A stretch of DNA of 64,000 nt from Gammaproteobacteria bacterium (GTDB taxonomy: Bacteria > Pseudomonadota > Gammaproteobacteria > Steroidobacterales > Woeseiaceae): assembly GCA_029863305.1 (NCBI GenBank), contig JAOTVR010000007.1, positions 1-64,000 of the forward strand, given 5' to 3'. Positions 1-64,000 of the stretch are shown here, piece after piece. A program made the position numbers and the translations under genes. How positions within the stretch are numbered: the stretch's first letter is position 1; each line of letters opens with the position of its first letter. The notes beneath the pieces are model-generated. The model did not search any database and was not told the DNA's origin. It was given only the letters and a program-made list of their open reading frames with translations.

Positions 1-2069
1 TTCACGGTCGGCGCGGCCAGATAGGTGAACTGCGCAACGTTGCCGTAGGCCGGGTCTCCGGAATCGACTTCCGTGAATACCGAACCGCCACAGCAGTCCC
101 ACAGTGCCCAGGCCGGATCAACCGCATCGATATAGAGCTGACCAGGCACAGGATCACCGCCACCGCCAGTAGGAGGCGGAGGTGCTCCCTCGCTCACCGG
201 CGCCTTGACACCGCAACCATTGGGCGACGGATAGCCGCAGATCAGCTTGATGTTATCGAGCTGCACATGGGCCATACCGGTGGGCTCGAGCACAAACAAA
301 CTGATCACTTCGCTGGTGTCGAGGCACGCGTCGCCGCAATTGGCTATCAGATCGTTGACCTTGACACTGATCGTCGTCCACTCGTCCAGCGGCAAGTCGG
401 CCACCGCCAGTTCGACAACGCCAAGGGCCGGAAAACCGCTGTCCATCTTGACCAATAAGGAGCTTTCGACATCGGTACCGGCGCTATCGATGTACAGATC
501 GAACTGGAATTCGGCGGCGTGGATTTCCCACCAGTTGGGATTATTGCCCATGCCGAACAGAGAAATGGGTTCATTGTAATCAATGGGTACACCATTGACC
601 CTGACAATGTTTTCCGCATAGAAGGAGAAGTTACCGGAATCCGTCGTATTGACGTCGATCACCAGGCCATGTGACTCATCTTCGGCCTCAACTTCGCTCA
701 GTAGCAGCGCACCCTCATTGTCAAAGAAGGACGTGAATGCCAGATCACGGCTAACGGTCTCCTCACCGAAGGACCAGGTCAGAGTTCCCGGGCCGTCGGT
801 GTAAAGATCAACGCTGTAAACAAACGCGTCACTCGCTGCCGGACCCTCAATGGAATCGTCCACCCAGGAGGCACAACCTTCTCCAGTTACCGGGTCGGCG
901 GTGCATTCGTACACGCGCACGTAATCGACCAGAAGATTTGCCGGAAATACCGTCTCTGCCTCAACCGAGCCGGACAGGAAACCACCGACCGCCAGATTCA
1001 ACAGAATGTGAAAGTCGACATCGAACGGAGCTCTGTCGGGGCCACTGACGTAGCCTGTGTCCTGGTCGCCGTAATAGTAGCTGTACCAGGTATCAGAACT
1101 GATCGTGTTGTAATGAACGTCGTCGATATACCAGCGAATCTCATCCTGCTCCCACTCGATGGCATAGGTGTGAAAACCGTCATCGGCTGCGACCTCAACG
1201 GGCTTACCGGATAATTGGTTCAAAGGCCACGGGAAGCCATAGTGCAGCGTGCCGAAGGCTCCTTCATCGGGAGCATTGATGACTTCCATGATGTCGATCT
1301 CGCCGTGCGACGCCCAGCCGTTGTAGGGTGAATCCGTCGGCATCATCCAGAAGGCGGACCACAGGCCGACACCCGTTGGTGCCTGAACCCGGGCTTCGAT
1401 GCGCCCGTATTTGATGTCGACCTTGTCGATCGAGCGCATGCGGCCCGACGTGTACGGAAATTCGGCGACGACTTCTTCGGCCCTGGCGGTGATGACCAGA
1501 TTGCCGTCTGCTACCGTGATGTTCTCCGCGAGGTACCATTGCTGCTCGTTGTTACCCCAACGCTCCAGGCCAAATTCGGCGCCATCACCAATCTGCGGCG
1601 TCCAATTGGCCGCATTGAGTTCCGTGCCATCGAATTCGTCGCTCCAGACCATGGCCCAGCCGAACTCCTCCAACGTGTCAGGTGTATTTTGAATAGTCAG
1701 CGACACCGTCGTGGATCCGGTTGTGCCATCCGCATAGGAGACGTTGATCGTAAATGAGTCGCTGCCGAAGAAATCAGCGTTCGGCATATACGTAAAACTG
1801 CCATCGGCCGACAAGTCGAGTACGCCGTTGGCCGGTCCGCTGCCTACAGTGTAGGTGCGGCCTGCACCAAGCACATCGTTGGCGGATACGTCGCCGGCAA
1901 ACATCTCATCTTCGTTGAGCGTGAAGCTGTCATCGGCAACCTGCAGGTCGGTCTTGTAGCTACCGAGGCTCCGTCCTGTGTCGCACCCTGACAGGCCGAC
2001 TGAAAAGGCCAATACCGGCAACAGCGTTACAAACTGGCGGAATTTCCGCTTAACGACATGAATTGTCAT
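1..2069 (-). CDS. GH16-family β-glucanase (laminarinase-like) with N-terminal cadherin/Ig-like region and C-terminal carbohydrate-binding-like domains; 3' end beyond left edge
   Basis: Hand translation of minus strand from ATG at 2069: MTIHVVKRKFRQFVTLLPVLAFSVGLSGCDTG (lipoprotein-like signal), ...ADGSFTYMPNADFFGSDSFTINVSYADG... (cadherin-like), ...WSDEFDGTELN...SHGEIDIMEV (GH16 ExDxxE)... Frame stays open to base 1; absent from ORF track because it lacks a stop in the window. Confidence 0.9.
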   Translation of the reverse strand, partial: MTIHVVKRKFRQFVTLLPVLAFSVGLSGCDTGRSLGSYKTDLQVADDSFTLNEDEMFAGDVSANDVLGAGRTYTVGSGPANGVLDLSADGSFTYMPNADFFGSDSFTINVSYADGTTGSTTVSLTIQNTPDTLEEFGWAMVWSDEFDGTELNAANWTPQIGDGAEFGLERWGNNEQQWYLAENITVADGNLVITARAEEVVAEFPYTSGRMRSIDKVDIKYGRIEARVQAPTGVGLWSAFWMMPTDSPYNGWASHGEIDIMEVINAPDEGAFGTLHYGFPWPLNQLSGKPVEVAADDGFHTYAIEWEQDEIRWYIDDVHYNTISSDTWYSYYYGDQDTGYVSGPDRAPFDVDFHILLNLAVGGFLSGSVEAETVFPANLLVDYVRVYECTADPVTGEGCASWVDDSIEGPAASDAFVYSVDLYTDGPGTLTWSFGEETVSRDLAFTSFFDNEGALLLSEVEAEDESHGLVIDVNTTDSGNFSFYAENIVRVNGVPIDYNEPISLFGMGNNPNWWEIHAAEFQFDLYIDSAGTDVESSLLVKMDSGFPALGVVELAVADLPLDEWTTISVKVNDLIANCGDACLDTSEVISLFVLEPTGMAHVQLDNIKLICGYPSPNGCGVKAPVSEGAPPPPTGGGGDPVPGQLYIDAVDPAWALWDCCGGSVFTEVDSGDPAYGNVAQFTYLAAPTV

Positions 2070-2240
2070 AATTTTTCCCACTTTAAGATTGGTAATATTT
2101 ACGAGTGTTTATTCTTATATATCAATTACGTGCCAGCGCGGGGCCGGTAATTCTCCGTCCTCTATCACAGAGCGGAAAGGGTCACCTGACTGACCGACCG
2201 CGAGTTATAGACGCCGCCATATGCGTCATCCGGTTCAAAC

Positions 2241-2254
2241 TGACAGCGTTGTCT
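2241..2254. promoter_or_regulatory. LacI-type operator (imperfect copy TGACAGCGTTGTCT), near predicted +1 of GH16 promoter
   Basis: Differs at two positions from palindrome TGACAGCGCTGTCA; starts 35 bp from next site. Confidence 0.75.
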
Positions 2255-2275
2255 ATTGGTACTTGTACAATAGTA

Positions 2276-2289
2276 TGACAGCGCTGTCA
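2276..2289. promoter_or_regulatory. LacI-type operator TGACAGCGCTGTCA overlapping -35 (TTGACA) of GH16 promoter (minus strand)
   Basis: Perfect 14-bp palindrome; minus strand reads TTGACA-17 bp-TACAAG. Confidence 0.85.
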
Positions 2290-2357
2290 ATAACTGCATC
2301 AAGCGATCGTATTGGGCGGTCCGGGAAATTATCGGCGTTCCGCCGAGCCTGAACCCC

Positions 2358-3407
2358 CTATACGGGCGCCGGTCCGGTCGACTCGCGAATTTGCAGTGTT
2401 GCAGGTACGACCTCTGTACCTTTCGAGCTGTGATCCTCGCGCGCATCGCGAATCAGCGCCAGCGCGGCGCGTTCGGCCATCGTCGCAAGCGGCTGCCTTA
2501 TAGTCGTCAATGTCGGATAGACCTGCCGAGCCAGCGCGATGTCGTCGAAGCCGGCGACCGATAGCTGTCGCGGAATGTCTATGCCGAGTCGATCGGCGAC
2601 GCGGATAACGCCGGCAGCCATGTCATCATTGGCGGCGAAGATCGCGGTTGGTGGCGGCTTGCGCCCGAGCAACTCGGCTGCCGCGGCTTCGCCGGAACTG
2701 AACGAGTTATCGCCTGCCACGACGAGTTGCTCGGAGAATGTCAGTCCACTCTGCTGCAGCCCGTCCCGGTAACCGCGCAAGCGGTTACCAACCGCTTTGT
2801 GGCGCGGGTGCCCAGTAATAAACGCGATTCTGGTGTGCCCCAGCGAGGCGAGGTAGCGTGTCATCTCTGCACTGGCTTCGCGATCGTTTGTCGCGACGGA
2901 GAGCTGCTTGCCGTTGCGTTTGCCAGGCGACAACCGCACAAACGGAGTGCCGGTCGACTCAATGGCGCCTACGACTTTCGGCATATTGGAAAGTGGGGCA
3001 GCGACAATGATGCCCGCCGGCCGGGTTTCCTCGATCAGTGACTTGAGTTGTGCGATGACCTGTTTCTTGCGGTAGTCGCACGGATGGATCAGTAACTCAT
3101 AGTGAGCTGCCCTGCATGCGCTCAGGGCGCCTTTCTGCATTCTGATGATGTAGCCCGAACTCGGAAGATCGTAGGCGCTGGGGTCATCATAAACGAGGCC
3201 GATCAGACGCGAGCGATGGCTCGCCAGGTTTCGTGCAGACTGATCAGGCCGGTAATTGAGCTCGGCGATTGCCTTTTCGACCTTTGCCTGCGTCGATTCG
3301 CGTACGTTGGGTTCGTGATTAACGACACGCGACACGGTCTTGATTGACACGCCGGCAACTCTTGCAACGTCGGTGATTGTGGCTCTACCCATTGGCGCGC
3401 GATCCAT
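2358..3407 (-). CDS. LacI-family transcriptional regulator
   Basis: N-term MGRATITDVARVAGVSIKTVSRVVNHEPNVRESTQAKVEKAI (LacI HTH); periplasmic-binding-protein-like core ending VPATLQIRESTGPAPV. Confidence 0.97.
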   Translation of the reverse strand: MDRAPMGRATITDVARVAGVSIKTVSRVVNHEPNVRESTQAKVEKAIAELNYRPDQSARNLASHRSRLIGLVYDDPSAYDLPSSGYIIRMQKGALSACRAAHYELLIHPCDYRKKQVIAQLKSLIEETRPAGIIVAAPLSNMPKVVGAIESTGTPFVRLSPGKRNGKQLSVATNDREASAEMTRYLASLGHTRIAFITGHPRHKAVGNRLRGYRDGLQQSGLTFSEQLVVAGDNSFSSGEAAAAELLGRKPPPTAIFAANDDMAAGVIRVADRLGIDIPRQLSVAGFDDIALARQVYPTLTTIRQPLATMAERAALALIRDAREDHSSKGTEVVPATLQIRESTGPAPV

Positions 3408-3455
3408 CGAATTGTATTGTTATTGTTGTCATGCGCCAATGATTACAACCTTATC

Positions 3456-3469
3456 TGACAGCGCTGTCA
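3456..3469. promoter_or_regulatory. LacI-type operator TGACAGCGCTGTCA upstream of lacI-family gene
   Basis: Perfect palindrome; minus strand TTGACA-17 bp-TGTAAT, ~50 bp upstream of the regulator start. Confidence 0.85.
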
Positions 3470-3522
3470 AATCAGCTGCTATAGTGAAAACAGCAGCTTG
3501 GCGAGAAACGTCGACTTGATGA

Positions 3523-4488
3523 TCAGGGTAGAAGTTCGGCGTAGAGTGCCTGCATTGCCAGCTTGGGCGTCCGTTCGACTTTGAACAAGCCCCAGTGTTT
3601 TTCCGGTTCCAACGGGTCGGGAGAGCCTTTCCAGGGCTCGTCAAACGCCTCGAAGACAAAAGTTAGAATCTGCTCTTTCGTTGTCCATTCGAGCAGTTGC
3701 TCGTAGTACTTTGCCTGTAGTTCCTCGGACGCATTCCATGTCTCGATGCCTCGCCCGTTGGACGCGGTCGTCCAGCCAGCTTCGGTAATCACAACCGGTT
3801 TGCCCGGGTAGTGATGTACAACGGAATGATAATTCTGTTTGGTGTAATCGAGTGCGTCTTCCACAGAACGGTATTCCCATGCGGGGTAGGTATGCACGGA
3901 GATGAAATCCAGCTCGGCGGCCAGCGGCTCAAGCTTGTATGTCCAGGGAACATAGTTCTCGCAAAACGTCACTGGTTGACTTATCGCGTCTTTGATCCTG
4001 CGCACATACGCCACCAGATTGGCCACCGGTACCATATGGTCCGTCCATTCGACAGTGGCTTCATTGCCGGCCGATACAGAAAACACGATCTCCGGGTAGC
4101 GATTGGACAAGGCGATCGCTTTGTCAACCTGGATGCCGTTCGCCTGCCGGTTCGCAGCAAGTGTTTCTTCGCTGAAGTCGGCGCCCCAGGGACAGTGGGG
4201 GTTGCTCGTTTCAGCGGCCATATCCACGCCCAACATCAACTTGAAATCCAGCCCTTCACGCTCAATCACGTCGAGGACAGTTTCGGCATGGGTGCTGCAA
4301 TCGTATAGCCTGAGTAACTTCCAGTTCTTCGCGAGGATCAGAAGATCTTCTTTGATCTCATCGTACGAGGGGAAGACCCCGGTCCCGGGATCCTGCCCCT
4401 CTCGATAGCCGGAGTAGCATATGGCATTGCCGTGCTCCCATTTGATTGCACTGCCTTTGTGAATCCGGGCTTTGAGTTTTTCAAACAT
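3523..4488 (-). CDS. GH17-like glycoside hydrolase, no signal peptide
   Basis: Contains SAGNEATVEW and VVITEAGWTT (GH17-type acid/base and nucleophile motifs); starts MFEKLKARIHKGSAIKWEHGNAICYSGYREGQDPGTG. Confidence 0.8.
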   Translation of the reverse strand: MFEKLKARIHKGSAIKWEHGNAICYSGYREGQDPGTGVFPSYDEIKEDLLILAKNWKLLRLYDCSTHAETVLDVIEREGLDFKLMLGVDMAAETSNPHCPWGADFSEETLAANRQANGIQVDKAIALSNRYPEIVFSVSAGNEATVEWTDHMVPVANLVAYVRRIKDAISQPVTFCENYVPWTYKLEPLAAELDFISVHTYPAWEYRSVEDALDYTKQNYHSVVHHYPGKPVVITEAGWTTASNGRGIETWNASEELQAKYYEQLLEWTTKEQILTFVFEAFDEPWKGSPDPLEPEKHWGLFKVERTPKLAMQALYAELLP

Positions 4489-5395
4489 ATTTCAAGTTAC
4501 CGTCCTTGTCCCAAAGACCCCAGTACGCGCCGACGTCACCTTCGGCATCCACTTTCCAGGTCTCGTCAAAGGACGAGAAGTAGAAGATTTCGATGCCGTC
4601 ATGTTCAGCCCACTGGCAGGTGTCGATGAAATACTTGATCGCATTTTCGAAAGAAGGCACGGCGCCGTCTGTCGGGGTACCTGTATTCGGCCAGCCTGTT
4701 TCACTGATTATGACTTTCTTGCCATTCGCAGCGTGCTGCGCCCGACGGTACATCTCCTTCATGTACAGCAGGGCATGATCGGCCGGACAGCCTTCCCAGA
4801 AGGGATAGCAGTTGGCGAGAATGACGTCACAGGCCTCCGTGACGCGTGGGTGAACCTGAAATTCGAAGTACGCGTCGACGTAGCCAACCTCAACCCCCGA
4901 AACAGCTTGTTTCGCGCGATTGATGTAGTCGATGAGTTCGTCTTCTGACAAGTCACCTCGCAGCAACACCTCATTACCCACGCCCAGAACATCAGCATGC
5001 CCCGCATTGGCTATCTCAATGGCGTTCGCCAGCTCAATCTCGTTTTGCTCCCGATTGTCATCCAACCACACACCGACCAGGGTCTTAAGTCCGTTTTCCT
5101 TGGCGATTGCCGGGATCAATTCGTTTCCTTCGCTGCAGGAAAAAGTACGAATCCAATTGGTGTAAGGCAGGATGAAAGCCAGACGCTCACGAATCTGTGC
5201 CTCGCCGAGTTGGGTGCCCGGGCCCTGTCCCTCGACATAGGGGCTGAACGAGATCCCATGGATCTTCGCGTCGAGAATCTTCTTTACGAGTGCTCGCAGG
5301 TCGTCGACGGACAGGCCGGAAATATCGATTCCGGCCAAAGACAGTTTTCTTTGATATAAGTTTGACATTGATGGTCCTTCAGTATTATTCGGCAA
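4481..5395 (-). CDS. GH17-like glycoside hydrolase, no signal peptide
   Basis: GVGNEVLLRGD and VIISETGWPNTGTP motifs; overlaps next gene by 8 bp. Confidence 0.85.
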   Translation of the reverse strand: MPNNTEGPSMSNLYQRKLSLAGIDISGLSVDDLRALVKKILDAKIHGISFSPYVEGQGPGTQLGEAQIRERLAFILPYTNWIRTFSCSEGNELIPAIAKENGLKTLVGVWLDDNREQNEIELANAIEIANAGHADVLGVGNEVLLRGDLSEDELIDYINRAKQAVSGVEVGYVDAYFEFQVHPRVTEACDVILANCYPFWEGCPADHALLYMKEMYRRAQHAANGKKVIISETGWPNTGTPTDGAVPSFENAIKYFIDTCQWAEHDGIEIFYFSSFDETWKVDAEGDVGAYWGLWDKDGNLKYV

Positions 5396-8300
5396 ACAGC
5401 ATATTTGTCCGAAATGTAATCGTCAGTTGGCGAATTCGGCCGCTGCGCGTGAACAGCTCCGAGCTTTCTTCGGCAGGCAGCGCCAGTTGCGGCAGGGTTT
5501 GTATCGCGCCGTCATGCCAGGTAATGGTCAGCGATGGTTCAGCATTGTCATCCAGCCTGTAAACCACGGGTACCTGGCACCAGGTGAATGCCAGCCCTCG
5601 AGGGGGCACCGTCAGGTCTTGCCAATTGCCATCGACATCCAGGAAGCAGAATGGCCGGCTTTCAGAAACGAACTCGCGGCTCCGAAGAAGTCCTGGTTGA
5701 AAATGCATAGCGCCGTCACTGACGCGAATGCCGAGCTCGCCAAATCGGGTGAGCACCTCTTCTTTTACCTGTCCGGTCATGCCAGGTTGCCTGGCGCCGT
5801 TATGTTTCGGAGTGTGCGAATAAGGGTCGGTTGGAAAAGCGCCATACTCGGCAGGAGTCTTGTTGAAACCGAGGCCCTCTCGCACGCGGTAATACAGATC
5901 ACCCAACTGCCGGCGAGTCGACGTTTCAGCGCTCTGCCCTGATGTTGCGAAGAAATTCTCCTGCACGGCCAGCAGCAGCTTGGACACCATGTGCCAGTAA
6001 ACCGAACCCAGACCTTCGTAACCGAACATGGTGCCGGAACGACCGGTAAACGACTGGTGCCTGAACACCTGCTCGTAAAGCGCCTGCAGCGCTTCACGTG
6101 CTGCGTCTGGCTCGTCGTCGTATGCCGTGCGCAGCAGATCGAGCGCAGCGTTCAGGTCGCCGACATTTCGGAACTCGCTGCTGAAGCGATAACACCCGTC
6201 TGCATCGCGCGCGATGAGACGTTTGTCTCCCGCGGCCAGCATTCGCTGCAGCAATGGAATTGCCTCGACCTGCTCAGCGGGGACGCGGTTCTTCTCCAGG
6301 AAACCAGGTAATTTGCGATCAGGATACAGCATGAAGGAGCGCTGATCGGGACGGTAGACTTCGCTGTCGAACAGTGCTTCAAGAACCGTCACGGCCTCCC
6401 GCGGAGGTATGGCACCGGCGCTCAGCGCGGCGACCTGGCCCTCGAGCATCGGGTAAAGCGTATTGATCTCCGCGGATTCATGTTGCAGATCCAGCAGGTT
6501 GTAGGCGTGGTACAGGCTGTCCGTTCTCTTGTTGCCGGCGATACTGTGATCAATCGCTGCGAGAGCGTCATCCAGCAAGGTCATGATCTGCTGCAGCGGC
6601 TGCACAACCTTGCCGGAAAACGAGGCTCGCTCATACACAGACCGGCGATATCGGCACGCTGCCTGACCGAGCTCCGCCAACGATTCGAATCTTTGCGCAG
6701 CACTGATCGGCTTGCCATCCAACAGCGGCCGCAGCCTGCCCAGGGCCGCGGCGGTATCAGCCAGCCACTGGCCGACTTCTACGGACAGTTCCGTCGAACC
6801 TGATTCAGCCGCGAGCAGTCGCTGCAGGAAAGTGATGTAGCGACGCAGGTAATACAGCGTAACCATAGACAAGCCCTGGCCAACCAGGGCGTTATTAGCG
6901 TCATTCCACTCCGGTCGCTGCGTGTTGAGCCAGATTCCACCGTCGATTACGAAATTGCCCAGCTTGCCAAGCAGCGGCACCAGCAACTTCTCCAGCAGGT
7001 TCACCTGGTAAACCGCGCCGTCGGCATCGAGCACCAGTTTGCCATCGGCGCCCATCGCGGCGACGCGCTGCTCGATCTCCCCGGCCAGATCCTCGTCAAA
7101 GGTCACCGTGTCCTTGGGATTCTCGAGTATGGCTTCAAACGGCCTGATCCGGTAGGGCACATTGGCATAACAGAAGACCGGCTGGTGCAGCAGCTTTCCC
7201 AGACGGTCCGGATGGAAATCCCTGGACAGCTCCAGAAACTTCTGCAGATATATGATCTGGTGGTCGCCCCAGTAACCGATGTAACTCCAGGGGTCGTCGG
7301 GCTCCTCTACTTCCCAGTCAATGCCCTCCTTGGTGATTCGATAAGGGTTATAGCCGTCCATCGTGGACGCGTTAACGAATTTGGCGATGACGTTTTCGAC
7401 AAATTCGGGATAACTGAAGGTCAGCGCCTCCCAGTTCTGAAAGATGTCCCGCCAATTGCCTTCGTAAGACAACAAACGGTGGCCATGCTCGTCGTGCAAT
7501 TTGATGGTGAATTGGTTCCAGGGGCGGCTGGGGTCGCCGTGGCGGCGTCCAAACCGGATCGGCAAATACTCGTAACAGAGTCGCTCGAGCTGCGGGTCAC
7601 CCTGTTCCCTGACGGCGGCCAGCAGCTCACTGAAATTCAGCTTGTCCGGCAAGCGACCGAGCAGCTCCCGGTTATGCCGATGCACCCCTTTATTGAACTG
7701 CTCAATCGTGCACGCGAAATCCCACGACGATACGTTGTGTTGATCATCGAAGATGCCGCCTCGCAGGACATTGAACAGCACGTTCGCATAATGATGAACT
7801 GAGACTGTTTCCTCGGCAGTAGCCTGAAAGCCGTCACTACTGGCCAGCAGACGTGCGAGTTGGTCGGAGCCCTCGTCTACAGAACGGCCGATCGCCTCGG
7901 CAGTCCCGGCCGGGTCGGCGAGCTGCCTGCGCAACTCGACAACCTGGCATTGGCTTTGCTCGGTATTCGCGACTATCTGCCATTGCTGTGACGCCTCCGG
8001 CTCCAGCTGCAGGGTCGAATTTACAAAATAAGCGCCGCGGATACCGCGCTTGCAGACTTCCTGGCGAAGTTCTGCGCCGAGCCGGAAGTCGTTGAGTTGC
8101 TGCGACGAAATCAGCACTTTCTGTTCCTCGAGACCAAGGCAAAAAACAGTATTAGCCTTGAGGGATTCACAGGGCTCGGCACGATCGGTGATGCCAGAAT
8201 ACAAGGTGTAAAGAGCCAGACCGGTATCTTCATCCAGCTCTGTCCATTTGTATGCGTCCACCAGGTTGCTGGTGTTGGTCTGGGCAAAGCGCGGCGTGCC

Positions 8301-8834
8301 CGCTGGAAGAATATTCTGCAGACCGTCGAGCAGATCGATGCTCACGCACTGATCAGACAGATTCTCCAGTACGCATTGTCGAGCGAATCCGAATCTGTCG
8401 CTGAAGACCCAGGTGTAGCGGAATGCCAGTTGCAGGTCATGGTTGATTTCTTCAAAGCAGTATTTGTTACCCAACAGGTTCTTGTATACGCTTCGAGTGA
8501 GCGTGTATCGGCCGCTTTGCTCATTCTTGAACGGATCCCAATCATTTTGCGTCCCGTTCGCTGCCACCCGCAAGACGGTCTTGCTGCCGGTATGAGCAGC
8601 GCACTCGTGGATCTTGTCGACCGTGATGTAAGGGAACAGCGCAGTTTCCGGGGACACCCGGCCGGCGGTGAGTCCTCCGGTCGATGAAACGAATAACCAG
8701 TGATCGTGATTCGAAATCACGCTGACAAGAAACGGCGCCATCTTATCGACGTTGCGGATCATGAAATAACGCTCGCCGCCGAGATCCAGGAACCCGCCCG
8801 ATACCGCGCTGCTGTCTGTGAGGTCTTTATTCAA
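5385..8834 (-). CDS. cellobiose-phosphorylase-like protein (GH94/GH149/GH161-like), candidate β-1,3-oligoglucan phosphorylase
   Basis: 1149 aa; N-terminal RYFMIRNVDKMAPFLVSVISNHDHWLFVSSTGGLTAGR, central WSYIGYWGDHQIIYLQKFLELS and NTQRPEWNDANNALVGQGLSMVTLYYLRRY resemble clan GH-Q phosphorylases; laminarin-locus context. Confidence 0.7.
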   Translation of the reverse strand: MNKDLTDSSAVSGGFLDLGGERYFMIRNVDKMAPFLVSVISNHDHWLFVSSTGGLTAGRVSPETALFPYITVDKIHECAAHTGSKTVLRVAANGTQNDWDPFKNEQSGRYTLTRSVYKNLLGNKYCFEEINHDLQLAFRYTWVFSDRFGFARQCVLENLSDQCVSIDLLDGLQNILPAGTPRFAQTNTSNLVDAYKWTELDEDTGLALYTLYSGITDRAEPCESLKANTVFCLGLEEQKVLISSQQLNDFRLGAELRQEVCKRGIRGAYFVNSTLQLEPEASQQWQIVANTEQSQCQVVELRRQLADPAGTAEAIGRSVDEGSDQLARLLASSDGFQATAEETVSVHHYANVLFNVLRGGIFDDQHNVSSWDFACTIEQFNKGVHRHNRELLGRLPDKLNFSELLAAVREQGDPQLERLCYEYLPIRFGRRHGDPSRPWNQFTIKLHDEHGHRLLSYEGNWRDIFQNWEALTFSYPEFVENVIAKFVNASTMDGYNPYRITKEGIDWEVEEPDDPWSYIGYWGDHQIIYLQKFLELSRDFHPDRLGKLLHQPVFCYANVPYRIRPFEAILENPKDTVTFDEDLAGEIEQRVAAMGADGKLVLDADGAVYQVNLLEKLLVPLLGKLGNFVIDGGIWLNTQRPEWNDANNALVGQGLSMVTLYYLRRYITFLQRLLAAESGSTELSVEVGQWLADTAAALGRLRPLLDGKPISAAQRFESLAELGQAACRYRRSVYERASFSGKVVQPLQQIMTLLDDALAAIDHSIAGNKRTDSLYHAYNLLDLQHESAEINTLYPMLEGQVAALSAGAIPPREAVTVLEALFDSEVYRPDQRSFMLYPDRKLPGFLEKNRVPAEQVEAIPLLQRMLAAGDKRLIARDADGCYRFSSEFRNVGDLNAALDLLRTAYDDEPDAAREALQALYEQVFRHQSFTGRSGTMFGYEGLGSVYWHMVSKLLLAVQENFFATSGQSAETSTRRQLGDLYYRVREGLGFNKTPAEYGAFPTDPYSHTPKHNGARQPGMTGQVKEEVLTRFGELGIRVSDGAMHFQPGLLRSREFVSESRPFCFLDVDGNWQDLTVPPRGLAFTWCQVPVVYRLDDNAEPSLTITWHDGAIQTLPQLALPAEESSELFTRSGRIRQLTITFRTNMLFAE

Positions 8835-8874
8835 GGATTGTTCCTTTCAGCTATTATCTTGTTGCATTAGTTGC

Positions 8875-9639
8875 TTATTCGATCAGCACGAGCGCACCGA
8901 ACAACCCGGCGTCGATCCAGCCCCGATCCTTGGGTCCGACAGGCACCGATTCGGAACCGATGAAATTTTCGCGCAACTCGCTGCCGTCGTTATCGCAATA
9001 GGCGACCATGAGCCCCATCACTTTGCCGGCCGATAGCTTCACGGGGGAGTTATCTTTCGAGCCATCTGTGTACTCGTCGGAGTAAATATCAATCGCGAGC
9101 TCCCAGATTATTTTTTCGCCGCGTTGACGCCAACGGCTTTCGACGTGATGCGAGTAATTGTGCGGCAGTTTGTCGGTCCCTATGTCAATCGCCTGGTTGT
9201 CCAGTGATATATGGTAGGCAAACGCGTTGTGATTGAACTGGTGGTCGCCACCCGAGTAATCTTCGTCGAGAAATATCTCCCAACAGTCGTCATCCCAATA
9301 CTGCACGAGCGGGTCGCGGTGGCTATCGATCAGGACGTCGTCAGTAAACTCACCAAGAATGTAAAGTTTGGTCTCGGTCCAGACGACCTTGTAGCGCCCG
9401 TGAAAATCCTCAACGGAATATTCAGGTCCAAGCCAGCGATGATCAAGTCCCTGCCATCGCGCTTCTTCCCAGGCGACTTCATCGGCAACGCCGTCGATCG
9501 TGAGCGGGTTCTCTGCTTTGGGCGCAAGGTACTCCGTGCGGCCCTCGTAATGCGAATCCCCGGCGAATGCCGGGGTCGTGATTGAAGCGAACAGGACGGC
9601 TGCGGTCCATGCACGAATGTCGACCTTAATGGAGAGCAT
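8875..9639 (-). CDS. secreted CBM9-like (carbohydrate-binding family 9/DOMON-like) protein
   Basis: Signal peptide MLSIKVDIRAWTAAVLFASITTPAFA; LTIDGVADEVAWEEARW...VVWTETKLYILGEFTDD...WDDDCWEIFLDEDYSGGDHQFNHNAFAYHISLD typical of CBM9-like domains. Confidence 0.8.
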   Translation of the reverse strand: MLSIKVDIRAWTAAVLFASITTPAFAGDSHYEGRTEYLAPKAENPLTIDGVADEVAWEEARWQGLDHRWLGPEYSVEDFHGRYKVVWTETKLYILGEFTDDVLIDSHRDPLVQYWDDDCWEIFLDEDYSGGDHQFNHNAFAYHISLDNQAIDIGTDKLPHNYSHHVESRWRQRGEKIIWELAIDIYSDEYTDGSKDNSPVKLSAGKVMGLMVAYCDNDGSELRENFIGSESVPVGPKDRGWIDAGLFGALVLIE

Positions 9640-10711
9640 GCTGTTCTCGAATCTTTTGGGCTACCGCTACGGTGCGTGAAACGACATCATCGAGTTGCAA
9701 CTCGGCGAAGCCTGCGAGGTTAAGGCCAATGCGGCCCTGCCAGGGTTGTGTCCAGGATTCTGGTATCTCGGCACCCGTAAGCCCGAACAATCCGCCAACG
9801 GTCGCGCCGTTGCAGTCCGTGTCCCAGCCCGCAGCAACGGCGTCACCGATCGCGGTGCCGAAGTCTCCATTCGCCGAACAAATTGCCCACACGACAAGTG
9901 CGAGGTTATTGAGCGTGTGCACGGGTGACATACCGTCGTAGTTCTTGTGCAGTCTGATCACGGCGTCCGGACTTCCCGAAAGTTCGCAACCGAATCGCAC
10001 CGCCGTCGCCGCTGCGCTGTTAAAAGGAATGTGCTCGAGGGCCATGTCGATGGCTGTGGCGAAATTTTTCGTCGCCGGAATCGCGGCGCCGAGCGCGGCA
10101 ATGAACGCTGCGCCGTGTACGCCTTCGCCACGGTGGGACAGCGACGCATCCCGTCGCGCCAGCTCTGCGGCCAGGGCAGGGCGTCCCGGGCACACCCAGC
10201 CGTACAGGTCCGCACGAATTTGGGCGCCGATCCACTCGTTGTAATCATTGTCCGAGCACTCGGCGAGATCAAAGCCTGCCTCCTCGCCATTGACGAACTC
10301 GTCCGCCATATTGCAGAGCAGGGTTCGATAGGCAGCGCGCTCGGCCGTCCAGGTAGCGCCAGCCGGCAGCAGACGCAGCCAGGCACGTGCGACATCGGCT
10401 GTGTCGAAGCTGCAACCCTTTTCTTCCAGCAACAGCAGTGCCAGGACCGTGTAGTTAATGTCGTCATCGGGCTCGGCGCGGACGATGCGCCCACGGCAGC
10501 AGGCGGTTCCGTGCTGCTCGACGATGCTGCCCTCGACGAGCGGCACGAAGTCCCTCAGTGGCAGCGCCCTGGCCTCGCGCAGGTAGGCCTCGAGCCCGGT
10601 CGGTCCTTGCTGTAGCGACAGTACCTCGACGGGCTTGCCCAGCATGCAGCCCGAGATCCGGCCCTTCCAGGCGGCCCGGATACGCGCCGGCTCTACGGTC
10701 ACGGTTTGCAC
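9626..10711 (-). CDS. ADP-ribosylglycohydrolase-family protein (start reassigned to GTG at 10711)
   Basis: RIRAAWKGRISGCMLGKPVE...EPDDDINYTVLALLLLEEKG...AAGWDTDCNGATVGGLFGLTGAEIP; the longer ORF to 10927 would run through both operators and into the TBDR start; GGGGAG lies upstream of the GTG. Confidence 0.85.
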   Translation of the reverse strand: MQTVTVEPARIRAAWKGRISGCMLGKPVEVLSLQQGPTGLEAYLREARALPLRDFVPLVEGSIVEQHGTACCRGRIVRAEPDDDINYTVLALLLLEEKGCSFDTADVARAWLRLLPAGATWTAERAAYRTLLCNMADEFVNGEEAGFDLAECSDNDYNEWIGAQIRADLYGWVCPGRPALAAELARRDASLSHRGEGVHGAAFIAALGAAIPATKNFATAIDMALEHIPFNSAAATAVRFGCELSGSPDAVIRLHKNYDGMSPVHTLNNLALVVWAICSANGDFGTAIGDAVAAGWDTDCNGATVGGLFGLTGAEIPESWTQPWQGRIGLNLAGFAELQLDDVVSRTVAVAQKIREQHALH

Positions 10712-10767
10712 GGAACTCAACTCCCCGGCGCGATGGCGCCCTTGATCGACGGCGATTGTATTCGTTA

Positions 10768-10796
10768 TTGACAGCGCTGTCAGATGTAAGTATAAA
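10768..10796 (+). promoter_or_regulatory. predicted sigma70 promoter of TonB-dependent receptor gene
   Basis: TTGACA - 17 bp - TATAAA. Confidence 0.7.
10769..10782. promoter_or_regulatory. LacI-type operator TGACAGCGCTGTCA overlapping divergent -35 elements
   Basis: Perfect palindrome; + strand TTGACA(10768-10773)-17 bp-TATAAA(10791-10796); - strand CTGACA-17 bp-TACAAT. Confidence 0.88.
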
Positions 10797-10803
10797 CACG
10801 TAC

Positions 10804-10817
10804 TGACAGCGCTGTCA
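10804..10817. promoter_or_regulatory. LacI-type operator TGACAGCGCTGTCA just downstream of TBDR promoter -10
   Basis: Perfect palindrome, start exactly 35 bp from 10769 copy. Confidence 0.85.
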
Positions 10818-10914
10818 CGCACAACAGCAACCAATTGCTGGTGGCAAAGACGCTGAAAAACCAGCCAATTCAATTCATTGGCTAGACATTTAATAGCAAG
10901 CCGGGGGCTCGAGA

Positions 10915-13824
10915 ATGCAAAAACCATCTTTCAATAAAACACCTTTGGCCGCGGGCGTTACGTTGGCTTTGGGCGCGAGCGGATTCTCACCGGTATTCGC
11001 GCAAAGCGCTGATGGTGACGTCATCGAAGAAATCGTCAGCGTCGGCATCCGCAGCAGCCTGATTTCGTCGATGAACACCAAGCGCAGCGCCAAGGGCGTC
11101 GTGGATGCGATCACGGCCGAAGATATCGGCAAGTTCCCGGACACCAACCTGGCCGAATCCATGCAGCGCATTCCCGGCGTGTCGATTGACCGTTCGAACA
11201 ATGAGGGCAGCAAGGTCACGGTTCGCGGCTTCGGTCCCGACTTCAACCTGGTCCTCTTGAACGGCCGGCAAATGCCGACGTCGAACCTGGGAGCAGATTC
11301 GGTACGTTCCTTCGATTTCGCCAACCTGGCTTCTGAGGGCGTGAGAGCCGTCGACGTCTTAAAGACGTTCAATGCGACGAGCCCGAGTGGTGGTATTGGC
11401 TCGACAATCAATATCAAGACAGCCCGCCCCTTTGATAAACCCGGCCTGGTCGCGAGCTTCGGCGTCAAGGCGATGCACGACACCACGAATGAAGTGGGCG
11501 ACGACTTCTCACCTGAGTTTTCCGGTATCTTCAGCAATACCTTTGCCGATGACACGTTCGGCATCGGCGTGTTCCTCTCGAAGCAGGATCGTGACAGCCG
11601 TGGCGTAGGCGTCAACGTCGCCGAACAGTTCTGGCGAGAAAATCTTACGCAGGACATAGCAACTGTTGTGGACAATCGGACCGCGGAAACCAACGAGTTC
11701 TTCCCGCGCGCCCTGGGCTTGAACGTCACCGATATAAGCCGCACCCGTACTAACGGCCAGTTGACCCTGCAATACGCGCCGTCCGACACGTTTACCGCGA
11801 CGCTCGACTACACCTACGCGGAGTTCGACAACTACCAGGAGAGTCTCGGCTCTGGTATCTGGTTCAATGACAATGAAGCATTCGAAGCCGAAATAGACCA
11901 GAACGGAACTTATACGTTCGTCAAGGCGACCCCCGGAGACTATATCGCCCAGAAAAACTGGGGCGCAGCATACAACGAGAATAATTCAGTCGGCCTGAAC
12001 CTCGACTGGCAGGTCAGCGACAACCTGAACCTGACCCTCGATGTGCATGACTCCGACGCCATTTCCGAAGGTAAAGACCGCGGCAACAATAATTTCATCG
12101 TAATGGGCGCCGTCTGCATTGACGAAAAGGTATTCGATGCGAGAAACGGCCAGCAGGTGCCGGACATGTTCGTAACGTTTGGCGACTGCCTTGGCTCGCC
12201 TTCGGGCGGAGAGCCGACAGGGGCCGCTTACGAGAGCCTGTTCGGTGAAGCCTTCAAGAATATCAACGAGTCCGACATATCCCAGTTCCAACTCAGCGGC
12301 GAATGGGCAAACGGTTCCTCTGACGAGGGCCTGACGAGTATCCAATTCGGCCTGTCGAGCACGGAAATAGATTACCGCACACTCCAGTACGATTCCGGAC
12401 AGATCGCTGGCGGCTGGTATGGCGGAAATCAGGATGTCTATGACGACGAGATTTTCACGCGCGTCGATACCTCCGGCATCCTCAGCGAATTTTCCGGCTT
12501 CAATGGCGGTGGCGGTGCCGGTTTTTACCACACCTGGGACCTGGCAGCCGGTGTCAAGAATTTCGAAGACGCCTACCTGGGCGGAGGACGCCTCGAGGCC
12601 ACGCCGGAAGACACAAAGTCTTTCGATCACCTGATCAACGAAGAGACCACAGCCGCCTACGTGCAGTTCAACCTCGAGGGTGATTTCAACGATATGCCGA
12701 TAACCGTCGTTGGTGGTCTTCGCTACGAGGATACCAATATCACGTCGAACAGCGAAGAGATCGAAACAGAGGAAGTTGTATGGGTCAGCGCCGGCACCAC
12801 CAGTGAGTGGAGCGTGAACAAAGCTACCGAGGCAACATTCTCCGACGTCAAAGGCAATTACAATATCTGGCTGCCGAACCTGGACATCAGTATGGACGTT
12901 CGCGACGATATGATCGCGCGGTTCTCCTTCAGCAAGTCGATTACGCGCCCGACTCTGACGAACATGCGCGGTACGTTGTCACCGACTGCTCTGCCGAAGC
13001 CAGGACAACGCGACGCAAACAAGGGCAACCCTGACCTGCTGCCGTTTACTTCCGACAACTTCGACCTGTCTTTGGAGTGGTACTACGACGACGCCAGCTA
13101 TGCGTCGATTGGCTACTTCCGCAAGCAGGTTGAAAACTTTATCGTTACCCAGCAGTTCGATGAGACCATCGGCAACCTGAGAGATCCTCAGCTGGGGCCT
13201 CGGGCTATCCAGGCCATGGCTGACCTCGAGGCGGCTGGCCAAGATCCTAACAATCTGGCATTACTGCACGATCAGATCAACATCAACATGGGCAATCCGG
13301 TGGGCACATTTATCGTGCAGCAGGATGACGACCCGTTGATGGACTGGAAGGTCAATGTTCCGTCCAACCAGGAAACAGCGGTCCTGTATGGCTGGGAATT
13401 CGCTGTGCAGCACATGTTCGGGGACTCTGGCTTTGGTCTCTCGGCGAATGCGACGATCGTGGAAGGCGACATCAACGTCGATAATGCGGTAACCGGCTTC
13501 CAGTTTGCTCTGACCGGCCTGAGCGACTCGGCAAACCTCGTCGGTTTTTGGGAGAACGATCAGTGGCAGGTTCGAGTCGCGTACAACTGGCGTGACGAGT
13601 TCCTGAACGGCTTGCGCAACAACGCTCCCCACTATACGGAGGAGTTCGGGCAACTGGACATGAATGCGAGTTACATGTTCAACGACAATCTAACGATCTT
13701 TGTAGAGGCCTTGAATGTCACCGATGAATCGCAGCGAATCTTTAATCGCTACGTGAATCAGTTTACCGATGCCAACCAGTTCGGCGCCCGGTATAACATC
13801 GGTGCCCGCTATACCTTTGATTAA
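10915..13824 (+). CDS. TonB-dependent receptor (TonB-Xanth-Caul type)
   Basis: Signal peptide MQKPSFNKTPLAAGVTLALGASGFSPVFAQ; plug AITAEDIGKFPDTNLAESMQRIPGVSIDRSNNEGSKVTVRGFGPDFNLVLLNGRQMPTSN; C-term NQFGARYNIGARYTFD. Confidence 0.97.
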   Translation: MQKPSFNKTPLAAGVTLALGASGFSPVFAQSADGDVIEEIVSVGIRSSLISSMNTKRSAKGVVDAITAEDIGKFPDTNLAESMQRIPGVSIDRSNNEGSKVTVRGFGPDFNLVLLNGRQMPTSNLGADSVRSFDFANLASEGVRAVDVLKTFNATSPSGGIGSTINIKTARPFDKPGLVASFGVKAMHDTTNEVGDDFSPEFSGIFSNTFADDTFGIGVFLSKQDRDSRGVGVNVAEQFWRENLTQDIATVVDNRTAETNEFFPRALGLNVTDISRTRTNGQLTLQYAPSDTFTATLDYTYAEFDNYQESLGSGIWFNDNEAFEAEIDQNGTYTFVKATPGDYIAQKNWGAAYNENNSVGLNLDWQVSDNLNLTLDVHDSDAISEGKDRGNNNFIVMGAVCIDEKVFDARNGQQVPDMFVTFGDCLGSPSGGEPTGAAYESLFGEAFKNINESDISQFQLSGEWANGSSDEGLTSIQFGLSSTEIDYRTLQYDSGQIAGGWYGGNQDVYDDEIFTRVDTSGILSEFSGFNGGGGAGFYHTWDLAAGVKNFEDAYLGGGRLEATPEDTKSFDHLINEETTAAYVQFNLEGDFNDMPITVVGGLRYEDTNITSNSEEIETEEVVWVSAGTTSEWSVNKATEATFSDVKGNYNIWLPNLDISMDVRDDMIARFSFSKSITRPTLTNMRGTLSPTALPKPGQRDANKGNPDLLPFTSDNFDLSLEWYYDDASYASIGYFRKQVENFIVTQQFDETIGNLRDPQLGPRAIQAMADLEAAGQDPNNLALLHDQININMGNPVGTFIVQQDDDPLMDWKVNVPSNQETAVLYGWEFAVQHMFGDSGFGLSANATIVEGDINVDNAVTGFQFALTGLSDSANLVGFWENDQWQVRVAYNWRDEFLNGLRNNAPHYTEEFGQLDMNASYMFNDNLTIFVEALNVTDESQRIFNRYVNQFTDANQFGARYNIGARYTFD

Positions 13825-13861
13825 GGTGCCATCGCGCTGACGGTGCCTGTGCAATCACAGG

Positions 13862-13891
13862 AAAAAGCCGCCTTTACAGGCGGCTTTTTTT
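13862..13891. terminator. intrinsic terminator after TBDR gene
   Basis: AAAAAGCCGCC TTTACA GGCGGCTTTTTTT; 6-bp GC stem flanked by A and T tracts. Confidence 0.9.
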
Positions 13892-13931
13892 GTTAAGGTC
13901 AACCGGCTAAGTTATCAATAACAGACTGCTG

Positions 13932-15497
13932 ATGAGTAAACCTGTCAAAAAAGTCGTTGTGGTTGGAGGTGGTGCCGCTGGATGGATCACGGCGGGCCTC
14001 ATCGCCGCAGAACATGATGCGCATCTCGATACCGGGATCGATGTCGTCCTGATCGAGTCTCCCGACGTCGCGACGATTGGAGTGGGCGAGGGCACCTGGC
14101 CGACAATGCGCACGACGTTGAGCAAGCTGCGTATCGGCGAAACGGATTTCATCCGCGGCTGCGACGCGTCATTCAAGCAGGGCACACGTTTTGATCGTTG
14201 GCACACGGGTGCGTCGAACGATGTTTACTACCATCCTTTCACGCTGCCGCACGGCTACAAGAAGACGAATCTGGCGGCGAGTTGGCTGTCGCTGCGCGAC
14301 CGTGTCTCGTTCGCCGATGCGGTCTGCGTGCAGAGTCATTTGTGCGCCAGAGGTCTGGCTCCCAAGCAAGGCGCGACGCCAGAGTATGCGTCTGTCGCTA
14401 ACTACGGTTATCACCTCGATGCGGGGAAGTTTGCTGCATTGTTGCAGAAGCACTGCACCAAGTTTCTCGGTGTCGAACATATTCTCGATCATGTGACCGC
14501 GGTCAATGCGGATGCGGATGGCGATATCGTGTCCGTCAGCAGCAAGGAGCATGGCGACCTGACCGGCGACCTGTTCATTGATTGCACAGGCTTCGCCTCA
14601 TTGCTGCTCGGCAAGCATTACGAGATTCCTTTTGTTAGCAGAAAGGACACGTTGTTCGTCGATTCCGCCCTGGCGGTGCAGGTTCCATATGCTGACGACA
14701 ACAGTCCGATCGCCTCGCAGACTATCTCGACCGCACAGACCAGCGGCTGGATCTGGGACATCGGGCTATCTTCTCGTCGTGGCGTCGGCCATGTGTATTC
14801 GAGTGCGCACGTGAGCGATGAACAGGCCGGGGAAGAACTCAGGGCCTATATCCGGCCGGCAATGGGCGACGACGCGGAGTCGGCATCGCTACGCAAGATT
14901 TCGATCAACCCCGGTCACCGGCAGAAGTTCTGGCACAGGAACTGTGTGGCGGTCGGTATGGCCGCTGGCTTCCTCGAACCGCTGGAAGCGTCGGCGTTGG
15001 TACTTGTCGAGTTGTCCGCGGAAATGATTAGCGAGCAGTTGCCGGCGACGCGGGAAACCATGACGACAGTCGCCCGCCGATTCAATGACAAGTTTCTGTA
15101 TCGCTGGGACCGTGTGATCGACTTTCTGAAACTGCACTACGTCTTGACGGAGCGAACGGACGCCGAATTCTGGGTCGACAATCGCCGCACGGAGTCTGTG
15201 CCGGACAGTTTGCAGGAGTTGCTGGCTCTCTGGCGGCACCACGTGCCATGGCATGGAGACTTCACCCAGGTCGATGAGGTATTCTCATCAGCCAGTTACC
15301 AGTTCGTGCTATACGGAATGGGATTCGGCACGGAACCGGCAGCCAGGACGCGACGTTCGGTGAATGCGGAAGAGGCTGCGAGGCTCTTTCAGGAGAACGC
15401 CGAGACGACGAACAAGCTGCTGGCCGGGCTGCCGACTAACCGCGAGTTAATCAATCACATCAAGGAATTCGGACTGCCCAAGGGCAGTGTCACCTGA
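13932..15497 (+). CDS. tryptophan halogenase family flavin-dependent protein (copy 1)
   Basis: GGGAAGWITAGLIAA (FAD), IGVGEGTWPTMR, SFKQGTRF (Lys), SGWIWDIGL, AGFLEPLEAS. Confidence 0.93.
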   Translation: MSKPVKKVVVVGGGAAGWITAGLIAAEHDAHLDTGIDVVLIESPDVATIGVGEGTWPTMRTTLSKLRIGETDFIRGCDASFKQGTRFDRWHTGASNDVYYHPFTLPHGYKKTNLAASWLSLRDRVSFADAVCVQSHLCARGLAPKQGATPEYASVANYGYHLDAGKFAALLQKHCTKFLGVEHILDHVTAVNADADGDIVSVSSKEHGDLTGDLFIDCTGFASLLLGKHYEIPFVSRKDTLFVDSALAVQVPYADDNSPIASQTISTAQTSGWIWDIGLSSRRGVGHVYSSAHVSDEQAGEELRAYIRPAMGDDAESASLRKISINPGHRQKFWHRNCVAVGMAAGFLEPLEASALVLVELSAEMISEQLPATRETMTTVARRFNDKFLYRWDRVIDFLKLHYVLTERTDAEFWVDNRRTESVPDSLQELLALWRHHVPWHGDFTQVDEVFSSASYQFVLYGMGFGTEPAARTRRSVNAEEAARLFQENAETTNKLLAGLPTNRELINHIKEFGLPKGSVT

Positions 15498-15539
15498 TAC
15501 CCGGCCGGCATCGGATTTTGATCTGGCAATCGAAAGCAT

Positions 15540-16262
15540 ATGGCAAATCATCAACTACTGAACAACATCACGCACAAAGATCTCAAGATCATCACTGATC
15601 GGGCCGCCTGGTATGGCGATGATATTGCCCGCACCGGCGTCTTTCCGCTGGAATTTCGACGTTTGCAGGCCGAATACCCGATCGCGTTTCAGGAAAACGC
15701 CAGGACAGGGAGTTTTGACTCGATTGTAATCCTGGGTTTTGCCGAGGGCGAAAACCTGTTTCTGAGTGCGGATGGTTGGGAGGCCGGCTATGTGCCGCTG
15801 TCGATCGAGCGACAGCCGTTTCTGATCGGATTTCAAACCACGGCAGATGGTGGTGTGCTTGCTGATGAGCCGGTGGTGCACATCGACATGGACAGCCCGA
15901 GGGTCAGCGAGACAGAGGGTGTGCCTGTTTTTCTCGAGCACGGCGGCCATAGCCCGTACCTGGAGCACATCAACTCGGTACTCATGGCGATCCACGATGG
16001 CGTCGAGCAGAACAAGGTATTCTCAGAGGCCCTCACCGAGTTCGATCTGCTGGAGCCGTTCACTCTCGAATTTGTGTTGAACGATGGGTCGAAGCAGAAT
16101 CTGACGGGCTTGCACACCATCAACGAGGAGAAGCTCAACGCGCTCGATGGGGAGTCTCTGGCAAAGCTGCACGTCAACGGCTATCTGGAACATATCTATA
16201 TGGTAATGGCGTCCATTTCGAACTTTAAGACCCTGATTGACAGGAAGAATGCGCGGCTGTGA
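15540..16262 (+). CDS. SapC family protein
   Basis: YPIAFQENARTGSFDSIVILGFAEGENLFLSADGWEAGYVPLSIERQPFLIGFQ is characteristic of SapC; sits between two halogenases. Confidence 0.88.
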   Translation: MANHQLLNNITHKDLKIITDRAAWYGDDIARTGVFPLEFRRLQAEYPIAFQENARTGSFDSIVILGFAEGENLFLSADGWEAGYVPLSIERQPFLIGFQTTADGGVLADEPVVHIDMDSPRVSETEGVPVFLEHGGHSPYLEHINSVLMAIHDGVEQNKVFSEALTEFDLLEPFTLEFVLNDGSKQNLTGLHTINEEKLNALDGESLAKLHVNGYLEHIYMVMASISNFKTLIDRKNARL

Positions 16263-17300
16263 GTGTCATTGCCAAATGTCAGAGTCATGTTGAGCGCTGA
16301 ACAAAAAATCGAAGAAGTAGAGGGCATCAGTCCGGACAATCTGCCCGACGAGATTCTGCAGTCCGAGCAACCTCTTGTACTGAAAGGACTTGTCTCTGAC
16401 TGGCCTCTGGTCGAGGCGGCAACGCGCGGCGCTGACGCCGCCGACGAGTATTTGCGGCGCTTCTATAACGATACTCCGGTTTCCGAATCGTTTGGCCCTG
16501 CCGATATTAACGGGCGGATTTTTTATGGCGAGGATCTCGCAGGCTTCAACTTCGCAATGCGTCGCACCCAACTGGATGAGTTTCTCGATGAGCTAAAGAA
16601 ACACAGGGATGACGACAACCCGCCCGTGCATTACGTCGGCTCAGTTTCGGTCGATCACATTCTTCCCGGACTCCGGGATGATAACGATTTGAATCTGGGC
16701 CGTTTCGAGCCGAGCGTGAGGATCTGGTTGGGCAATCAGACACGCATCGCGGCGCATTACGATGTTCCCGATAACATCGCCTGCGTTGTTGCCGGGAAGC
16801 GGCGTTTCACAGTGTTTCCGCCGGATCAACTGCCGAATCTCTACGTGGGTCCGCTCGATCGCGCACCTGCTGGCCAGGCCATCAGCCTGGTGGATTTACA
16901 CGAACCCGACTTCGAGAAGTATCCGAAGTTTCGAGAAGCTATGAAGCATGCGCAAGTGGCCGACATGCAGCCGGGTGATGCAGTGTTTATCCCAAGCATG
17001 TGGTGGCATCATGTCGAAGGGCTCGACAGCTTCAACGTTCTCATCAATTACTGGTGGCGTTCCTCGCCTGCGTTCATGGGCACGCCGCTTGATGCATTGA
17101 ACCATGCACTGTTGAGTATCCGGGATTTACCCGAGGCGCAGCGAAACGCATGGCGTGACATCTTCGAACACTATGTATTTGCGCCGGGCGACGATGTGAC
17201 CGCGCACATTCCGGAGGCGCAGCGCGGCGTGCTATCGCCCATCGATGAATTGTCCGCAAGGAAAATACGGGCGCTGTTATTGAAGAGGCTGAACCGTTAA
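16263..17300 (+). CDS. cupin-like/JmjC-domain (Cupin_8) putative Fe(II)/2OG oxygenase
   Basis: QPLVLKGLVSDWPLVE, IAAHYDVPDNIACVVAGKRRFTVFPPDQLPNLYVGP (HxD), PGDAVFIPSMWWHHVEGLDSFNVLINYWW; GTG start overlapping sapC stop. Confidence 0.9.
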   Translation: MSLPNVRVMLSAEQKIEEVEGISPDNLPDEILQSEQPLVLKGLVSDWPLVEAATRGADAADEYLRRFYNDTPVSESFGPADINGRIFYGEDLAGFNFAMRRTQLDEFLDELKKHRDDDNPPVHYVGSVSVDHILPGLRDDNDLNLGRFEPSVRIWLGNQTRIAAHYDVPDNIACVVAGKRRFTVFPPDQLPNLYVGPLDRAPAGQAISLVDLHEPDFEKYPKFREAMKHAQVADMQPGDAVFIPSMWWHHVEGLDSFNVLINYWWRSSPAFMGTPLDALNHALLSIRDLPEAQRNAWRDIFEHYVFAPGDDVTAHIPEAQRGVLSPIDELSARKIRALLLKRLNR

Positions 17301-17302
17301 GT

Positions 17303-18823
17303 TTGTTTCGCATGAATCAAGATCAGACATTGAGAAACAAAAAAGTCAACAAGGTCGTCATTGTCGGTGGCGGCACCGCCGGCTGGATGACTGCCGCGGC
17401 CCTGAGCAAGCTGTTGGGCAGAAACCTCGATATTTCCCTTGTCGAATCGGATCAAATCGGCACGGTCGGAGTCGGCGAAGCAACCATTCCATTGCTCAGT
17501 GCATTTCACCAGTTACTTGGGATCAACGAGCCGGAATTCATGCGAGCGACCCAGGCAACTTTCAAGCTCGGCATCCAGTTCGAAAACTGGGGTGCCGTTG
17601 GCGATAAGTACATTCACGGCTTCGGCATTATCGGCCAGGACTGTTGGGCATGCAGCTTTCACCATTTTTGGGCCAAGTCGCTCAAGCAAGGCAACAAAGC
17701 GACTCTCACGGATTACTCGCTGCACAAGCATGCCGCCATAGCCGGTAAGTTCAAACTCGATCTGGACAACGGGCTGGCCTATGCCTATCACCTCGATGCG
17801 ACACGCTACGCGCAGTTTCTGCGCAACTTCAGCGAAGCGCATGGCGTACGGCGCATCGAAGGCAAGATCGTCGACGTGGCGACCCATGCAGACGGCGGTG
17901 ACATCGAATCGCTGACGCTGGAGTCAGGTCACAGGATCCACGGCGATCTGTATATCGACTGCAGTGGCTTTCGCGCCCTCTTGATAGAAGATGCGCTGCG
18001 CACAGGCTATGAAGACTGGACGCATTGGCTGCCGTGTGACCGTGCCTACGCAGTGCAGACCAAATCTGTCGGCACACCGATTCCGTATACCCGTTCGATC
18101 GCGAGAGAAGCCGGTTGGCAGTGGCGCATACCGCTGCAGCATCGTGTGGGCAACGGGCTCGTATATTGCAGCCGGTATCTCGCCGATGATGACGCCAGGC
18201 AGACGCTACTGGACAACATTGAGGGAGAGACGATAACGGAGCCCCGCCTGATCCGTTTCCGGACAGGGCGGCGAATCAAACAGTGGAACAGAAACTGCGT
18301 TTCGCTGGGGCTTGCAAGCGGTTTCCTCGAGCCGCTCGAATCGACAAGTATTCACCTGGTGCAGTCCGGCATCATTCGGCTCATGAAGCTGTTCCCGAGT
18401 GCAGGCATCGAGCAAACAGAAGTTGATGAATACAACCATCAGTCGAAACTCGAGTTCGAGTACATACGGGACTTCATCATCCTGCATTACTATGTGACAC
18501 AGCGTGACGACAGTCCGTTCTGGAATTACTGTCGGACCATGGACGTGCCAGAGACGCTGTCGCGCCGGCTCGAGTTGTTCCGCAGCAACGGCAGAATTTT
18601 TCGCGAGAATTTCGAGTTGTTCTTCGATGGCTCATGGTCACAGGTCATGACCGGACAACGATTGCTTCCTGAGGGCTACCATCCCATTGTCGACATGCTG
18701 ACGAACGACGAGCTGCGAAAACTCCTGAAAGATATTCAGGTGTCACACACGCAAACAGTGGCCGGGTACCCGAGTCACCAGGACTTTTTGGATGAATACT
18801 GCAAAGCGGCCAGTCCGGACTAA
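17303..18823 (+). CDS. tryptophan halogenase family flavin-dependent protein (copy 2)
   Basis: VVIVGGGTAGWMTAAALSK, VGVGEATIPLL, TFKLGIQF, GWQWRIPLQHR (WxWxIP), SGFLEPLESTSIHLVQ. Confidence 0.95.
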   Translation: MFRMNQDQTLRNKKVNKVVIVGGGTAGWMTAAALSKLLGRNLDISLVESDQIGTVGVGEATIPLLSAFHQLLGINEPEFMRATQATFKLGIQFENWGAVGDKYIHGFGIIGQDCWACSFHHFWAKSLKQGNKATLTDYSLHKHAAIAGKFKLDLDNGLAYAYHLDATRYAQFLRNFSEAHGVRRIEGKIVDVATHADGGDIESLTLESGHRIHGDLYIDCSGFRALLIEDALRTGYEDWTHWLPCDRAYAVQTKSVGTPIPYTRSIAREAGWQWRIPLQHRVGNGLVYCSRYLADDDARQTLLDNIEGETITEPRLIRFRTGRRIKQWNRNCVSLGLASGFLEPLESTSIHLVQSGIIRLMKLFPSAGIEQTEVDEYNHQSKLEFEYIRDFIILHYYVTQRDDSPFWNYCRTMDVPETLSRRLELFRSNGRIFRENFELFFDGSWSQVMTGQRLLPEGYHPIVDMLTNDELRKLLKDIQVSHTQTVAGYPSHQDFLDEYCKAASPD

Positions 18824-18827
18824 CGCG

Positions 18828-20126
18828 ATGCGCGCCGTCATCTTCGCGTTGTGTATGGCAATCCTTGGATGCGACGTCCAGGAGACCCAGACTGACCTGG
18901 TCTGGGCCGTGAATGCCGGTGGGCCTGCCTACGCGGGCGTCGACGGCACGGCATACCGGGCCGAGGAACACCTGTCGGGGGGCGAGGTCGGATCGATGCC
19001 GCAGGTCAAAGGCTCGCCGGACGCAGAGCTCTACCGGAGCTATCGCGAGGGTGATATCGAGATCGCGCATCCCATTGCCAACGGGACCTACGACGTGACG
19101 TTCCATTTCGCCGAGCCCGACGAGCTCGCGGGCGGCGAGCGGCTCTTCGACGCTTTCGCCGAGGGAGAGCGAGTGATCGACGACCTCGACGTCATGCTCT
19201 TCCGCGACGGCAAAGTCATTTCCGCGCTGACGGTGACGGCACCGAATGTCGTCGTCGAGGACGGGGAGCTGAACATCGCATTCGAGGCGTCGGTCGGGGC
19301 GCCGGTGCTGAGCGCGCTGACGGTGCGCGGCAAGAAGCGCCCGCAGAAGTCCTGGGAGCTGGTCTGGAGCGACGAGTTCGACGGCGAAGAGCTGGACGAC
19401 AGCAAGTGGAGCGCGAGAGTCTGGCCGCCGCGCAATGTCAACGATGAAGACCAGGCGTACACCGGGCGCGCGAAGAACGTTCGGATCGTGCGCGGGCACC
19501 TGGTGATCGAGGCGCACAAGGAAGATTACGAGAGCGCAAGCTATACCTCGGGACGTGTCCATTCGCAAGGCAAGGCCGACTTCCTTTACGGCCGCTTCGA
19601 GGTGCGCGCGAAGCTGCCACGAGGTCAGGGGACCTGGCCGGCGATCTGGATGCTGCCGAGCGACCCGTTTAACTATGCGACAACCTGCTCGGATGACGAG
19701 GAATGGCAGGGCAGCGGCGAGTGCGATGCCTGGCCGAACTCGGGCGAGATCGACATCATGGAGCACGTCGGCTACCAGATGAACCATATCCATGGCACCG
19801 TGCACACACAGGCCTACTACTGGGTCAAGTGGGAACAGCGCAAGGGCCGCGTCCTGCTCGACGACGTGGCAGACGAATTTCACGTCTACGTGCTCGAATG
19901 GTCACCTGAGCGTATCGAGGTTTTCGTCGACGACACGCTGTACTTCACCTACGTCAACGAGAACAAGGGCTGGGAGGAATGGCCCTTCGACAAACCGTTT
20001 TTCCTGATCATGAATATCGCCGTCGGCGGTGTCTGGGGTCGCGCCGGCGGCCCGATCGATGATTCGATCTTCCCGCAGCAGATGCTGGTCGACTACGCGC
20101 GCGTTTACCGGCTCAGGGAAGATTGA
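18828..20126 (+). CDS. GH16 family β-glucanase lipoprotein with N-terminal malectin/CBM-like domain
   Basis: MRAVIFALCMAILGC lipobox; AVNAGGPAYAGVDGTAYRAEEHLSGG...GTYDVTFHFAEP; LVWSDEFDGEELDDSKWS...WPNSGEIDIMEHVGYQ...MNIAVGGVWG. ORF begins 18792 inside halogenase; ATG at 18828 preferred. Confidence 0.92.
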   Translation: MRAVIFALCMAILGCDVQETQTDLVWAVNAGGPAYAGVDGTAYRAEEHLSGGEVGSMPQVKGSPDAELYRSYREGDIEIAHPIANGTYDVTFHFAEPDELAGGERLFDAFAEGERVIDDLDVMLFRDGKVISALTVTAPNVVVEDGELNIAFEASVGAPVLSALTVRGKKRPQKSWELVWSDEFDGEELDDSKWSARVWPPRNVNDEDQAYTGRAKNVRIVRGHLVIEAHKEDYESASYTSGRVHSQGKADFLYGRFEVRAKLPRGQGTWPAIWMLPSDPFNYATTCSDDEEWQGSGECDAWPNSGEIDIMEHVGYQMNHIHGTVHTQAYYWVKWEQRKGRVLLDDVADEFHVYVLEWSPERIEVFVDDTLYFTYVNENKGWEEWPFDKPFFLIMNIAVGGVWGRAGGPIDDSIFPQQMLVDYARVYRLRED

Positions 20127-20160
20127 GGCACAGCCATTATCGGTGCCGAAATCAATCTCA

Positions 20161-20604
20161 CTACTGGTCGAGAATTTTCCGCTTGATACGCTCGAACTCT
20201 TCCTGGGTCACGTAGCCGGCGTCCCGCAGTTCCCCCAATGTTCGAAGTTGCTCGAGCGTGCGTGACAGGTCGACCTTGTCTGCCGGCACCGTGTTTGCCG
20301 ACGGAATCGCCGCGGGCGCCGATTCATCACTGGTATCTTCCCGTGCCGCGCGTAGCGGCGGCTGGCTCGACTCCTGTACTCGCTCTGCGTCAGCACGGAC
20401 CGCTGTCTCTTGCTGCAGACCTGCCAGCTCTGCCGCCTGCTGCCGGCGCTCGTCTTCTTCGCGGGCCCTGCGCTCTGCTTCGAGTTGTATTCGCTGATTC
20501 GCGAGTCGACCCCTTTCCGCCGCCGTGTCGTTCGACTGGGCGAGCGCAGCGGCATGCACCGCCGTCGACAACAGGACCAATGAAGCCATAACATGAGTTT
20601 TCAT
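20161..20604 (-). CDS. SHOCT domain-containing secreted protein
   Basis: Signal peptide MKTHVMASLVLLSTAVHAAALAQ; C-term LEQLRTLGELRDAGYVTQEEFERIKRKILDQ is SHOCT-like. Confidence 0.8.
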   Translation of the reverse strand: MKTHVMASLVLLSTAVHAAALAQSNDTAAERGRLANQRIQLEAERRAREEDERRQQAAELAGLQQETAVRADAERVQESSQPPLRAAREDTSDESAPAAIPSANTVPADKVDLSRTLEQLRTLGELRDAGYVTQEEFERIKRKILDQ

Positions 20605-20619
20605 GCTCGTATCCTATCG

Positions 20620-21480
20620 CTATTGGGCGGCAACGGCGATCATTGCGGTCCCAAGAACCACGAATAAAAGGCTAATTGAGCGACGCATCGTATGCTGCGA
20701 TACCCAACCCTGTAGCCGTGGGCCGATTTGTCCACCGATCAGAACGCCGGGGATGTCGTAACAAAGCAGGTTCCAGGGTACGGCAGTCCAGCCACCGGCC
20801 TGGATCAGTTGCGCAAAAAGCGTCGTCGATGCGAACACGACCGTCAGGATCACGACGAGGACAGAGGTGGCGGCGGCGACGGCGATCGGAACACCTTTGC
20901 GGGTCAGTTGCGAGATGGTTACTTCGCCGATTCCAACCGATACCATGCCGGTCAGAAATGCACCGATTCCGGTCAGGGAAACACTGCCGGGCCCGAGTTC
21001 CGGATCATCATAGGTGTAGGTATGCCCTCTCGAATCCGTGAGTTCGCGTCGCTTCGTACCGTCGGATTTTGCGGATTCCTGCATTCGAGGCACGGGATTA
21101 CGCCACAGCACGAAAGCGAGAACCAGGACCAGAACCGCATAGCTCGATAACAGCACGCTGTCGTGCACCAGGCTCGCGGTCAATGCCCCAACGACTGATA
21201 CCGGAACGGCGATGCGAAGGATTCTCCATGCGAGCGCATAGTCGATCAGCTTGCGTCGGTAGTAACCGACGAAGCCGGACAAAAATCCGAACGTCTGTGT
21301 AAACAGTGCGGCGCCAATTGCCGCAATGGTCGATTCAAGAACGTAATCCGGACCGAGAAGCGGGAAAATCAGGATAAAAATCGGCGTGAAAAGCGCGGCG
21401 CCGCCAATGCCGCTGAGCATTGCGCAGGTTGCCACGACAATCGAGACAGGGAACATGAACCAATAGATCGTGAAGTCCAA
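20620..21480 (-). CDS. TauE/SafE family sulfite exporter/permease
   Basis: Polytopic; GIGGAALFTPIFILIFPLLGPDYVLESTIAAIGAALFTQTFGF...GIGEVTISQLTRKGVPIAVAAATSVLVVILTV...IPGVLIGGQIGPRLQGWV. Confidence 0.88.
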   Translation of the reverse strand: MDFTIYWFMFPVSIVVATCAMLSGIGGAALFTPIFILIFPLLGPDYVLESTIAAIGAALFTQTFGFLSGFVGYYRRKLIDYALAWRILRIAVPVSVVGALTASLVHDSVLLSSYAVLVLVLAFVLWRNPVPRMQESAKSDGTKRRELTDSRGHTYTYDDPELGPGSVSLTGIGAFLTGMVSVGIGEVTISQLTRKGVPIAVAAATSVLVVILTVVFASTTLFAQLIQAGGWTAVPWNLLCYDIPGVLIGGQIGPRLQGWVSQHTMRRSISLLFVVLGTAMIAVAAQ

Positions 21481-21506
21481 TCGACGAATCCGGGGTTAAT
21501 GGATGG

Positions 21507-22343
21507 CTATTGACGCCAGAGGCGAACATTAGGCGGATTTTCTTCGAAGTTGGACCGGAACGGGTTGATGTCGATACCACCGCGGCGCTGATAGCGGGCA
21601 TAGACCGTCAATTGCTCAGGCTGGCAGCGGTTCAGAATGTCGATGAACATGCGTTCGACGCAGCTTTCATGAAAGTCCTTGTGCTGCCGGTACGAGACGA
21701 TGTAGCGCAGCAGACTATCGCGGGCGATTCGCGGGCCCGAGTAGGAAATCATGACGCTGCCGCTGTCCGGCTGGTTCGTGACCGGACACAGGCTATGCAG
21801 CAGATGCGAGCAAAGGTCTTCCGAAACGGACTCATTTGCATCGGCACGCAGTAACCCGGCATCGACCGCATAGGCGTCGCAGGCCACGCTGAGCGCGTCG
21901 AGGCAGTGGCCTGGGAGTCGGGCGATACCGCTGCCGTCCCGTGTCGTGGGAGGGTGGAGGCGCACATCGACGCTGGCGCCACAGCAACCGGAAAGATCGT
22001 GCGCGACCCGGGTCTCGACCTCGGCCGCGGATCCGAATCGACTCATGACGAAGGATCCGAGGTACAGCTTCAGCGACTTGGATTCGATGATGTTGGGTGA
22101 ATCCGCGGCGACGGCTATCTCAGCCGTTGCGATTTGCGGCAGTCCGGCCGGATTCAGCCACGTGAGTTCCCAGGCATTCCAGAGGTCGGCGCCGTGAAAG
22201 GGCAGATCCGTGCCAAGTCCGAGGCCCGCGCGGCTCTCAGTACGTGCGATCGCGTATAGAATATCGGGCGAATAGTGTTCAGGGTAGGCTATTGCCTGAC
22301 CCAAAGGGTTTTCTGCGGTCATTGCGGCTGTTATTTGCACCAA
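21507..22343 (-). CDS. queF: NADPH-dependent 7-cyano-7-deazaguanine reductase QueF
   Basis: SPNIIESKSLKLYLGSFVMSRFGSAAEVETRVAHDLS...SHLLHSLCPVTNQPDSGSVMISYSG...FHESCVERMFIDILNRCQPEQLTVYARYQRRGGIDINPFRS; an internal start at 22322 is possible. Confidence 0.95.
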   Translation of the reverse strand: MVQITAAMTAENPLGQAIAYPEHYSPDILYAIARTESRAGLGLGTDLPFHGADLWNAWELTWLNPAGLPQIATAEIAVAADSPNIIESKSLKLYLGSFVMSRFGSAAEVETRVAHDLSGCCGASVDVRLHPPTTRDGSGIARLPGHCLDALSVACDAYAVDAGLLRADANESVSEDLCSHLLHSLCPVTNQPDSGSVMISYSGPRIARDSLLRYIVSYRQHKDFHESCVERMFIDILNRCQPEQLTVYARYQRRGGIDINPFRSNFEENPPNVRLWRQ

Positions 22344-22418
22344 TCCCGACGAAGTTTACGCGTTTCCTCAGGTACAATACTCGCCTTTTTTCGCGACTGA
22401 AAACCCAGTATCACGTTA

Positions 22419-23237
22419 ATGAGCCCATCAACCAATAATCATGCGGACCGCGGCTACATCATCCCGATCGGCGGCGGCGAAGAGAAGTTTCACCATCCGG
22501 AAATTCTCGATCGATTCATCGAGATTTGCGGCGGCGAGGACGCCCGGATCGGCATTATCCCTACGGCGTCAGAGCTTGAAGACACGGGTCGAAATTACGA
22601 GAAACTGTTTCGGGAGATCGGCATCAAGCACACCAAGGTCCTGCCGTTTGAAACCCGCGAGGATTGTGAGTCGAGCGAGTATCTCGAGTACATCGAAAAG
22701 TCCGATGGCGTGTTTCTCACCGGTGGCAATCAGCTGCGTCTGTCGACGACGCTGGGCGGGACTGCGGTTGCGCAACTGATCCGGCGACGCAATGCGGCGG
22801 GCATGCACGTGGCAGGTACATCGGCCGGCGCCGCGTTTGTGCCCGAACACATGATCGCAGGCGGCCATGAGGGCAGTACGCCGAGTCCGGACATGGTGAC
22901 GATGGCACCGGGACTTGGATTGACCAATAAGTTCATTGTGGACCAGCATTTCCGGGAACGTGATCGTATGGGTCGCCTTTTGACTGCACTGGCATACAAC
23001 CCTTTCGCCGTCGGTCTTGGCCTTGATGAAGATACGGCCGCGTTCATTCAGCCCGATGACGAGCTCGAGGTTGTCGGCAGTGGCGGAATCACGATAATCG
23101 ATCCCTCGCAATTGAGCTATTCTTCGATGCACAAGGCGCGCCGCGGGGAGCCGGTGAGTCTGATCGGTGTGACATTGCACATTCTGGTATCGGGCGGACG
23201 CTTCAAAACGGCGTCGCGGGAAGCCGCGCCGGAATAG
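22419..23237 (+). CDS. cphB: cyanophycinase
   Basis: GYIIPIGGGEEKFHHPEIL...FLTGGNQLRLSTTLGGT...HVAGTSAGAAFVPEHMI...KFIVDQHFRERDRMGRL...GLGLDEDTAAFI. Confidence 0.95.
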   Translation: MSPSTNNHADRGYIIPIGGGEEKFHHPEILDRFIEICGGEDARIGIIPTASELEDTGRNYEKLFREIGIKHTKVLPFETREDCESSEYLEYIEKSDGVFLTGGNQLRLSTTLGGTAVAQLIRRRNAAGMHVAGTSAGAAFVPEHMIAGGHEGSTPSPDMVTMAPGLGLTNKFIVDQHFRERDRMGRLLTALAYNPFAVGLGLDEDTAAFIQPDDELEVVGSGGITIIDPSQLSYSSMHKARRGEPVSLIGVTLHILVSGGRFKTASREAAPE

Positions 23238-23257
23238 CATTTGACAGGACAGCCAAT

Positions 23258-26044
23258 ATGAAAATCGTCAGCACAAATGTGTACGTCGGACCGAGTGTCT
23301 TCGCGCACTTTCGAGTTATTCGCCATGTACTGGATCTTGGCGAACTCGAGCACTGGCCCACAGTGCGCCTCGGCGAGGCGTTTATCGGGCCATTGCTCGA
23401 CACGTTGCCGGGCCTGCATGAACACGGCTGCTCTTACCAGGAGGCGGGCGGCTTCGTCCGCCGCCTCAAGGACGACGAGGGCACCTGGATGGGCCATGTC
23501 ATGGAGCACGTGGCTATCGAACTGCAAAACGTTGCAGGTTCGCCCGTGACCTACGGAAGAACCCGGTCCATAGACGGACAGCCCGGCTTCTATAATATGG
23601 TGTTCGAATACCATGACGAAGCCGTTGGCCGTGAGGCCAGCGCACTGGCCATCAACTTATTGCTCAGCCTGCTGCCGAATGACATCGAGGTGGAGGGCCG
23701 GCCGGAAGCCGGCTGGGATTTCGCCGAGGAGCGTGACCGTTTCATTCGTTACGCGCAGTCACGTGCACTCGGCCCAAGCACCGCGTCACTCGTCAAGGCT
23801 GCCGAGGAGCGCGATATTCCCTGGATACGCCTCAACCAGCAAAGCCTGGTCCAGTTCGGCCATGGTAAATACCAGCAACGCATTCAGGCAACGACGACAG
23901 GGTGCACGGGAAACATCGCCGTGGAGCTGGCCGGTGATAAAGAAGAAACCAACGGAATCCTGCGTGATCTCGGTTTGCCGGTTCCCGAGCAGATCATCGT
24001 GCGCCGCGCGAACGACGCTGTTCGTGCAGCGAAGCGTATCGGCTATCCAGTCGTTTTGAAGCCACTGAACGGCAATCATGGCCGCGGTGTATCGATCAAT
24101 CTGAAAACGGAAGAAGAGGTCGAGCAGGGATTCGAAAAAGCGCGCGAACACGGCCGCACGATTATTGTGGAAAGCTATATCGAGGGATACGATCATCGCC
24201 TGCTGGTCGTTAACGGCGAACTCGTCGCGGCCGCAAAACGCGAACCGGGCCACGTGGTGGGTGACGGCAAACACACCATCGCGGAGCTCGTCGATATCGT
24301 CAACGAGGACCCGCGGCGCGGTGTCGGTCATGAGAAGGTACTGACACGACTCGAGTTCGATCACCAGGCCGAGCGCCTGCTGAAGAAGATCGGTTACGAT
24401 CGGGACACCGTGCCGGCAAGCGACGAGGTCGTTTACCTGCGATCGACCGCAAATCTGTCGACCGGTGGCACGGCACTCGATGTCACCGACACCATTCATC
24501 CCGATAACCGAGAAATGGCGATTCGCGCCATCAAGGCAATCGGGCTGGATATCGGCGGTGTCGATTTTCTGACCAACGACATTGCTCTGTCTTATCGCGA
24601 GGCAGGCGGAGCGATATGCGAGGTCAACGCGGGTCCGGGTTTCCGCATGCATGTGGCGCCGAGTGAAGGCACGCCTCGGGATGTCGCGGGGCCGGTTATC
24701 GACATGCTGTTCCCTCCGGGTACGCCAACACGTGTGCCGATCGCCGCGGTAACGGGGACGAACGGCAAGACGACGACGTCGCGCATGCTCGCGCATATTC
24801 TCAAAATGACGGGATTCACGGTCGGCATGACGTCGACCGATGGCGTTTATATCGACGGTAAGCTGACCGTGGCAGGGGACATGACGGGTCCGAAATCCGC
24901 ACATATGATTCTGCGCGACCCGTCCGTCGATGCTGCGGTGATGGAAACTGCTCGTGGTGGCATGCTGCGCAGCGGTCTCGGCTTCCGGCGCTGTAATGTG
25001 GCGGCCTGCCTCAACGTCTCGTCTGATCATCTCGGCCTGCGCGGTGTGGAAACGCTCGAGCAACTTGCCGAGATCAAACGCGTGCCCATCGAGATCGCCA
25101 TAGATGCCGCGATACTCAATGCCGATGACCCCCTGTGCCTGCAGATGGCTGATTACACCGAGGCCGAGCGGCTTTGCTACGTGACGATGAATCCGTCGCA
25201 CACGCTGGTCAAACAACATATTCGGGCCGGCGGTGAGGCGTTTGTGCTCGAGCAGGCGCTAAACGGTCATATGATCGCGATTTACGACGGTGAGACGCAC
25301 ACGCCATTATTGTGGACGCACCTGATCCCGGCAACGATCGAAGGTCGTGCCATGCACAATGTGCAAAACGCAATGTTTGCCGCGGCGCTGGCGTACAACA
25401 TGGGGATCGCCATCGAAGACATCCGCCATGGTCTGCGCACGTTTGACTCGACCTTCTTCCAGGCACCGGGCCGGATGAATATTTACGACGAGCATCCGTT
25501 CAAGGTGATTCTCGACTACGCGCACAATGCTGCCGCCGTCAAAGCCATTTGCGATCTGGTTGATCGTTTCGATGTCGAGGGCCGAAAAATCGTCGTGCTG
25601 GCCGCGCCGGGCGACCGGCGTGATGAAGACATTCGTGATATTGCCGGATTCGCTGCCGGTCATTTCGATCACTACATCTGTCGCCGCGACGACAATACGC
25701 GTGGTCGCGATGGTGACGAGGTGCCGACGATGCTCAAGGATAGATTGCTGCAGGAAGACATACCTATCGATGCAATCGACGTCATTCCCGACGAGCAGGA
25801 AGCAACGCGACATGCCCTCGAGATAGCAAGCTCCGGCGACCTCGTTCTCATTTTGGGTGATAACGTAAAACGCACCTGGAAGCAGATCATCTACTTCAAT
25901 GCTGGCGCACATGCCGAGGACTCCGTTGCAAGAATTCCCACGGCGATTGAGCTGCCCGAAACGGATGATTTCGTGTTCGACGATGATGTCGAAATCATTA
26001 GCGATGAGCGTGGTGTGCGCATCGCCCGCGAAGAATCCGATTAG
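23258..26044 (+). CDS. cphA: cyanophycin synthetase
   Basis: 928 aa: N-domain, ATP-grasp (VLKPLNGNHGRGVSINLKTEEEVEQGF...), Mur ligase (VTGTNGKTTTSRMLAHILKMTG...METARGGMLRSGLGF...DYAHNAAAVKAICDL). Confidence 0.97.
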   Translation: MKIVSTNVYVGPSVFAHFRVIRHVLDLGELEHWPTVRLGEAFIGPLLDTLPGLHEHGCSYQEAGGFVRRLKDDEGTWMGHVMEHVAIELQNVAGSPVTYGRTRSIDGQPGFYNMVFEYHDEAVGREASALAINLLLSLLPNDIEVEGRPEAGWDFAEERDRFIRYAQSRALGPSTASLVKAAEERDIPWIRLNQQSLVQFGHGKYQQRIQATTTGCTGNIAVELAGDKEETNGILRDLGLPVPEQIIVRRANDAVRAAKRIGYPVVLKPLNGNHGRGVSINLKTEEEVEQGFEKAREHGRTIIVESYIEGYDHRLLVVNGELVAAAKREPGHVVGDGKHTIAELVDIVNEDPRRGVGHEKVLTRLEFDHQAERLLKKIGYDRDTVPASDEVVYLRSTANLSTGGTALDVTDTIHPDNREMAIRAIKAIGLDIGGVDFLTNDIALSYREAGGAICEVNAGPGFRMHVAPSEGTPRDVAGPVIDMLFPPGTPTRVPIAAVTGTNGKTTTSRMLAHILKMTGFTVGMTSTDGVYIDGKLTVAGDMTGPKSAHMILRDPSVDAAVMETARGGMLRSGLGFRRCNVAACLNVSSDHLGLRGVETLEQLAEIKRVPIEIAIDAAILNADDPLCLQMADYTEAERLCYVTMNPSHTLVKQHIRAGGEAFVLEQALNGHMIAIYDGETHTPLLWTHLIPATIEGRAMHNVQNAMFAAALAYNMGIAIEDIRHGLRTFDSTFFQAPGRMNIYDEHPFKVILDYAHNAAAVKAICDLVDRFDVEGRKIVVLAAPGDRRDEDIRDIAGFAAGHFDHYICRRDDNTRGRDGDEVPTMLKDRLLQEDIPIDAIDVIPDEQEATRHALEIASSGDLVLILGDNVKRTWKQIIYFNAGAHAEDSVARIPTAIELPETDDFVFDDDVEIISDERGVRIAREESD

Positions 26045-26053
26045 CCGTCGCTC

Positions 26054-27727
26054 ATGGAATTTCTCGACGCGCGCAGACTAACTGGTCCAAGCCTGTTATT
26101 CGACGCGCCGGGCACGATCCTCGATGTTGCCTGCAGCCGCGAAGAGGCCGTGCAACTGGTTGCAGTCTGGGAGCGGCATGTCCGGCGCATGTTGGCCGAA
26201 CTGCAATGGAATGGTTGCGAATTTGCGTCGGTACAACTCCAGGGCGGCGTCAGCCTGGGCTTCACGGCGCCGATCGATGCCCTGTATGCCGCTTCCGAAA
26301 TCAACGAATGGGCGTGGGCCGCAATTGATGCGGAGCTGAACGGCGCCGAGGAGCCGGATTTTACGGAGGCCGTTGCCGCTTTACGAGCCGCGATCGCCGA
26401 GGAAGCAAATCCTGGGCTGATGGACATCCGGTCCAGGGCATCGCGCGAGAAGGTAACACTGCTTTGGGATGATGACGAAGCATCGCTCGGGCTCGGCCGC
26501 TATTCGGAGACCTGGCCGGTGCGCAATCTGCCTGATCCGGATGCCCTGGACTGGAGCGCCTTCGGGGATGTGCCATGCGGACTGGTTACCGGAACGAACG
26601 GCAAGACGACGACGGTGCGCATCGCTGCGCATGTCTTGCGGACGGCGGGGCACAACGTTGGCTTCAGTTCGACCGACTACATCGCCATCAATGATCGCAT
26701 TGTCGATCGGGATGACTGGTCGGGGCCGGGCGGCGCTCGCAATGTGCTGCGTGAACGGGACGTCGATGTGGCAATTCTCGAAACCGCGCGCGGTGGGCTG
26801 TTGCGGCGCGGGCTCGGCGTCGATAAAGCGGACGCGGCGCTGATAACGAATATCGCCAAAGACCATCTCGGTGATTTCGGCTCGCAAAACCTTGACGAGC
26901 TCTTGAACTGCAAGTGGATAGTGAGTCGTGCAGTTGCCGATACGGGCAAGCTGATACTGAATGCTGATGATGCACGACTCGTGGCCAAGTCAAAGGAATT
27001 TCCGGGGCAACTCGTGTGGTTCTCTCTCGATTCGAATAATGACGTGGTACGGACGCACACAGCGAACGGCGGGGCGGCTTTCGTACTCGATGGCAACGAC
27101 CTGATGGTCGTTAACGGGAACATTCCGGAATTAATCTGCCGCGACCGCGATGTGCCAATCACACTGTATGGTGCGGCTCGGCACAACGTCGCGAATGCAC
27201 TCGCCGCGGCGGCGCTCACCTGGAGCATGGGCGTGCCGCTGGCTGAAATGCGCGACGGGCTGACGACGATGATTCCCGCAAAGAATCCGGGCCGCGGCAA
27301 CATTTACGAGATCAACGGCTTCAGGGTCGTTGTGGATTTTGCACACAATCCTGAAGCCCTGCACGCGTTGCTGGACATGGCGAACCGGATGTCGCCGAAA
27401 CGCAAGGCGCTGTGCTTCGGTCAGGCGGGTGACCGGCCTGATGACCTGATCCGCGAACTTGCTCGCGGTGCCTGGCAAAGCGGTCTCGATCGCGTCTTTG
27501 TCTCGGAGCTTGCGAAGTACCATCGTGGACGCGAACCGGGGGCGGTATTCGCGGTCATCCGTGACGAACTAATGGCATGCGGTGCCAGGGTCGATCAAAT
27601 TGAGCACCACATGGAAGAAATCGAATCTCTCGACTCGGCGCTGGACTGGGCAGAACCGGGCGATCTGATCATCATGCTGGCACTCGAACGATCGCAAGAA
27701 CTCTACGACAAATTGCAGCGCATGTAG
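26054..27727 (+). CDS. stand-alone CphA-type Mur ligase (no recognisable ATP-grasp domain)
   Basis: GLVTGTNGKTTTVRIAAHVLRTAGHNVGFSSTDYIAIND, AILETARGGLLRRGLGVDKADAALITNIAKDHLG, VVDFAHNPEALHALLDM; ~170-aa N-terminal region unlike CphA. Confidence 0.88.
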   Translation: MEFLDARRLTGPSLLFDAPGTILDVACSREEAVQLVAVWERHVRRMLAELQWNGCEFASVQLQGGVSLGFTAPIDALYAASEINEWAWAAIDAELNGAEEPDFTEAVAALRAAIAEEANPGLMDIRSRASREKVTLLWDDDEASLGLGRYSETWPVRNLPDPDALDWSAFGDVPCGLVTGTNGKTTTVRIAAHVLRTAGHNVGFSSTDYIAINDRIVDRDDWSGPGGARNVLRERDVDVAILETARGGLLRRGLGVDKADAALITNIAKDHLGDFGSQNLDELLNCKWIVSRAVADTGKLILNADDARLVAKSKEFPGQLVWFSLDSNNDVVRTHTANGGAAFVLDGNDLMVVNGNIPELICRDRDVPITLYGAARHNVANALAAAALTWSMGVPLAEMRDGLTTMIPAKNPGRGNIYEINGFRVVVDFAHNPEALHALLDMANRMSPKRKALCFGQAGDRPDDLIRELARGAWQSGLDRVFVSELAKYHRGREPGAVFAVIRDELMACGARVDQIEHHMEEIESLDSALDWAEPGDLIIMLALERSQELYDKLQRM

Positions 27728-27751
27728 CGAGCACCTGCAGCCCGCTGTCGC

Positions 27752-29905
27752 TCAATCAAGGCCGCGTTTTTTCAGTAATGGTTCGATGCTCGGTTCTCTG
27801 CCACGGAAATTCGTATACAACTCCATCCCGGGGCGCGTGCCGCCCTTGCTCAGAATCTCTTCGCGATAGCGCGCGGCTGTCTCCGGGTCGAACAAGCTTG
27901 TTTCCTGGAAGGCCATGAACGTGTCGGCGTCGAGGATCTCGGACCAGATATAACTGTAATAACCGGCCGAGTAGCCGCCCGAGAATATGTGCTGGAAGTA
28001 GCCACTGCGATAACGCGGGATTATTTCCTCGATCAGTCCAATGTCGGCCATCACGGCGCTCTCGAAGCCGCGCGGTTCAACCGCTTCAGTGGTGCCAAGT
28101 ACGTGGTAGGCCAGGTCGAGATACGCCGCGGCCATGTACTCGACAGTCTTGAAGCCCTGGTTAAACCTCGCCGAGGCGGTGATCTTGTCGACCACCTCTT
28201 GCGAAATCGGTTCTCCCGTTTCGTAATGATCGGCGAACATGCGCAGTACCTGCGGTTCGCGCATCCAGTTTTCCATGACCTGTGAGGGGAATTCGACAAA
28301 GTCACGAGGCACGCTGGTGCCGGCAAATTTCTCGTACCTTACGTCCGATAGCATGCCGTGCAGCGCGTGACCGAATTCGTGAAACAGCGTCTCTGCCTCG
28401 GTGAGGCTCAAGAGCGACGGCGAGTTTTCGGTCGGAGCCGGGAAATTGAAATTGTTCGTAATGATCGGCGCTACAAAACCGTCGAGGTTCGATTGCGGCC
28501 GCAACGCGTTCATCCACGCGCCACCGCGTTTGCTTTCACGCGCGAAAAAATCCATGTACAGGATCGCAAGGTGGCTGCCGTCGGCTTCCTTGACTTCAAA
28601 TGCCTGCTGATCCGGATGCCAGGTCGGCAAATCCTCACGTCGCTCGAATTGCAGTCCGAATAACTCGGTTGACAGTGCGAATACGCCATCGCGAACCGCG
28701 TTTACCTCGAAGTACGGGCGCAGCTCGTCTTCGTCGAGATCGAATTTGGCCTTGCGAACCTTTTCGGTGTAATAACGCCAATCCCAGGCACGCAGCCTGT
28801 CATCGATGCCGTCGGCCTCCATCATCGCCTGCAAATCGGCACGCTCCGCCCTGGACACCTTCAGCGCAGGTTCCCATATCTGGTCGAGCAGCTTGTAGAC
28901 CTTGCCGGGCGTCTCCGCCATGTTGTCGGAGAGCACGTAATGCGCGTGACTGTCGTAGCCTAACAATGTGGCGCGTTCGGCTCGCAACAGGACTGTCCGC
29001 GTAATTATTGTCTTGTTGTCCGCATCGTTGTCGTTGTCACCACGCATCGCGTAACCATCGAATATCCGCTTGCGCAGCGCACGGTTGGGTGAGTATTGCA
29101 GGAACGGGTCGACACTCGGACGCTGCAAGGTGAAGGCCCAGCATTCACAATCGTGACCCCGCCGTTTGGCTTCTTCGGCCGCCAGCGCTACCAGGCTGTC
29201 GGGCAGGGCGCCGAGGTCGGCTTCGTCAGTGACAAGCAACTCGAAATTATTGGTTTCCTCGAGAACGTTGTCCTGGAACTGTTGCGACAGCTCGGCCAGC
29301 TCTGCGTTGATCTCGCGGAGTCGGTTTTGTGCATCGAGATCGAGGTTCGCGCCCGCACGTACGAACTCCTTGTGGGTCTCCTCGATCAGATGCTGTTGTT
29401 CCGCGTTCAGGTCGAGTTGATCACGGTGTTCGTAGACGCTCAGCACGCGATCAAACAGCGTCTTGTTGAGATTGATGTTGTCACTGTGTGCGGCGAGTTC
29501 GGGAGCAACGATCTTTCCCGTTTCCTTGATGACTTCGTCAGAATGCGCGGAGTCCAGTGCATTAAAGACGCGCCGAACACGGCTGAGAGACTGTCCGGCG
29601 CGCTGCAGGGCTTCGATTGTATTTTCGAAACCGGGCGCGTCAGAGTTGGCCACGATGGCATCAATCTCGGCATCATGTGCTTGCATGCCAGCGCGCAGGG
29701 CCGGAAGGTAATCCTGCGACGTAATCTGGTCGAATGGCGGCACGCCAAACGGTGTTTTCCAGTCTTCGAGCAGCGGGTTGGCGGCCAGCTCTGTGCCGCC
29801 TGGTTTTGCTGCCTCAGTCACAGTGTCCCCGGCATCGGGCGGCGCCTTGGTGCATGCGGCAACAACAAGGCACGTAACGCCGATCATAATAATTCGTGAA
29901 GTCAT
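27752..29905 (-). CDS. M3 family metallopeptidase (peptidyl-dipeptidase Dcp-like), lipoprotein
   Basis: LVVAACTKAPPDAG lipobox; ETLFHEFGHALHGMLSDVRYEKFAGTSVPRDFVEFPSQVMENW. Confidence 0.95.
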   Translation of the reverse strand: MTSRIIMIGVTCLVVAACTKAPPDAGDTVTEAAKPGGTELAANPLLEDWKTPFGVPPFDQITSQDYLPALRAGMQAHDAEIDAIVANSDAPGFENTIEALQRAGQSLSRVRRVFNALDSAHSDEVIKETGKIVAPELAAHSDNINLNKTLFDRVLSVYEHRDQLDLNAEQQHLIEETHKEFVRAGANLDLDAQNRLREINAELAELSQQFQDNVLEETNNFELLVTDEADLGALPDSLVALAAEEAKRRGHDCECWAFTLQRPSVDPFLQYSPNRALRKRIFDGYAMRGDNDNDADNKTIITRTVLLRAERATLLGYDSHAHYVLSDNMAETPGKVYKLLDQIWEPALKVSRAERADLQAMMEADGIDDRLRAWDWRYYTEKVRKAKFDLDEDELRPYFEVNAVRDGVFALSTELFGLQFERREDLPTWHPDQQAFEVKEADGSHLAILYMDFFARESKRGGAWMNALRPQSNLDGFVAPIITNNFNFPAPTENSPSLLSLTEAETLFHEFGHALHGMLSDVRYEKFAGTSVPRDFVEFPSQVMENWMREPQVLRMFADHYETGEPISQEVVDKITASARFNQGFKTVEYMAAAYLDLAYHVLGTTEAVEPRGFESAVMADIGLIEEIIPRYRSGYFQHIFSGGYSAGYYSYIWSEILDADTFMAFQETSLFDPETAARYREEILSKGGTRPGMELYTNFRGREPSIEPLLKKRGLD

Positions 29906-29977
29906 GGTGTTTCCTCAATTTCACCCCCAGTTTTCACGATCGGATGCGATCAGGACATAGGTATTTGCAGCAGTTTC

Positions 29978-30430
29978 TCACTCGAGGGTCAGGATCAGGT
30001 CCCAATGCTCCTGGCTGACGGGCATGATGGACAAGCGATTGCCGCGTCGTGTCAGGATCATGTCGTCGAGACCCGGGTGCGCCTTGATCTCGGCCAGAGT
30101 GATCGGTTTGTCGAATTTGCGCACGAATTCGACATCAACGAGTATCCAGCGCGGTTCGTCCTTGCTGCTCTTGGGGTCGAAATAGCGGGATTCGGTGTCG
30201 AACTGCGTCGGGTCCGGATATGGCTCGCTCGCCACTTTCGCTATACCTGCGATTGCAGGTTCCTTGCAACTCGAGTGATAAAAGAAGATTTCGTCGCCGA
30301 TCCGCATGTCGTCACGCATCATATTGCGTGCCTGATAATTGCGAATACTGTCCCACATGTCGCGACCGTCACGTTGCAGATCATCGATGCTGTAGACATC
30401 GGGTTCTGATTTCATCAACCACTTCGCCAT
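29978..30430 (-). CDS. EVE domain-containing protein
   Basis: MAKWLMKSEPDVYSIDDLQRDGRDMWDSIRNYQARNMMRDDMRIGDEIFFYHSSCKEPAIAGIAKV. Confidence 0.93.
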   Translation of the reverse strand: MAKWLMKSEPDVYSIDDLQRDGRDMWDSIRNYQARNMMRDDMRIGDEIFFYHSSCKEPAIAGIAKVASEPYPDPTQFDTESRYFDPKSSKDEPRWILVDVEFVRKFDKPITLAEIKAHPGLDDMILTRRGNRLSIMPVSQEHWDLILTLE

Positions 30431-30518
30431 CGCTGAGTCGACCCTCAATCATCTCGTCAAAAAGGGCTGCGGAGTGTACCATGGCATCAGGAATCAGGGG
30501 CTCTGAGGACACTCTCGA

Positions 30519-31193
30519 ATGGCAAACGTGCTCGCAAATATTTTCGGCTCGTCACCGGTACAGCCGCTCGAACAGCACATCGGCGTTGCGTTCAGGTGCG
30601 CAAAGCAATTGCGCGCCTTTTTCGTCGCCGCCATTGCTGGCGAATGGGATACAGCCGCGGCCGTCCGTGACGAGATCGACAAGCTCGAACACGAAGCGGA
30701 CGATCTCAAGAAGGAGATTCGTCTGCATCTGCCGAAGAGTCTGTTCATGCCGGTGCCGCGCGAAGATTTGCTCGAGTTGCTCCTGGTACAGGATAAGATC
30801 GCGAACCTGAGCAAAGATGTCTCAGGTATTGTAATTGGTCGCAAGATGCAAATACCGGCAGCGATTGCCGATCAGTTTCTCGATTTTGTAGAACGCAATG
30901 TGGATGCGGCCAAACAGGCGCGAAAAAGCGTTCGTGAACTCGATGAGTTATTCACCGCCGGTTTTCGGGGCGCCGAAGTGACTCTGGTCTCCGCTCTGAT
31001 CGAAGAACTGGATCGCATCGAGACAGATACCGACAGCAAACAGGCGGAGCTGCGTTGGGCGCTCTACGAAATAGAGAATTCATTGAATCCGGTCGATGCG
31101 ATGTTCATGTACCAGGTCATCGATCTTACCGGCCAGATCGCTGACATGGCAGAGCGGGTCGGCCGCCGCCTTGAGCTGCTGCTCTCTCACTAA
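30519..31193 (+). CDS. TIGR00153/DUF47 family putative phosphate transport regulator
   Basis: IFGSSPVQPLEQHIGVAFRCAKQLRAFFVAAIAGEWDTAAAVRDEIDKLEHEADDLKKEIRLHLPKSLFMPVPREDLLELL. Confidence 0.93.
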   Translation: MANVLANIFGSSPVQPLEQHIGVAFRCAKQLRAFFVAAIAGEWDTAAAVRDEIDKLEHEADDLKKEIRLHLPKSLFMPVPREDLLELLLVQDKIANLSKDVSGIVIGRKMQIPAAIADQFLDFVERNVDAAKQARKSVRELDELFTAGFRGAEVTLVSALIEELDRIETDTDSKQAELRWALYEIENSLNPVDAMFMYQVIDLTGQIADMAERVGRRLELLLSH

Positions 31194-31235
31194 TAATAAA
31201 AAATTCGAGCCTCGCGGCTCTTTGAGGGTGTTTCC

Positions 31236-32486
31236 ATGGAAGCAGAGACTGTCTATATCGTTCTGGCGGCCTTGTTCGGCTTATTCATGGCCTGGGGAAT
31301 TGGTGCCAACGATGTCGCCAATGCGATGGCGACATCAGTCGGATCCAAAGCGCTAACGATCAAACAGGCGATTCTCGTGGCGGCCGTGTTTGAGTTTCTC
31401 GGCGCGGTATTGGCGGGTGGTGCAGTTACCGACACGGTTCGCAAGGGAATCGTCGATACAGATCTGCTGGCAGGTAGTCCCGAGTTGCTTGTTTACGGCA
31501 TGCTGGCCGCGTTGCTTGCCGCGGGAACCTGGTTGTTCATTGCGTCGAAGAATGGCTGGCCGGTTTCCACAACGCACTCCATCGTCGGCGCCATCGTGGG
31601 CTTCGCCGCCGCCGGTATTGGTGTCGATGCGGTGCAGTGGGGCAAAGTTGGCACGATTGTCATGAGCTGGGTCGCATCGCCCCTCACTGCCGGATTCATC
31701 GCGTATCTGATTTACCAGAGTGTGCAACGCCTGATCTTGCGGCAGGAGGATCCGCTGGCCAAAGCCAAGCGTTACGTTCCCGTCTACATCTTTTTTGCTG
31801 CGTTTACGATCACGCTGGTAACGATACTCAAAGGACTCAAACACGTCGGTCTGACGATCAGCCTCAGGGACAGCTACATTCTCGCGATCGCGATAGCGGT
31901 CGGCATCTCGCTCATTGGCGCGTTTGTTATTCGCCGTATCGAGCCTGACAAGAAAGCCGAAAAGCACCAGCACTTCTACACGGTCGAACGCGTCTTCGGC
32001 GTACTGATGGTCGTAACGGCCTGCGGCATGGCATTCGCGCACGGGTCCAACGATGTCGCGAACGCGATCGGGCCGCTCGCGGCGGTCGTCAGTGTGGCGC
32101 AGAACGGCATGATTACGGCCAAGTCAACGTTGCCGATCTGGGTATTAATGCTGGGCGGCGGCGGTATCGTGATCGGTCTTGCAACCTTTGGTCGCCACGT
32201 CATTGCGACAGTCGGTAAGAAGATTACACAGCTGACGCCTAGTCGTGGTTTTGCCGCCGAACTCGCGGCTGCAACAACGATCGTCATCGCGTCGGGGACA
32301 GGCATGCCGATTTCGACGACGCACACACTAGTCGGTGCGGTGCTGGGCGTCGGTATGGCCAGGGGTATCGAAGCTATCGATCTGCGGGTTGTCGCGCGAA
32401 TCCTGATATCGTGGGTTGTCACCATTCCGGCCGGCGCGTGTCTTGCGATCGTATTCTTCTTCATTTTCAAGACGATCCTGCCCTGA
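31236..32486 (+). CDS. inorganic phosphate transporter, Pit family
   Basis: MAWGIGANDVANAMATSVGSKALTIKQA...GWPVSTTHSIVGAIVGF...AHGSNDVANAIGPLAAV...GTGMPISTTHTLVGAVLGVGMARG. Confidence 0.96.
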   Translation: MEAETVYIVLAALFGLFMAWGIGANDVANAMATSVGSKALTIKQAILVAAVFEFLGAVLAGGAVTDTVRKGIVDTDLLAGSPELLVYGMLAALLAAGTWLFIASKNGWPVSTTHSIVGAIVGFAAAGIGVDAVQWGKVGTIVMSWVASPLTAGFIAYLIYQSVQRLILRQEDPLAKAKRYVPVYIFFAAFTITLVTILKGLKHVGLTISLRDSYILAIAIAVGISLIGAFVIRRIEPDKKAEKHQHFYTVERVFGVLMVVTACGMAFAHGSNDVANAIGPLAAVVSVAQNGMITAKSTLPIWVLMLGGGGIVIGLATFGRHVIATVGKKITQLTPSRGFAAELAAATTIVIASGTGMPISTTHTLVGAVLGVGMARGIEAIDLRVVARILISWVVTIPAGACLAIVFFFIFKTILP

Positions 32487-32496
32487 TCGCGGCTGA

Positions 32497-34257
32497 ATGT
32501 TTGTGCCTCGCCTGATACTTGTTCTTCTCGTGCTGCAGACCTCGCTCGGCGCGGCGCAGGATGTTGCGCAGAACGTCGAGCAAGCCGTCATTCGTTACAG
32601 CGAACTGCACCATCCGGTTTACAGTTCGACCGGCATGGTTGCGGCGCAAAGCCGAACCGCTGCCGAAATCGGCGCGCAGGTGCTGGCCGATGGTGGTAAT
32701 GCCATCGATGCGGCGGTAGCAGTCGGCTTTGCTCTCGCTGTCACGCTGCCGCGAGCCGGCAACCTCGGCGGCGGCGGTTTCATGCTTGTCTACGATGCCG
32801 GGTCGGATACGACGATAGCGATCGACTATCGGGAGATGGCGCCACCGGCCGCGCATCGCGACATGTTCTTGGACGAAAACGGCGATGCCGATCCGCAGCT
32901 CTCGCGCTTCAGCCGCAAAGCATCAGGCGTCCCCGGCACCGTCGCGGGTCTGCATCTCGCGCATCAGAAATTCGGTCGTCTGCCTTGGCGAAGGCTGGTG
33001 CAACCGGCCGCCGATCTCGCCCGTGCGGGTATTGTTGTGTCCCGTGATCTCTCGCAGTCATTAGCTGGCCGCAAGGACAGGCTGTGCCGCCATGCGGCGA
33101 CATGCGGATACTTTTTCAAGCCCGGCGGTGTGACCTACAAAATGGGCGAGCTGCTCGTGCAATCAGATCTTGCAGACTCGCTGCAGTTGATTGCCGATGA
33201 CGGTCCCGACGCGTTCTATCGCGGCGCCATCGCCGAGAAGATTGCTGCCGAGATGGAAACGGGTGGTGGGTTGATTGACATGGAGGCACTCGCGAACTAC
33301 CGGCCGGTTGTCCGCAAGGCCTTGTACGGCAGTTACCGCGGCTTTGACATCGCAACCATGCCGCCGCCGAGTTCCGGTGGCGTGCATGTCCTGCAGATGC
33401 TCAACGTGTTGTCGCATTTCCCGATTGCCGAGATGGGTGCAGGCAGTGCCGATGCGACACATCTGCTCGCCGAAGTGATGCGACTTGCCTATGCCGATCG
33501 CAGCAAACACCTGGGCGACCCCGATTTCCATGACGTGCCTGTCAAGTGGCTCACGAGCGCTGACTACGCGGCGGAACTCGCCGCATCGATCGACATGAAG
33601 TGGGCCCGGCCCTCCGACGATGTCGCACCCGGCGTCGCGCCAGCGTTCGAAAGCGAAGACACGACGCATTTCTCGGTCATGGATGTGGATGGCAACGTCG
33701 TCTCTAACACCTATACGCTGAATCTGTCCTACGGCTCGGGCATATCGGTGGCCGGTGCCGGATTCCTGCTCAACAATGAGATGGACGATTTCGTCTCAAA
33801 AGCCGGTGTTCCGAATGCGTTCGGCCTGCTCGGTGGGAAGGCAAATTCGATTCAGGCAAACAAGCGACCGTTGAGTTCGATGACGCCGGTCATAGTATTC
33901 GATGACGGTGAGCCCTGGCTTGCAACCGGCAGCCCGGGTGGCAGCCGCATCATCTCTGCCGTACTGCAAATGCTCGTCAATGTGATCGATCATGGAATGA
34001 ATATTGCCGATGCGTCGGATCAGCCACGTATGCATCATCAATGGTATCCGGATGAGCTGCGACTCGAATCGGGTTTCAGCCCGGATACCATTCGATTGCT
34101 CGAAGCGCGGGGACACGTGGTCAGGGCTGCCGCGCCGTCGATGGGCAGTGTGCAGACGGCTGCTTATCGCGACAAGCTGTATCGTGGCGCGTCGGACCCG
34201 CGCCGTCCGAACGCGGGCGCGGCCGCGCCATCGCTCATCGATGCAAGCGCCCACTAG
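32497..34257 (+). CDS. ggt: gamma-glutamyltransferase
   Basis: Signal peptide; GMVAAQSRTAAEIGAQVLADGGNAIDAAVAVGFALAVTLPRAGNLGGGGFML...EDTTHFSVMDVDGNVVSNTYTLNLSYGSG. Confidence 0.95.
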   Translation: MFVPRLILVLLVLQTSLGAAQDVAQNVEQAVIRYSELHHPVYSSTGMVAAQSRTAAEIGAQVLADGGNAIDAAVAVGFALAVTLPRAGNLGGGGFMLVYDAGSDTTIAIDYREMAPPAAHRDMFLDENGDADPQLSRFSRKASGVPGTVAGLHLAHQKFGRLPWRRLVQPAADLARAGIVVSRDLSQSLAGRKDRLCRHAATCGYFFKPGGVTYKMGELLVQSDLADSLQLIADDGPDAFYRGAIAEKIAAEMETGGGLIDMEALANYRPVVRKALYGSYRGFDIATMPPPSSGGVHVLQMLNVLSHFPIAEMGAGSADATHLLAEVMRLAYADRSKHLGDPDFHDVPVKWLTSADYAAELAASIDMKWARPSDDVAPGVAPAFESEDTTHFSVMDVDGNVVSNTYTLNLSYGSGISVAGAGFLLNNEMDDFVSKAGVPNAFGLLGGKANSIQANKRPLSSMTPVIVFDDGEPWLATGSPGGSRIISAVLQMLVNVIDHGMNIADASDQPRMHHQWYPDELRLESGFSPDTIRLLEARGHVVRAAAPSMGSVQTAAYRDKLYRGASDPRRPNAGAAAPSLIDASAH

Positions 34258-35539
34258 CCGGGCACACAGCAGCATCAGCCCGGCAGCGCGCCGCTACGCG
34301 ATGGTCGTTCTGGCTGTCGTCTACATGTTCAATTTCATTGACCGGCAAATTCTGTCGATTTTGTTGCCGGCGATCCGCGATGAATTTCAGGTTGGTGATG
34401 CCGTGCTCGGCCTGCTTGCCGGCACCGCATTCGCGCTGTTCTACGTTACGCTCGGGGTACCGATCGCGCAGCTCGCTGACCGCGTCAACCGACGCAACCT
34501 GATCGCCATTGCCGTTGCGGTATGGAGTGGCATGACCGCCCTGTCGGGGCTGTCGGCGACTTTTTGGCAACTGGCATTGGCGCGGATCGGCGTCGGCATC
34601 GGTGAAGCAGGTTGCAGCCCTCCCGCACACTCGATGATTGCCGACTATTACCCGCCTGAGAAGCGCTCCTCTGCCATGGGTTTCTACACGCTGGGGATCT
34701 CGACCGGAGTGATGCTCGCCTACCTGGCCGGTGGCTGGGTTGCGGAAAACATAGGCTGGCGCGAAGCCTTCCTGATCGTCGGTGTCCCGGGTCTGTTTCT
34801 TGCGTTGATCCTCCGTTTCACTGTCATCGAGCCGCAGCGCGGAGCCTCGGAACAACGTCTTGACAGCGGCAGGAAACCACGGCTCCGAGTTGTCATGCGC
34901 TTCCTGCTGGTGCGGCGTTCTTTTCTCTACATGGCGGTTGCTGCGGGCCTGAGCGCATTTGTGGGCTATTCGGTTATCAATTTCTTCCCGAGTTTCATGG
35001 TGCGCAGCTTCGCAGTGGATGTCGCGACACTGGGGCTTTGGCTCGGACTGATCTACGGCATAGCCGGCGGTCTCGGCTTCTTCATGGGTGGCTACATTGC
35101 AGATCACGTCGGGCGCACAGGACATCGCAAGGCGTTGTGGTTCATTGCCGCAGCCGTGCTGATTACAGCGTCGTTCAATTTTGCGGTTTATCTCGCGCCG
35201 ACCGCGGTCTGGTGTCTGCTCTTGTCGATCATCCCCGCTGTGACATCGAACTTCTACCTGGCGCCGGTTCTGAGCCAGACTCAAAGCCTTGTCTCGCTGC
35301 GCATGCGTGCGGTCGCTTCGTCACTCGTACTGCTGATCATCAATCTGATCGGTCTCGCCATGGGCCCACCGATAACGGGCATCGTCAGCGACCTTCTCGA
35401 ACCGGGATATGGATCGGAATCGATGCGATATAGCCTGTTGCTTGTCAGTTCGGTGTTGCTGCCTTTGGCCGCGTGGTGCTATTTCCAGGCCGGCAAATCG
35501 ATAGAACACGACCTGCGGCGTGCTGACGAACACGACTAG
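34241..35539 (+). CDS. MFS transporter
   Basis: YAMVVLAVVYMFNFIDRQILSILLPAIRDEF...LADRVNRRNLIAIAVAVWSGMTALSGLSATFWQLALARIGVGIGEAGCSPPAHSMIADYYPPEKRSSAMGFYTLG; ATG at 34241 overlaps ggt end. Confidence 0.93.
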   Translation: MQAPTSRAHSSISPAARRYAMVVLAVVYMFNFIDRQILSILLPAIRDEFQVGDAVLGLLAGTAFALFYVTLGVPIAQLADRVNRRNLIAIAVAVWSGMTALSGLSATFWQLALARIGVGIGEAGCSPPAHSMIADYYPPEKRSSAMGFYTLGISTGVMLAYLAGGWVAENIGWREAFLIVGVPGLFLALILRFTVIEPQRGASEQRLDSGRKPRLRVVMRFLLVRRSFLYMAVAAGLSAFVGYSVINFFPSFMVRSFAVDVATLGLWLGLIYGIAGGLGFFMGGYIADHVGRTGHRKALWFIAAAVLITASFNFAVYLAPTAVWCLLLSIIPAVTSNFYLAPVLSQTQSLVSLRMRAVASSLVLLIINLIGLAMGPPITGIVSDLLEPGYGSESMRYSLLLVSSVLLPLAAWCYFQAGKSIEHDLRRADEHD

Positions 35540-35543
35540 TTAG

Positions 35544-36926
35544 CTAAACAGCGCGCAGATACCAGTCGAAATCGATTGGGCTTATTGTGTTATGAAACTC
35601 GCGACTCTCGCCCTGACGATTCAACGCGTAATACTCACAGTATTTACTGCCGAGATAATCGGGCAGGATCTTACTGCCTGAAAATTGATCGATAGCCTGG
35701 TCCCAGCGATCGGGGATGCGGGTCTTCAGCCTGACCTGCTCGCCTTCTTCAATCATTCGTCCAGGGTCGCACTTGTTTTTCAGGCCGTGGTGGACGCCGG
35801 CGGCGATCGCGGCCGTAACCAGGTACGGATTCGCGTCGGCGCCGGCGACGCGATGTTCGAAGCGCAGATTCTTCGCGTCGGACTGCGGAATTCGAACGGC
35901 CACGACGCGATGATTGACGCCCCAGTTCAGATCGACCGGCGCGAAACAATCTGGTGACAAACGCCGGTAGGAATTTGCGTTCGGGGCATAAATCGCGGTC
36001 GATTCCGCCATGGTCGTGAGCAGTCCGCCAACAGCATGACGCAGGCGCGCTGAAAATGGCGGCACGGCGAGGCTGTCGCGGCCATGCGAAAAATAGTTTT
36101 TGCCATGCTTGTCGACAAGGCTCATGTGAATGTGCAGACCGCTGCCGGAATCCTCCGCAAATGGCTTCGCCATGAAGCAGGCCACGAGGCCGTGCCTTAA
36201 TGCCGTCGCCTTGATGGTACGCTTGAGCAGCAGCGCGTGATCACAGGCCTGTACGGGATCGTCAACGTGCGCGAGATTGATTTCGAATTGCCCCGGTGCG
36301 AATTCCGATGTCGCCGTATCCGCCGGAATGCCCTGCGCGTCACAATAGTCGTACAGATCGTCGAGGAACTGCTCGATCTCCCACAGGTCATCGGGGTGAT
36401 AGACCTGTGGGCCGGGCTGCGGGCGGCCGATTCCAGGAACGCGCGAGGCCCGTTGCGTTGGTCTGTCCGCCTTGGCGTGAAGCAGGTAGAACTCGAGTTC
36501 TGTCGCCATGATGATCCTGAGTCCCATCTTCCTGAGGGGCGCGAGCGATCTCTCCAGCACCGCGCGTGGATCGGCGAAGTAGGCTTGGCCATTTCGCTCG
36601 AACATGCGGAACAGGGCTTGTGCGGTTGGCCGAGCGGCCCAGGGTACCGGCGCAATACTGCCGGGAACGAGGCGACACGGAACGTCCGGATCGCCGTCGC
36701 CATCGCCGACCATGCCTGGAAGGACTCTCCCCAGGGAACTCATCAGCAGCGTCCCACCGCAAAACCAGAATTCCTCGTCACAGGTTTTCTCGAAACTCGA
36801 GCGACGGATACGCTTTCCACGCAGTATGCCGCCGATGTCCGGCACGAGCAGTTCCATCGTCGCTGTGTCAGGCTGCTGGCGCAGCAGGCGGCTCAATTCG
36901 CCACGTAATTGTTTGTTTTTGCCCAT
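35544..36926 (-). CDS. glutamine synthetase family protein (PuuA-like)
   Basis: IIMATELEFYLLHAKAD...FAPGQFEINLAHVDDPVQACDHALLLKRTIKATALRHGLVACFMAKPFAEDSGSGLHIHMSLVD...NSYRRLSPDCFAPVDLNWGVNHRVVAVRIP. Confidence 0.93.
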   Translation of the reverse strand: MGKNKQLRGELSRLLRQQPDTATMELLVPDIGGILRGKRIRRSSFEKTCDEEFWFCGGTLLMSSLGRVLPGMVGDGDGDPDVPCRLVPGSIAPVPWAARPTAQALFRMFERNGQAYFADPRAVLERSLAPLRKMGLRIIMATELEFYLLHAKADRPTQRASRVPGIGRPQPGPQVYHPDDLWEIEQFLDDLYDYCDAQGIPADTATSEFAPGQFEINLAHVDDPVQACDHALLLKRTIKATALRHGLVACFMAKPFAEDSGSGLHIHMSLVDKHGKNYFSHGRDSLAVPPFSARLRHAVGGLLTTMAESTAIYAPNANSYRRLSPDCFAPVDLNWGVNHRVVAVRIPQSDAKNLRFEHRVAGADANPYLVTAAIAAGVHHGLKNKCDPGRMIEEGEQVRLKTRIPDRWDQAIDQFSGSKILPDYLGSKYCEYYALNRQGESREFHNTISPIDFDWYLRAV

Positions 36927-36955
36927 GGCTGGCCCATTGTACAGCGTGTTACCAT

Positions 36956-38866
36956 GTGGCCAAGCTTTGCGCCTGGAACAACAACATTAATAAACGTCGC
37001 CTGCATAGCCTGACCCGCCTTATTCTCCTCGTCGCGACCGCGTGGCCGTTCACTGCGCACGCGATCGATATCGAGACGCCAGGCGTAGGTCTGACGTCCG
37101 TGCCCCTGGAGATCGTGGTCAGCGACGTCGCGGCCGGCAGCGATGTTGCCCTGCAATTCGCCGGTCGAACGCATCGCGGCTCTGCCGGAGCCGACGGTCG
37201 GGTGGTCTTCGATAACATGATGACCGAGACGCGCGGCACGTTCGAAATCACCGCAACGGCAAACGGCGAGTCGATGACGGCGCAGCTGCGGGTGTTGCCG
37301 GGCTGGATATCGGTCATGCCCGCGTTCCTGGCCATCGCCGTCGCGCTGTTGTTGCGCAATGTCATTCCCGCGCTACTGCTCGGTCTCTGGCTGGGCTCGA
37401 CCGCGTTGCAGGGATTTTCGCCCCTCGGCGCACTCAAAGGCCTGATGGACGTGTTGGTGGTTTTCATTGTCAACGCGCTCGCCGATCCCGATCACGCTGC
37501 GATCATCGTCTTCACGATGATGATAGGTGGCATGGTCGGCATCATTACCCGCAACGGCGGTATGGCAAGTATTGTTCGCGTCGTTGTCAGCCGGGCGAAA
37601 ACTGCGGTCAGCGGCCAGGTTGCCGTCTGGCTCATGGGCCTGATGATCTTTTTTGACGACTACGCCAACACACTCGTCGTCGGTAATACGGCCCGTTCGG
37701 TAACCGACCACCTGAAGATTTCGCGCGAAAAGCTGGCCTATATCGTCGATTCAACGGCGGCACCGGTCGTCTGCCTGGCACTGGTAACGACGTGGATAGG
37801 TTACCAGGTCAGCCTGATTGATCAGGCCATGCAGAGTATCGACGGGCTCGCCGGGATGACCGCGTATTCGATGTTTCTGCATTCGATCCCGTACAGTTTC
37901 TACCCGATACTCGCCGTCGTATTTGTGCTTGCCGTGGCTGCATCCGGGCGTGACATGGGGCCTATGTACCGTGCGGAGCTGCGGGCGCGGCGTGGCAACG
38001 TCGATTCGCGCTCGGGTGATGCGATGCCGGCAATGGATGGTGATACGCTCGAAGCGAAGCCGGACGTACCGATGCGCCCGGTCAACGCATTCCTGCCGAT
38101 TATAGTACTGATCATTTCACTTGCCGCCGGCATGTTCATTACCGGTGAAGGCGAGACCATCACGGCTATCGTCGGTTCGGCGGACCCCTACAAAGCGATG
38201 ATGTGGGCATCGTTTATTGGTGCGTTGGTTGCTGCCGGCTTGTCAACGGGGCAAAAGATCCTGACTGCACATGAGACCGTCGATGCGTGGTACGGAGGGG
38301 CTCGCGCTACTTTGTTCGGCATGATCGTGTTGTTGCTGGCGTGGTCGATGTCGGCCGTGACCGGTGACCTCAACGCCAAGGGCTTTCTGATATCGATACT
38401 CGGTGAGGCGCTGCCGGCGGCGCTGGTACCTGCCGTTGTGTTCGTGCTGGCTGCCATTACGGCGTTTGCGACCGGCACGAGTTGGGGAACCATGGGCATA
38501 CTGTTGCCCTTGGTGCTTCCCCTGACATGGGCTGTCATGACAGTGAGCGGTATGGCAGATCCGTCGGGCATGCACATCATGTATTCCGCAATTGCCTGCG
38601 TACTGGCCGGAGCGGTGTGGGGCGACCACTGTTCGCCGATCTCGGACACGACCGTGCTGTCGTCCATTGCAAGTGGTTGTGATCATATCGAGCATGTACG
38701 TACGCAAATGCCCTATGCGCTGCTCGTCGGTGCGGTTGCGATCGGAATCGGCACGGTTCCCGCCGGCTACGGCTTGCCGCCCTGGATTTCCCTGCTTGTC
38801 GGCGGTGCCATTCTGCTCGCCGTCCTGCGATTCTTTGGTCGCAACGCAGAGGATTCTGTAGACTAG
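36956..38866 (+). CDS. NhaC-family Na+/H+ antiporter-like transporter with N-terminal extracytoplasmic Ig-like domain (GTG start inferred)
   Basis: MTRLILLVATAWPFTAHAIDIE...RGTFEITATANGESMTAQLRVLPG followed by polytopic region MIGGMVGIITRNGGM...MIFFDDYANTLVVGNTARSVTDHLKISREKLAYIVDSTAAPV...WGDHCSPISDTTVLSSIASGCDHIEHVRTQMPYAL. Confidence 0.85.
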   Translation: MAKLCAWNNNINKRRLHSLTRLILLVATAWPFTAHAIDIETPGVGLTSVPLEIVVSDVAAGSDVALQFAGRTHRGSAGADGRVVFDNMMTETRGTFEITATANGESMTAQLRVLPGWISVMPAFLAIAVALLLRNVIPALLLGLWLGSTALQGFSPLGALKGLMDVLVVFIVNALADPDHAAIIVFTMMIGGMVGIITRNGGMASIVRVVVSRAKTAVSGQVAVWLMGLMIFFDDYANTLVVGNTARSVTDHLKISREKLAYIVDSTAAPVVCLALVTTWIGYQVSLIDQAMQSIDGLAGMTAYSMFLHSIPYSFYPILAVVFVLAVAASGRDMGPMYRAELRARRGNVDSRSGDAMPAMDGDTLEAKPDVPMRPVNAFLPIIVLIISLAAGMFITGEGETITAIVGSADPYKAMMWASFIGALVAAGLSTGQKILTAHETVDAWYGGARATLFGMIVLLLAWSMSAVTGDLNAKGFLISILGEALPAALVPAVVFVLAAITAFATGTSWGTMGILLPLVLPLTWAVMTVSGMADPSGMHIMYSAIACVLAGAVWGDHCSPISDTTVLSSIASGCDHIEHVRTQMPYALLVGAVAIGIGTVPAGYGLPPWISLLVGGAILLAVLRFFGRNAEDSVD

Positions 38867-38892
38867 CCGAATCTGAATTCTGCTCTCACTTT

Positions 38893-39651
38893 ATGTGTCC
38901 GCGACCTGTAATCGGCGTGCCGGCTGACCGGCGAATACTCCAGCCCCACCCGTTTCACATGGTGGGTGAGAAATATCTGCAGGCCCTGATCGATGGTGCT
39001 GACGCGCTGCCAATGATCCTCCCGGTCCTGGCCGAGCACATCGCCATCGATGATATCCTGCGAAATGTCGACGGCATCTTGCTCACCGGCAGCCCGTCAA
39101 ACGTCGAACCGCACCATTATGCAGGGGAGCCCAGCGATCCCGGTACGTTGCATGATCCGCATCGAGACGCCGTAACCTTGCCGTTGACGCGGCGTGTGCT
39201 GGATGCCGGAGTACCGCTGCTTGCTGTGTGTCGTGGCTTCCAGGAACTGGTCGTGGTACTCGGAGGTTCATTGCATCAGAAGGTTCATGAGGTAGCCGGG
39301 TATCACGTCCACAAAGAGAATCCGGATGATTCGCTCGATGTGCAGTACGGACCGTCGCATGAGGTGAATCTGGTAGAAGGGGGCTTGCTGCACGGACTCG
39401 CAGGAACGTCCAACATTATGGTTAATTCTCTGCACTCCCAGGGGCTTGCACGACTTCCTGACGGCGTGACCGTGGAAGCGGTTGCCGATGACGGTCTCAT
39501 TGAAGGTTTCCGCGTCGATAGCGCGCCAGGGTTCGCCCTGGCAGTGCAATGGCATCCGGAGTGGCAAGCTAGCGGAAATGAATTTTCCATGTCGATATTC
39601 AAGGCGTTCGGTGCAGCATGCCGAGCGTATGCAAAGCAACAGCGGGGGTAG
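38893..39651 (+). CDS. gamma-glutamyl-gamma-aminobutyrate hydrolase family (PuuD-like, class I GATase)
   Basis: PVIGVPADRRILQPHPFHMVGEKYL...GILLTGSPSNVEPHHY...LLAVCRGFQELVVVLGGSLHQKVHE...AVQWHPEW. Confidence 0.94.
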   Translation: MCPRPVIGVPADRRILQPHPFHMVGEKYLQALIDGADALPMILPVLAEHIAIDDILRNVDGILLTGSPSNVEPHHYAGEPSDPGTLHDPHRDAVTLPLTRRVLDAGVPLLAVCRGFQELVVVLGGSLHQKVHEVAGYHVHKENPDDSLDVQYGPSHEVNLVEGGLLHGLAGTSNIMVNSLHSQGLARLPDGVTVEAVADDGLIEGFRVDSAPGFALAVQWHPEWQASGNEFSMSIFKAFGAACRAYAKQQRG

Positions 39652-39652
39652 C

Positions 39653-40984
39653 GTGGGTAAGGATGACGTTTTTCAGACCTGGTTAAAGGAACGGCAAATT
39701 GAAGACGTGGAAGCGTTCGTACCCGATATGGCGGGCTCGGCTCGCGGCAAGGTCGTTCCTGCGGACAAATTTGGCTCCGGCAAAATGAAAATGCCGGAAG
39801 CTATCTTCGCGCAGACGATTTCCGGCAACTATGTCAAGAACGAGCAAAACGTCGAGGATCGCGACATGTTGCTCGTTCCCGATCCGACGACGTTGCGCCC
39901 GGTGCCGTGGGCGAGTGATCCTGCTGCATCGGTGTTCCTCGATTGTTATCGAAGTGATTACTCACCCGTCGCAGAGTCGCCGCGTGGGGTGCTGCGTAAT
40001 GTGCTTGCCCGGTACGAAGCTCGGGGCTGGGTGCCGGTCGTGGCGCCCGAAGTCGAGTTCTATTTACTGAGCGCGCATTCGGATCCGAATGCGGAGGCAG
40101 AACCGCCAGAGGGTCGTCTGGGCCGGACCGAAGGCGCCCGCCAACCGTACAGCATCGATACGATGAACGACTTCGATCCGTTCATCAATGACCTTTACAA
40201 GTACTGCGAAGTACAAGGGATACGCATCGATACCCTGTCGCAGGAAATGGGCCCGGCGCAATTCGAGATCAATTTCTTGCACGGAAATGCGGTCGAACTC
40301 GCCGACCAGGTATTCCTGTTCAAACGCACGGTTCGTGAAGTAGCAATCGAGCATGAGATGCACGCGACATTTCTCGCCAAGGCGATGGCCGAGGAGGCCG
40401 GCAGCGCATTGCACGTGCATCAAAGTGTGGTCGACAAAGACGGCAACAACGTGTTTTCGAACGAGGATGGCGAAGCGAGCGATCTCTTTTACGGCTTTCT
40501 CGGTGGTCTGCAAACCTACATGCCGGACGCGATGCTGATATTCGCGCCGTACGTGAATTCCTACCGACGCTTTCTGGACCCATGGTCGTCCCCTGTGAAT
40601 CTTGCCTGGGCGATTGACAATCGAACCGTAGGCCTGCGCGTGCCGGACGCGGAGCCGGAAAACCGCCGCATCGAGAATCGCCTCGCCGGCTCGGATGTCA
40701 ATCCGTACCTGGTGCTGGCAGCTACCCTCGCGTGCGGTTTTCTCGGTATGACCGAGGGGTTGAAGCCGACGAAAGCAGCCACGGGCAGCGCGTACGGCGG
40801 GGATTTCGCTCTGCACCGGCACATCTACGCGGCGATCGAGGCATTTCGGAACAGCGCAGCAATGCGTAACATGCTGGGTGACAACTTCATCAGCCTGTAT
40901 GCCTTACTGAAGAGTGACGAGAACAGAGAATTCCAGGAGATCATTACACCTTGGGAGCGCGAAATCCTGATGTTTAACGTATGA
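39653..40984 (+). CDS. glutamine synthetase family protein (PuuA-like), second copy
   Basis: VPDMAGSARGKVVPADKF...PVVAPEVEFYLLSAHSDPN...EMGPAQFEINFLHGNAVELADQVFLFKRTVREVAIEHEMHATFLAKAMAEEAGSALHVHQSVVDKDG; GTG at 39653 after AGCGGGGG, or ATG at 39629. Confidence 0.92.
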   Translation: MGKDDVFQTWLKERQIEDVEAFVPDMAGSARGKVVPADKFGSGKMKMPEAIFAQTISGNYVKNEQNVEDRDMLLVPDPTTLRPVPWASDPAASVFLDCYRSDYSPVAESPRGVLRNVLARYEARGWVPVVAPEVEFYLLSAHSDPNAEAEPPEGRLGRTEGARQPYSIDTMNDFDPFINDLYKYCEVQGIRIDTLSQEMGPAQFEINFLHGNAVELADQVFLFKRTVREVAIEHEMHATFLAKAMAEEAGSALHVHQSVVDKDGNNVFSNEDGEASDLFYGFLGGLQTYMPDAMLIFAPYVNSYRRFLDPWSSPVNLAWAIDNRTVGLRVPDAEPENRRIENRLAGSDVNPYLVLAATLACGFLGMTEGLKPTKAATGSAYGGDFALHRHIYAAIEAFRNSAAMRNMLGDNFISLYALLKSDENREFQEIITPWEREILMFNV

Positions 40985-42369
40985 GGAACTTGCCAGTGGC
41001 GGCCATCGAAAATCGTAGTGGTTCGGATCTGCAGAAGTTGGACAAAGACCACCATCTGCATCCGTTTACTGATCACAAAGAGCTGCACAAGATAAAGTCG
41101 CGCATCATCACTCATGCGGATGGGGTGTACATCTACGACGCCGACGGCAACAAGATACTCGATGGCATGTCCGGCCTGTGGTGTGTCAACGCCGGCTATG
41201 GCCGCGATGAACTTGTCGATGCGGCCGCCGAGCAAATGCGCGAGCTACCGTACTACAACAATTTCTTTCAATGCGCGCATCCGCCGTCGATCGAACTTTC
41301 CGCGTTGCTGTGCGACATCAGCCAGCCGCAGTTCAATCGCGTGTTCTTTGCGGGCTCGGGTTCGGAATCCAATGACACAATTGTGCGTATGGTGCGACGC
41401 TACTGGGACCTGTTGGACCAGCCTGAACGGCACACAATTATCAGTCGCACAAATGCCTACCATGGCTCGACCGTCGCGGCGGCCAGTCTGGGCGGCATGA
41501 AAACCATGCACAAGCAAAGTGGTTTGCCGATACCCGGCATCGTGCACGTTGAGCAGCCATACTGGTTCGGCAGTGACCGGAGTTTGTCGCCTGACGAATT
41601 TGGCCTCGTCGCGGCAAGATCCATCGAAAGAAAGATCGACGAACTCGGCGCCGACAAGGTGGCCGCGTTTATCGGGGAACCGGTTCAGGGAGCAGGCGGA
41701 GTAATAATACCTCCCGATTCGTATTGGCCGGAGGTGCAGCGCATATGCGACGAGTACGGCATCCTGCTGATTTCAGATGAAGTGATAACCGGTTTCGGGC
41801 GACTCGGTGAGTGGTCTGGTGCCGACCATTTCGGTACCAGACCCGACCTGATGTCGTTCGCAAAGGGCGTGACGTCGGGCTATCTGCCACTCGGTGGCGT
41901 AATGGTCAGCGACCGGGTCGCCGATGTGCTGATCGACAAGGGCGGTGAGTTTTTCCACGGCTATACGTACTCCGGACATCCTGCCGCTTGCGCGGTAGCC
42001 ATGGCGAACCTTCGCATCCTGCAACGCGAAGGCCTGGTCGCTCGCATCAGGAACGATATCGGTCCGTATCTGCAGAACGGCTGGCGCAAGCTCGGCGAAC
42101 ATCCGCTCGTCGGCGACGCACGTATGGTCGGCTTGATGGGTGCGCTCGAACTCGTCAGATCAAAGGACCCGGTCGAGCGCTTCGACGAGAACCAGGGTGT
42201 CGGTAACATCTGCCGCGATATTTTGGTCAATAACGGGCTCGTGATGCGAGCGGTCGGCGACACGATTGTGGCGGCGCCACCGTTTATATTATCCCATGAA
42301 GAGGCCGACGAGATGATCGAGAAGGCGTGGAAATGCCTGAATCTCACTCAAGAGGCCATCAATGGATAA
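40981..42369 (+). CDS. class III aminotransferase (putrescine/β-alanine-type)
   Basis: YDADGNKILDGMSGLWCVNAGYGR...FAGSGSESNDTIVRMVRRYWDL...AYHGSTVAAASLGGM...ILLISDEVITGFGRLGEWSGADHF...SFAKGVTSGYLPLGGVMVSD. Confidence 0.95.
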   Translation: MRNLPVAAIENRSGSDLQKLDKDHHLHPFTDHKELHKIKSRIITHADGVYIYDADGNKILDGMSGLWCVNAGYGRDELVDAAAEQMRELPYYNNFFQCAHPPSIELSALLCDISQPQFNRVFFAGSGSESNDTIVRMVRRYWDLLDQPERHTIISRTNAYHGSTVAAASLGGMKTMHKQSGLPIPGIVHVEQPYWFGSDRSLSPDEFGLVAARSIERKIDELGADKVAAFIGEPVQGAGGVIIPPDSYWPEVQRICDEYGILLISDEVITGFGRLGEWSGADHFGTRPDLMSFAKGVTSGYLPLGGVMVSDRVADVLIDKGGEFFHGYTYSGHPAACAVAMANLRILQREGLVARIRNDIGPYLQNGWRKLGEHPLVGDARMVGLMGALELVRSKDPVERFDENQGVGNICRDILVNNGLVMRAVGDTIVAAPPFILSHEEADEMIEKAWKCLNLTQEAING

Positions 42370-43312
42370 GAGCGGTGGTGATCATGCGATCACGCGTGAC
42401 GATCTTTACGGCACAACACCGGAACCGACGTATGCGGGCGCCACATCCTTCATGCGCCGCAAGTACACGCATGATCTGGAAGGCGTCGATGTCGTCGTAA
42501 CCGGCATTCCGCTCGACACGGCTACGACCAATCGGCCAGGGGCCCGATTCGGACCGCGTGGCATACGGGCTGCCTCGACGATCATGGCGTGGGAAAAGCC
42601 ATACGGCATGGACTTCGATCCCTTCGATAAACTTGCCGTCATCGACTATGGCGACTGCTTCTTCGACTTCGGCCGGCCGCAACGGGTACCCGATGCGATC
42701 GAACTACATGCAGCCAATATCATCAGCAAGGGCCCCGCGTTGCTCGCGCTTGGCGGTGATCATTTCATCACCTACCCATTACTGAAGGCGCATGCGAGGA
42801 AACATGGCGCACCGCTTTCGCTGATTCACTTCGATGCTCACAGCGATACCTGGGCGGATGAAGTTGACCGCATCGATCATGGCACGATGTTCTTTCATGC
42901 GGCCAGAGAAGGCCTGGTCGACCCCTCAAGTTCGGTGCAGGTCGGTCTGCGTACGACCAATCCCGATACGATGGGATTTAACGTTCTTGACGCACCGTGG
43001 GTGCACGAAAACAGTATCGTCGCAGTCATCGAGAAGATCAGATCCGTCGTGGGTGACCGGCCTGCCTATCTGACATTCGATATCGATTGTCTCGATCCAA
43101 GCTATGCGCCAGGGACGGGGACGCCGGTTTGCGGCGGGCTGACGAGCCACCAGGCGATAGAGATATTGCGGGGCCTTGCCGGCATCAATATCGTCGGTAT
43201 GGATATGGTTGAAGTCGCGCCGGCGTACGATGTCGGGGAGATCACTGCTCTCGCTGCCGCCGCGTTGGCCATGGAAATGTTGTATCTCTATGCCAGCCGG
43301 CCCGCCGGGTAG
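42362..43312 (+). CDS. speB: agmatinase/ureohydrolase
   Basis: GVDVVVTGIPLDTATTNRPGARFGPRGIR...LGGDHFITYPLL...LIHFDAHSDTWADE...YLTFDIDCLDPSYAPGTGTPVCGGLTSHQA. Confidence 0.93.
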   Translation: MDKSGGDHAITRDDLYGTTPEPTYAGATSFMRRKYTHDLEGVDVVVTGIPLDTATTNRPGARFGPRGIRAASTIMAWEKPYGMDFDPFDKLAVIDYGDCFFDFGRPQRVPDAIELHAANIISKGPALLALGGDHFITYPLLKAHARKHGAPLSLIHFDAHSDTWADEVDRIDHGTMFFHAAREGLVDPSSSVQVGLRTTNPDTMGFNVLDAPWVHENSIVAVIEKIRSVVGDRPAYLTFDIDCLDPSYAPGTGTPVCGGLTSHQAIEILRGLAGINIVGMDMVEVAPAYDVGEITALAAAALAMEMLYLYASRPAG

Positions 43313-43324
43313 CAACGATGGCTT

Positions 43325-44605
43325 ATGCGGCGATCATCCGAACACATCGCATCCTACTACGCGGCAACACGAAGCAGCGACAAAAGCTACCCGGCGCTTG
43401 AGGGCGAGCATCGCTGTGATGTGGCCGTCGTCGGCGGCGGTTTCACGGGCGTTTCGACGGCGCTGCATCTTGCGGAGCGCGGCTACGACGTCGCATTAAT
43501 CGAGGCAAATCGCATCGGCTGGGGTGCGTCGGGGCGCAACGGCGGCCAGTTGATTGACGGCTTCGTGAATGCGGACAAGATCGAGAAGCGTCTTGGCACG
43601 GCGGCAGCCGACATGGCTCGACGTATGCGGTTTGAGAGCCGCGACATCGTTGTCCAGCGTATCGAGAGATATGCCATCGACTGTGATCTCAAGTTCGGTT
43701 TCCTTGACGTGGCGCAGCGCGCCGGCCATATGCGGGATTTCGAGGAATACCTGGAGCGAAAACTGCGCGCGAATTACGCACACGACATTCGAATCGTTCC
43801 GCAGCAGGCGATGCGGGAGTACATCGATTCAGATCATTATATTGGCGGTCTTGCCGACTACGGTAATGGCCACCTGCATCCCCTGAATCTGTGCGCCGGC
43901 GAGGCGCGCGCGGCGAATGAACTCGGTGCGACAATATTCGAGCAATCAGCTGTGATGCGAATACAGCACGGCCAATACCCGGCTGTGGAGACAGAATCCG
44001 GCAGAGTAGTCGCGGGCAAGCTGGTGTTGGCCGGCAATGCATATCTCCGCGATGTGGAGCCGAGAATTCGGCACAAGATCATTCCCGCGGGCAGCTACAT
44101 CATCGCCACGGAACCGCTCGAGGCCGCGCGCGCGGCAAAGTTGTTACCCGCCGATATGGCTTATTGTGAGCAGACTGTCGGGCTCAATTACTTTCGTATG
44201 TCGCCGGACAAGAGATTACTGTTTGGCGGCATGTGCAACTATTCCGGGCGACACCCCAGGGACATCACGGCTGCGTTGCGACCGAAGATGCTGAAGATCT
44301 TTCCGCAACTCGAAGACCTTTCCATCGACTACGAGTGGGGCGGGAATATCGCGATCAGCATCAATCGCATTCCGCAATTCGGTCGCATCGAGGGTAATAC
44401 TTACTATGCGCAAGGTTACTCGGGGCACGGCGTCGCGCCGACGCACCTGGCGGGCAAGATGCTGGCTGACGTCGTTGGCGGAGACTCGGAGCAATTCGAT
44501 GTGTTTTCGAGAATCCGCCACCTGGGCTTGCCGGGCGGCAAGTGGCTTGCCAACCCGGCCCTGGCTCTGGGTATGCTGTATTTCCGCTTAAAGGAGCTGC
44601 TCTAG
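43325..44605 (+). CDS. FAD-dependent oxidoreductase (DAO family, gamma-glutamylputrescine oxidase PuuB-like)
   Basis: CDVAVVGGGFTGVSTALHLAERGYDVALIEANRIGWGASGRNGGQLIDGF...LFGGMCNYSGRHPRDI...YYAQGYSGHGVAPTHLAGKMLADVVGG. Confidence 0.93.
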   Translation: MRRSSEHIASYYAATRSSDKSYPALEGEHRCDVAVVGGGFTGVSTALHLAERGYDVALIEANRIGWGASGRNGGQLIDGFVNADKIEKRLGTAAADMARRMRFESRDIVVQRIERYAIDCDLKFGFLDVAQRAGHMRDFEEYLERKLRANYAHDIRIVPQQAMREYIDSDHYIGGLADYGNGHLHPLNLCAGEARAANELGATIFEQSAVMRIQHGQYPAVETESGRVVAGKLVLAGNAYLRDVEPRIRHKIIPAGSYIIATEPLEAARAAKLLPADMAYCEQTVGLNYFRMSPDKRLLFGGMCNYSGRHPRDITAALRPKMLKIFPQLEDLSIDYEWGGNIAISINRIPQFGRIEGNTYYAQGYSGHGVAPTHLAGKMLADVVGGDSEQFDVFSRIRHLGLPGGKWLANPALALGMLYFRLKELL

Positions 44606-44923
44606 GCTCTTCTCGTAGTCCGCTTTGGATCGTACGCCGACAAGCGTGTCGATCAGCTCGCCCTTGTCGAACAACATCACGGTTGGAATCGAACGTACGC
44701 CGTATTTCATCGCGGCCTGCTGGTTTGCGTCGACGTCCAGCTTGGCGACTTTGACTCGGCCATCGAACTGGTCCGACAGGGATTCGATGATCGGTCCGAG
44801 TGCGCGGCACGGACCGCACCACTCAGCCCAGAAGTCGACGAGAACCGGTACGTCGGCATCGAGCACTTCCCGGGCAAAGTCATTGTCCGTCACTGCTATC
44901 GGTTGCGTTGCTGTTTGGTTCAT
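44588..44923 (-). CDS. trxA: thioredoxin
   Basis: VPVLVDFWAEWCGPCRALGPIIESLSDQFDGRVKVAKLDVDANQQAAMKYGVRSIPTVMLF; WCGPC active site. Confidence 0.95.
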   Translation of the reverse strand: MNQTATQPIAVTDNDFAREVLDADVPVLVDFWAEWCGPCRALGPIIESLSDQFDGRVKVAKLDVDANQQAAMKYGVRSIPTVMLFDKGELIDTLVGVRSKADYEKSLEQLL

Positions 44924-45048
44924 AATTGCGTTCCTCATAGCGGTATCCCGATCTGGGATCAATGTGGCCGGTTTCAAGACTGAGGCTCGCCAGAATCCGG
45001 GTCTGCTTAGACGAATTCGACATACGGATATTCCAGGAAGGGCGCATC

Positions 45049-45948
45049 GTGAACCCAGATTTGTTGCTGCAGTTTTTTGACTCACGCCGGGAACGTGGTG
45101 AATCGCTCGTGCTTGTGACCGTCTACGAAACGCAGGGATCGACTTACAGCAAGGCGGGGGCACAAATGCTGGTGGATCAGGACGGTGTGTTTCGCGGCAT
45201 GCTCTCGGGGGGCTGCCTGGAAGGCGACCTGTCCATACGTGCACAGCAAGTGCTGCAAACTGCGACGCCGCAAACAGTGACCTATGATCTCGGTGTGGAT
45301 GATGAACTGTGGGGCATGGGTGTTGGCTGTGACGGGCTGATGCGCATGTATCTGCAGCCGCTGTGTCCTGAGGACGGTTACGCGCCATTCACGCAGATCG
45401 CCGACATATTGCGCGGCCACACGGCAGCCGACGTATCGATCCCGCTCGCGGCCGAGTCGCCTGACACGCTGACTGTCCGGGTAGAACCTCCGCCGCAGGT
45501 ACTCGTGCTGGGCGCCGGCCTCGATGCCGAACCGGTCGTGCGATTCGCGGCCGAATTGGGCTGGCGCTGCACGGTATTCGATCATCGACAGGCCTACATC
45601 GACAATGGGGACTTCTCGCAAGCCGAAGCGACATGCTGTGCGCCTGCCGATGAGCTGGCTGATCGACTTGAGCTTGCGCGCTTCAGGATGGCGATCGTCA
45701 TGAGCCATCACCTCGCCAGTGATCGCGCGTACCTGAGACAATTAAGCGAAACCGACATGGCATATATCGGCTTACTGGGTCCCCGGAATCGTAGAGATCG
45801 ATTGTTGGTCGAGATCGGCTCGGCAGCGGTGACATTGGAGAACAGGCTCTACGGACCGGCGGGCCTAGATATTGGCGCGAGAGGACCCGCGCCGATCGCT
45901 TTGTCGATCATCGCGCAAATGCAGGCAGAATTGAGCCGCGCTAGTTGA
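45049..45948 (+). CDS. XdhC/CoxI family protein
   Basis: GESLVLVTVYETQGSTYSKAGAQMLVDQDGVFRGMLSGGCLEGDL...WGMGVGCDGLMRMYLQPL...YIGLLGPRNRRDRLL; GTG start at 45049. Confidence 0.92.
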   Translation: MNPDLLLQFFDSRRERGESLVLVTVYETQGSTYSKAGAQMLVDQDGVFRGMLSGGCLEGDLSIRAQQVLQTATPQTVTYDLGVDDELWGMGVGCDGLMRMYLQPLCPEDGYAPFTQIADILRGHTAADVSIPLAAESPDTLTVRVEPPPQVLVLGAGLDAEPVVRFAAELGWRCTVFDHRQAYIDNGDFSQAEATCCAPADELADRLELARFRMAIVMSHHLASDRAYLRQLSETDMAYIGLLGPRNRRDRLLVEIGSAAVTLENRLYGPAGLDIGARGPAPIALSIIAQMQAELSRAS

Positions 45949-46606
45949 GTCTTGGCGGATCGCCGGGGAAGAATACGCGAACAATCAGCTGGCCCAGTTC
46001 CTCGATCTGATCGTCGCTGTCGAGGTCAATGTTGCTCGTGCCCTTGAGCTCGTGTTTCAGGGCCAGCAGACCGCCCGCACACACGCGAATCATGTTGAAC
46101 AACAGAGCGGCGTTGCCGGGTGGCGCCACACCCAGTTCCTGTAGTTCCGTGAGCGCCTTGTGCACTTCCTTGAACAGGGGTCTCAGGTGATTCTCGGTCA
46201 GCCACTTCAGTCGATCGCTCTCATAAGCCGCTTCCTGCAATATGATTTTGTGTAACGCCGGCTGATTGAGTGAGAATCGTAAATACGTGCGTATGAAAGC
46301 CTCGGCCCGGGCTTTTGGGCGGATTTCCGGAACCTCGGCCATCGCCTTGACCATCGAGATGTTGAACTCACGGAAGATCTGATTGGTCGCGGCGCGCCAG
46401 AGCTGATCCTTGTTCTTGAAGTGATAGGTTATCAGCGGGTGGTGGACACCGGCACGATCTGCAATATCCCGCGTGGACGTGCCTTTGAAGCCGTTTTCCG
46501 AGAATGCCTCGATGGCAGCGTCAAGCAGCTTTTGCTGCGTGACGATGCTGCGCTGTTGTTGTTTGCGCGCCGGTTTGTCCGGATTCTCGGCGTGTTGAAC
46601 GTTCAA
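45941..46606 (-). CDS. TetR/AcrR family transcriptional regulator
   Basis: SIVTQQKLLDAAIEAFSENGFKGTSTRDIADRAGVHHPLITYHFKNKDQLWRAATNQIFREF. Confidence 0.96.
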   Translation of the reverse strand: MNVQHAENPDKPARKQQQRSIVTQQKLLDAAIEAFSENGFKGTSTRDIADRAGVHHPLITYHFKNKDQLWRAATNQIFREFNISMVKAMAEVPEIRPKARAEAFIRTYLRFSLNQPALHKIILQEAAYESDRLKWLTENHLRPLFKEVHKALTELQELGVAPPGNAALLFNMIRVCAGGLLALKHELKGTSNIDLDSDDQIEELGQLIVRVFFPGDPPRLN

Positions 46607-46708
46607 AATAGCCCCTCAGTCGCATTGCCGGGCTATCTAGACTATCTGGAACATTAGAACTAGTCCAATTCGGAAAATTTTACTTTCCGACTGGTCAATT
46701 ATCGGCCA

Positions 46709-49696
46709 TTACTCGAGCGCGAATATCATGCGCACCGCTGCACGCTTCTGGATCGCCACGCCGTTTTCGATGACTGGCTCGAATTCCCAATTTTCGACGG
46801 CGTTGCGGGCGGCGTTGGCAAAGGTATCGCCCGGGTCCGAGTCGCCAATTTCGACGCCGCTCACGCTGCCGTCGATATCGACGGTAAACACGACATCGAC
46901 CCATCCGGAGACATTGCGACGCTGCGCAGCGCGCGGGTACCGGGGTGCGACATATTTGGTCCGGGTCAGCGCCCTGATCGATATGGGTGCGGCCGCCACC
47001 GCTTGCTGTTGTGACCGGACAGCAGCCTGCAGCTCTTCAGCAGAGCCGTAGACCGTGCCATCGCCGGCGCCAAACGAATCTTGCGTACTGGTTGCCGGTT
47101 CCGCACTCGCGCGTTCGGCTACCGGTTCTGCCGCAAGCGCGTCGGCACTACTCTGATCCGCCGCCTGCCTTGCTGCGGCGGCTTTCTCAGCAGCAGCTTT
47201 CTCAGCAGCGGCTTTCTCAGCAGCGGCCTTCTCAGCAGCAGCTTTCTCAGCAGCGGCCTGTTCGGCAGCGGCCTTCTCCGCCGCAAGCCGCTCGGCGGCG
47301 GCACGTTCCGCCGCAGCTTTTTCGGCAGCGGCGCGTTGCTCAGCTGCGCGGCGTGCATCCTGCGCCACTCGATCACGGGCCGCAGATAATGCATTCGTTG
47401 ATGCGGCAAGTTCGCTGCTCGCCGGGTCCAGGCGGCGGGCATCAATCAGCAGCGCATCCGCGAAATCAAAATTTCCTTCGTCAATCTGTGTTCTGGCCCG
47501 CAGCACGAGCTTGCTGGCAACGACCTTGAGTCCCTGCCGCGCCGTCGCATTGTCAGGATCATTGCTTAATGCGAGTTCATAGTAAAAACGCGCATTGTCG
47601 TTGGATGGCGCAATCAGCTTGCCTTCCTCGAGGCGTGCGTTCGCCTGTGCCAGCACTTCATCGACGCGCTGGTCACTCAAGGCGGAAGTCAGTTCGGCCG
47701 AAATAGCGTCGATCTCACTGCCATCGGCAACGGCGAGGAGGCGAGCGCCATCGAGCGCTGATGCCGCATCTTCGAAGCGCGACTCGCGTATCGCGAGGCG
47801 GGCATCGTCAAGGTAGTTTCTGAGTTGAATCTGCGACAGCTGTGCATTGAGGAACGGTAGCCGCGAATTATCGGGATCAGCGAGTTCGATACGTTGCAAG
47901 GCTGCCTGAGTGTCTGATGCACGACGTTCCAGCAGTGCCGACTCGGCCATGGCCAGCGCCTGTTGGATAGCCTCCCGCAAACCAGCCTCGGCGACCGGGT
48001 CTCCGGGTGCGATCTCCAGTGCGGACAAGTACAACTCGATGGCATTGCTGCCCGTGGGGTTGAATATCTGTCCGGCGGCGGCTGCAAGCTGGGCTTCGTC
48101 GATCAAGTCGTCAACGCCCAAATCGGCGGGGAAGGTGGTTTCTGTCTCGAATACCGGTTCGGCTACTGTTGCAGATGCCGAACTTGCCGGTGGCTGTTGC
48201 CCGACGACAGGCTCGTCGGATCCACCGAGCAGCCAGAAACCGACGCCTGCCACGACAACAAGAGCGGCCGCCGCGATGGCCAGCAACCTGGGATTGCCCA
48301 GTAGCGATCCGCCCGAGCCTGTGGAAACTGGTCGCGCTGCTTCTGTCCGGCCTGCCTTGGGTTTCCTTGATCCGGAACCAAGAGAATCGCTAACCGACTT
48401 CACGATTCCGGTCACCGTTTCGGTAAAGCTCGCATCGCTACCGCCAAACGCGTCGGTCAGACCATCATCGATCGGTGACAGTGCGTCCTTCGGGTTGGCG
48501 ATGATTGATGGCGCCGCTGCAGTCCTGGGCCGCGGAGCCGCCTTCGGTCTCTGTGCCGCGCCTTTTGCCGGCACCGGTTCGCCCGGCTTGGGCGGTTGCA
48601 ACTGCTTCGCCTGAGGCGCAGGTTTTGGCGCGGGTTTCGGTGGCGCCTTCGCCGCCGCCTGTGGCGCAACTTTCTGCACGGGCCTTGGCGCCGGTTTCGC
48701 CTGAGGTTGCGGCGCGGGTTTCGCCATGGGTTTTGCTGTATCCGTGCCGGCGACCTTGAACGCCGAGTCTGGAGCTTCGAGGTGGTGTTTCACCGACGCT
48801 TCGATTGCGAGACGTGAGCGGCCGGGCGAAACGGGTTTTAGCAGGAAGCGATACACCTTGCCGCGATTGATCAGGTCCATGAGCATTTCGCCATCATCGC
48901 GACGACCGGCAACGATAGCCACAAGTCGCGGTGACGCCGCACGCAAGTGCATTGTCATCTTCTCGACGTTTGTGCCGACCATGGCCGCATCGACGACAGC
49001 AACGCCGACCTTTCGATTGCGCACGGCATCATCCGCCTGAGCGAGCGTGTTGGCATAAATCACGTTGTGCAGACCGCGAGCAGATTCCTGCACCGTCGCC
49101 AGGAATTCCTCATCCTGAGTGAAAACCAGTACATCCACTGAGCGCGAACCAACATCCGCACTGGCCGAGACTTTCTTCGGATCCAGAATCGGCAGCCGTC
49201 CGGTGCCGTCGCTGATTATCGCGGAGCCGTTCTCGGACGTCTCCATGACGATGTGTTCACCGACAGGCTCATCGGGGCTGGCGGTTGTGTCATTGGCCGA
49301 TTCGGCGAGTGCGATCAGACGGGCCTGACGTGTCGCACTGTCGATCAGGCTTTTCAGTGAGTGAGGAGTGACAGTGCCCCGGACGACCTGAAAGACTTCC
49401 TGGTCGCCGACAAGCGCCTCGAGTCCATCATCATTGTTGCCGGCGAGCAGGATTCCGATCGTGTCGGGTGAGCGTTTCTTTGCCTCGCGCAAGGCATCGA
49501 GACCACTCATGCCCGGAAGGTCTTGCGCGGTTACGATGACATCGATCTGGATTTCGCCGAGCGTGTTGAGCGCTTCGCTGCCACTGGTCGCACAGTGCAC
49601 TGTGTAACGGTCATTGAACCCCGAACTCAGGCTGTCCAGGGTACTTTGTTCGCTATGTAGTAACAGTACCTGTTTCTTGAAATGCTCAAGCGACAC
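46709..49696 (-). CDS. multidomain protein: degenerate receiver + receiver-like domain - Pro/Ala/Lys linker - TM - TPR-like region - AAAEK stalk - TonB C-terminal domain
   Basis: REC1 DVIVTAQDLPGMSGLDAL; REC2 VGVAVVDAAMVGTN...GKVYRFLLKPVSP; TM LLAIAAAALVVVAGVGFWLLG; (AAAEK)n; C-term YVAPRYPRAAQRRNVSGWVDVVFTVDIDGSVSGVEIGDSDPGDTFANAARNAVENWEFEP. Confidence 0.88.
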   Translation of the reverse strand: MSLEHFKKQVLLLHSEQSTLDSLSSGFNDRYTVHCATSGSEALNTLGEIQIDVIVTAQDLPGMSGLDALREAKKRSPDTIGILLAGNNDDGLEALVGDQEVFQVVRGTVTPHSLKSLIDSATRQARLIALAESANDTTASPDEPVGEHIVMETSENGSAIISDGTGRLPILDPKKVSASADVGSRSVDVLVFTQDEEFLATVQESARGLHNVIYANTLAQADDAVRNRKVGVAVVDAAMVGTNVEKMTMHLRAASPRLVAIVAGRRDDGEMLMDLINRGKVYRFLLKPVSPGRSRLAIEASVKHHLEAPDSAFKVAGTDTAKPMAKPAPQPQAKPAPRPVQKVAPQAAAKAPPKPAPKPAPQAKQLQPPKPGEPVPAKGAAQRPKAAPRPRTAAAPSIIANPKDALSPIDDGLTDAFGGSDASFTETVTGIVKSVSDSLGSGSRKPKAGRTEAARPVSTGSGGSLLGNPRLLAIAAAALVVVAGVGFWLLGGSDEPVVGQQPPASSASATVAEPVFETETTFPADLGVDDLIDEAQLAAAAGQIFNPTGSNAIELYLSALEIAPGDPVAEAGLREAIQQALAMAESALLERRASDTQAALQRIELADPDNSRLPFLNAQLSQIQLRNYLDDARLAIRESRFEDAASALDGARLLAVADGSEIDAISAELTSALSDQRVDEVLAQANARLEEGKLIAPSNDNARFYYELALSNDPDNATARQGLKVVASKLVLRARTQIDEGNFDFADALLIDARRLDPASSELAASTNALSAARDRVAQDARRAAEQRAAAEKAAAERAAAERLAAEKAAAEQAAAEKAAAEKAAAEKAAAEKAAAEKAAAARQAADQSSADALAAEPVAERASAEPATSTQDSFGAGDGTVYGSAEELQAAVRSQQQAVAAAPISIRALTRTKYVAPRYPRAAQRRNVSGWVDVVFTVDIDGSVSGVEIGDSDPGDTFANAARNAVENWEFEPVIENGVAIQKRAAVRMIFALE
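47177..47340. repeat. 15-bp imperfect tandem repeat (GCNTTCTCAGCAGCN) encoding AAAEK repeats
   Basis: At least five near-identical 15-bp units (gctttctcagcagca/g) followed by more diverged units. Confidence 0.9.
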
Positions 49697-49829
49697 TCGA
49701 TGACCTCCATTACTTTATGTCTAATCGCACGCCCAGTCCTAGCGTCGACGGAGTATATCCTCGCGTACGTGTGGAATAGCCATGCATGGGCAAGCGAGTA
49801 TCGAATCTGTGACATGGCGCACAGTGAAA

Positions 49830-49858
49830 CTGCAGCCCGCATCACATTTGGGCTGCAG
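49830..49858 (-). terminator. possible terminator/hairpin downstream of thrS
   Basis: Perfect 9-bp inverted repeat CTGCAGCCC-N11-GGGCTGCAG; only a short T run (TTT) on the minus strand. Confidence 0.45.
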
Positions 49859-49945
49859 CCATCACAGTCAAAGGGGCGGGCATCCAATCCGGGCACGAAC
49901 AGCGCAAAAAACGAGGTGCCTGTCCGTCCGATTGCCCGCAGGTTT

Positions 49946-51859
49946 TCAGGCTCGATTCTGTGACTCTTCGGACAGGCTGGAGACGGCCTCATCGAGTGAC
50001 AAAACGCTCTGTTTCCTGGAGCCGAGACGGCGCATTGCGACGTTGCGGTCTTCAACCTCACGCTGCCCAACAGCGAGCAGGACCGGTACTTTTTCCACAC
50101 TGTGCTCACGCACTTTGTAAGAAATCTTTTCGTTTCGCACATCGGATTCGGCGCGCAAGCCGGCCTTCTGCAATGCCTGGACGACTTCCTCGGCGTACGC
50201 GTTTGCCTCCGAAGTGATCGTAAGAACCTTGACTTGTACCGGCGCGAGCCAAAGCGGCAGATTACCGGCATGGTGCTCGATCAGGATGCCGATGAATCGT
50301 TCGAGTGAGCCAAAGATTGCGCGATGCAACATGACCGGTAAATGTTTGTTGCCGTCTTCGCCGATGTACGTTGCGCCAAGGCGTCCGGGCATGTTGAGGT
50401 CGACCTGCAGGGTACCGCACTGCCAGTCACGGCCAATCGCATCGCGCAGTACGAACTCGAGTTTCGGCCCATAAAAAGCGCCTTCGCCTGGATTGTGAGT
50501 GTAGTCCAGTCCGGCGACTTCCAGCGCCTTGAGCAGCGCCGCTTCGGCCTGGTCCCAGACGGCGTCTTCGCCAACGCGAACGTCCGGGCGATCGGCAAAC
50601 TTGATGCGCACGTCGTCGAAACCGAAACTCTTGTAGATTCCCAGGATCAGATCGCAGACGGCGATTGACTCGTCCGTAATCTGTTCGGCGGTGCAGAAGA
50701 TATGTGCGTCGTCCTGAGTGAAGGCACGCACACGCATCATGCCGTGGAGAGCGCCGGATGGCTCGTAGCGGTGGCACTTGCCGAATTCGGCCAGCCGATA
50801 AGGCAGGTCGCGATAGCTCGTGATGCCCTGTTTGAAAACTTGCACATGGCCCGGGCAGTTCATCGGCTTGATCGCATAGTGTCGGCCGTCGACAGTTTCA
50901 GTAGTAAACATGTTGTCGCCAAACGTGTCCCAGTGACCCGAGGCTTGCCACAGTGCGCGAGACATGATTTCCGGCGTATTGATCTCGCGATAACCGGCAG
51001 CGTTCTGTTGCTGGCGCATGAAGTTGACCAGGTTCTGAAACAGGTTCCAGCCCTTTGGGTGCCAGAACACGGCACCGGGTGCTTCCTCCTGAAAGTGGAA
51101 CAGGTCCATGACGCGGCCGAGGCGGCGATGATCACGCTTCTCCGCTTCTTCGAGCATGAGCAGGTACTTGCGTAGCTGTTTCTCATTCGACCAGGCCGTA
51201 CCGTAAACACGTTGTAACATTTCGTTATTTGAGTCACCGCGCCAGTATGCGCCGGACACGTGAGTCAGCTTGAAAGCCTTGCCGAGCTTTCCCGTCGACG
51301 GCAGGTGCGGACCGCGACACAAGTCGATGAACTCGCCCTGGCGATACAGAGTGATGGACTCGCCCGACGGAATGCTCGCGATGATCTCGGCCTTGTACTC
51401 CTCGCCAATGCCGCGAAAAAATTCGACGGCCTCGTCGCGATCCCAGACCTCGCGCTCAATACGCTCGTCCCGGTCAACGATGTCCTTCATTCGTGCTTCG
51501 ATGACCGCGAGGTCGTCATCGGTGAAGGGTTCGTCACGCGCGAAATCGTAGTAGAAGCCGTTTTCGATGGCCGGTCCGATCGTAACCTGGGTGTCAGGCC
51601 ACAGTTCCTTGACGGCTTCGGCAAGCACATGTGCGGCGTCGTGGCGCAACAATTCGAGGCCGTCATCCGAATCCCGCGTAACAACTGCGATATCGACGTC
51701 CGCCTCGATGTCTCGGGTCAGGTCGTACAACTCACCGTCGACGCGAACGGCAACAGCGTCGCGGGCCAGGCTCTTGCCGATGCTGGCGGCGATCTCGGCA
51801 CCGGATGTGGCAGCGTCAAACTGCCGGACGGAGCCGTCGGGTAGGGTTATATTTGGCAT
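49946..51859 (-). CDS. thrS: threonyl-tRNA synthetase
   Basis: [15 protein letters not shown] (TGS), [75 protein letters not shown] start 51886, internal ATG 51859 preferred. Confidence 0.97.
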
Positions 51860-52000
51860 CGCTCGATCTGGTTGTCGTGAATTCAACGGCCTGTGGGCAC
51901 GGCGCGCTATTGTACAGTAGTGGGTGCTCTCAACTCATGCAAAATGTGCCCGAAAATCAGCGTAGAATAGCGCCCGGCCCGAATAAGCAAGAAACCACCT

Positions 52001-53689
52001 ATGAGCGACGTAGCACCGCGAGACTTTATCCGCCAGATCATCCACGAGGACCTCGAGTCTGGCAAGCACGATGAAATCGTCACCCGGTTTCCGCCGGAGC
52101 CGAACGGCTACCTGCATGTGGGTCATGTCATGTCGATCTGTCTGAATTTCGGGGTTGGTCAGGAGACCAACGGCCGCACGTTCTTGCGCTTTGACGATAC
52201 CAACCCCGGCAAGGAACGCGAAGAGTACGTACGTGCGATCGAGTACGATGTGCACTGGCTTGGTTTTGACTGGGGTGAACGGCTCACGCATGCGTCGGAC
52301 TACTTCGATCAGATTTACAGCGCGGCTGAAAAGCTGGTTGAAATGGGCGTCGCGTACGTCGACAGCCTGAGTGCTGATGAGATTCGCGAGCATCGTGGCA
52401 CGTTGACCGAGGCGGGCAGGAACAGTCCGTATCGCGAGCGCAGCGTCGACGAAAATCTCGATCTGTTCAGGCGCATGCGCAAGGGTGAATTTGCGGATGG
52501 TGAACACGTGTTGCGCGCCAAGATCGACATGGCATCGCCAAACATGAATCTGCGTGATCCCGCCCTGTACCGGATTCGTCATATCGATCATCAGCGCACC
52601 GCTGACAAATGGTGCATCTACCCGATGTATGACTTCGCACACACGATGTCCGATGCGTTCGAAGGAATCACCCACTCGCTGTGCACGCTCGAGTTCGAAG
52701 ATCACAGGCCGCTCTATGACTGGTTTCTGGATCAACTCAATCCGCCACATCGGCCACGGCAAATCGAATTCTCGCGACTCAATCTCGCATACACGATCAC
52801 GAGCAAGCGCAAGCTGAATATGCTTATCGATAACGGTGTCGTCGCCGGGTGGGACGATCCACGCATGCCGACGATCGCTGGTATGCGGCGACGTGGTTAC
52901 CCCGCCGCCGCCCTGCGCGAATTCGTCAGGCGCGGCGGGGTAACGAAGAAAGACAAGCTGATCGAAATGGGCGTACTCGAAAACTGCATTCGTGAGCAAC
53001 TTGGAGAATCCGCGGAACGCCGTATGGGAGTATTGCGGCCATTGAAAGTCGTGCTGACGAATTATCCCGAAGACAAGGTCGAAATGATGCAAGCGATGAA
53101 TCATCCGAACAACGCCGACCTCGGCACGCGGGAAATGCCGTTCTCGCGTGAGTTGTGGATAGAACAAGACGATTTTCTGGAAGAGGCGCCACGAAAGTTC
53201 TTCCGTTTGAAGCCCGGCGGCGAAGTGCGCCTGCGCTTCGGTTACATTATTCGCTGCGACGAAGTCGTCAGGAATGCGGCGGGAGATGTCGTCGAGTTAC
53301 GCTGTAGCTACGATCCGGATACGAGGAGCGGGACCGGCAGCAGCGACAAGAAGGTGAAAGGCACCATTCATTGGGTGTCGGCGACTCACGGGGTAAGAGC
53401 CAGCGTGCGTCTTTATGACCGGCTGTTTACTGAACCGGACCCGAATTCAGTCGAGGATTTCTTATCGGTACTTAATCCTGATTCGCTGGAAACCGTCGAC
53501 GCAATTCTCGAACCAGCGTTACGCGACTTGCAGCAAAGTCAGGCAGTGCAATTCGAGCGACTGGGCTACTTTTGTGCTGACTCGGCAGAGCATACGGCCG
53601 ACGCACCAGTCATTAATCGTATCGTCACGCTGCGAGACAGTTGGGCAAAAATTGAACGTCAGGCGATGTCGTCCAGCGCCCTAAGTTGA
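52001..53689 (+). CDS. glnS: glutaminyl-tRNA synthetase
   Basis: [26 protein letters not shown]...[14 protein letters not shown]...[36 protein letters not shown]... Confidence 0.97.
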
Positions 53690-54484
53690 GATCCCGTTTA
53701 TGACGCTAATCGGAGCGCCACGCTCGATGCCGAGTCCCTCGGACGCACTGCTCTCGGCTTTCGCCACTTCGAGCACGCCGAACGAATTGATCAAAGCAAG
53801 ATAGTCGCCTGGTTTTGCGCGACCGTAGGTACTGCGCATCTCGATGTCGTGGCCCGCGACGTGAACAAGCGGCTGCCTGAAACCCGAGATCAGCTCCGCG
53901 TCGATGTTGCTGATCAGATTGCCAAACGTGTCAACCGTGACGATCACGCCTGATATCTTGTCAGATACGACTTCCGGCTCGTCAAGCCATGCCGGAATCC
54001 ATTCATCGGTAGCGACACCGATGGCAGCGGGATGGGTTCTGCCTGCAGCGAGTTCGGCCGCAATTGGCGCGAATATGTCGCGACCGTGAAATGTCCTGCT
54101 CGGCGTCGGAATGTCCAATTGCGCCAGTGCCTTCAGGTCCAGCTTGAACACCATTGCTGCGTCCGCTGTGTCCAGCAGACGCGCAAGCAAGCCATTATCG
54201 GGTGCCATGAAATAGTGCCCATCATGTTCCACCAGCAGAATGTCCCGCTCGGTGCCGACGCCAGGATCAACGATCGCGAGGTGTACCGTTCCTGGGGGAA
54301 AGTACTGGTAGCTTCGGCTGACCCAAAAGCCCGCTTCCGGCGGCCATTGCGCTGGAATATCGTGCGCCAGGTCGATAATTATTGCGTCATGAAACCTGCT
54401 GATAATGACGCCTTTCATCACGGCCGCGAACGGGCCTTTGTGTCCAAAGTCGGTGGTGATCGTGATGACGCCGGATGGTTTCAT
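53681..54484 (-). CDS. SAM hydrolase (DUF62, S-adenosyl-L-methionine hydroxide adenosyltransferase family)
   Basis: [21 protein letters not shown]...[29 protein letters not shown]...[19 protein letters not shown]; Asp-Arg-His triad of the hydrolase type. Confidence 0.92.
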
Positions 54485-54521
54485 TTCTCTTTACTGTCGT
54501 TCTGCAGGCTTCGTAATTCTA

Positions 54522-55274
54522 TCAGGCCAATTGCGCGTCTGCCGGGGGGTGTCGCAGAAACGACAGCTTCGCCCAATAGATAAAGGCCGTGTCGATCACA
54601 GCGATTGCCACTTTGAAGATGTATTTGGCAAAACCGAGAGCGAATGCGGACCGGATGCCAACGATCGGGGCCCAGACGACCAGTGTGAATATCGCCGTAT
54701 CGAGGACTTGCGAGCTCATCGTCGACAGATTGTTTCGCATCCAGAGCCAACGATCACCGGTTATCGACTTGATCTTGTGAAACGCCCAAACGTCGAAACT
54801 CTGACTGATGATGTACGCGAGCAGCGAGCCGAGGATCATTTTGGGGGTGAAATTCACGATGGTCGCAAACGCGTTGTGTACGTTTGCCGAGAATTCGGCC
54901 GATCCGGGTTTCTGGCTCGGGAGGTAGAGCATGGCAAAACTAAGCATCACGAGCACTACAATGCTGACGGCGAAACCCATTCGAACCGCCTTATTCGCCT
55001 CAGCTTTGCCGTAGTTTTCACTCAGGACATCGGTCGCGAAGAAAATGCTCGAGTAAAAGATGACGCCGAGGCTGGTTTCCATGCCGAAAATCATCGTCAG
55101 CTTCGGGCCCTGCAGGTTGGCGAGAATTATCGCCGTCGCAATTGCGACCTGCAGCCCGGCTTTGCCGAACAGACGGTACAGAATCACGGTGCCGCCGAGG
55201 TCGAGAACCAGGGTCGTCAGCCACAACCACTCCTGATTGACAGCAAAAAATTCGGCGACGTCCTGCGGAATCAT
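54522..55274 (-). CDS. queuosine precursor transporter, YhhQ family
   Basis: LANLQGPKLTMIFGMETSLGVIFYSSIFFATDVLSENYGKAEANKAVRMGF...MILGSLLAYIISQSFDVWAFHKIKSITGDRWLWMRNNLSTMSSQVLDTAIF; ATG 55274 avoids overlap with upstream CDS. Confidence 0.93.
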   Translation of the reverse strand: MIPQDVAEFFAVNQEWLWLTTLVLDLGGTVILYRLFGKAGLQVAIATAIILANLQGPKLTMIFGMETSLGVIFYSSIFFATDVLSENYGKAEANKAVRMGFAVSIVVLVMLSFAMLYLPSQKPGSAEFSANVHNAFATIVNFTPKMILGSLLAYIISQSFDVWAFHKIKSITGDRWLWMRNNLSTMSSQVLDTAIFTLVVWAPIVGIRSAFALGFAKYIFKVAIAVIDTAFIYWAKLSFLRHPPADAQLA

Positions 55275-55299
55275 CTGGCAGGAACCTCGAGCCGCATGC

Positions 55300-56424
55300 T
55301 CACGCAGCCAATTTGTCGAGGTGCCAGTCGGCGTTGCCAAACATCTGGCCGATCGCTGTCAACCGCTTGAAATAGTGCGCGATATCGGTGTCCCAGCAAA
55401 CACCCATTGCGCCATGCAGCTGCACGGCTTCCTGGCCGACCTTCTGGCCGGCCGTACCAACCTGATACTTCAGAGCGCTGATCGATTTTTTCGCTTCGTC
55501 AGACTGATCAGCGTTTGCCATCGAAGCCCAGATCAACAACGAATAGCTCTGCTCGCAGGCTGTCAGCATGTCGACCATACGGTGCTGAAGAGCCTGAAAA
55601 CTGCCGATCGGCACGCCGAACTGCACACGGTTTTTTGAATACTCAACCGTTTTCTCGGTCATGACCTGCATGATGCCGACCGCCTCAGCGCATACCGCGA
55701 GCGTGGCCTCATCGATGACTGCGTCAAGAGTCGCGTAAGCTTTGTTGACGTCGCCAAGCAGAGCGCCGCCATCGGCTCGCACATTTTCGAGGCGAATTTC
55801 CGCGGCCTGATGCGCGTCCACGGTCCGATACGACCGCCTGGTCACGCCGTCGGCCATGCCTTCCACCGCAAATAACGTAATGCCAGTGGCGGAAGTGCTG
55901 TCACCCGAGGTTCGCGCCGGAATTATCAGCAACCCGGCATGACCGCCATTGCAGACGACGCTTTTGTGGCCGTTGATCACCCAGCCATCGGCATCAGCCA
56001 CGGCCGTGGTTTCTATATTTGCCAGATCATAGCGACTCTGCGGCTCGGCGAATGCCAGCGCCGTCTGCAGTTCACCGGCAATGAGTGGTTGCATCCATTT
56101 TGCTTTTTGGCTTTCGTTGGCGATGCGTCGCAATACGCCACCGGCCAACACGATATTGGCGAGATAAGGTTCCACAATCAGCCCGCGTCCGAACTGCTGC
56201 ATCATGAGCATTGACTCGATCGGTCCGCCATCGAACCCGCCATCGGCCTCGGAGAACGGAATGGCCGTCCAGCCCAGTTCGGCGAAGGTCCGCCAGACCG
56301 AGCTGCTGTATCCCTGTTCGGATGCCGCAATTGTCTGCCGCGTGTCGAAATCGTAGTCATTGGCGATGAATTTCTCGGCGCTTTCGGCCAGCATCGACTG
56401 CACTTCGGTTAATGAGAAATCCAC
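55300..56424 (-). CDS. acyl-CoA dehydrogenase (small-subunit/PimD-like)
   Basis: MDFSLTEVQSMLAESAEKFIANDYDF...LALAFAEPQSRYDLANIET-type ACAD pattern...EYSKNRVQFGVPIGSFQALQHRMVDM...EAVQLHGAMGVCWD. Confidence 0.92.
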   Translation of the reverse strand: MDFSLTEVQSMLAESAEKFIANDYDFDTRQTIAASEQGYSSSVWRTFAELGWTAIPFSEADGGFDGGPIESMLMMQQFGRGLIVEPYLANIVLAGGVLRRIANESQKAKWMQPLIAGELQTALAFAEPQSRYDLANIETTAVADADGWVINGHKSVVCNGGHAGLLIIPARTSGDSTSATGITLFAVEGMADGVTRRSYRTVDAHQAAEIRLENVRADGGALLGDVNKAYATLDAVIDEATLAVCAEAVGIMQVMTEKTVEYSKNRVQFGVPIGSFQALQHRMVDMLTACEQSYSLLIWASMANADQSDEAKKSISALKYQVGTAGQKVGQEAVQLHGAMGVCWDTDIAHYFKRLTAIGQMFGNADWHLDKLAA

Positions 56425-56435
56425 GCGTTACGCCC

Positions 56436-57638
56436 CTACAAGCCCAGCACATGCTTGGCAATGATGTTCTTCTGGATTTCGTTTGAACCGCCGTAGATAG
56501 ACGCTTTACGAAAATTGAAATAGCGCAGAGAGGACGTCGTCTCGGCACCTTCACCGACACGGGCGTCTTCCGGAAAATCGAGCACATACTGGTCTGGCAC
56601 ATAGGGCAATGCATAATATCCGGCCGCTTCCATATAGAGCGCGTCGGTGGCTTGCTGCAGCTCTGTGCCCTTGAGCTTGAGGATCGACGATTCAGGCCCC
56701 GGGGCCTTGCCGGAAGCGACTGCAGCCAGGGTGCGCAGCTCGGTAAACTCGAGTGCTTTCAGCTCAACTTCCGTCGCTGCAAGTTTGCGCATGAAGTTGC
56801 GATCGTTGACAAGCGGCGCCGCGCCGCGAACAGACCGAGCAGCCTGTGCACGCAGCTTTTTGAGGCGATAATTCGTGCTCGCGACGCCGGCCGTGCCGGT
56901 GCGCTCGTGTTGCAGCAGCACCTTGCCATAGGTCCAGCCTTTACCTTCCTCTCCCACCAGGTTCTCGACCGGCACTTGCACATCGTCGAAGTGAACTTCG
57001 TTAATCTCATGGTCGCCCTCGATCGTAAGAATTGGAGTGACCGTTACGCCGGGCGTTTGCATATCGATTAGCAGGAAACTGATTCCTTCCTGACGCCGCG
57101 CAACATCGCTGCTCGTTCTGACAAGACAAAAGATCCAGTCCGCGTGCTGCCCGAGGGTTGTCCACGTCTTCGTACCGTTCACGACATAGTGGTCGCCTTC
57201 CAGGTCCGCCCGGGTCTTCAATGAGGCAAGGTCGGAGCCGGAACCTGGCTCCGAGTAACCCTGGCACCACCAGACGTTACTTTCGAGGATGTCCGGCAGG
57301 AATCGCAGTTTCTGCGCTTCGTTGCCAAAGGTGTAGATAATGGGTCCGACCATGCCGAGCCCGAACGGAATGATATTGGGCGAATTCGCGTCGGCCATCT
57401 CCGTGCCGAATATGTATTTTTGCGCTATTGTCCAGCCTGTTCCACCATACTCGATCGGCCAGTTGTAACCAGCCCAACCTTTGCTGAACAGCGCTTTCTG
57501 GAATCGAATATGGTCTTCGCGCTCCAGTGGAACGTTCTGGCGCTGTTTCCGGGCGATATCCTCGGGTATTTCGTTGCGGAAGAAAGCTCTGACTTCGTCG
57601 CGAAACGCAAGTTCGTCTTCACTGAAGGTGACATGCAT
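56436..57638 (-). CDS. acyl-CoA dehydrogenase (large-subunit/PimC-like)
   Basis: MHVTFSEDELAFRDEVRAFFRNEIPEDI...GWAGYNWPIEYGGTGWT...WWCQGYSEPGSGSDLASLKTRADLEGDHYVVNGTKTWTT...IYGGSNEIQKNIIAKHVLGL. Confidence 0.95.
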   Translation of the reverse strand: MHVTFSEDELAFRDEVRAFFRNEIPEDIARKQRQNVPLEREDHIRFQKALFSKGWAGYNWPIEYGGTGWTIAQKYIFGTEMADANSPNIIPFGLGMVGPIIYTFGNEAQKLRFLPDILESNVWWCQGYSEPGSGSDLASLKTRADLEGDHYVVNGTKTWTTLGQHADWIFCLVRTSSDVARRQEGISFLLIDMQTPGVTVTPILTIEGDHEINEVHFDDVQVPVENLVGEEGKGWTYGKVLLQHERTGTAGVASTNYRLKKLRAQAARSVRGAAPLVNDRNFMRKLAATEVELKALEFTELRTLAAVASGKAPGPESSILKLKGTELQQATDALYMEAAGYYALPYVPDQYVLDFPEDARVGEGAETTSSLRYFNFRKASIYGGSNEIQKNIIAKHVLGL

Positions 57639-57735
57639 TGAATTACCTGGAGAAATGGCCCGGCGGTCAAAAAAGCATGCAGGATTTGGTGGCCAAAATA
57701 AAGAACAACGCGTCCGGATCGTGCAGAATGCAGAT

Positions 57736-58797
57736 ATGACGTCAAAAATAATTGCCGACGATTCGGCCGGTTATATCGCGCATGAAGTCCGTGACGCGCT
57801 CGATCGACCACTGCACGACCTGCGCATCTCGCTGCTGGATCGCTGCAACTTCCGTTGCCCGTATTGCATGCCGGAGACTGAATTTCACGACGACTATCAG
57901 TTTCTTACGCGATCGCAGCGACTGACGCACAAGGAAATACTGCAAGTGGCACATGTCGCAACGCAGCTCGGCGTTTCCAAACTTCGCCTGACCGGAGGTG
58001 AGCCGCTGCTGGACAAGAAACTGCCGGAACTCGTCAGGGGCCTTGCCGCATTGCCTGGCGTAGAGGATCTTGCGCTGACGACGAATGCCATATTGCTCGC
58101 GCCGATCGCTGCCGAGCTGGCGGAAGCGGGCTTACATCGTGTCACGATCAGCCTGGACAGCATGGACGAGCAGGTATTCAGGACGATGAGCGGCGGTCGC
58201 GGGGAGCTGGCGACAGTGCTCGCCGGCATCAAAGCGGCCGAGGAGGCTGGCCTGTCGCCGATCAAGATAAATGTCGTCGTCGAACGCGGTGTGAATGACC
58301 ACACGGTGCTCGAATTGCTCGACCATTTTCGCGGTACGGGCCACATCGTCCGTCTGATCGAATTCATGGATGTCGGCAATCGCAACGGTTGGCGCAGGAT
58401 GCAGGTCGTGCCATCGAGAGAGTTGCTCGCCAAAGTGCAGGAGCGCTGGCCGTTGCGTTCGCTCGATCGCAACTATCCGGGCGAAGTCGCGCGCCGCTAT
58501 CAATATGTTGACGGTCAGGGGGAAATTGGCTTTATTTCCTCTGTCACGGAGCCATTCTGTGGCAGCTGCAGCCGGGCAAGACTGTCGTCGGACGGGATGC
58601 TTTATACTTGCTTGTTCGCAACGCAGGGCACGGATCTTCGTGAGCCGATCCGCAATGGCGCGAATGACGACGAGCTTGGCGACATTCTGTCGCGAATCTG
58701 GTTGCAGCGTGCCGATCGCTATAGCGAATTGCGGCGGTCCGATGTCGCCGAGCACCATGCGCTGAGCAAGGTTGAGATGTATCGAATTGGTGGATAG
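57736..58797 (+). CDS. moaA: GTP 3',8-cyclase MoaA
   Basis: LRISLLDRCNFRCPYCMPE (radical SAM CxxxCxxC), LTGGEPLLDKKLPELV, C-terminal CGSCSRARLSSDGMLYTC; ATG at 57736 in frame with the longer ORF. Confidence 0.97.
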   Translation: MTSKIIADDSAGYIAHEVRDALDRPLHDLRISLLDRCNFRCPYCMPETEFHDDYQFLTRSQRLTHKEILQVAHVATQLGVSKLRLTGGEPLLDKKLPELVRGLAALPGVEDLALTTNAILLAPIAAELAEAGLHRVTISLDSMDEQVFRTMSGGRGELATVLAGIKAAEEAGLSPIKINVVVERGVNDHTVLELLDHFRGTGHIVRLIEFMDVGNRNGWRRMQVVPSRELLAKVQERWPLRSLDRNYPGEVARRYQYVDGQGEIGFISSVTEPFCGSCSRARLSSDGMLYTCLFATQGTDLREPIRNGANDDELGDILSRIWLQRADRYSELRRSDVAEHHALSKVEMYRIGG

Positions 58798-59274
58798 ATG
58801 AGCAAGCTGAGCCATATAGACGAGCGCAACAGGCCGACGATGGTCGATGTCAGCAACAAGGCAGCGACCGCGCGAGAAGCTCATGCACGAACGATGGTCG
58901 AGTTGCCGGCCGTTGTGCTTGCTGAGCTCGACGGTGATGAGATCATGACCAGGAAAGGTCCGGTATTCGCCACCGCAATCATCGCGGGCGTGATGGCGGC
59001 GAAAAAGACACACGAGCTTATCCCGTTCTGCCATCCCCTTGGGCTCGAGAATTGCAACATCAATATTGCAATCGAGGAGCAACACGCCGTGATCGATTGC
59101 CGTTGCAAAGTTCACCACAAGACCGGCGTCGAGATGGAGGCATTAACCGGTGCTTCGGTCGCCGCTTTGGCCATCTACGATATGTGCAAGGCGATGTCGC
59201 ATGACATCGTCATCCGTGAGACACGTCTGCTGTCCAAGACCGGTGGCAAACGGGACTTCAGTCATGGCACATAA
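58798..59274 (+). CDS. moaC: cyclic pyranopterin monophosphate synthase MoaC
   Basis: LSHIDERNRPTMVDVSNKAATAREAHARTMVELP...AGVMAAKKTHELIPFCHPLGLENCNI...TGVEMEALTGASVAALAIYDMCKAMS. Confidence 0.97.
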   Translation: MSKLSHIDERNRPTMVDVSNKAATAREAHARTMVELPAVVLAELDGDEIMTRKGPVFATAIIAGVMAAKKTHELIPFCHPLGLENCNINIAIEEQHAVIDCRCKVHHKTGVEMEALTGASVAALAIYDMCKAMSHDIVIRETRLLSKTGGKRDFSHGT

Positions 59275-59854
59275 CGCGACGTACGGCCTCGTGCTTGCCG
59301 GCGGAGAGAGTCGCCGCATGGGACATGACAAGGCACTGCTCGTGCGCGATGGGCAAAGTCAACTCGAGTACGTTACGAGCATCGTGGCCGGCTGCGTTGA
59401 CCGGCTGTTCGTGTCCACGCGACGCGAGCAGCACGATGATGCCGAGCGGAGTCGCTTCGATACCATCACTGATCGTTACGAGGGCATTGGACCTGTGGCC
59501 GGAATTCTCTCGGCAATGGACGAGTATCCGCAGGCCGACTGGCTTGTCGTCGCTTGCGACTTGCCTAACATCGATGCCGACACGCTCACGTTTCTGCTTG
59601 CGAATCGTTCGCCGGATAAACCGTTTACGGCATTCAGGAGCAGTTATGACGAACTACCAGAGCCCTTGTGTGCACTGTACGTGGCCAGTAGTAATGCCAT
59701 CGTCCGGCAGTTCGTTGCGGATGGCGTCGTTTGCCCGCGCAAGATTCTGATGCAGTCGGATACCTTATTGCTCGAGCAGCCTGATCCGCACGCGCTGGAC
59801 AACGTCAATACCCCCGATGACCTGCGCGGAAGCGTTCTCGAGGCGGTGCGGTGA
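59264..59854 (+). CDS. mobA: molybdenum cofactor guanylyltransferase MobA
   Basis: YGLVLAGGESRRMGHDKALLVRDGQSQLEYV...WLVVACDLPNIDADTL...ALDNVNTPDDL. Confidence 0.93.
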   Translation: MAHNATYGLVLAGGESRRMGHDKALLVRDGQSQLEYVTSIVAGCVDRLFVSTRREQHDDAERSRFDTITDRYEGIGPVAGILSAMDEYPQADWLVVACDLPNIDADTLTFLLANRSPDKPFTAFRSSYDELPEPLCALYVASSNAIVRQFVADGVVCPRKILMQSDTLLLEQPDPHALDNVNTPDDLRGSVLEAVR

Positions 59855-60093
59855 AGACGATCACGGTGCGCTATTTCGCGATGTTCCGCGAACACGCGGG
59901 GCTGGACGAGGAGACATTGACGATCGATGCAAACGATGCGGCCGATGTTTTTCGCGCGACGCGGAGCCGACATGGGTCTTCTGAGCCGTCCGGTCATTGC
60001 AAGGTCGCAATCAATGACGTAATGGCCAGTTGGGAATCGCCGATCAATGACGGTGACACGGTCTTGTTGTTCCCACCCGTGGCAGGCGGCTGA
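59851..60093 (+). CDS. moaD: molybdopterin synthase sulfur carrier subunit MoaD
   Basis: KTITVRYFAMFREHAGLDEETL... C-terminal DTVLLFPPVAGG; GTG start. Confidence 0.94.
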   Translation: MKTITVRYFAMFREHAGLDEETLTIDANDAADVFRATRSRHGSSEPSGHCKVAINDVMASWESPINDGDTVLLFPPVAGG

Positions 60094-60094
60094 C

Positions 60095-60523
60095 ATGATC
60101 GAGTTGACCACGTCCGCAATTGACCCCGACGAGCGGCGCAGAACCTTGTTCGACCCCGGTGCGGGCGCATACTCCAGCTTCGAAGGCTGGATTCGCAATG
60201 AGAATGAAGGCAAGCGGGTTCTCAGGCTCGAATACGAAGCCTATGTGCCCGTGGCGATCAGCGAAGGTGAGAAGATCCTTGCAGAGGCGGGCGATCGGTT
60301 TCCACATTTGCATGCTCATTGCGTACACCGCACGGGGCTGCTTGAAATTGGCGACTGTGCGGTATGGGTCGGCGTCTCATCGCCCCATCGCGATGAGGCC
60401 TTTCGGGCGTGCCGTTTCGTCATCGACCAGATCAAGGTGCGCCTGCCGATCTGGAAAAAGGAACACTATGCGGATGGCCACTCGGGCTGGGTCAATTGCG
60501 AACGCTGCGCGCGATCTGCCTGA
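60095..60523 (+). CDS. moaE: molybdopterin synthase catalytic subunit MoaE
   Basis: AGAYSSFEGWIRNENEGKRVLRLEYEAYVPVAISEGEKIL...GLLEIGDCAVWVGVSSPHRDEAFRACRFVIDQIKVRLPIWKKEHYADG; ATG at 60095. Confidence 0.96.
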   Translation: MIELTTSAIDPDERRRTLFDPGAGAYSSFEGWIRNENEGKRVLRLEYEAYVPVAISEGEKILAEAGDRFPHLHAHCVHRTGLLEIGDCAVWVGVSSPHRDEAFRACRFVIDQIKVRLPIWKKEHYADGHSGWVNCERCARSA

Positions 60524-61118
60524 GATCCTCCGGTGTGTCGATATCAATGGCAGCTGGTTCAAACGTCACATTGCGCACGGTGAAGCGCTGATCCGCCAGC
60601 AGGTGTCTGCCACCTGCATCGTCCCCAAGCGTCAAAAGGTCGCCGAAACAGCCGCGCGGGAACAGGACGGGCGCACCTGTCGTGCCCGCAAATGCCGTCG
60701 CGACAATCTCATCGTCGGCGCCGCTCCACGCTGTCTGCAGTGCCTGCAGGTGCGCGGCCGTGATCAAAGCCTGGTCAGCAAGCACTACGACGATCGCCCG
60801 GGCAACGTGTTGCACCGAGCGAACTGCTTGCGCAATCGATGTGCCAAGCCCATCGGCATAGTCATCGTTGCGCAGAAAAAACCCCGGCAACGGATCACAG
60901 GCAGCAATGACAGCTTTCCAGTCGTGGCCGACGACCAGTATCGTGTTAGCGCCGCAGGCCAGGACGGCGAGTTCCAGCGCTCGTTGTACGAGTGGTGTGC
61001 CGTCGATTTCGGCCAGTTGCTTGCTGGACCCAAAGCGCGAGGCCGAACCTGCCGCCATGACTGCGGCGAACACTGAATGTGGCTCTGAGGCGGTCATATG
61101 ATGCCATTCTAGCCTCAC
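60492..61118 (-). CDS. nucleotidyltransferase, MocA-like (molybdenum cofactor cytidylyltransferase family)
   Basis: SVFAAVMAAGSASRFGSSKQLAEIDGTPLVQRALE...LADQALITAAHLQAL...GAPVLFPRGCFGDLLTLGDDAGGRHLL; overlaps moaE 3' end convergently. Confidence 0.92.
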   Translation of the reverse strand: MRLEWHHMTASEPHSVFAAVMAAGSASRFGSSKQLAEIDGTPLVQRALELAVLACGANTILVVGHDWKAVIAACDPLPGFFLRNDDYADGLGTSIAQAVRSVQHVARAIVVVLADQALITAAHLQALQTAWSGADDEIVATAFAGTTGAPVLFPRGCFGDLLTLGDDAGGRHLLADQRFTVRNVTFEPAAIDIDTPEDLRQIARSVRN

Positions 61119-61183
61119 TAGCAGAAAAAATCGGCGTCGGAAACTTGCGGCAGAAGAAGCTTCTGTGTATTTCTAGCGGCATC

Positions 61184-61645
61184 GTGAAGCTAATCAGATC
61201 AGTTGCAGATGCCAAGGCGCTGGAAGGCGAGGAGATCGGTTTATCCGACTGGGCCGTAATCGATCAGCATCGTATCGACCAATTTGCCGAAGCAACTGCT
61301 GATCACCAGTGGATTCATGTCGATACGGAGCGGGCAGCCAGAGAGTTGCCAAATGGCAAGACCATCGCTCACGGTTATCTCACCCTGGCCCTGATACCGG
61401 CCCTGACAGCGGACTTCATTGAGGTCGAGAATCTTGCCAGGGTCTTCAATTTTGGCGCTAACAAGGTTCGCTTCTACACACCCGTTCCGGCGGGCGCAAT
61501 GGTTCGTGCGCGGGCAAAACTGCTGCAGGCGCGATTTCGAGGTGGTGCGCTGTTGTTGTCGTCGGAAGTCCGCATCGAAGTGCAAGGTGAGCGAAAACCC
61601 GCCTGCGTTGCGGAGATTCTCGGCATGTACTATTTCACCGAGTAG
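61184..61645 (+). CDS. MaoC-like dehydratase
   Basis: LSDWAVIDQHRIDQFAEATADHQWIHVDTERAARELPNGKTIAHGYLTLALIPAL (hydratase-2 motif); GTG start at 61184 preferred over 61079. Confidence 0.92.
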   Translation: MKLIRSVADAKALEGEEIGLSDWAVIDQHRIDQFAEATADHQWIHVDTERAARELPNGKTIAHGYLTLALIPALTADFIEVENLARVFNFGANKVRFYTPVPAGAMVRARAKLLQARFRGGALLLSSEVRIEVQGERKPACVAEILGMYYFTE

Positions 61646-61655
61646 TGCCGCACGT

Positions 61656-61696
61656 CAGGGGTCAGAGCGCTTCCTCACGAAGGGTTTCTGACCCTG
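61656..61696. repeat. inverted repeat/hairpin between convergent genes
   Basis: CAGGGGTCAGA ... TCTGACCCTG with inner CTTC/GAAG pairing; single-nt bulge. Confidence 0.6.
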
Positions 61697-61701
61697 GAGG
61701 A

Positions 61702-63198
61702 TTAGCGCGTGTGCAACCACCCAGGCAGGAAGGAATAGGGGTCGGCATCCACCGATCGATTCCAGTCGACGTTATTTTCTTCGAGTAATTCCTGCAGACT
61801 GCCATCTTTGCACGCGTCGAATGTCTCCGATGCACCGCCCAGGTGTTTTCCTCCGATATAAACCTGCGGAATCGTTTTCTGTCCGGTGCGGCTTTCGATC
61901 GCTTTGCGGATCTTGCCACCCTTGTTGTCTTCCTGGTAGGCGACCGAATCGAGATCGATTGAGCGGTAGGGGATCTCATACGCGGCAAACATCTTGCGCA
62001 CCGACCAGCAAAACTCACACCATTCGAGAGCGAATAATACAACCGGATTCCCGGCGTCATGCGTCACCTGATCGAGAAATTCGAGCGCTTCGGTCGGCGC
62101 ATCGGGAGCCGGCGGCTGCTTTGGGTCCGACTCAGATGCGGGTGGCGGTGGCGCATCGAAACGATAATTAGGCGTCGACCGGGAGATTTGCGCCTCTTCC
62201 TCAGTCATGTCCTCCGGAATTCCATCGAATAACGGCGTACTCAGGTAACGCTCCCCGGTATCAGGCAGCATGCACAGAATATTCGAGCCCGGTTCTGCCT
62301 TGGCCGCCACGGTCAGCGCGCCGGCGAGAGTAGCCCCGGCCGAGATCCCTACGAATATGCCTTCATCGCGTGCAAGCGATTTTGACAGGCGCAGTGCATC
62401 ATCGCCCGCTATCGGGATGATCTCGTCGATCAACTTCGCATCGACGACATCTTCGGTGAGCCTGGGAATGAAATCAGGACTCCAGCCCTGCATCAGATGT
62501 GGCCGGAACATCGGATGACTTTCGCTGATCGATCCATCGTCCGCGCGTGCCTGCGGTATGCCGCTGCCGAGTATCGGTGAATTGTCGGGTTCGCAAACGA
62601 TGACTTTCGTCGCGGGGCTTTTTTCCTTGAGTACGCGGGATACACCTTTCAGTGTTCCGCCGGTACCGAACCCCGTCACCCAGTAGTCGAGACTGATGCC
62701 ATCGAACGCCCGCAAAATTTCGGGCGCTGTCGTGCGCGAATGTGCGTTGGCATTCGCCTCGTTCTCGAACTGCCGCACGAGAAACCAGCCGTGCTGGTCC
62801 GCGAGTTCGACGGCTTTTGCCAGCATCCCGCTGCCTTTCAATGCCGCGGGCGTGAGTACGACTTTGGCGCCGAGAAAGCGCATCATCCTGCGGCGTTCGA
62901 GGCTGAAACTTTCGGCCATGGTAACGACGAGCGGGTAGCCCTTCTGGGCACAGACCATCGCCAGGCCGATGCCGGTATTGCCACTGGTCGCTTCGATAAC
63001 GGTCTGCCCGGGCTGCAATGCGCCACTTTGCTCTGCGTCCTCGATGACGCCAAGCGCGAGCCGGTCCTTGACGGACCCCATTGGATTGAACGACTCGATC
63101 TTGACGAACAGGTTGACATTGCCGGGACCAATCTTGTTCAGCTTGACGATCGGCGTGTTGCCGATGGTCTGCAGAATGTTTGAGTAGATACCAGTCAT
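61702..63198 (-). CDS. cysteine synthase (CysK-type) fused to C-terminal glutaredoxin
   Basis: IGNTPIVKLNKIGPGNVNLFVKIESFNPMGSVKDRLALG...EATSGNTGIGLAM...GTGGTLKGVSRVLKE...; linker PPPPASESDPKQPPAPDAP; then VVLFALEWCEFCWSVRKMFAAYEIPYRSIDLDS...KTIPQVYIGGKHLGGASETFDACKDG. Confidence 0.93.
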   Translation of the reverse strand: MTGIYSNILQTIGNTPIVKLNKIGPGNVNLFVKIESFNPMGSVKDRLALGVIEDAEQSGALQPGQTVIEATSGNTGIGLAMVCAQKGYPLVVTMAESFSLERRRMMRFLGAKVVLTPAALKGSGMLAKAVELADQHGWFLVRQFENEANANAHSRTTAPEILRAFDGISLDYWVTGFGTGGTLKGVSRVLKEKSPATKVIVCEPDNSPILGSGIPQARADDGSISESHPMFRPHLMQGWSPDFIPRLTEDVVDAKLIDEIIPIAGDDALRLSKSLARDEGIFVGISAGATLAGALTVAAKAEPGSNILCMLPDTGERYLSTPLFDGIPEDMTEEEAQISRSTPNYRFDAPPPPASESDPKQPPAPDAPTEALEFLDQVTHDAGNPVVLFALEWCEFCWSVRKMFAAYEIPYRSIDLDSVAYQEDNKGGKIRKAIESRTGQKTIPQVYIGGKHLGGASETFDACKDGSLQELLEENNVDWNRSVDADPYSFLPGWLHTR

Positions 63199-63213
63199 TC
63201 GATCAGCCTCTTG

Positions 63214-64000
63214 CTATTCGCCGGACAGCGCCTTGTAGCGCACCATTGTGCGCCGATAGGCGTCGGTGCCGAGCATGCGCCCGGCGAGGCCGCCGTGCAA
63301 ATCGTCGTCCCAGTAAGCCCAGCGTTCGACGAACGCCTGGGCCCTGGCCCGATCCCCGGCGTATTGAATCTGCAGGACTCGCCGCAGCAGCTCAGTCACG
63401 ACATCGTGATAGCGACTGTAGTTGATGACCAGCAGTCCTGATTCCGGGTCTGGTCCTATCAGGCCGTTTTCCATATAGAAATTGAATTGCATGAGCTGCA
63501 TGTTCTGATACGGCTGTTCGGCACGCGGCCGGACAACCTGCAGCGTGCGGCGTATGCCGCTGGCATAAACGGCACGCATACCGGCATCGTCATAGTAGCC
63601 GGCCCGACGCAGCGCTGGTGTGGCAAACAGTGACACAAGGTCCGATTTCAATTCTTCATACAGGTCGGACAGGTCCGCAAGGGCACTGTCGAGGTCGCGA
63701 CCATCCGCTGTCTTGCTCACTCCGAGATAGTGGCCGATCTCGTGCCACAGCGTGCGATTGAAGCCGCCTTCGGACGACAGATGATTGCGGCAACAGGCAT
63801 CAATCACGGCATCGAAGCGTTTCTTTCGGTCAGCGAAAATATCAGGATTCGTCATGATGTTGTTGCGCAGCAGAATGGTCCTGCCGTACTTGCGCGAATA
63901 ATCGGCATCGTTGGGCAGTATCGTGGCCGTGTTCGCTCCGCGCGCCTGCCCGAAGTCCGCAATGACGTTGTAGACGCCGACGGGCAGTCGCGTATTGACC
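63214..64000 (-). CDS. zinc peptidase, M49 (dipeptidyl-peptidase III)-like, 5' end beyond right edge
   Basis: NRTLWHEIGHYLGV (HExxH) ... LYEELKSDLVSLFA; hand translation upstream of 63855 stays open: ...DFGQARGANTATILPNDADYSRKYGRTILLRNNIMTNPDIFADRKKRFD. Confidence 0.7.
   Translation of the reverse strand, partial: VNTRLPVGVYNVIADFGQARGANTATILPNDADYSRKYGRTILLRNNIMTNPDIFADRKKRFDAVIDACCRNHLSSEGGFNRTLWHEIGHYLGVSKTADGRDLDSALADLSDLYEELKSDLVSLFATPALRRAGYYDDAGMRAVYASGIRRTLQVVRPRAEQPYQNMQLMQFNFYMENGLIGPDPESGLLVINYSRYHDVVTELLRRVLQIQYAGDRARAQAFVERWAYWDDDLHGGLAGRMLGTDAYRRTMVRYKALSGE

Follow-up and report, generated by a model that had tools for sequence, protein, structure and literature searches.

Cyanophycin is regarded as a polymer of aspartate and arginine, with some lysine, that is made by one enzyme, and it is pursued as a biomaterial. 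The locus described here raises the question of why a complete cyanophycin synthetase gene should be followed at once by a second gene that carries only the Mur ligase half of such an enzyme. The window, that is, the whole stretch of 64,000 nucleotides that was analysed, comes from a gammaproteobacterium of the Woeseiaceae (contig JAOTVR010000007.1). It contains the following triad of genes:

22419 to 23237, + strand: cphB, which opens the triad and encodes a cyanophycinase of 272 aa; TIGR02069 at 256.6 bits (cut-off 126.6), Peptidase_S51
23258 to 26044, + strand: cphA, full-length cyanophycin synthetase, 928 aa, with N, ATP-grasp (G) and Mur ligase (M) domains; TIGR02068 at 1134 bits (cut-off 850)
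26054 to 27727, + strand: stand-alone ligase, 557 aa, a CphA1 paralogue without the ATP-grasp domain and of predicted N-M architecture

The initial annotation had placed a Mur-only CphA paralogue directly after cphA. This placement stands, since both genes lie on the same strand and a gap of 9 nt separates the cphA stop codon, which ends at 26044, from the ATG of the N-M ligase at 26054. The 557-aa open reading frame was read at 26054-27727 (+), and the three CphA-style Mur ligase signatures quoted for it were all recovered, TGTNGKTTT at residues 179-187, ETARGGLLRRGLG at 243-255 and AHNPEALHALLD at 430-441. Full-length relatives of 39-83% identity occupy the equivalent place in tens of genomes and, hence, this frame is not a chance one. 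The CphA of the window reaches 1050 bits against PDB entry 7lgm. The genes flanking the triad (QueF, TauE, GH16, M3 peptidase, EVE, PhoU-like, phosphate transporter and gamma-glutamyltranspeptidase) suggest no further operon member.

Which parts of CphA does the second protein retain? Residues 171-557 align in hhalign with the CphA M domain over 376 columns with 35% identity (prob 100), and the TIGR02068 match, which spans residues 172-555 and profile positions 478-859, is confined to the Mur half. At 365 bits (E = 7.5e-109), this match stays below the equivalog cut-off of 850 bits, which applies to the full-length enzyme. The Pfam families PF08245 and PF02875 (Mur_ligase_M and Mur_ligase_C) are matched with 82.8 and 52.9 bits, above their cut-offs of 24 and 28.4. 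The protein shares these domains, the P-loop and the order of the GDR...R motifs with MurE-type muropeptide ligases. In contrast, it scores 100 bits on the MurE profile TIGR01085, below the cut-off of 257 and with E = 1e-28 against 1e-109 for CphA, and its N-terminal domain is predicted to be that of CphA, not a UDP-MurNAc-binding domain. Residue conservation was counted over 51 stand-alone and 74 CphA M domains, and the main elements are as follows:

26564 to 27724, + strand: Mur (M) domain, residues 171-557, from the hhalign alignment to the CphA M domain
26588 to 26614, + strand: P-loop TGTNGKTTT, with K184, T185 and T186 in 51/51
26780 to 26815, + strand: ETARGGLLRRGL, with the Mg2+ Glu243 (51/51) and the family-specific R252 (51/51)
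27335 to 27352, + strand: DFAHNP (DYAHNP in CphA), Tyr replaced by Phe in 45/51

The P-loop, E243, D270-H271, K287, R414, D428, H431, N432 and R461 are present in all 51 stand-alone domains. In TeCphA1, the lysine equivalent to that of the P-loop is required for activity (PMC9427784). The invariance of the ATP-binding and catalytic residues in the stand-alone family argues for a working ligase.

The region in front of the Mur domain was harder to place:

26054 to 26563, + strand: N-terminal domain, residues 1-170, predicted to be a diverged CphA N domain (AlphaFold2 model with Foldseek; conservation)

The initial annotation had described an ATP-grasp module replaced by another N-terminal domain, and had proposed HMM and structure searches of these 170 residues. 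The profile searches returned nothing: the N domains of 12 stand-alone members have no match in Pfam, hmmsearch against the PDB gave none, and hhalign against the CphA N domain gave a prob of 0.5, with no relationship detected. Structure comparison, the sole search that worked, retrieved CphA1 and CphA2. With the AlphaFold model of the whole 557-aa protein (pLDDT 92.7, pTM 0.91), Foldseek ranked CphA1 chains first (7lgj, 7lg5 and 7wae; query TM 0.82-0.84, 874-883 columns), and the alignment consists of the 557 residues plus a gap of ~320 residues at the ATP-grasp domain of CphA1. Since this score exceeds what the M domain alone could give (about 385/557), the overlay takes in the N domain. Moreover, when the N domain was modelled alone (AlphaFold2, pLDDT 95.6) and compared with 350,542 chains, CphA1 and CphA2 took ranks 1-11, and all matches with E <= 0.001 were among these. 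These Foldseek results point to an N-M architecture. According to the models, the N-terminal ~170 residues are a diverged CphA N domain, of the polymer-binding kind, and the protein is a CphA1 minus its ATP-grasp G domain. Thus, nothing seems to have been replaced: the predicted N domain is CphA's own, and ATP-grasp is absent, with no Pfam match in the 557-aa protein and a Foldseek alignment that skips about 320 CphA1 residues. The label 'no recognisable domain' for residues 1-170 was ruled out by the structure comparison. Within the stand-alone N domain, RRL-G, D75 and G146xG148 are invariant, and the helix at residues 74-96 reads IDALYAASEINEW.

The N domain of CphA1 binds cyanophycin and, in most CphA1s, also cuts the polymer into primers through a Cx19HxxEH site (PMC9262961). 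This primer-making motif, found in 83% of CphA1s, is missing from the N-M ligase, which has no HxxEH in residues 1-170. The polymer trimming that had been suggested for this protein is therefore unlikely, given a ligase fold and an N domain without the peptidase motif. The N-M ligase resembles CphA1 (TIGR02068; 7lg5, 7lgm, 7lgn and 7wac) in its N and M folds, catalytic residues, N/M placement and operon context. It differs in having no ATP-grasp G domain and no HxxEH, in its altered amino-acid-selecting residues, and in an identity of 35-40% that concerns the M domain only; by architecture, it would be unable to add Asp to the backbone. CphA2 (7ta5 and 8fxh) is likewise a specialised relative of CphA1 that has a single active site and no HxxEH in its N domain (PMC9262961), and this site polymerises beta-Asp-Arg dipeptides (PMC10206079). 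However, CphA2 has an ATP-grasp domain, whereas the N-M ligase keeps the Mur site, and neither Pfam nor Foldseek found in it an active ATP-grasp of the CphA2 type.

Two features of the partner CphA bear on what its neighbour may do:

23429 to 23509, + strand: Zn-peptidase motif of the CphA N domain, in the form Cx21HxxEH, which exceeds the published Cx19HxxEH (PMC9262961) by two residues
25991 to 26041, + strand: conserved C-terminal tail of CphA, EIISDERGVRIAREESD, preceded by a variable linker

The Cx21HxxEH form, with a two-residue insertion before EGTW, occurs in every partnered CphA examined. It is relevant to the idea that the N-M ligase supplies primers, by forming beta-Asp-X or another starter for CphA chains. 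CphA1 does need (beta-Asp-Arg)-Asp or longer as a primer (PMC9262961), and both an N domain and a Mur ligase site are still present in the stand-alone protein. However, because all partnered CphAs keep the C..HxxEH primer-making motif, a second source looks unnecessary; in addition, a Mur domain is unable to form the Asp-Asp backbone bond, and we consider primer supply very improbable. The partnered CphAs displayed end in a conserved tail, ...DERGVR...D, which was considered as a partner-specific docking peptide. This candidate was dropped because 7lgm and 7lgn, the CphA1s of A. baylyi and T. morbirosei, carry a weaker form of the tail. In the tree, 7lgm and 7lgn group with the partnered CphAs (100/100). 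The N-domain motif has been lost from the T. morbirosei enzyme, TmCphA1, which needs no other protein to make cyanophycin in vitro when given a primer (PMC9262961). The partner is therefore dispensable for the basic reaction in that CphA clade.

As judged from MurE, the 'GDRD' and 'DNPR' regions are where Mur ligases select the incoming amino acid, and the Arg of GDR binds the alpha-carboxylate of that amino acid. The corresponding elements of the N-M ligase are:

27428 to 27532, + strand: predicted amino-acid-selecting region, GDRPDDLI ... E485-L-A-K-Y489-H-RGR, against GDRRDEDI ... DDNxRGR in CphA
27683 to 27685, + strand: L544, at the position of CphA D868 (Glu in solved CphA1s); L, H or Q in all stand-alone rows

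R788 of CphA (74/74) is replaced by P, T or S in the stand-alone family, being kept in one row only, and D791 (74/74) mostly by L. In every stand-alone row of the comparison table D868 gives way to L, H or Q, while Y754 mostly becomes Phe and DDN reads x-x-Y/H. Moreover, R252 has been gained, as it is invariant in the stand-alone family (51/51), whereas the same site in CphA is occupied by S, E, A or R. At the positions of R788, D868 and Y754, the CphA1s of known structure, which use Arg, still have R, D/E and Y. One stand-alone member, L080, keeps R and D. By analogy with MurE, we infer that the changed positions concentrate in the part of a Mur ligase that selects its amino acid donor. D791/D811 are lost in most Woeseiaceae stand-alone proteins, and several other lineages have Asp or Glu there; a complete loss of the acidic pocket residues was thus ruled out by the wider table. 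The proposed rebuilding of the pocket rests on R788, D868 and Y754, together with the gained R252.

What, then, might this pocket accept? The GDR arginine, R461, is kept in 51/51 members of the stand-alone family and, given its role in MurE, the donor is expected to be an amino acid and not ammonia. As regards arginine, the sequence table has the residues conserved among Arg-adding CphAs replaced in the stand-alone ligase. We infer that a different side-chain amino acid would fit the rebuilt pocket. With its distinct nucleophile site, an M domain that otherwise resembles that of CphA could also serve to cap the chain end, in which case the terminal Asp side chain or alpha-carboxyl would become an amide that CphA cannot extend, and the cap would set polymer length. 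Substoichiometric action would be enough for this purpose, which fits a separate gene, but the same features are equally compatible with internal modification, and we regard capping as quite unlikely.

Whether the second gene is a regular companion of cphA was addressed in genomes and plasmids. The search of genome contigs gave 34 matches, mostly from Woeseiaceae and also from a planctomycete (L031) and Lysobacter (L034), one of the 34 (L038) being weak and unrelated. On plasmids, the stand-alone ligase was found in Ruegeria (two records), Shinella and Roseateles, and three plasmid regions carry the triad annotated as cyanophycinase - cphA - 'Mur ligase family protein'. In 58/58 loci with the pair (Proteobacteria and one planctomycete), mur immediately follows cphA in the same orientation, with many gaps of 0-20 nt, overlaps included; in all 53 loci where cphB was found, it precedes cphA, again on the same strand. 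Within the order of the window, a CphA-type Mur match was obtained for 47 of 147 genomes, 44 of which show both genes. The CphAs of G331 and G361, seemingly unpartnered, and the seemingly CphA-less partner of G355 were traced to contig ends; G331 and G355 resolve to the pair, G361 runs off its contig, and the pair is present in 46 of the 47 CphA-bearing genomes. Another family has 24 genomes with both genes and 6 with neither, and one genus has 8 with both and 5 with neither. A CphA of the partnered subfamily occurs in 8 genomes of the class sample, and the stand-alone N domain was found in these 8 and in no others. Plasmid CphAs at least 62% identical to that of the window have the partner in 4/4 cases, and the search of 15 plasmid CphAs less than 50% identical to it gave no second place matching the partner.

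The stand-alone M domains form one clade with 100/100 support. Distances between stand-alone ligases correlate with those between their CphAs (r = 0.85; reached in 0/2000 Mantel permutations), part of which reflects shared descent, and the ligase evolves at about twice the rate of its CphA. The stand-alone family is, hence, monophyletic, paired obligately with one CphA subfamily, and gained and lost with it. This obligate pairing, co-loss and co-divergence support a role on the polymer, and agree with the initial proposal of a paralogue tied to cyanophycin synthesis.

Some individual loci deserve mention. G1164 (G1164:C1:1293840-1296859) has a CphA with an in-frame TAG and a short frame, and a partner match that lacks the first residues; such joint decay is in line with joint loss. 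In G1180 (G1180:C14:66310-68004), a member of the G267 genus, the stand-alone ligase has an in-frame TAA and the CphA frame is open. An AT-rich gammaproteobacterial genus with genomes of ~2 Mb (L077, L078 and L079) has the pair without a recognised cphB adjoining, and its gene content is one that we take to be reminiscent of Francisella. In Francisella LVS, cphA affects gene expression (PMC2763202). On a plasmid of Ruegeria sp. THAF33 (L064:5043-7664), a saccharopine-dehydrogenase-like gene and an aldehyde dehydrogenase gene precede the triad, which might hint at lysine-related chemistry.

The tight coupling of the two genes, with overlaps or gaps of 0-20 nt, and their obligate co-occurrence would also be expected of a mixed complex in which the N-M protein is a subunit of CphA that still adds Arg, or helps the CphA M domain, and raises rate or processivity. 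CphA1s are tetramers whose N and M domains touch the polymer (PMC9262961, PMC9427784). However, at R788 and D868, where Arg-adding CphAs are invariant or have D/E, the N-M ligase carries other residues. A related CphA1 is active by itself in vitro (PMC9262961), and we find such a complex unlikely. Even less probable is a small-molecule role in which, for example, the beta-Asp-Arg dipeptides that cyanophycinase releases would receive an amino acid. The operon does contain cphB and, unlike the cphA-iaaA-cphB operons of Rhizobium, Sphingobium and Deinococcus, the triad has no isoaspartyl dipeptidase gene. Nevertheless, the N domain retained is of the polymer-binding type, the position behind cphA is invariable, and L077-L079 have the pair without an adjacent recognised cphB.

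The predicted inability to extend the backbone, the polymer-binding fold, the conserved catalysis, the changed donor pocket and the constant presence of CphA indicate that the stand-alone ligase most likely modifies CphA's polymer. We tentatively favour an N-M half-synthetase that acts in trans on the cyanophycin of its partner, to which it attaches an amino acid different from Arg. The N domain would hold the chain made by CphA, and the M domain would phosphorylate a free carboxylate. The likeliest target is the side-chain carboxylate of the Asp at the C-terminus, the residue just added by CphA's G domain. An amino acid other than Arg would then be joined to the activated carboxylate, and the outcome would be a mixed or end-modified cyanophycin. 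Against this explanation, the M domain of the partner CphA appears to be intact, and enzymes of its own clade (the CphA1s 7lgm and 7lgn) have been characterised as cyanophycin synthetases alone (PMC9262961 for T. morbirosei). A more demanding version, which we consider doubtful, is an obligate two-enzyme system in which CphA lays down beta-Asp-Arg and the N-M partner attaches another type of amino acid to arginine carboxylates or to a fraction of the Asp side chains, so that a mixed polymer results. This system would belong to one CphA subfamily, found in proteobacteria and in at least one planctomycete.

NCBI names the members 'Mur ligase family protein' only, and their scores are far below the CphA cut-off. 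In the open-access literature, we found no characterisation of the N-M family. One report mentions 'cyanophycin ligase-like proteins' in connection with its supplement (PMC3646047), possibly an earlier sighting of the family. The portion available of a study of cyanophycin gene clustering, which covered cphA1, cyanophycinase and dipeptidases, makes no mention of the N-M gene (PMC10206079). An obligate partner with the polymer-binding domain of CphA and a rebuilt pocket would imply an overlooked polymer or control step, and the sequence comparisons suggest that some bacteria decorate cyanophycin with something other than arginine. The N-M ligase is thus an immediate candidate for making altered cyanophycin, and the predicted N-M form joins CphA1 and the ATP-grasp-dependent CphA2 as a further member of the CphA family.

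Other arrangements of CphA-like genes were also encountered. Three unpartnered loci, from Deinococcus, Rhizobium and Sphingobium (L135, L136 and L137), read cphA - isoaspartyl peptidase - cyanophycinase, and differ in order and content from the cphB-cphA-mur triad. On plasmid 3 of Deinococcus deserti (NC_012528; L138:5023-7197), a protein of 724 aa annotated 'Mur ligase family protein' combines a Mur half of the CphA type with yet another architecture, and neither cphA nor cphB adjoins its gene. Finally, a second CphA-like gene of ~720-910 aa adjoins another CphA in many proteobacteria (G255, G270, G292, G202, G170, G150, G219, G196, G207, G225 and G082), which is a separate, tandem arrangement.
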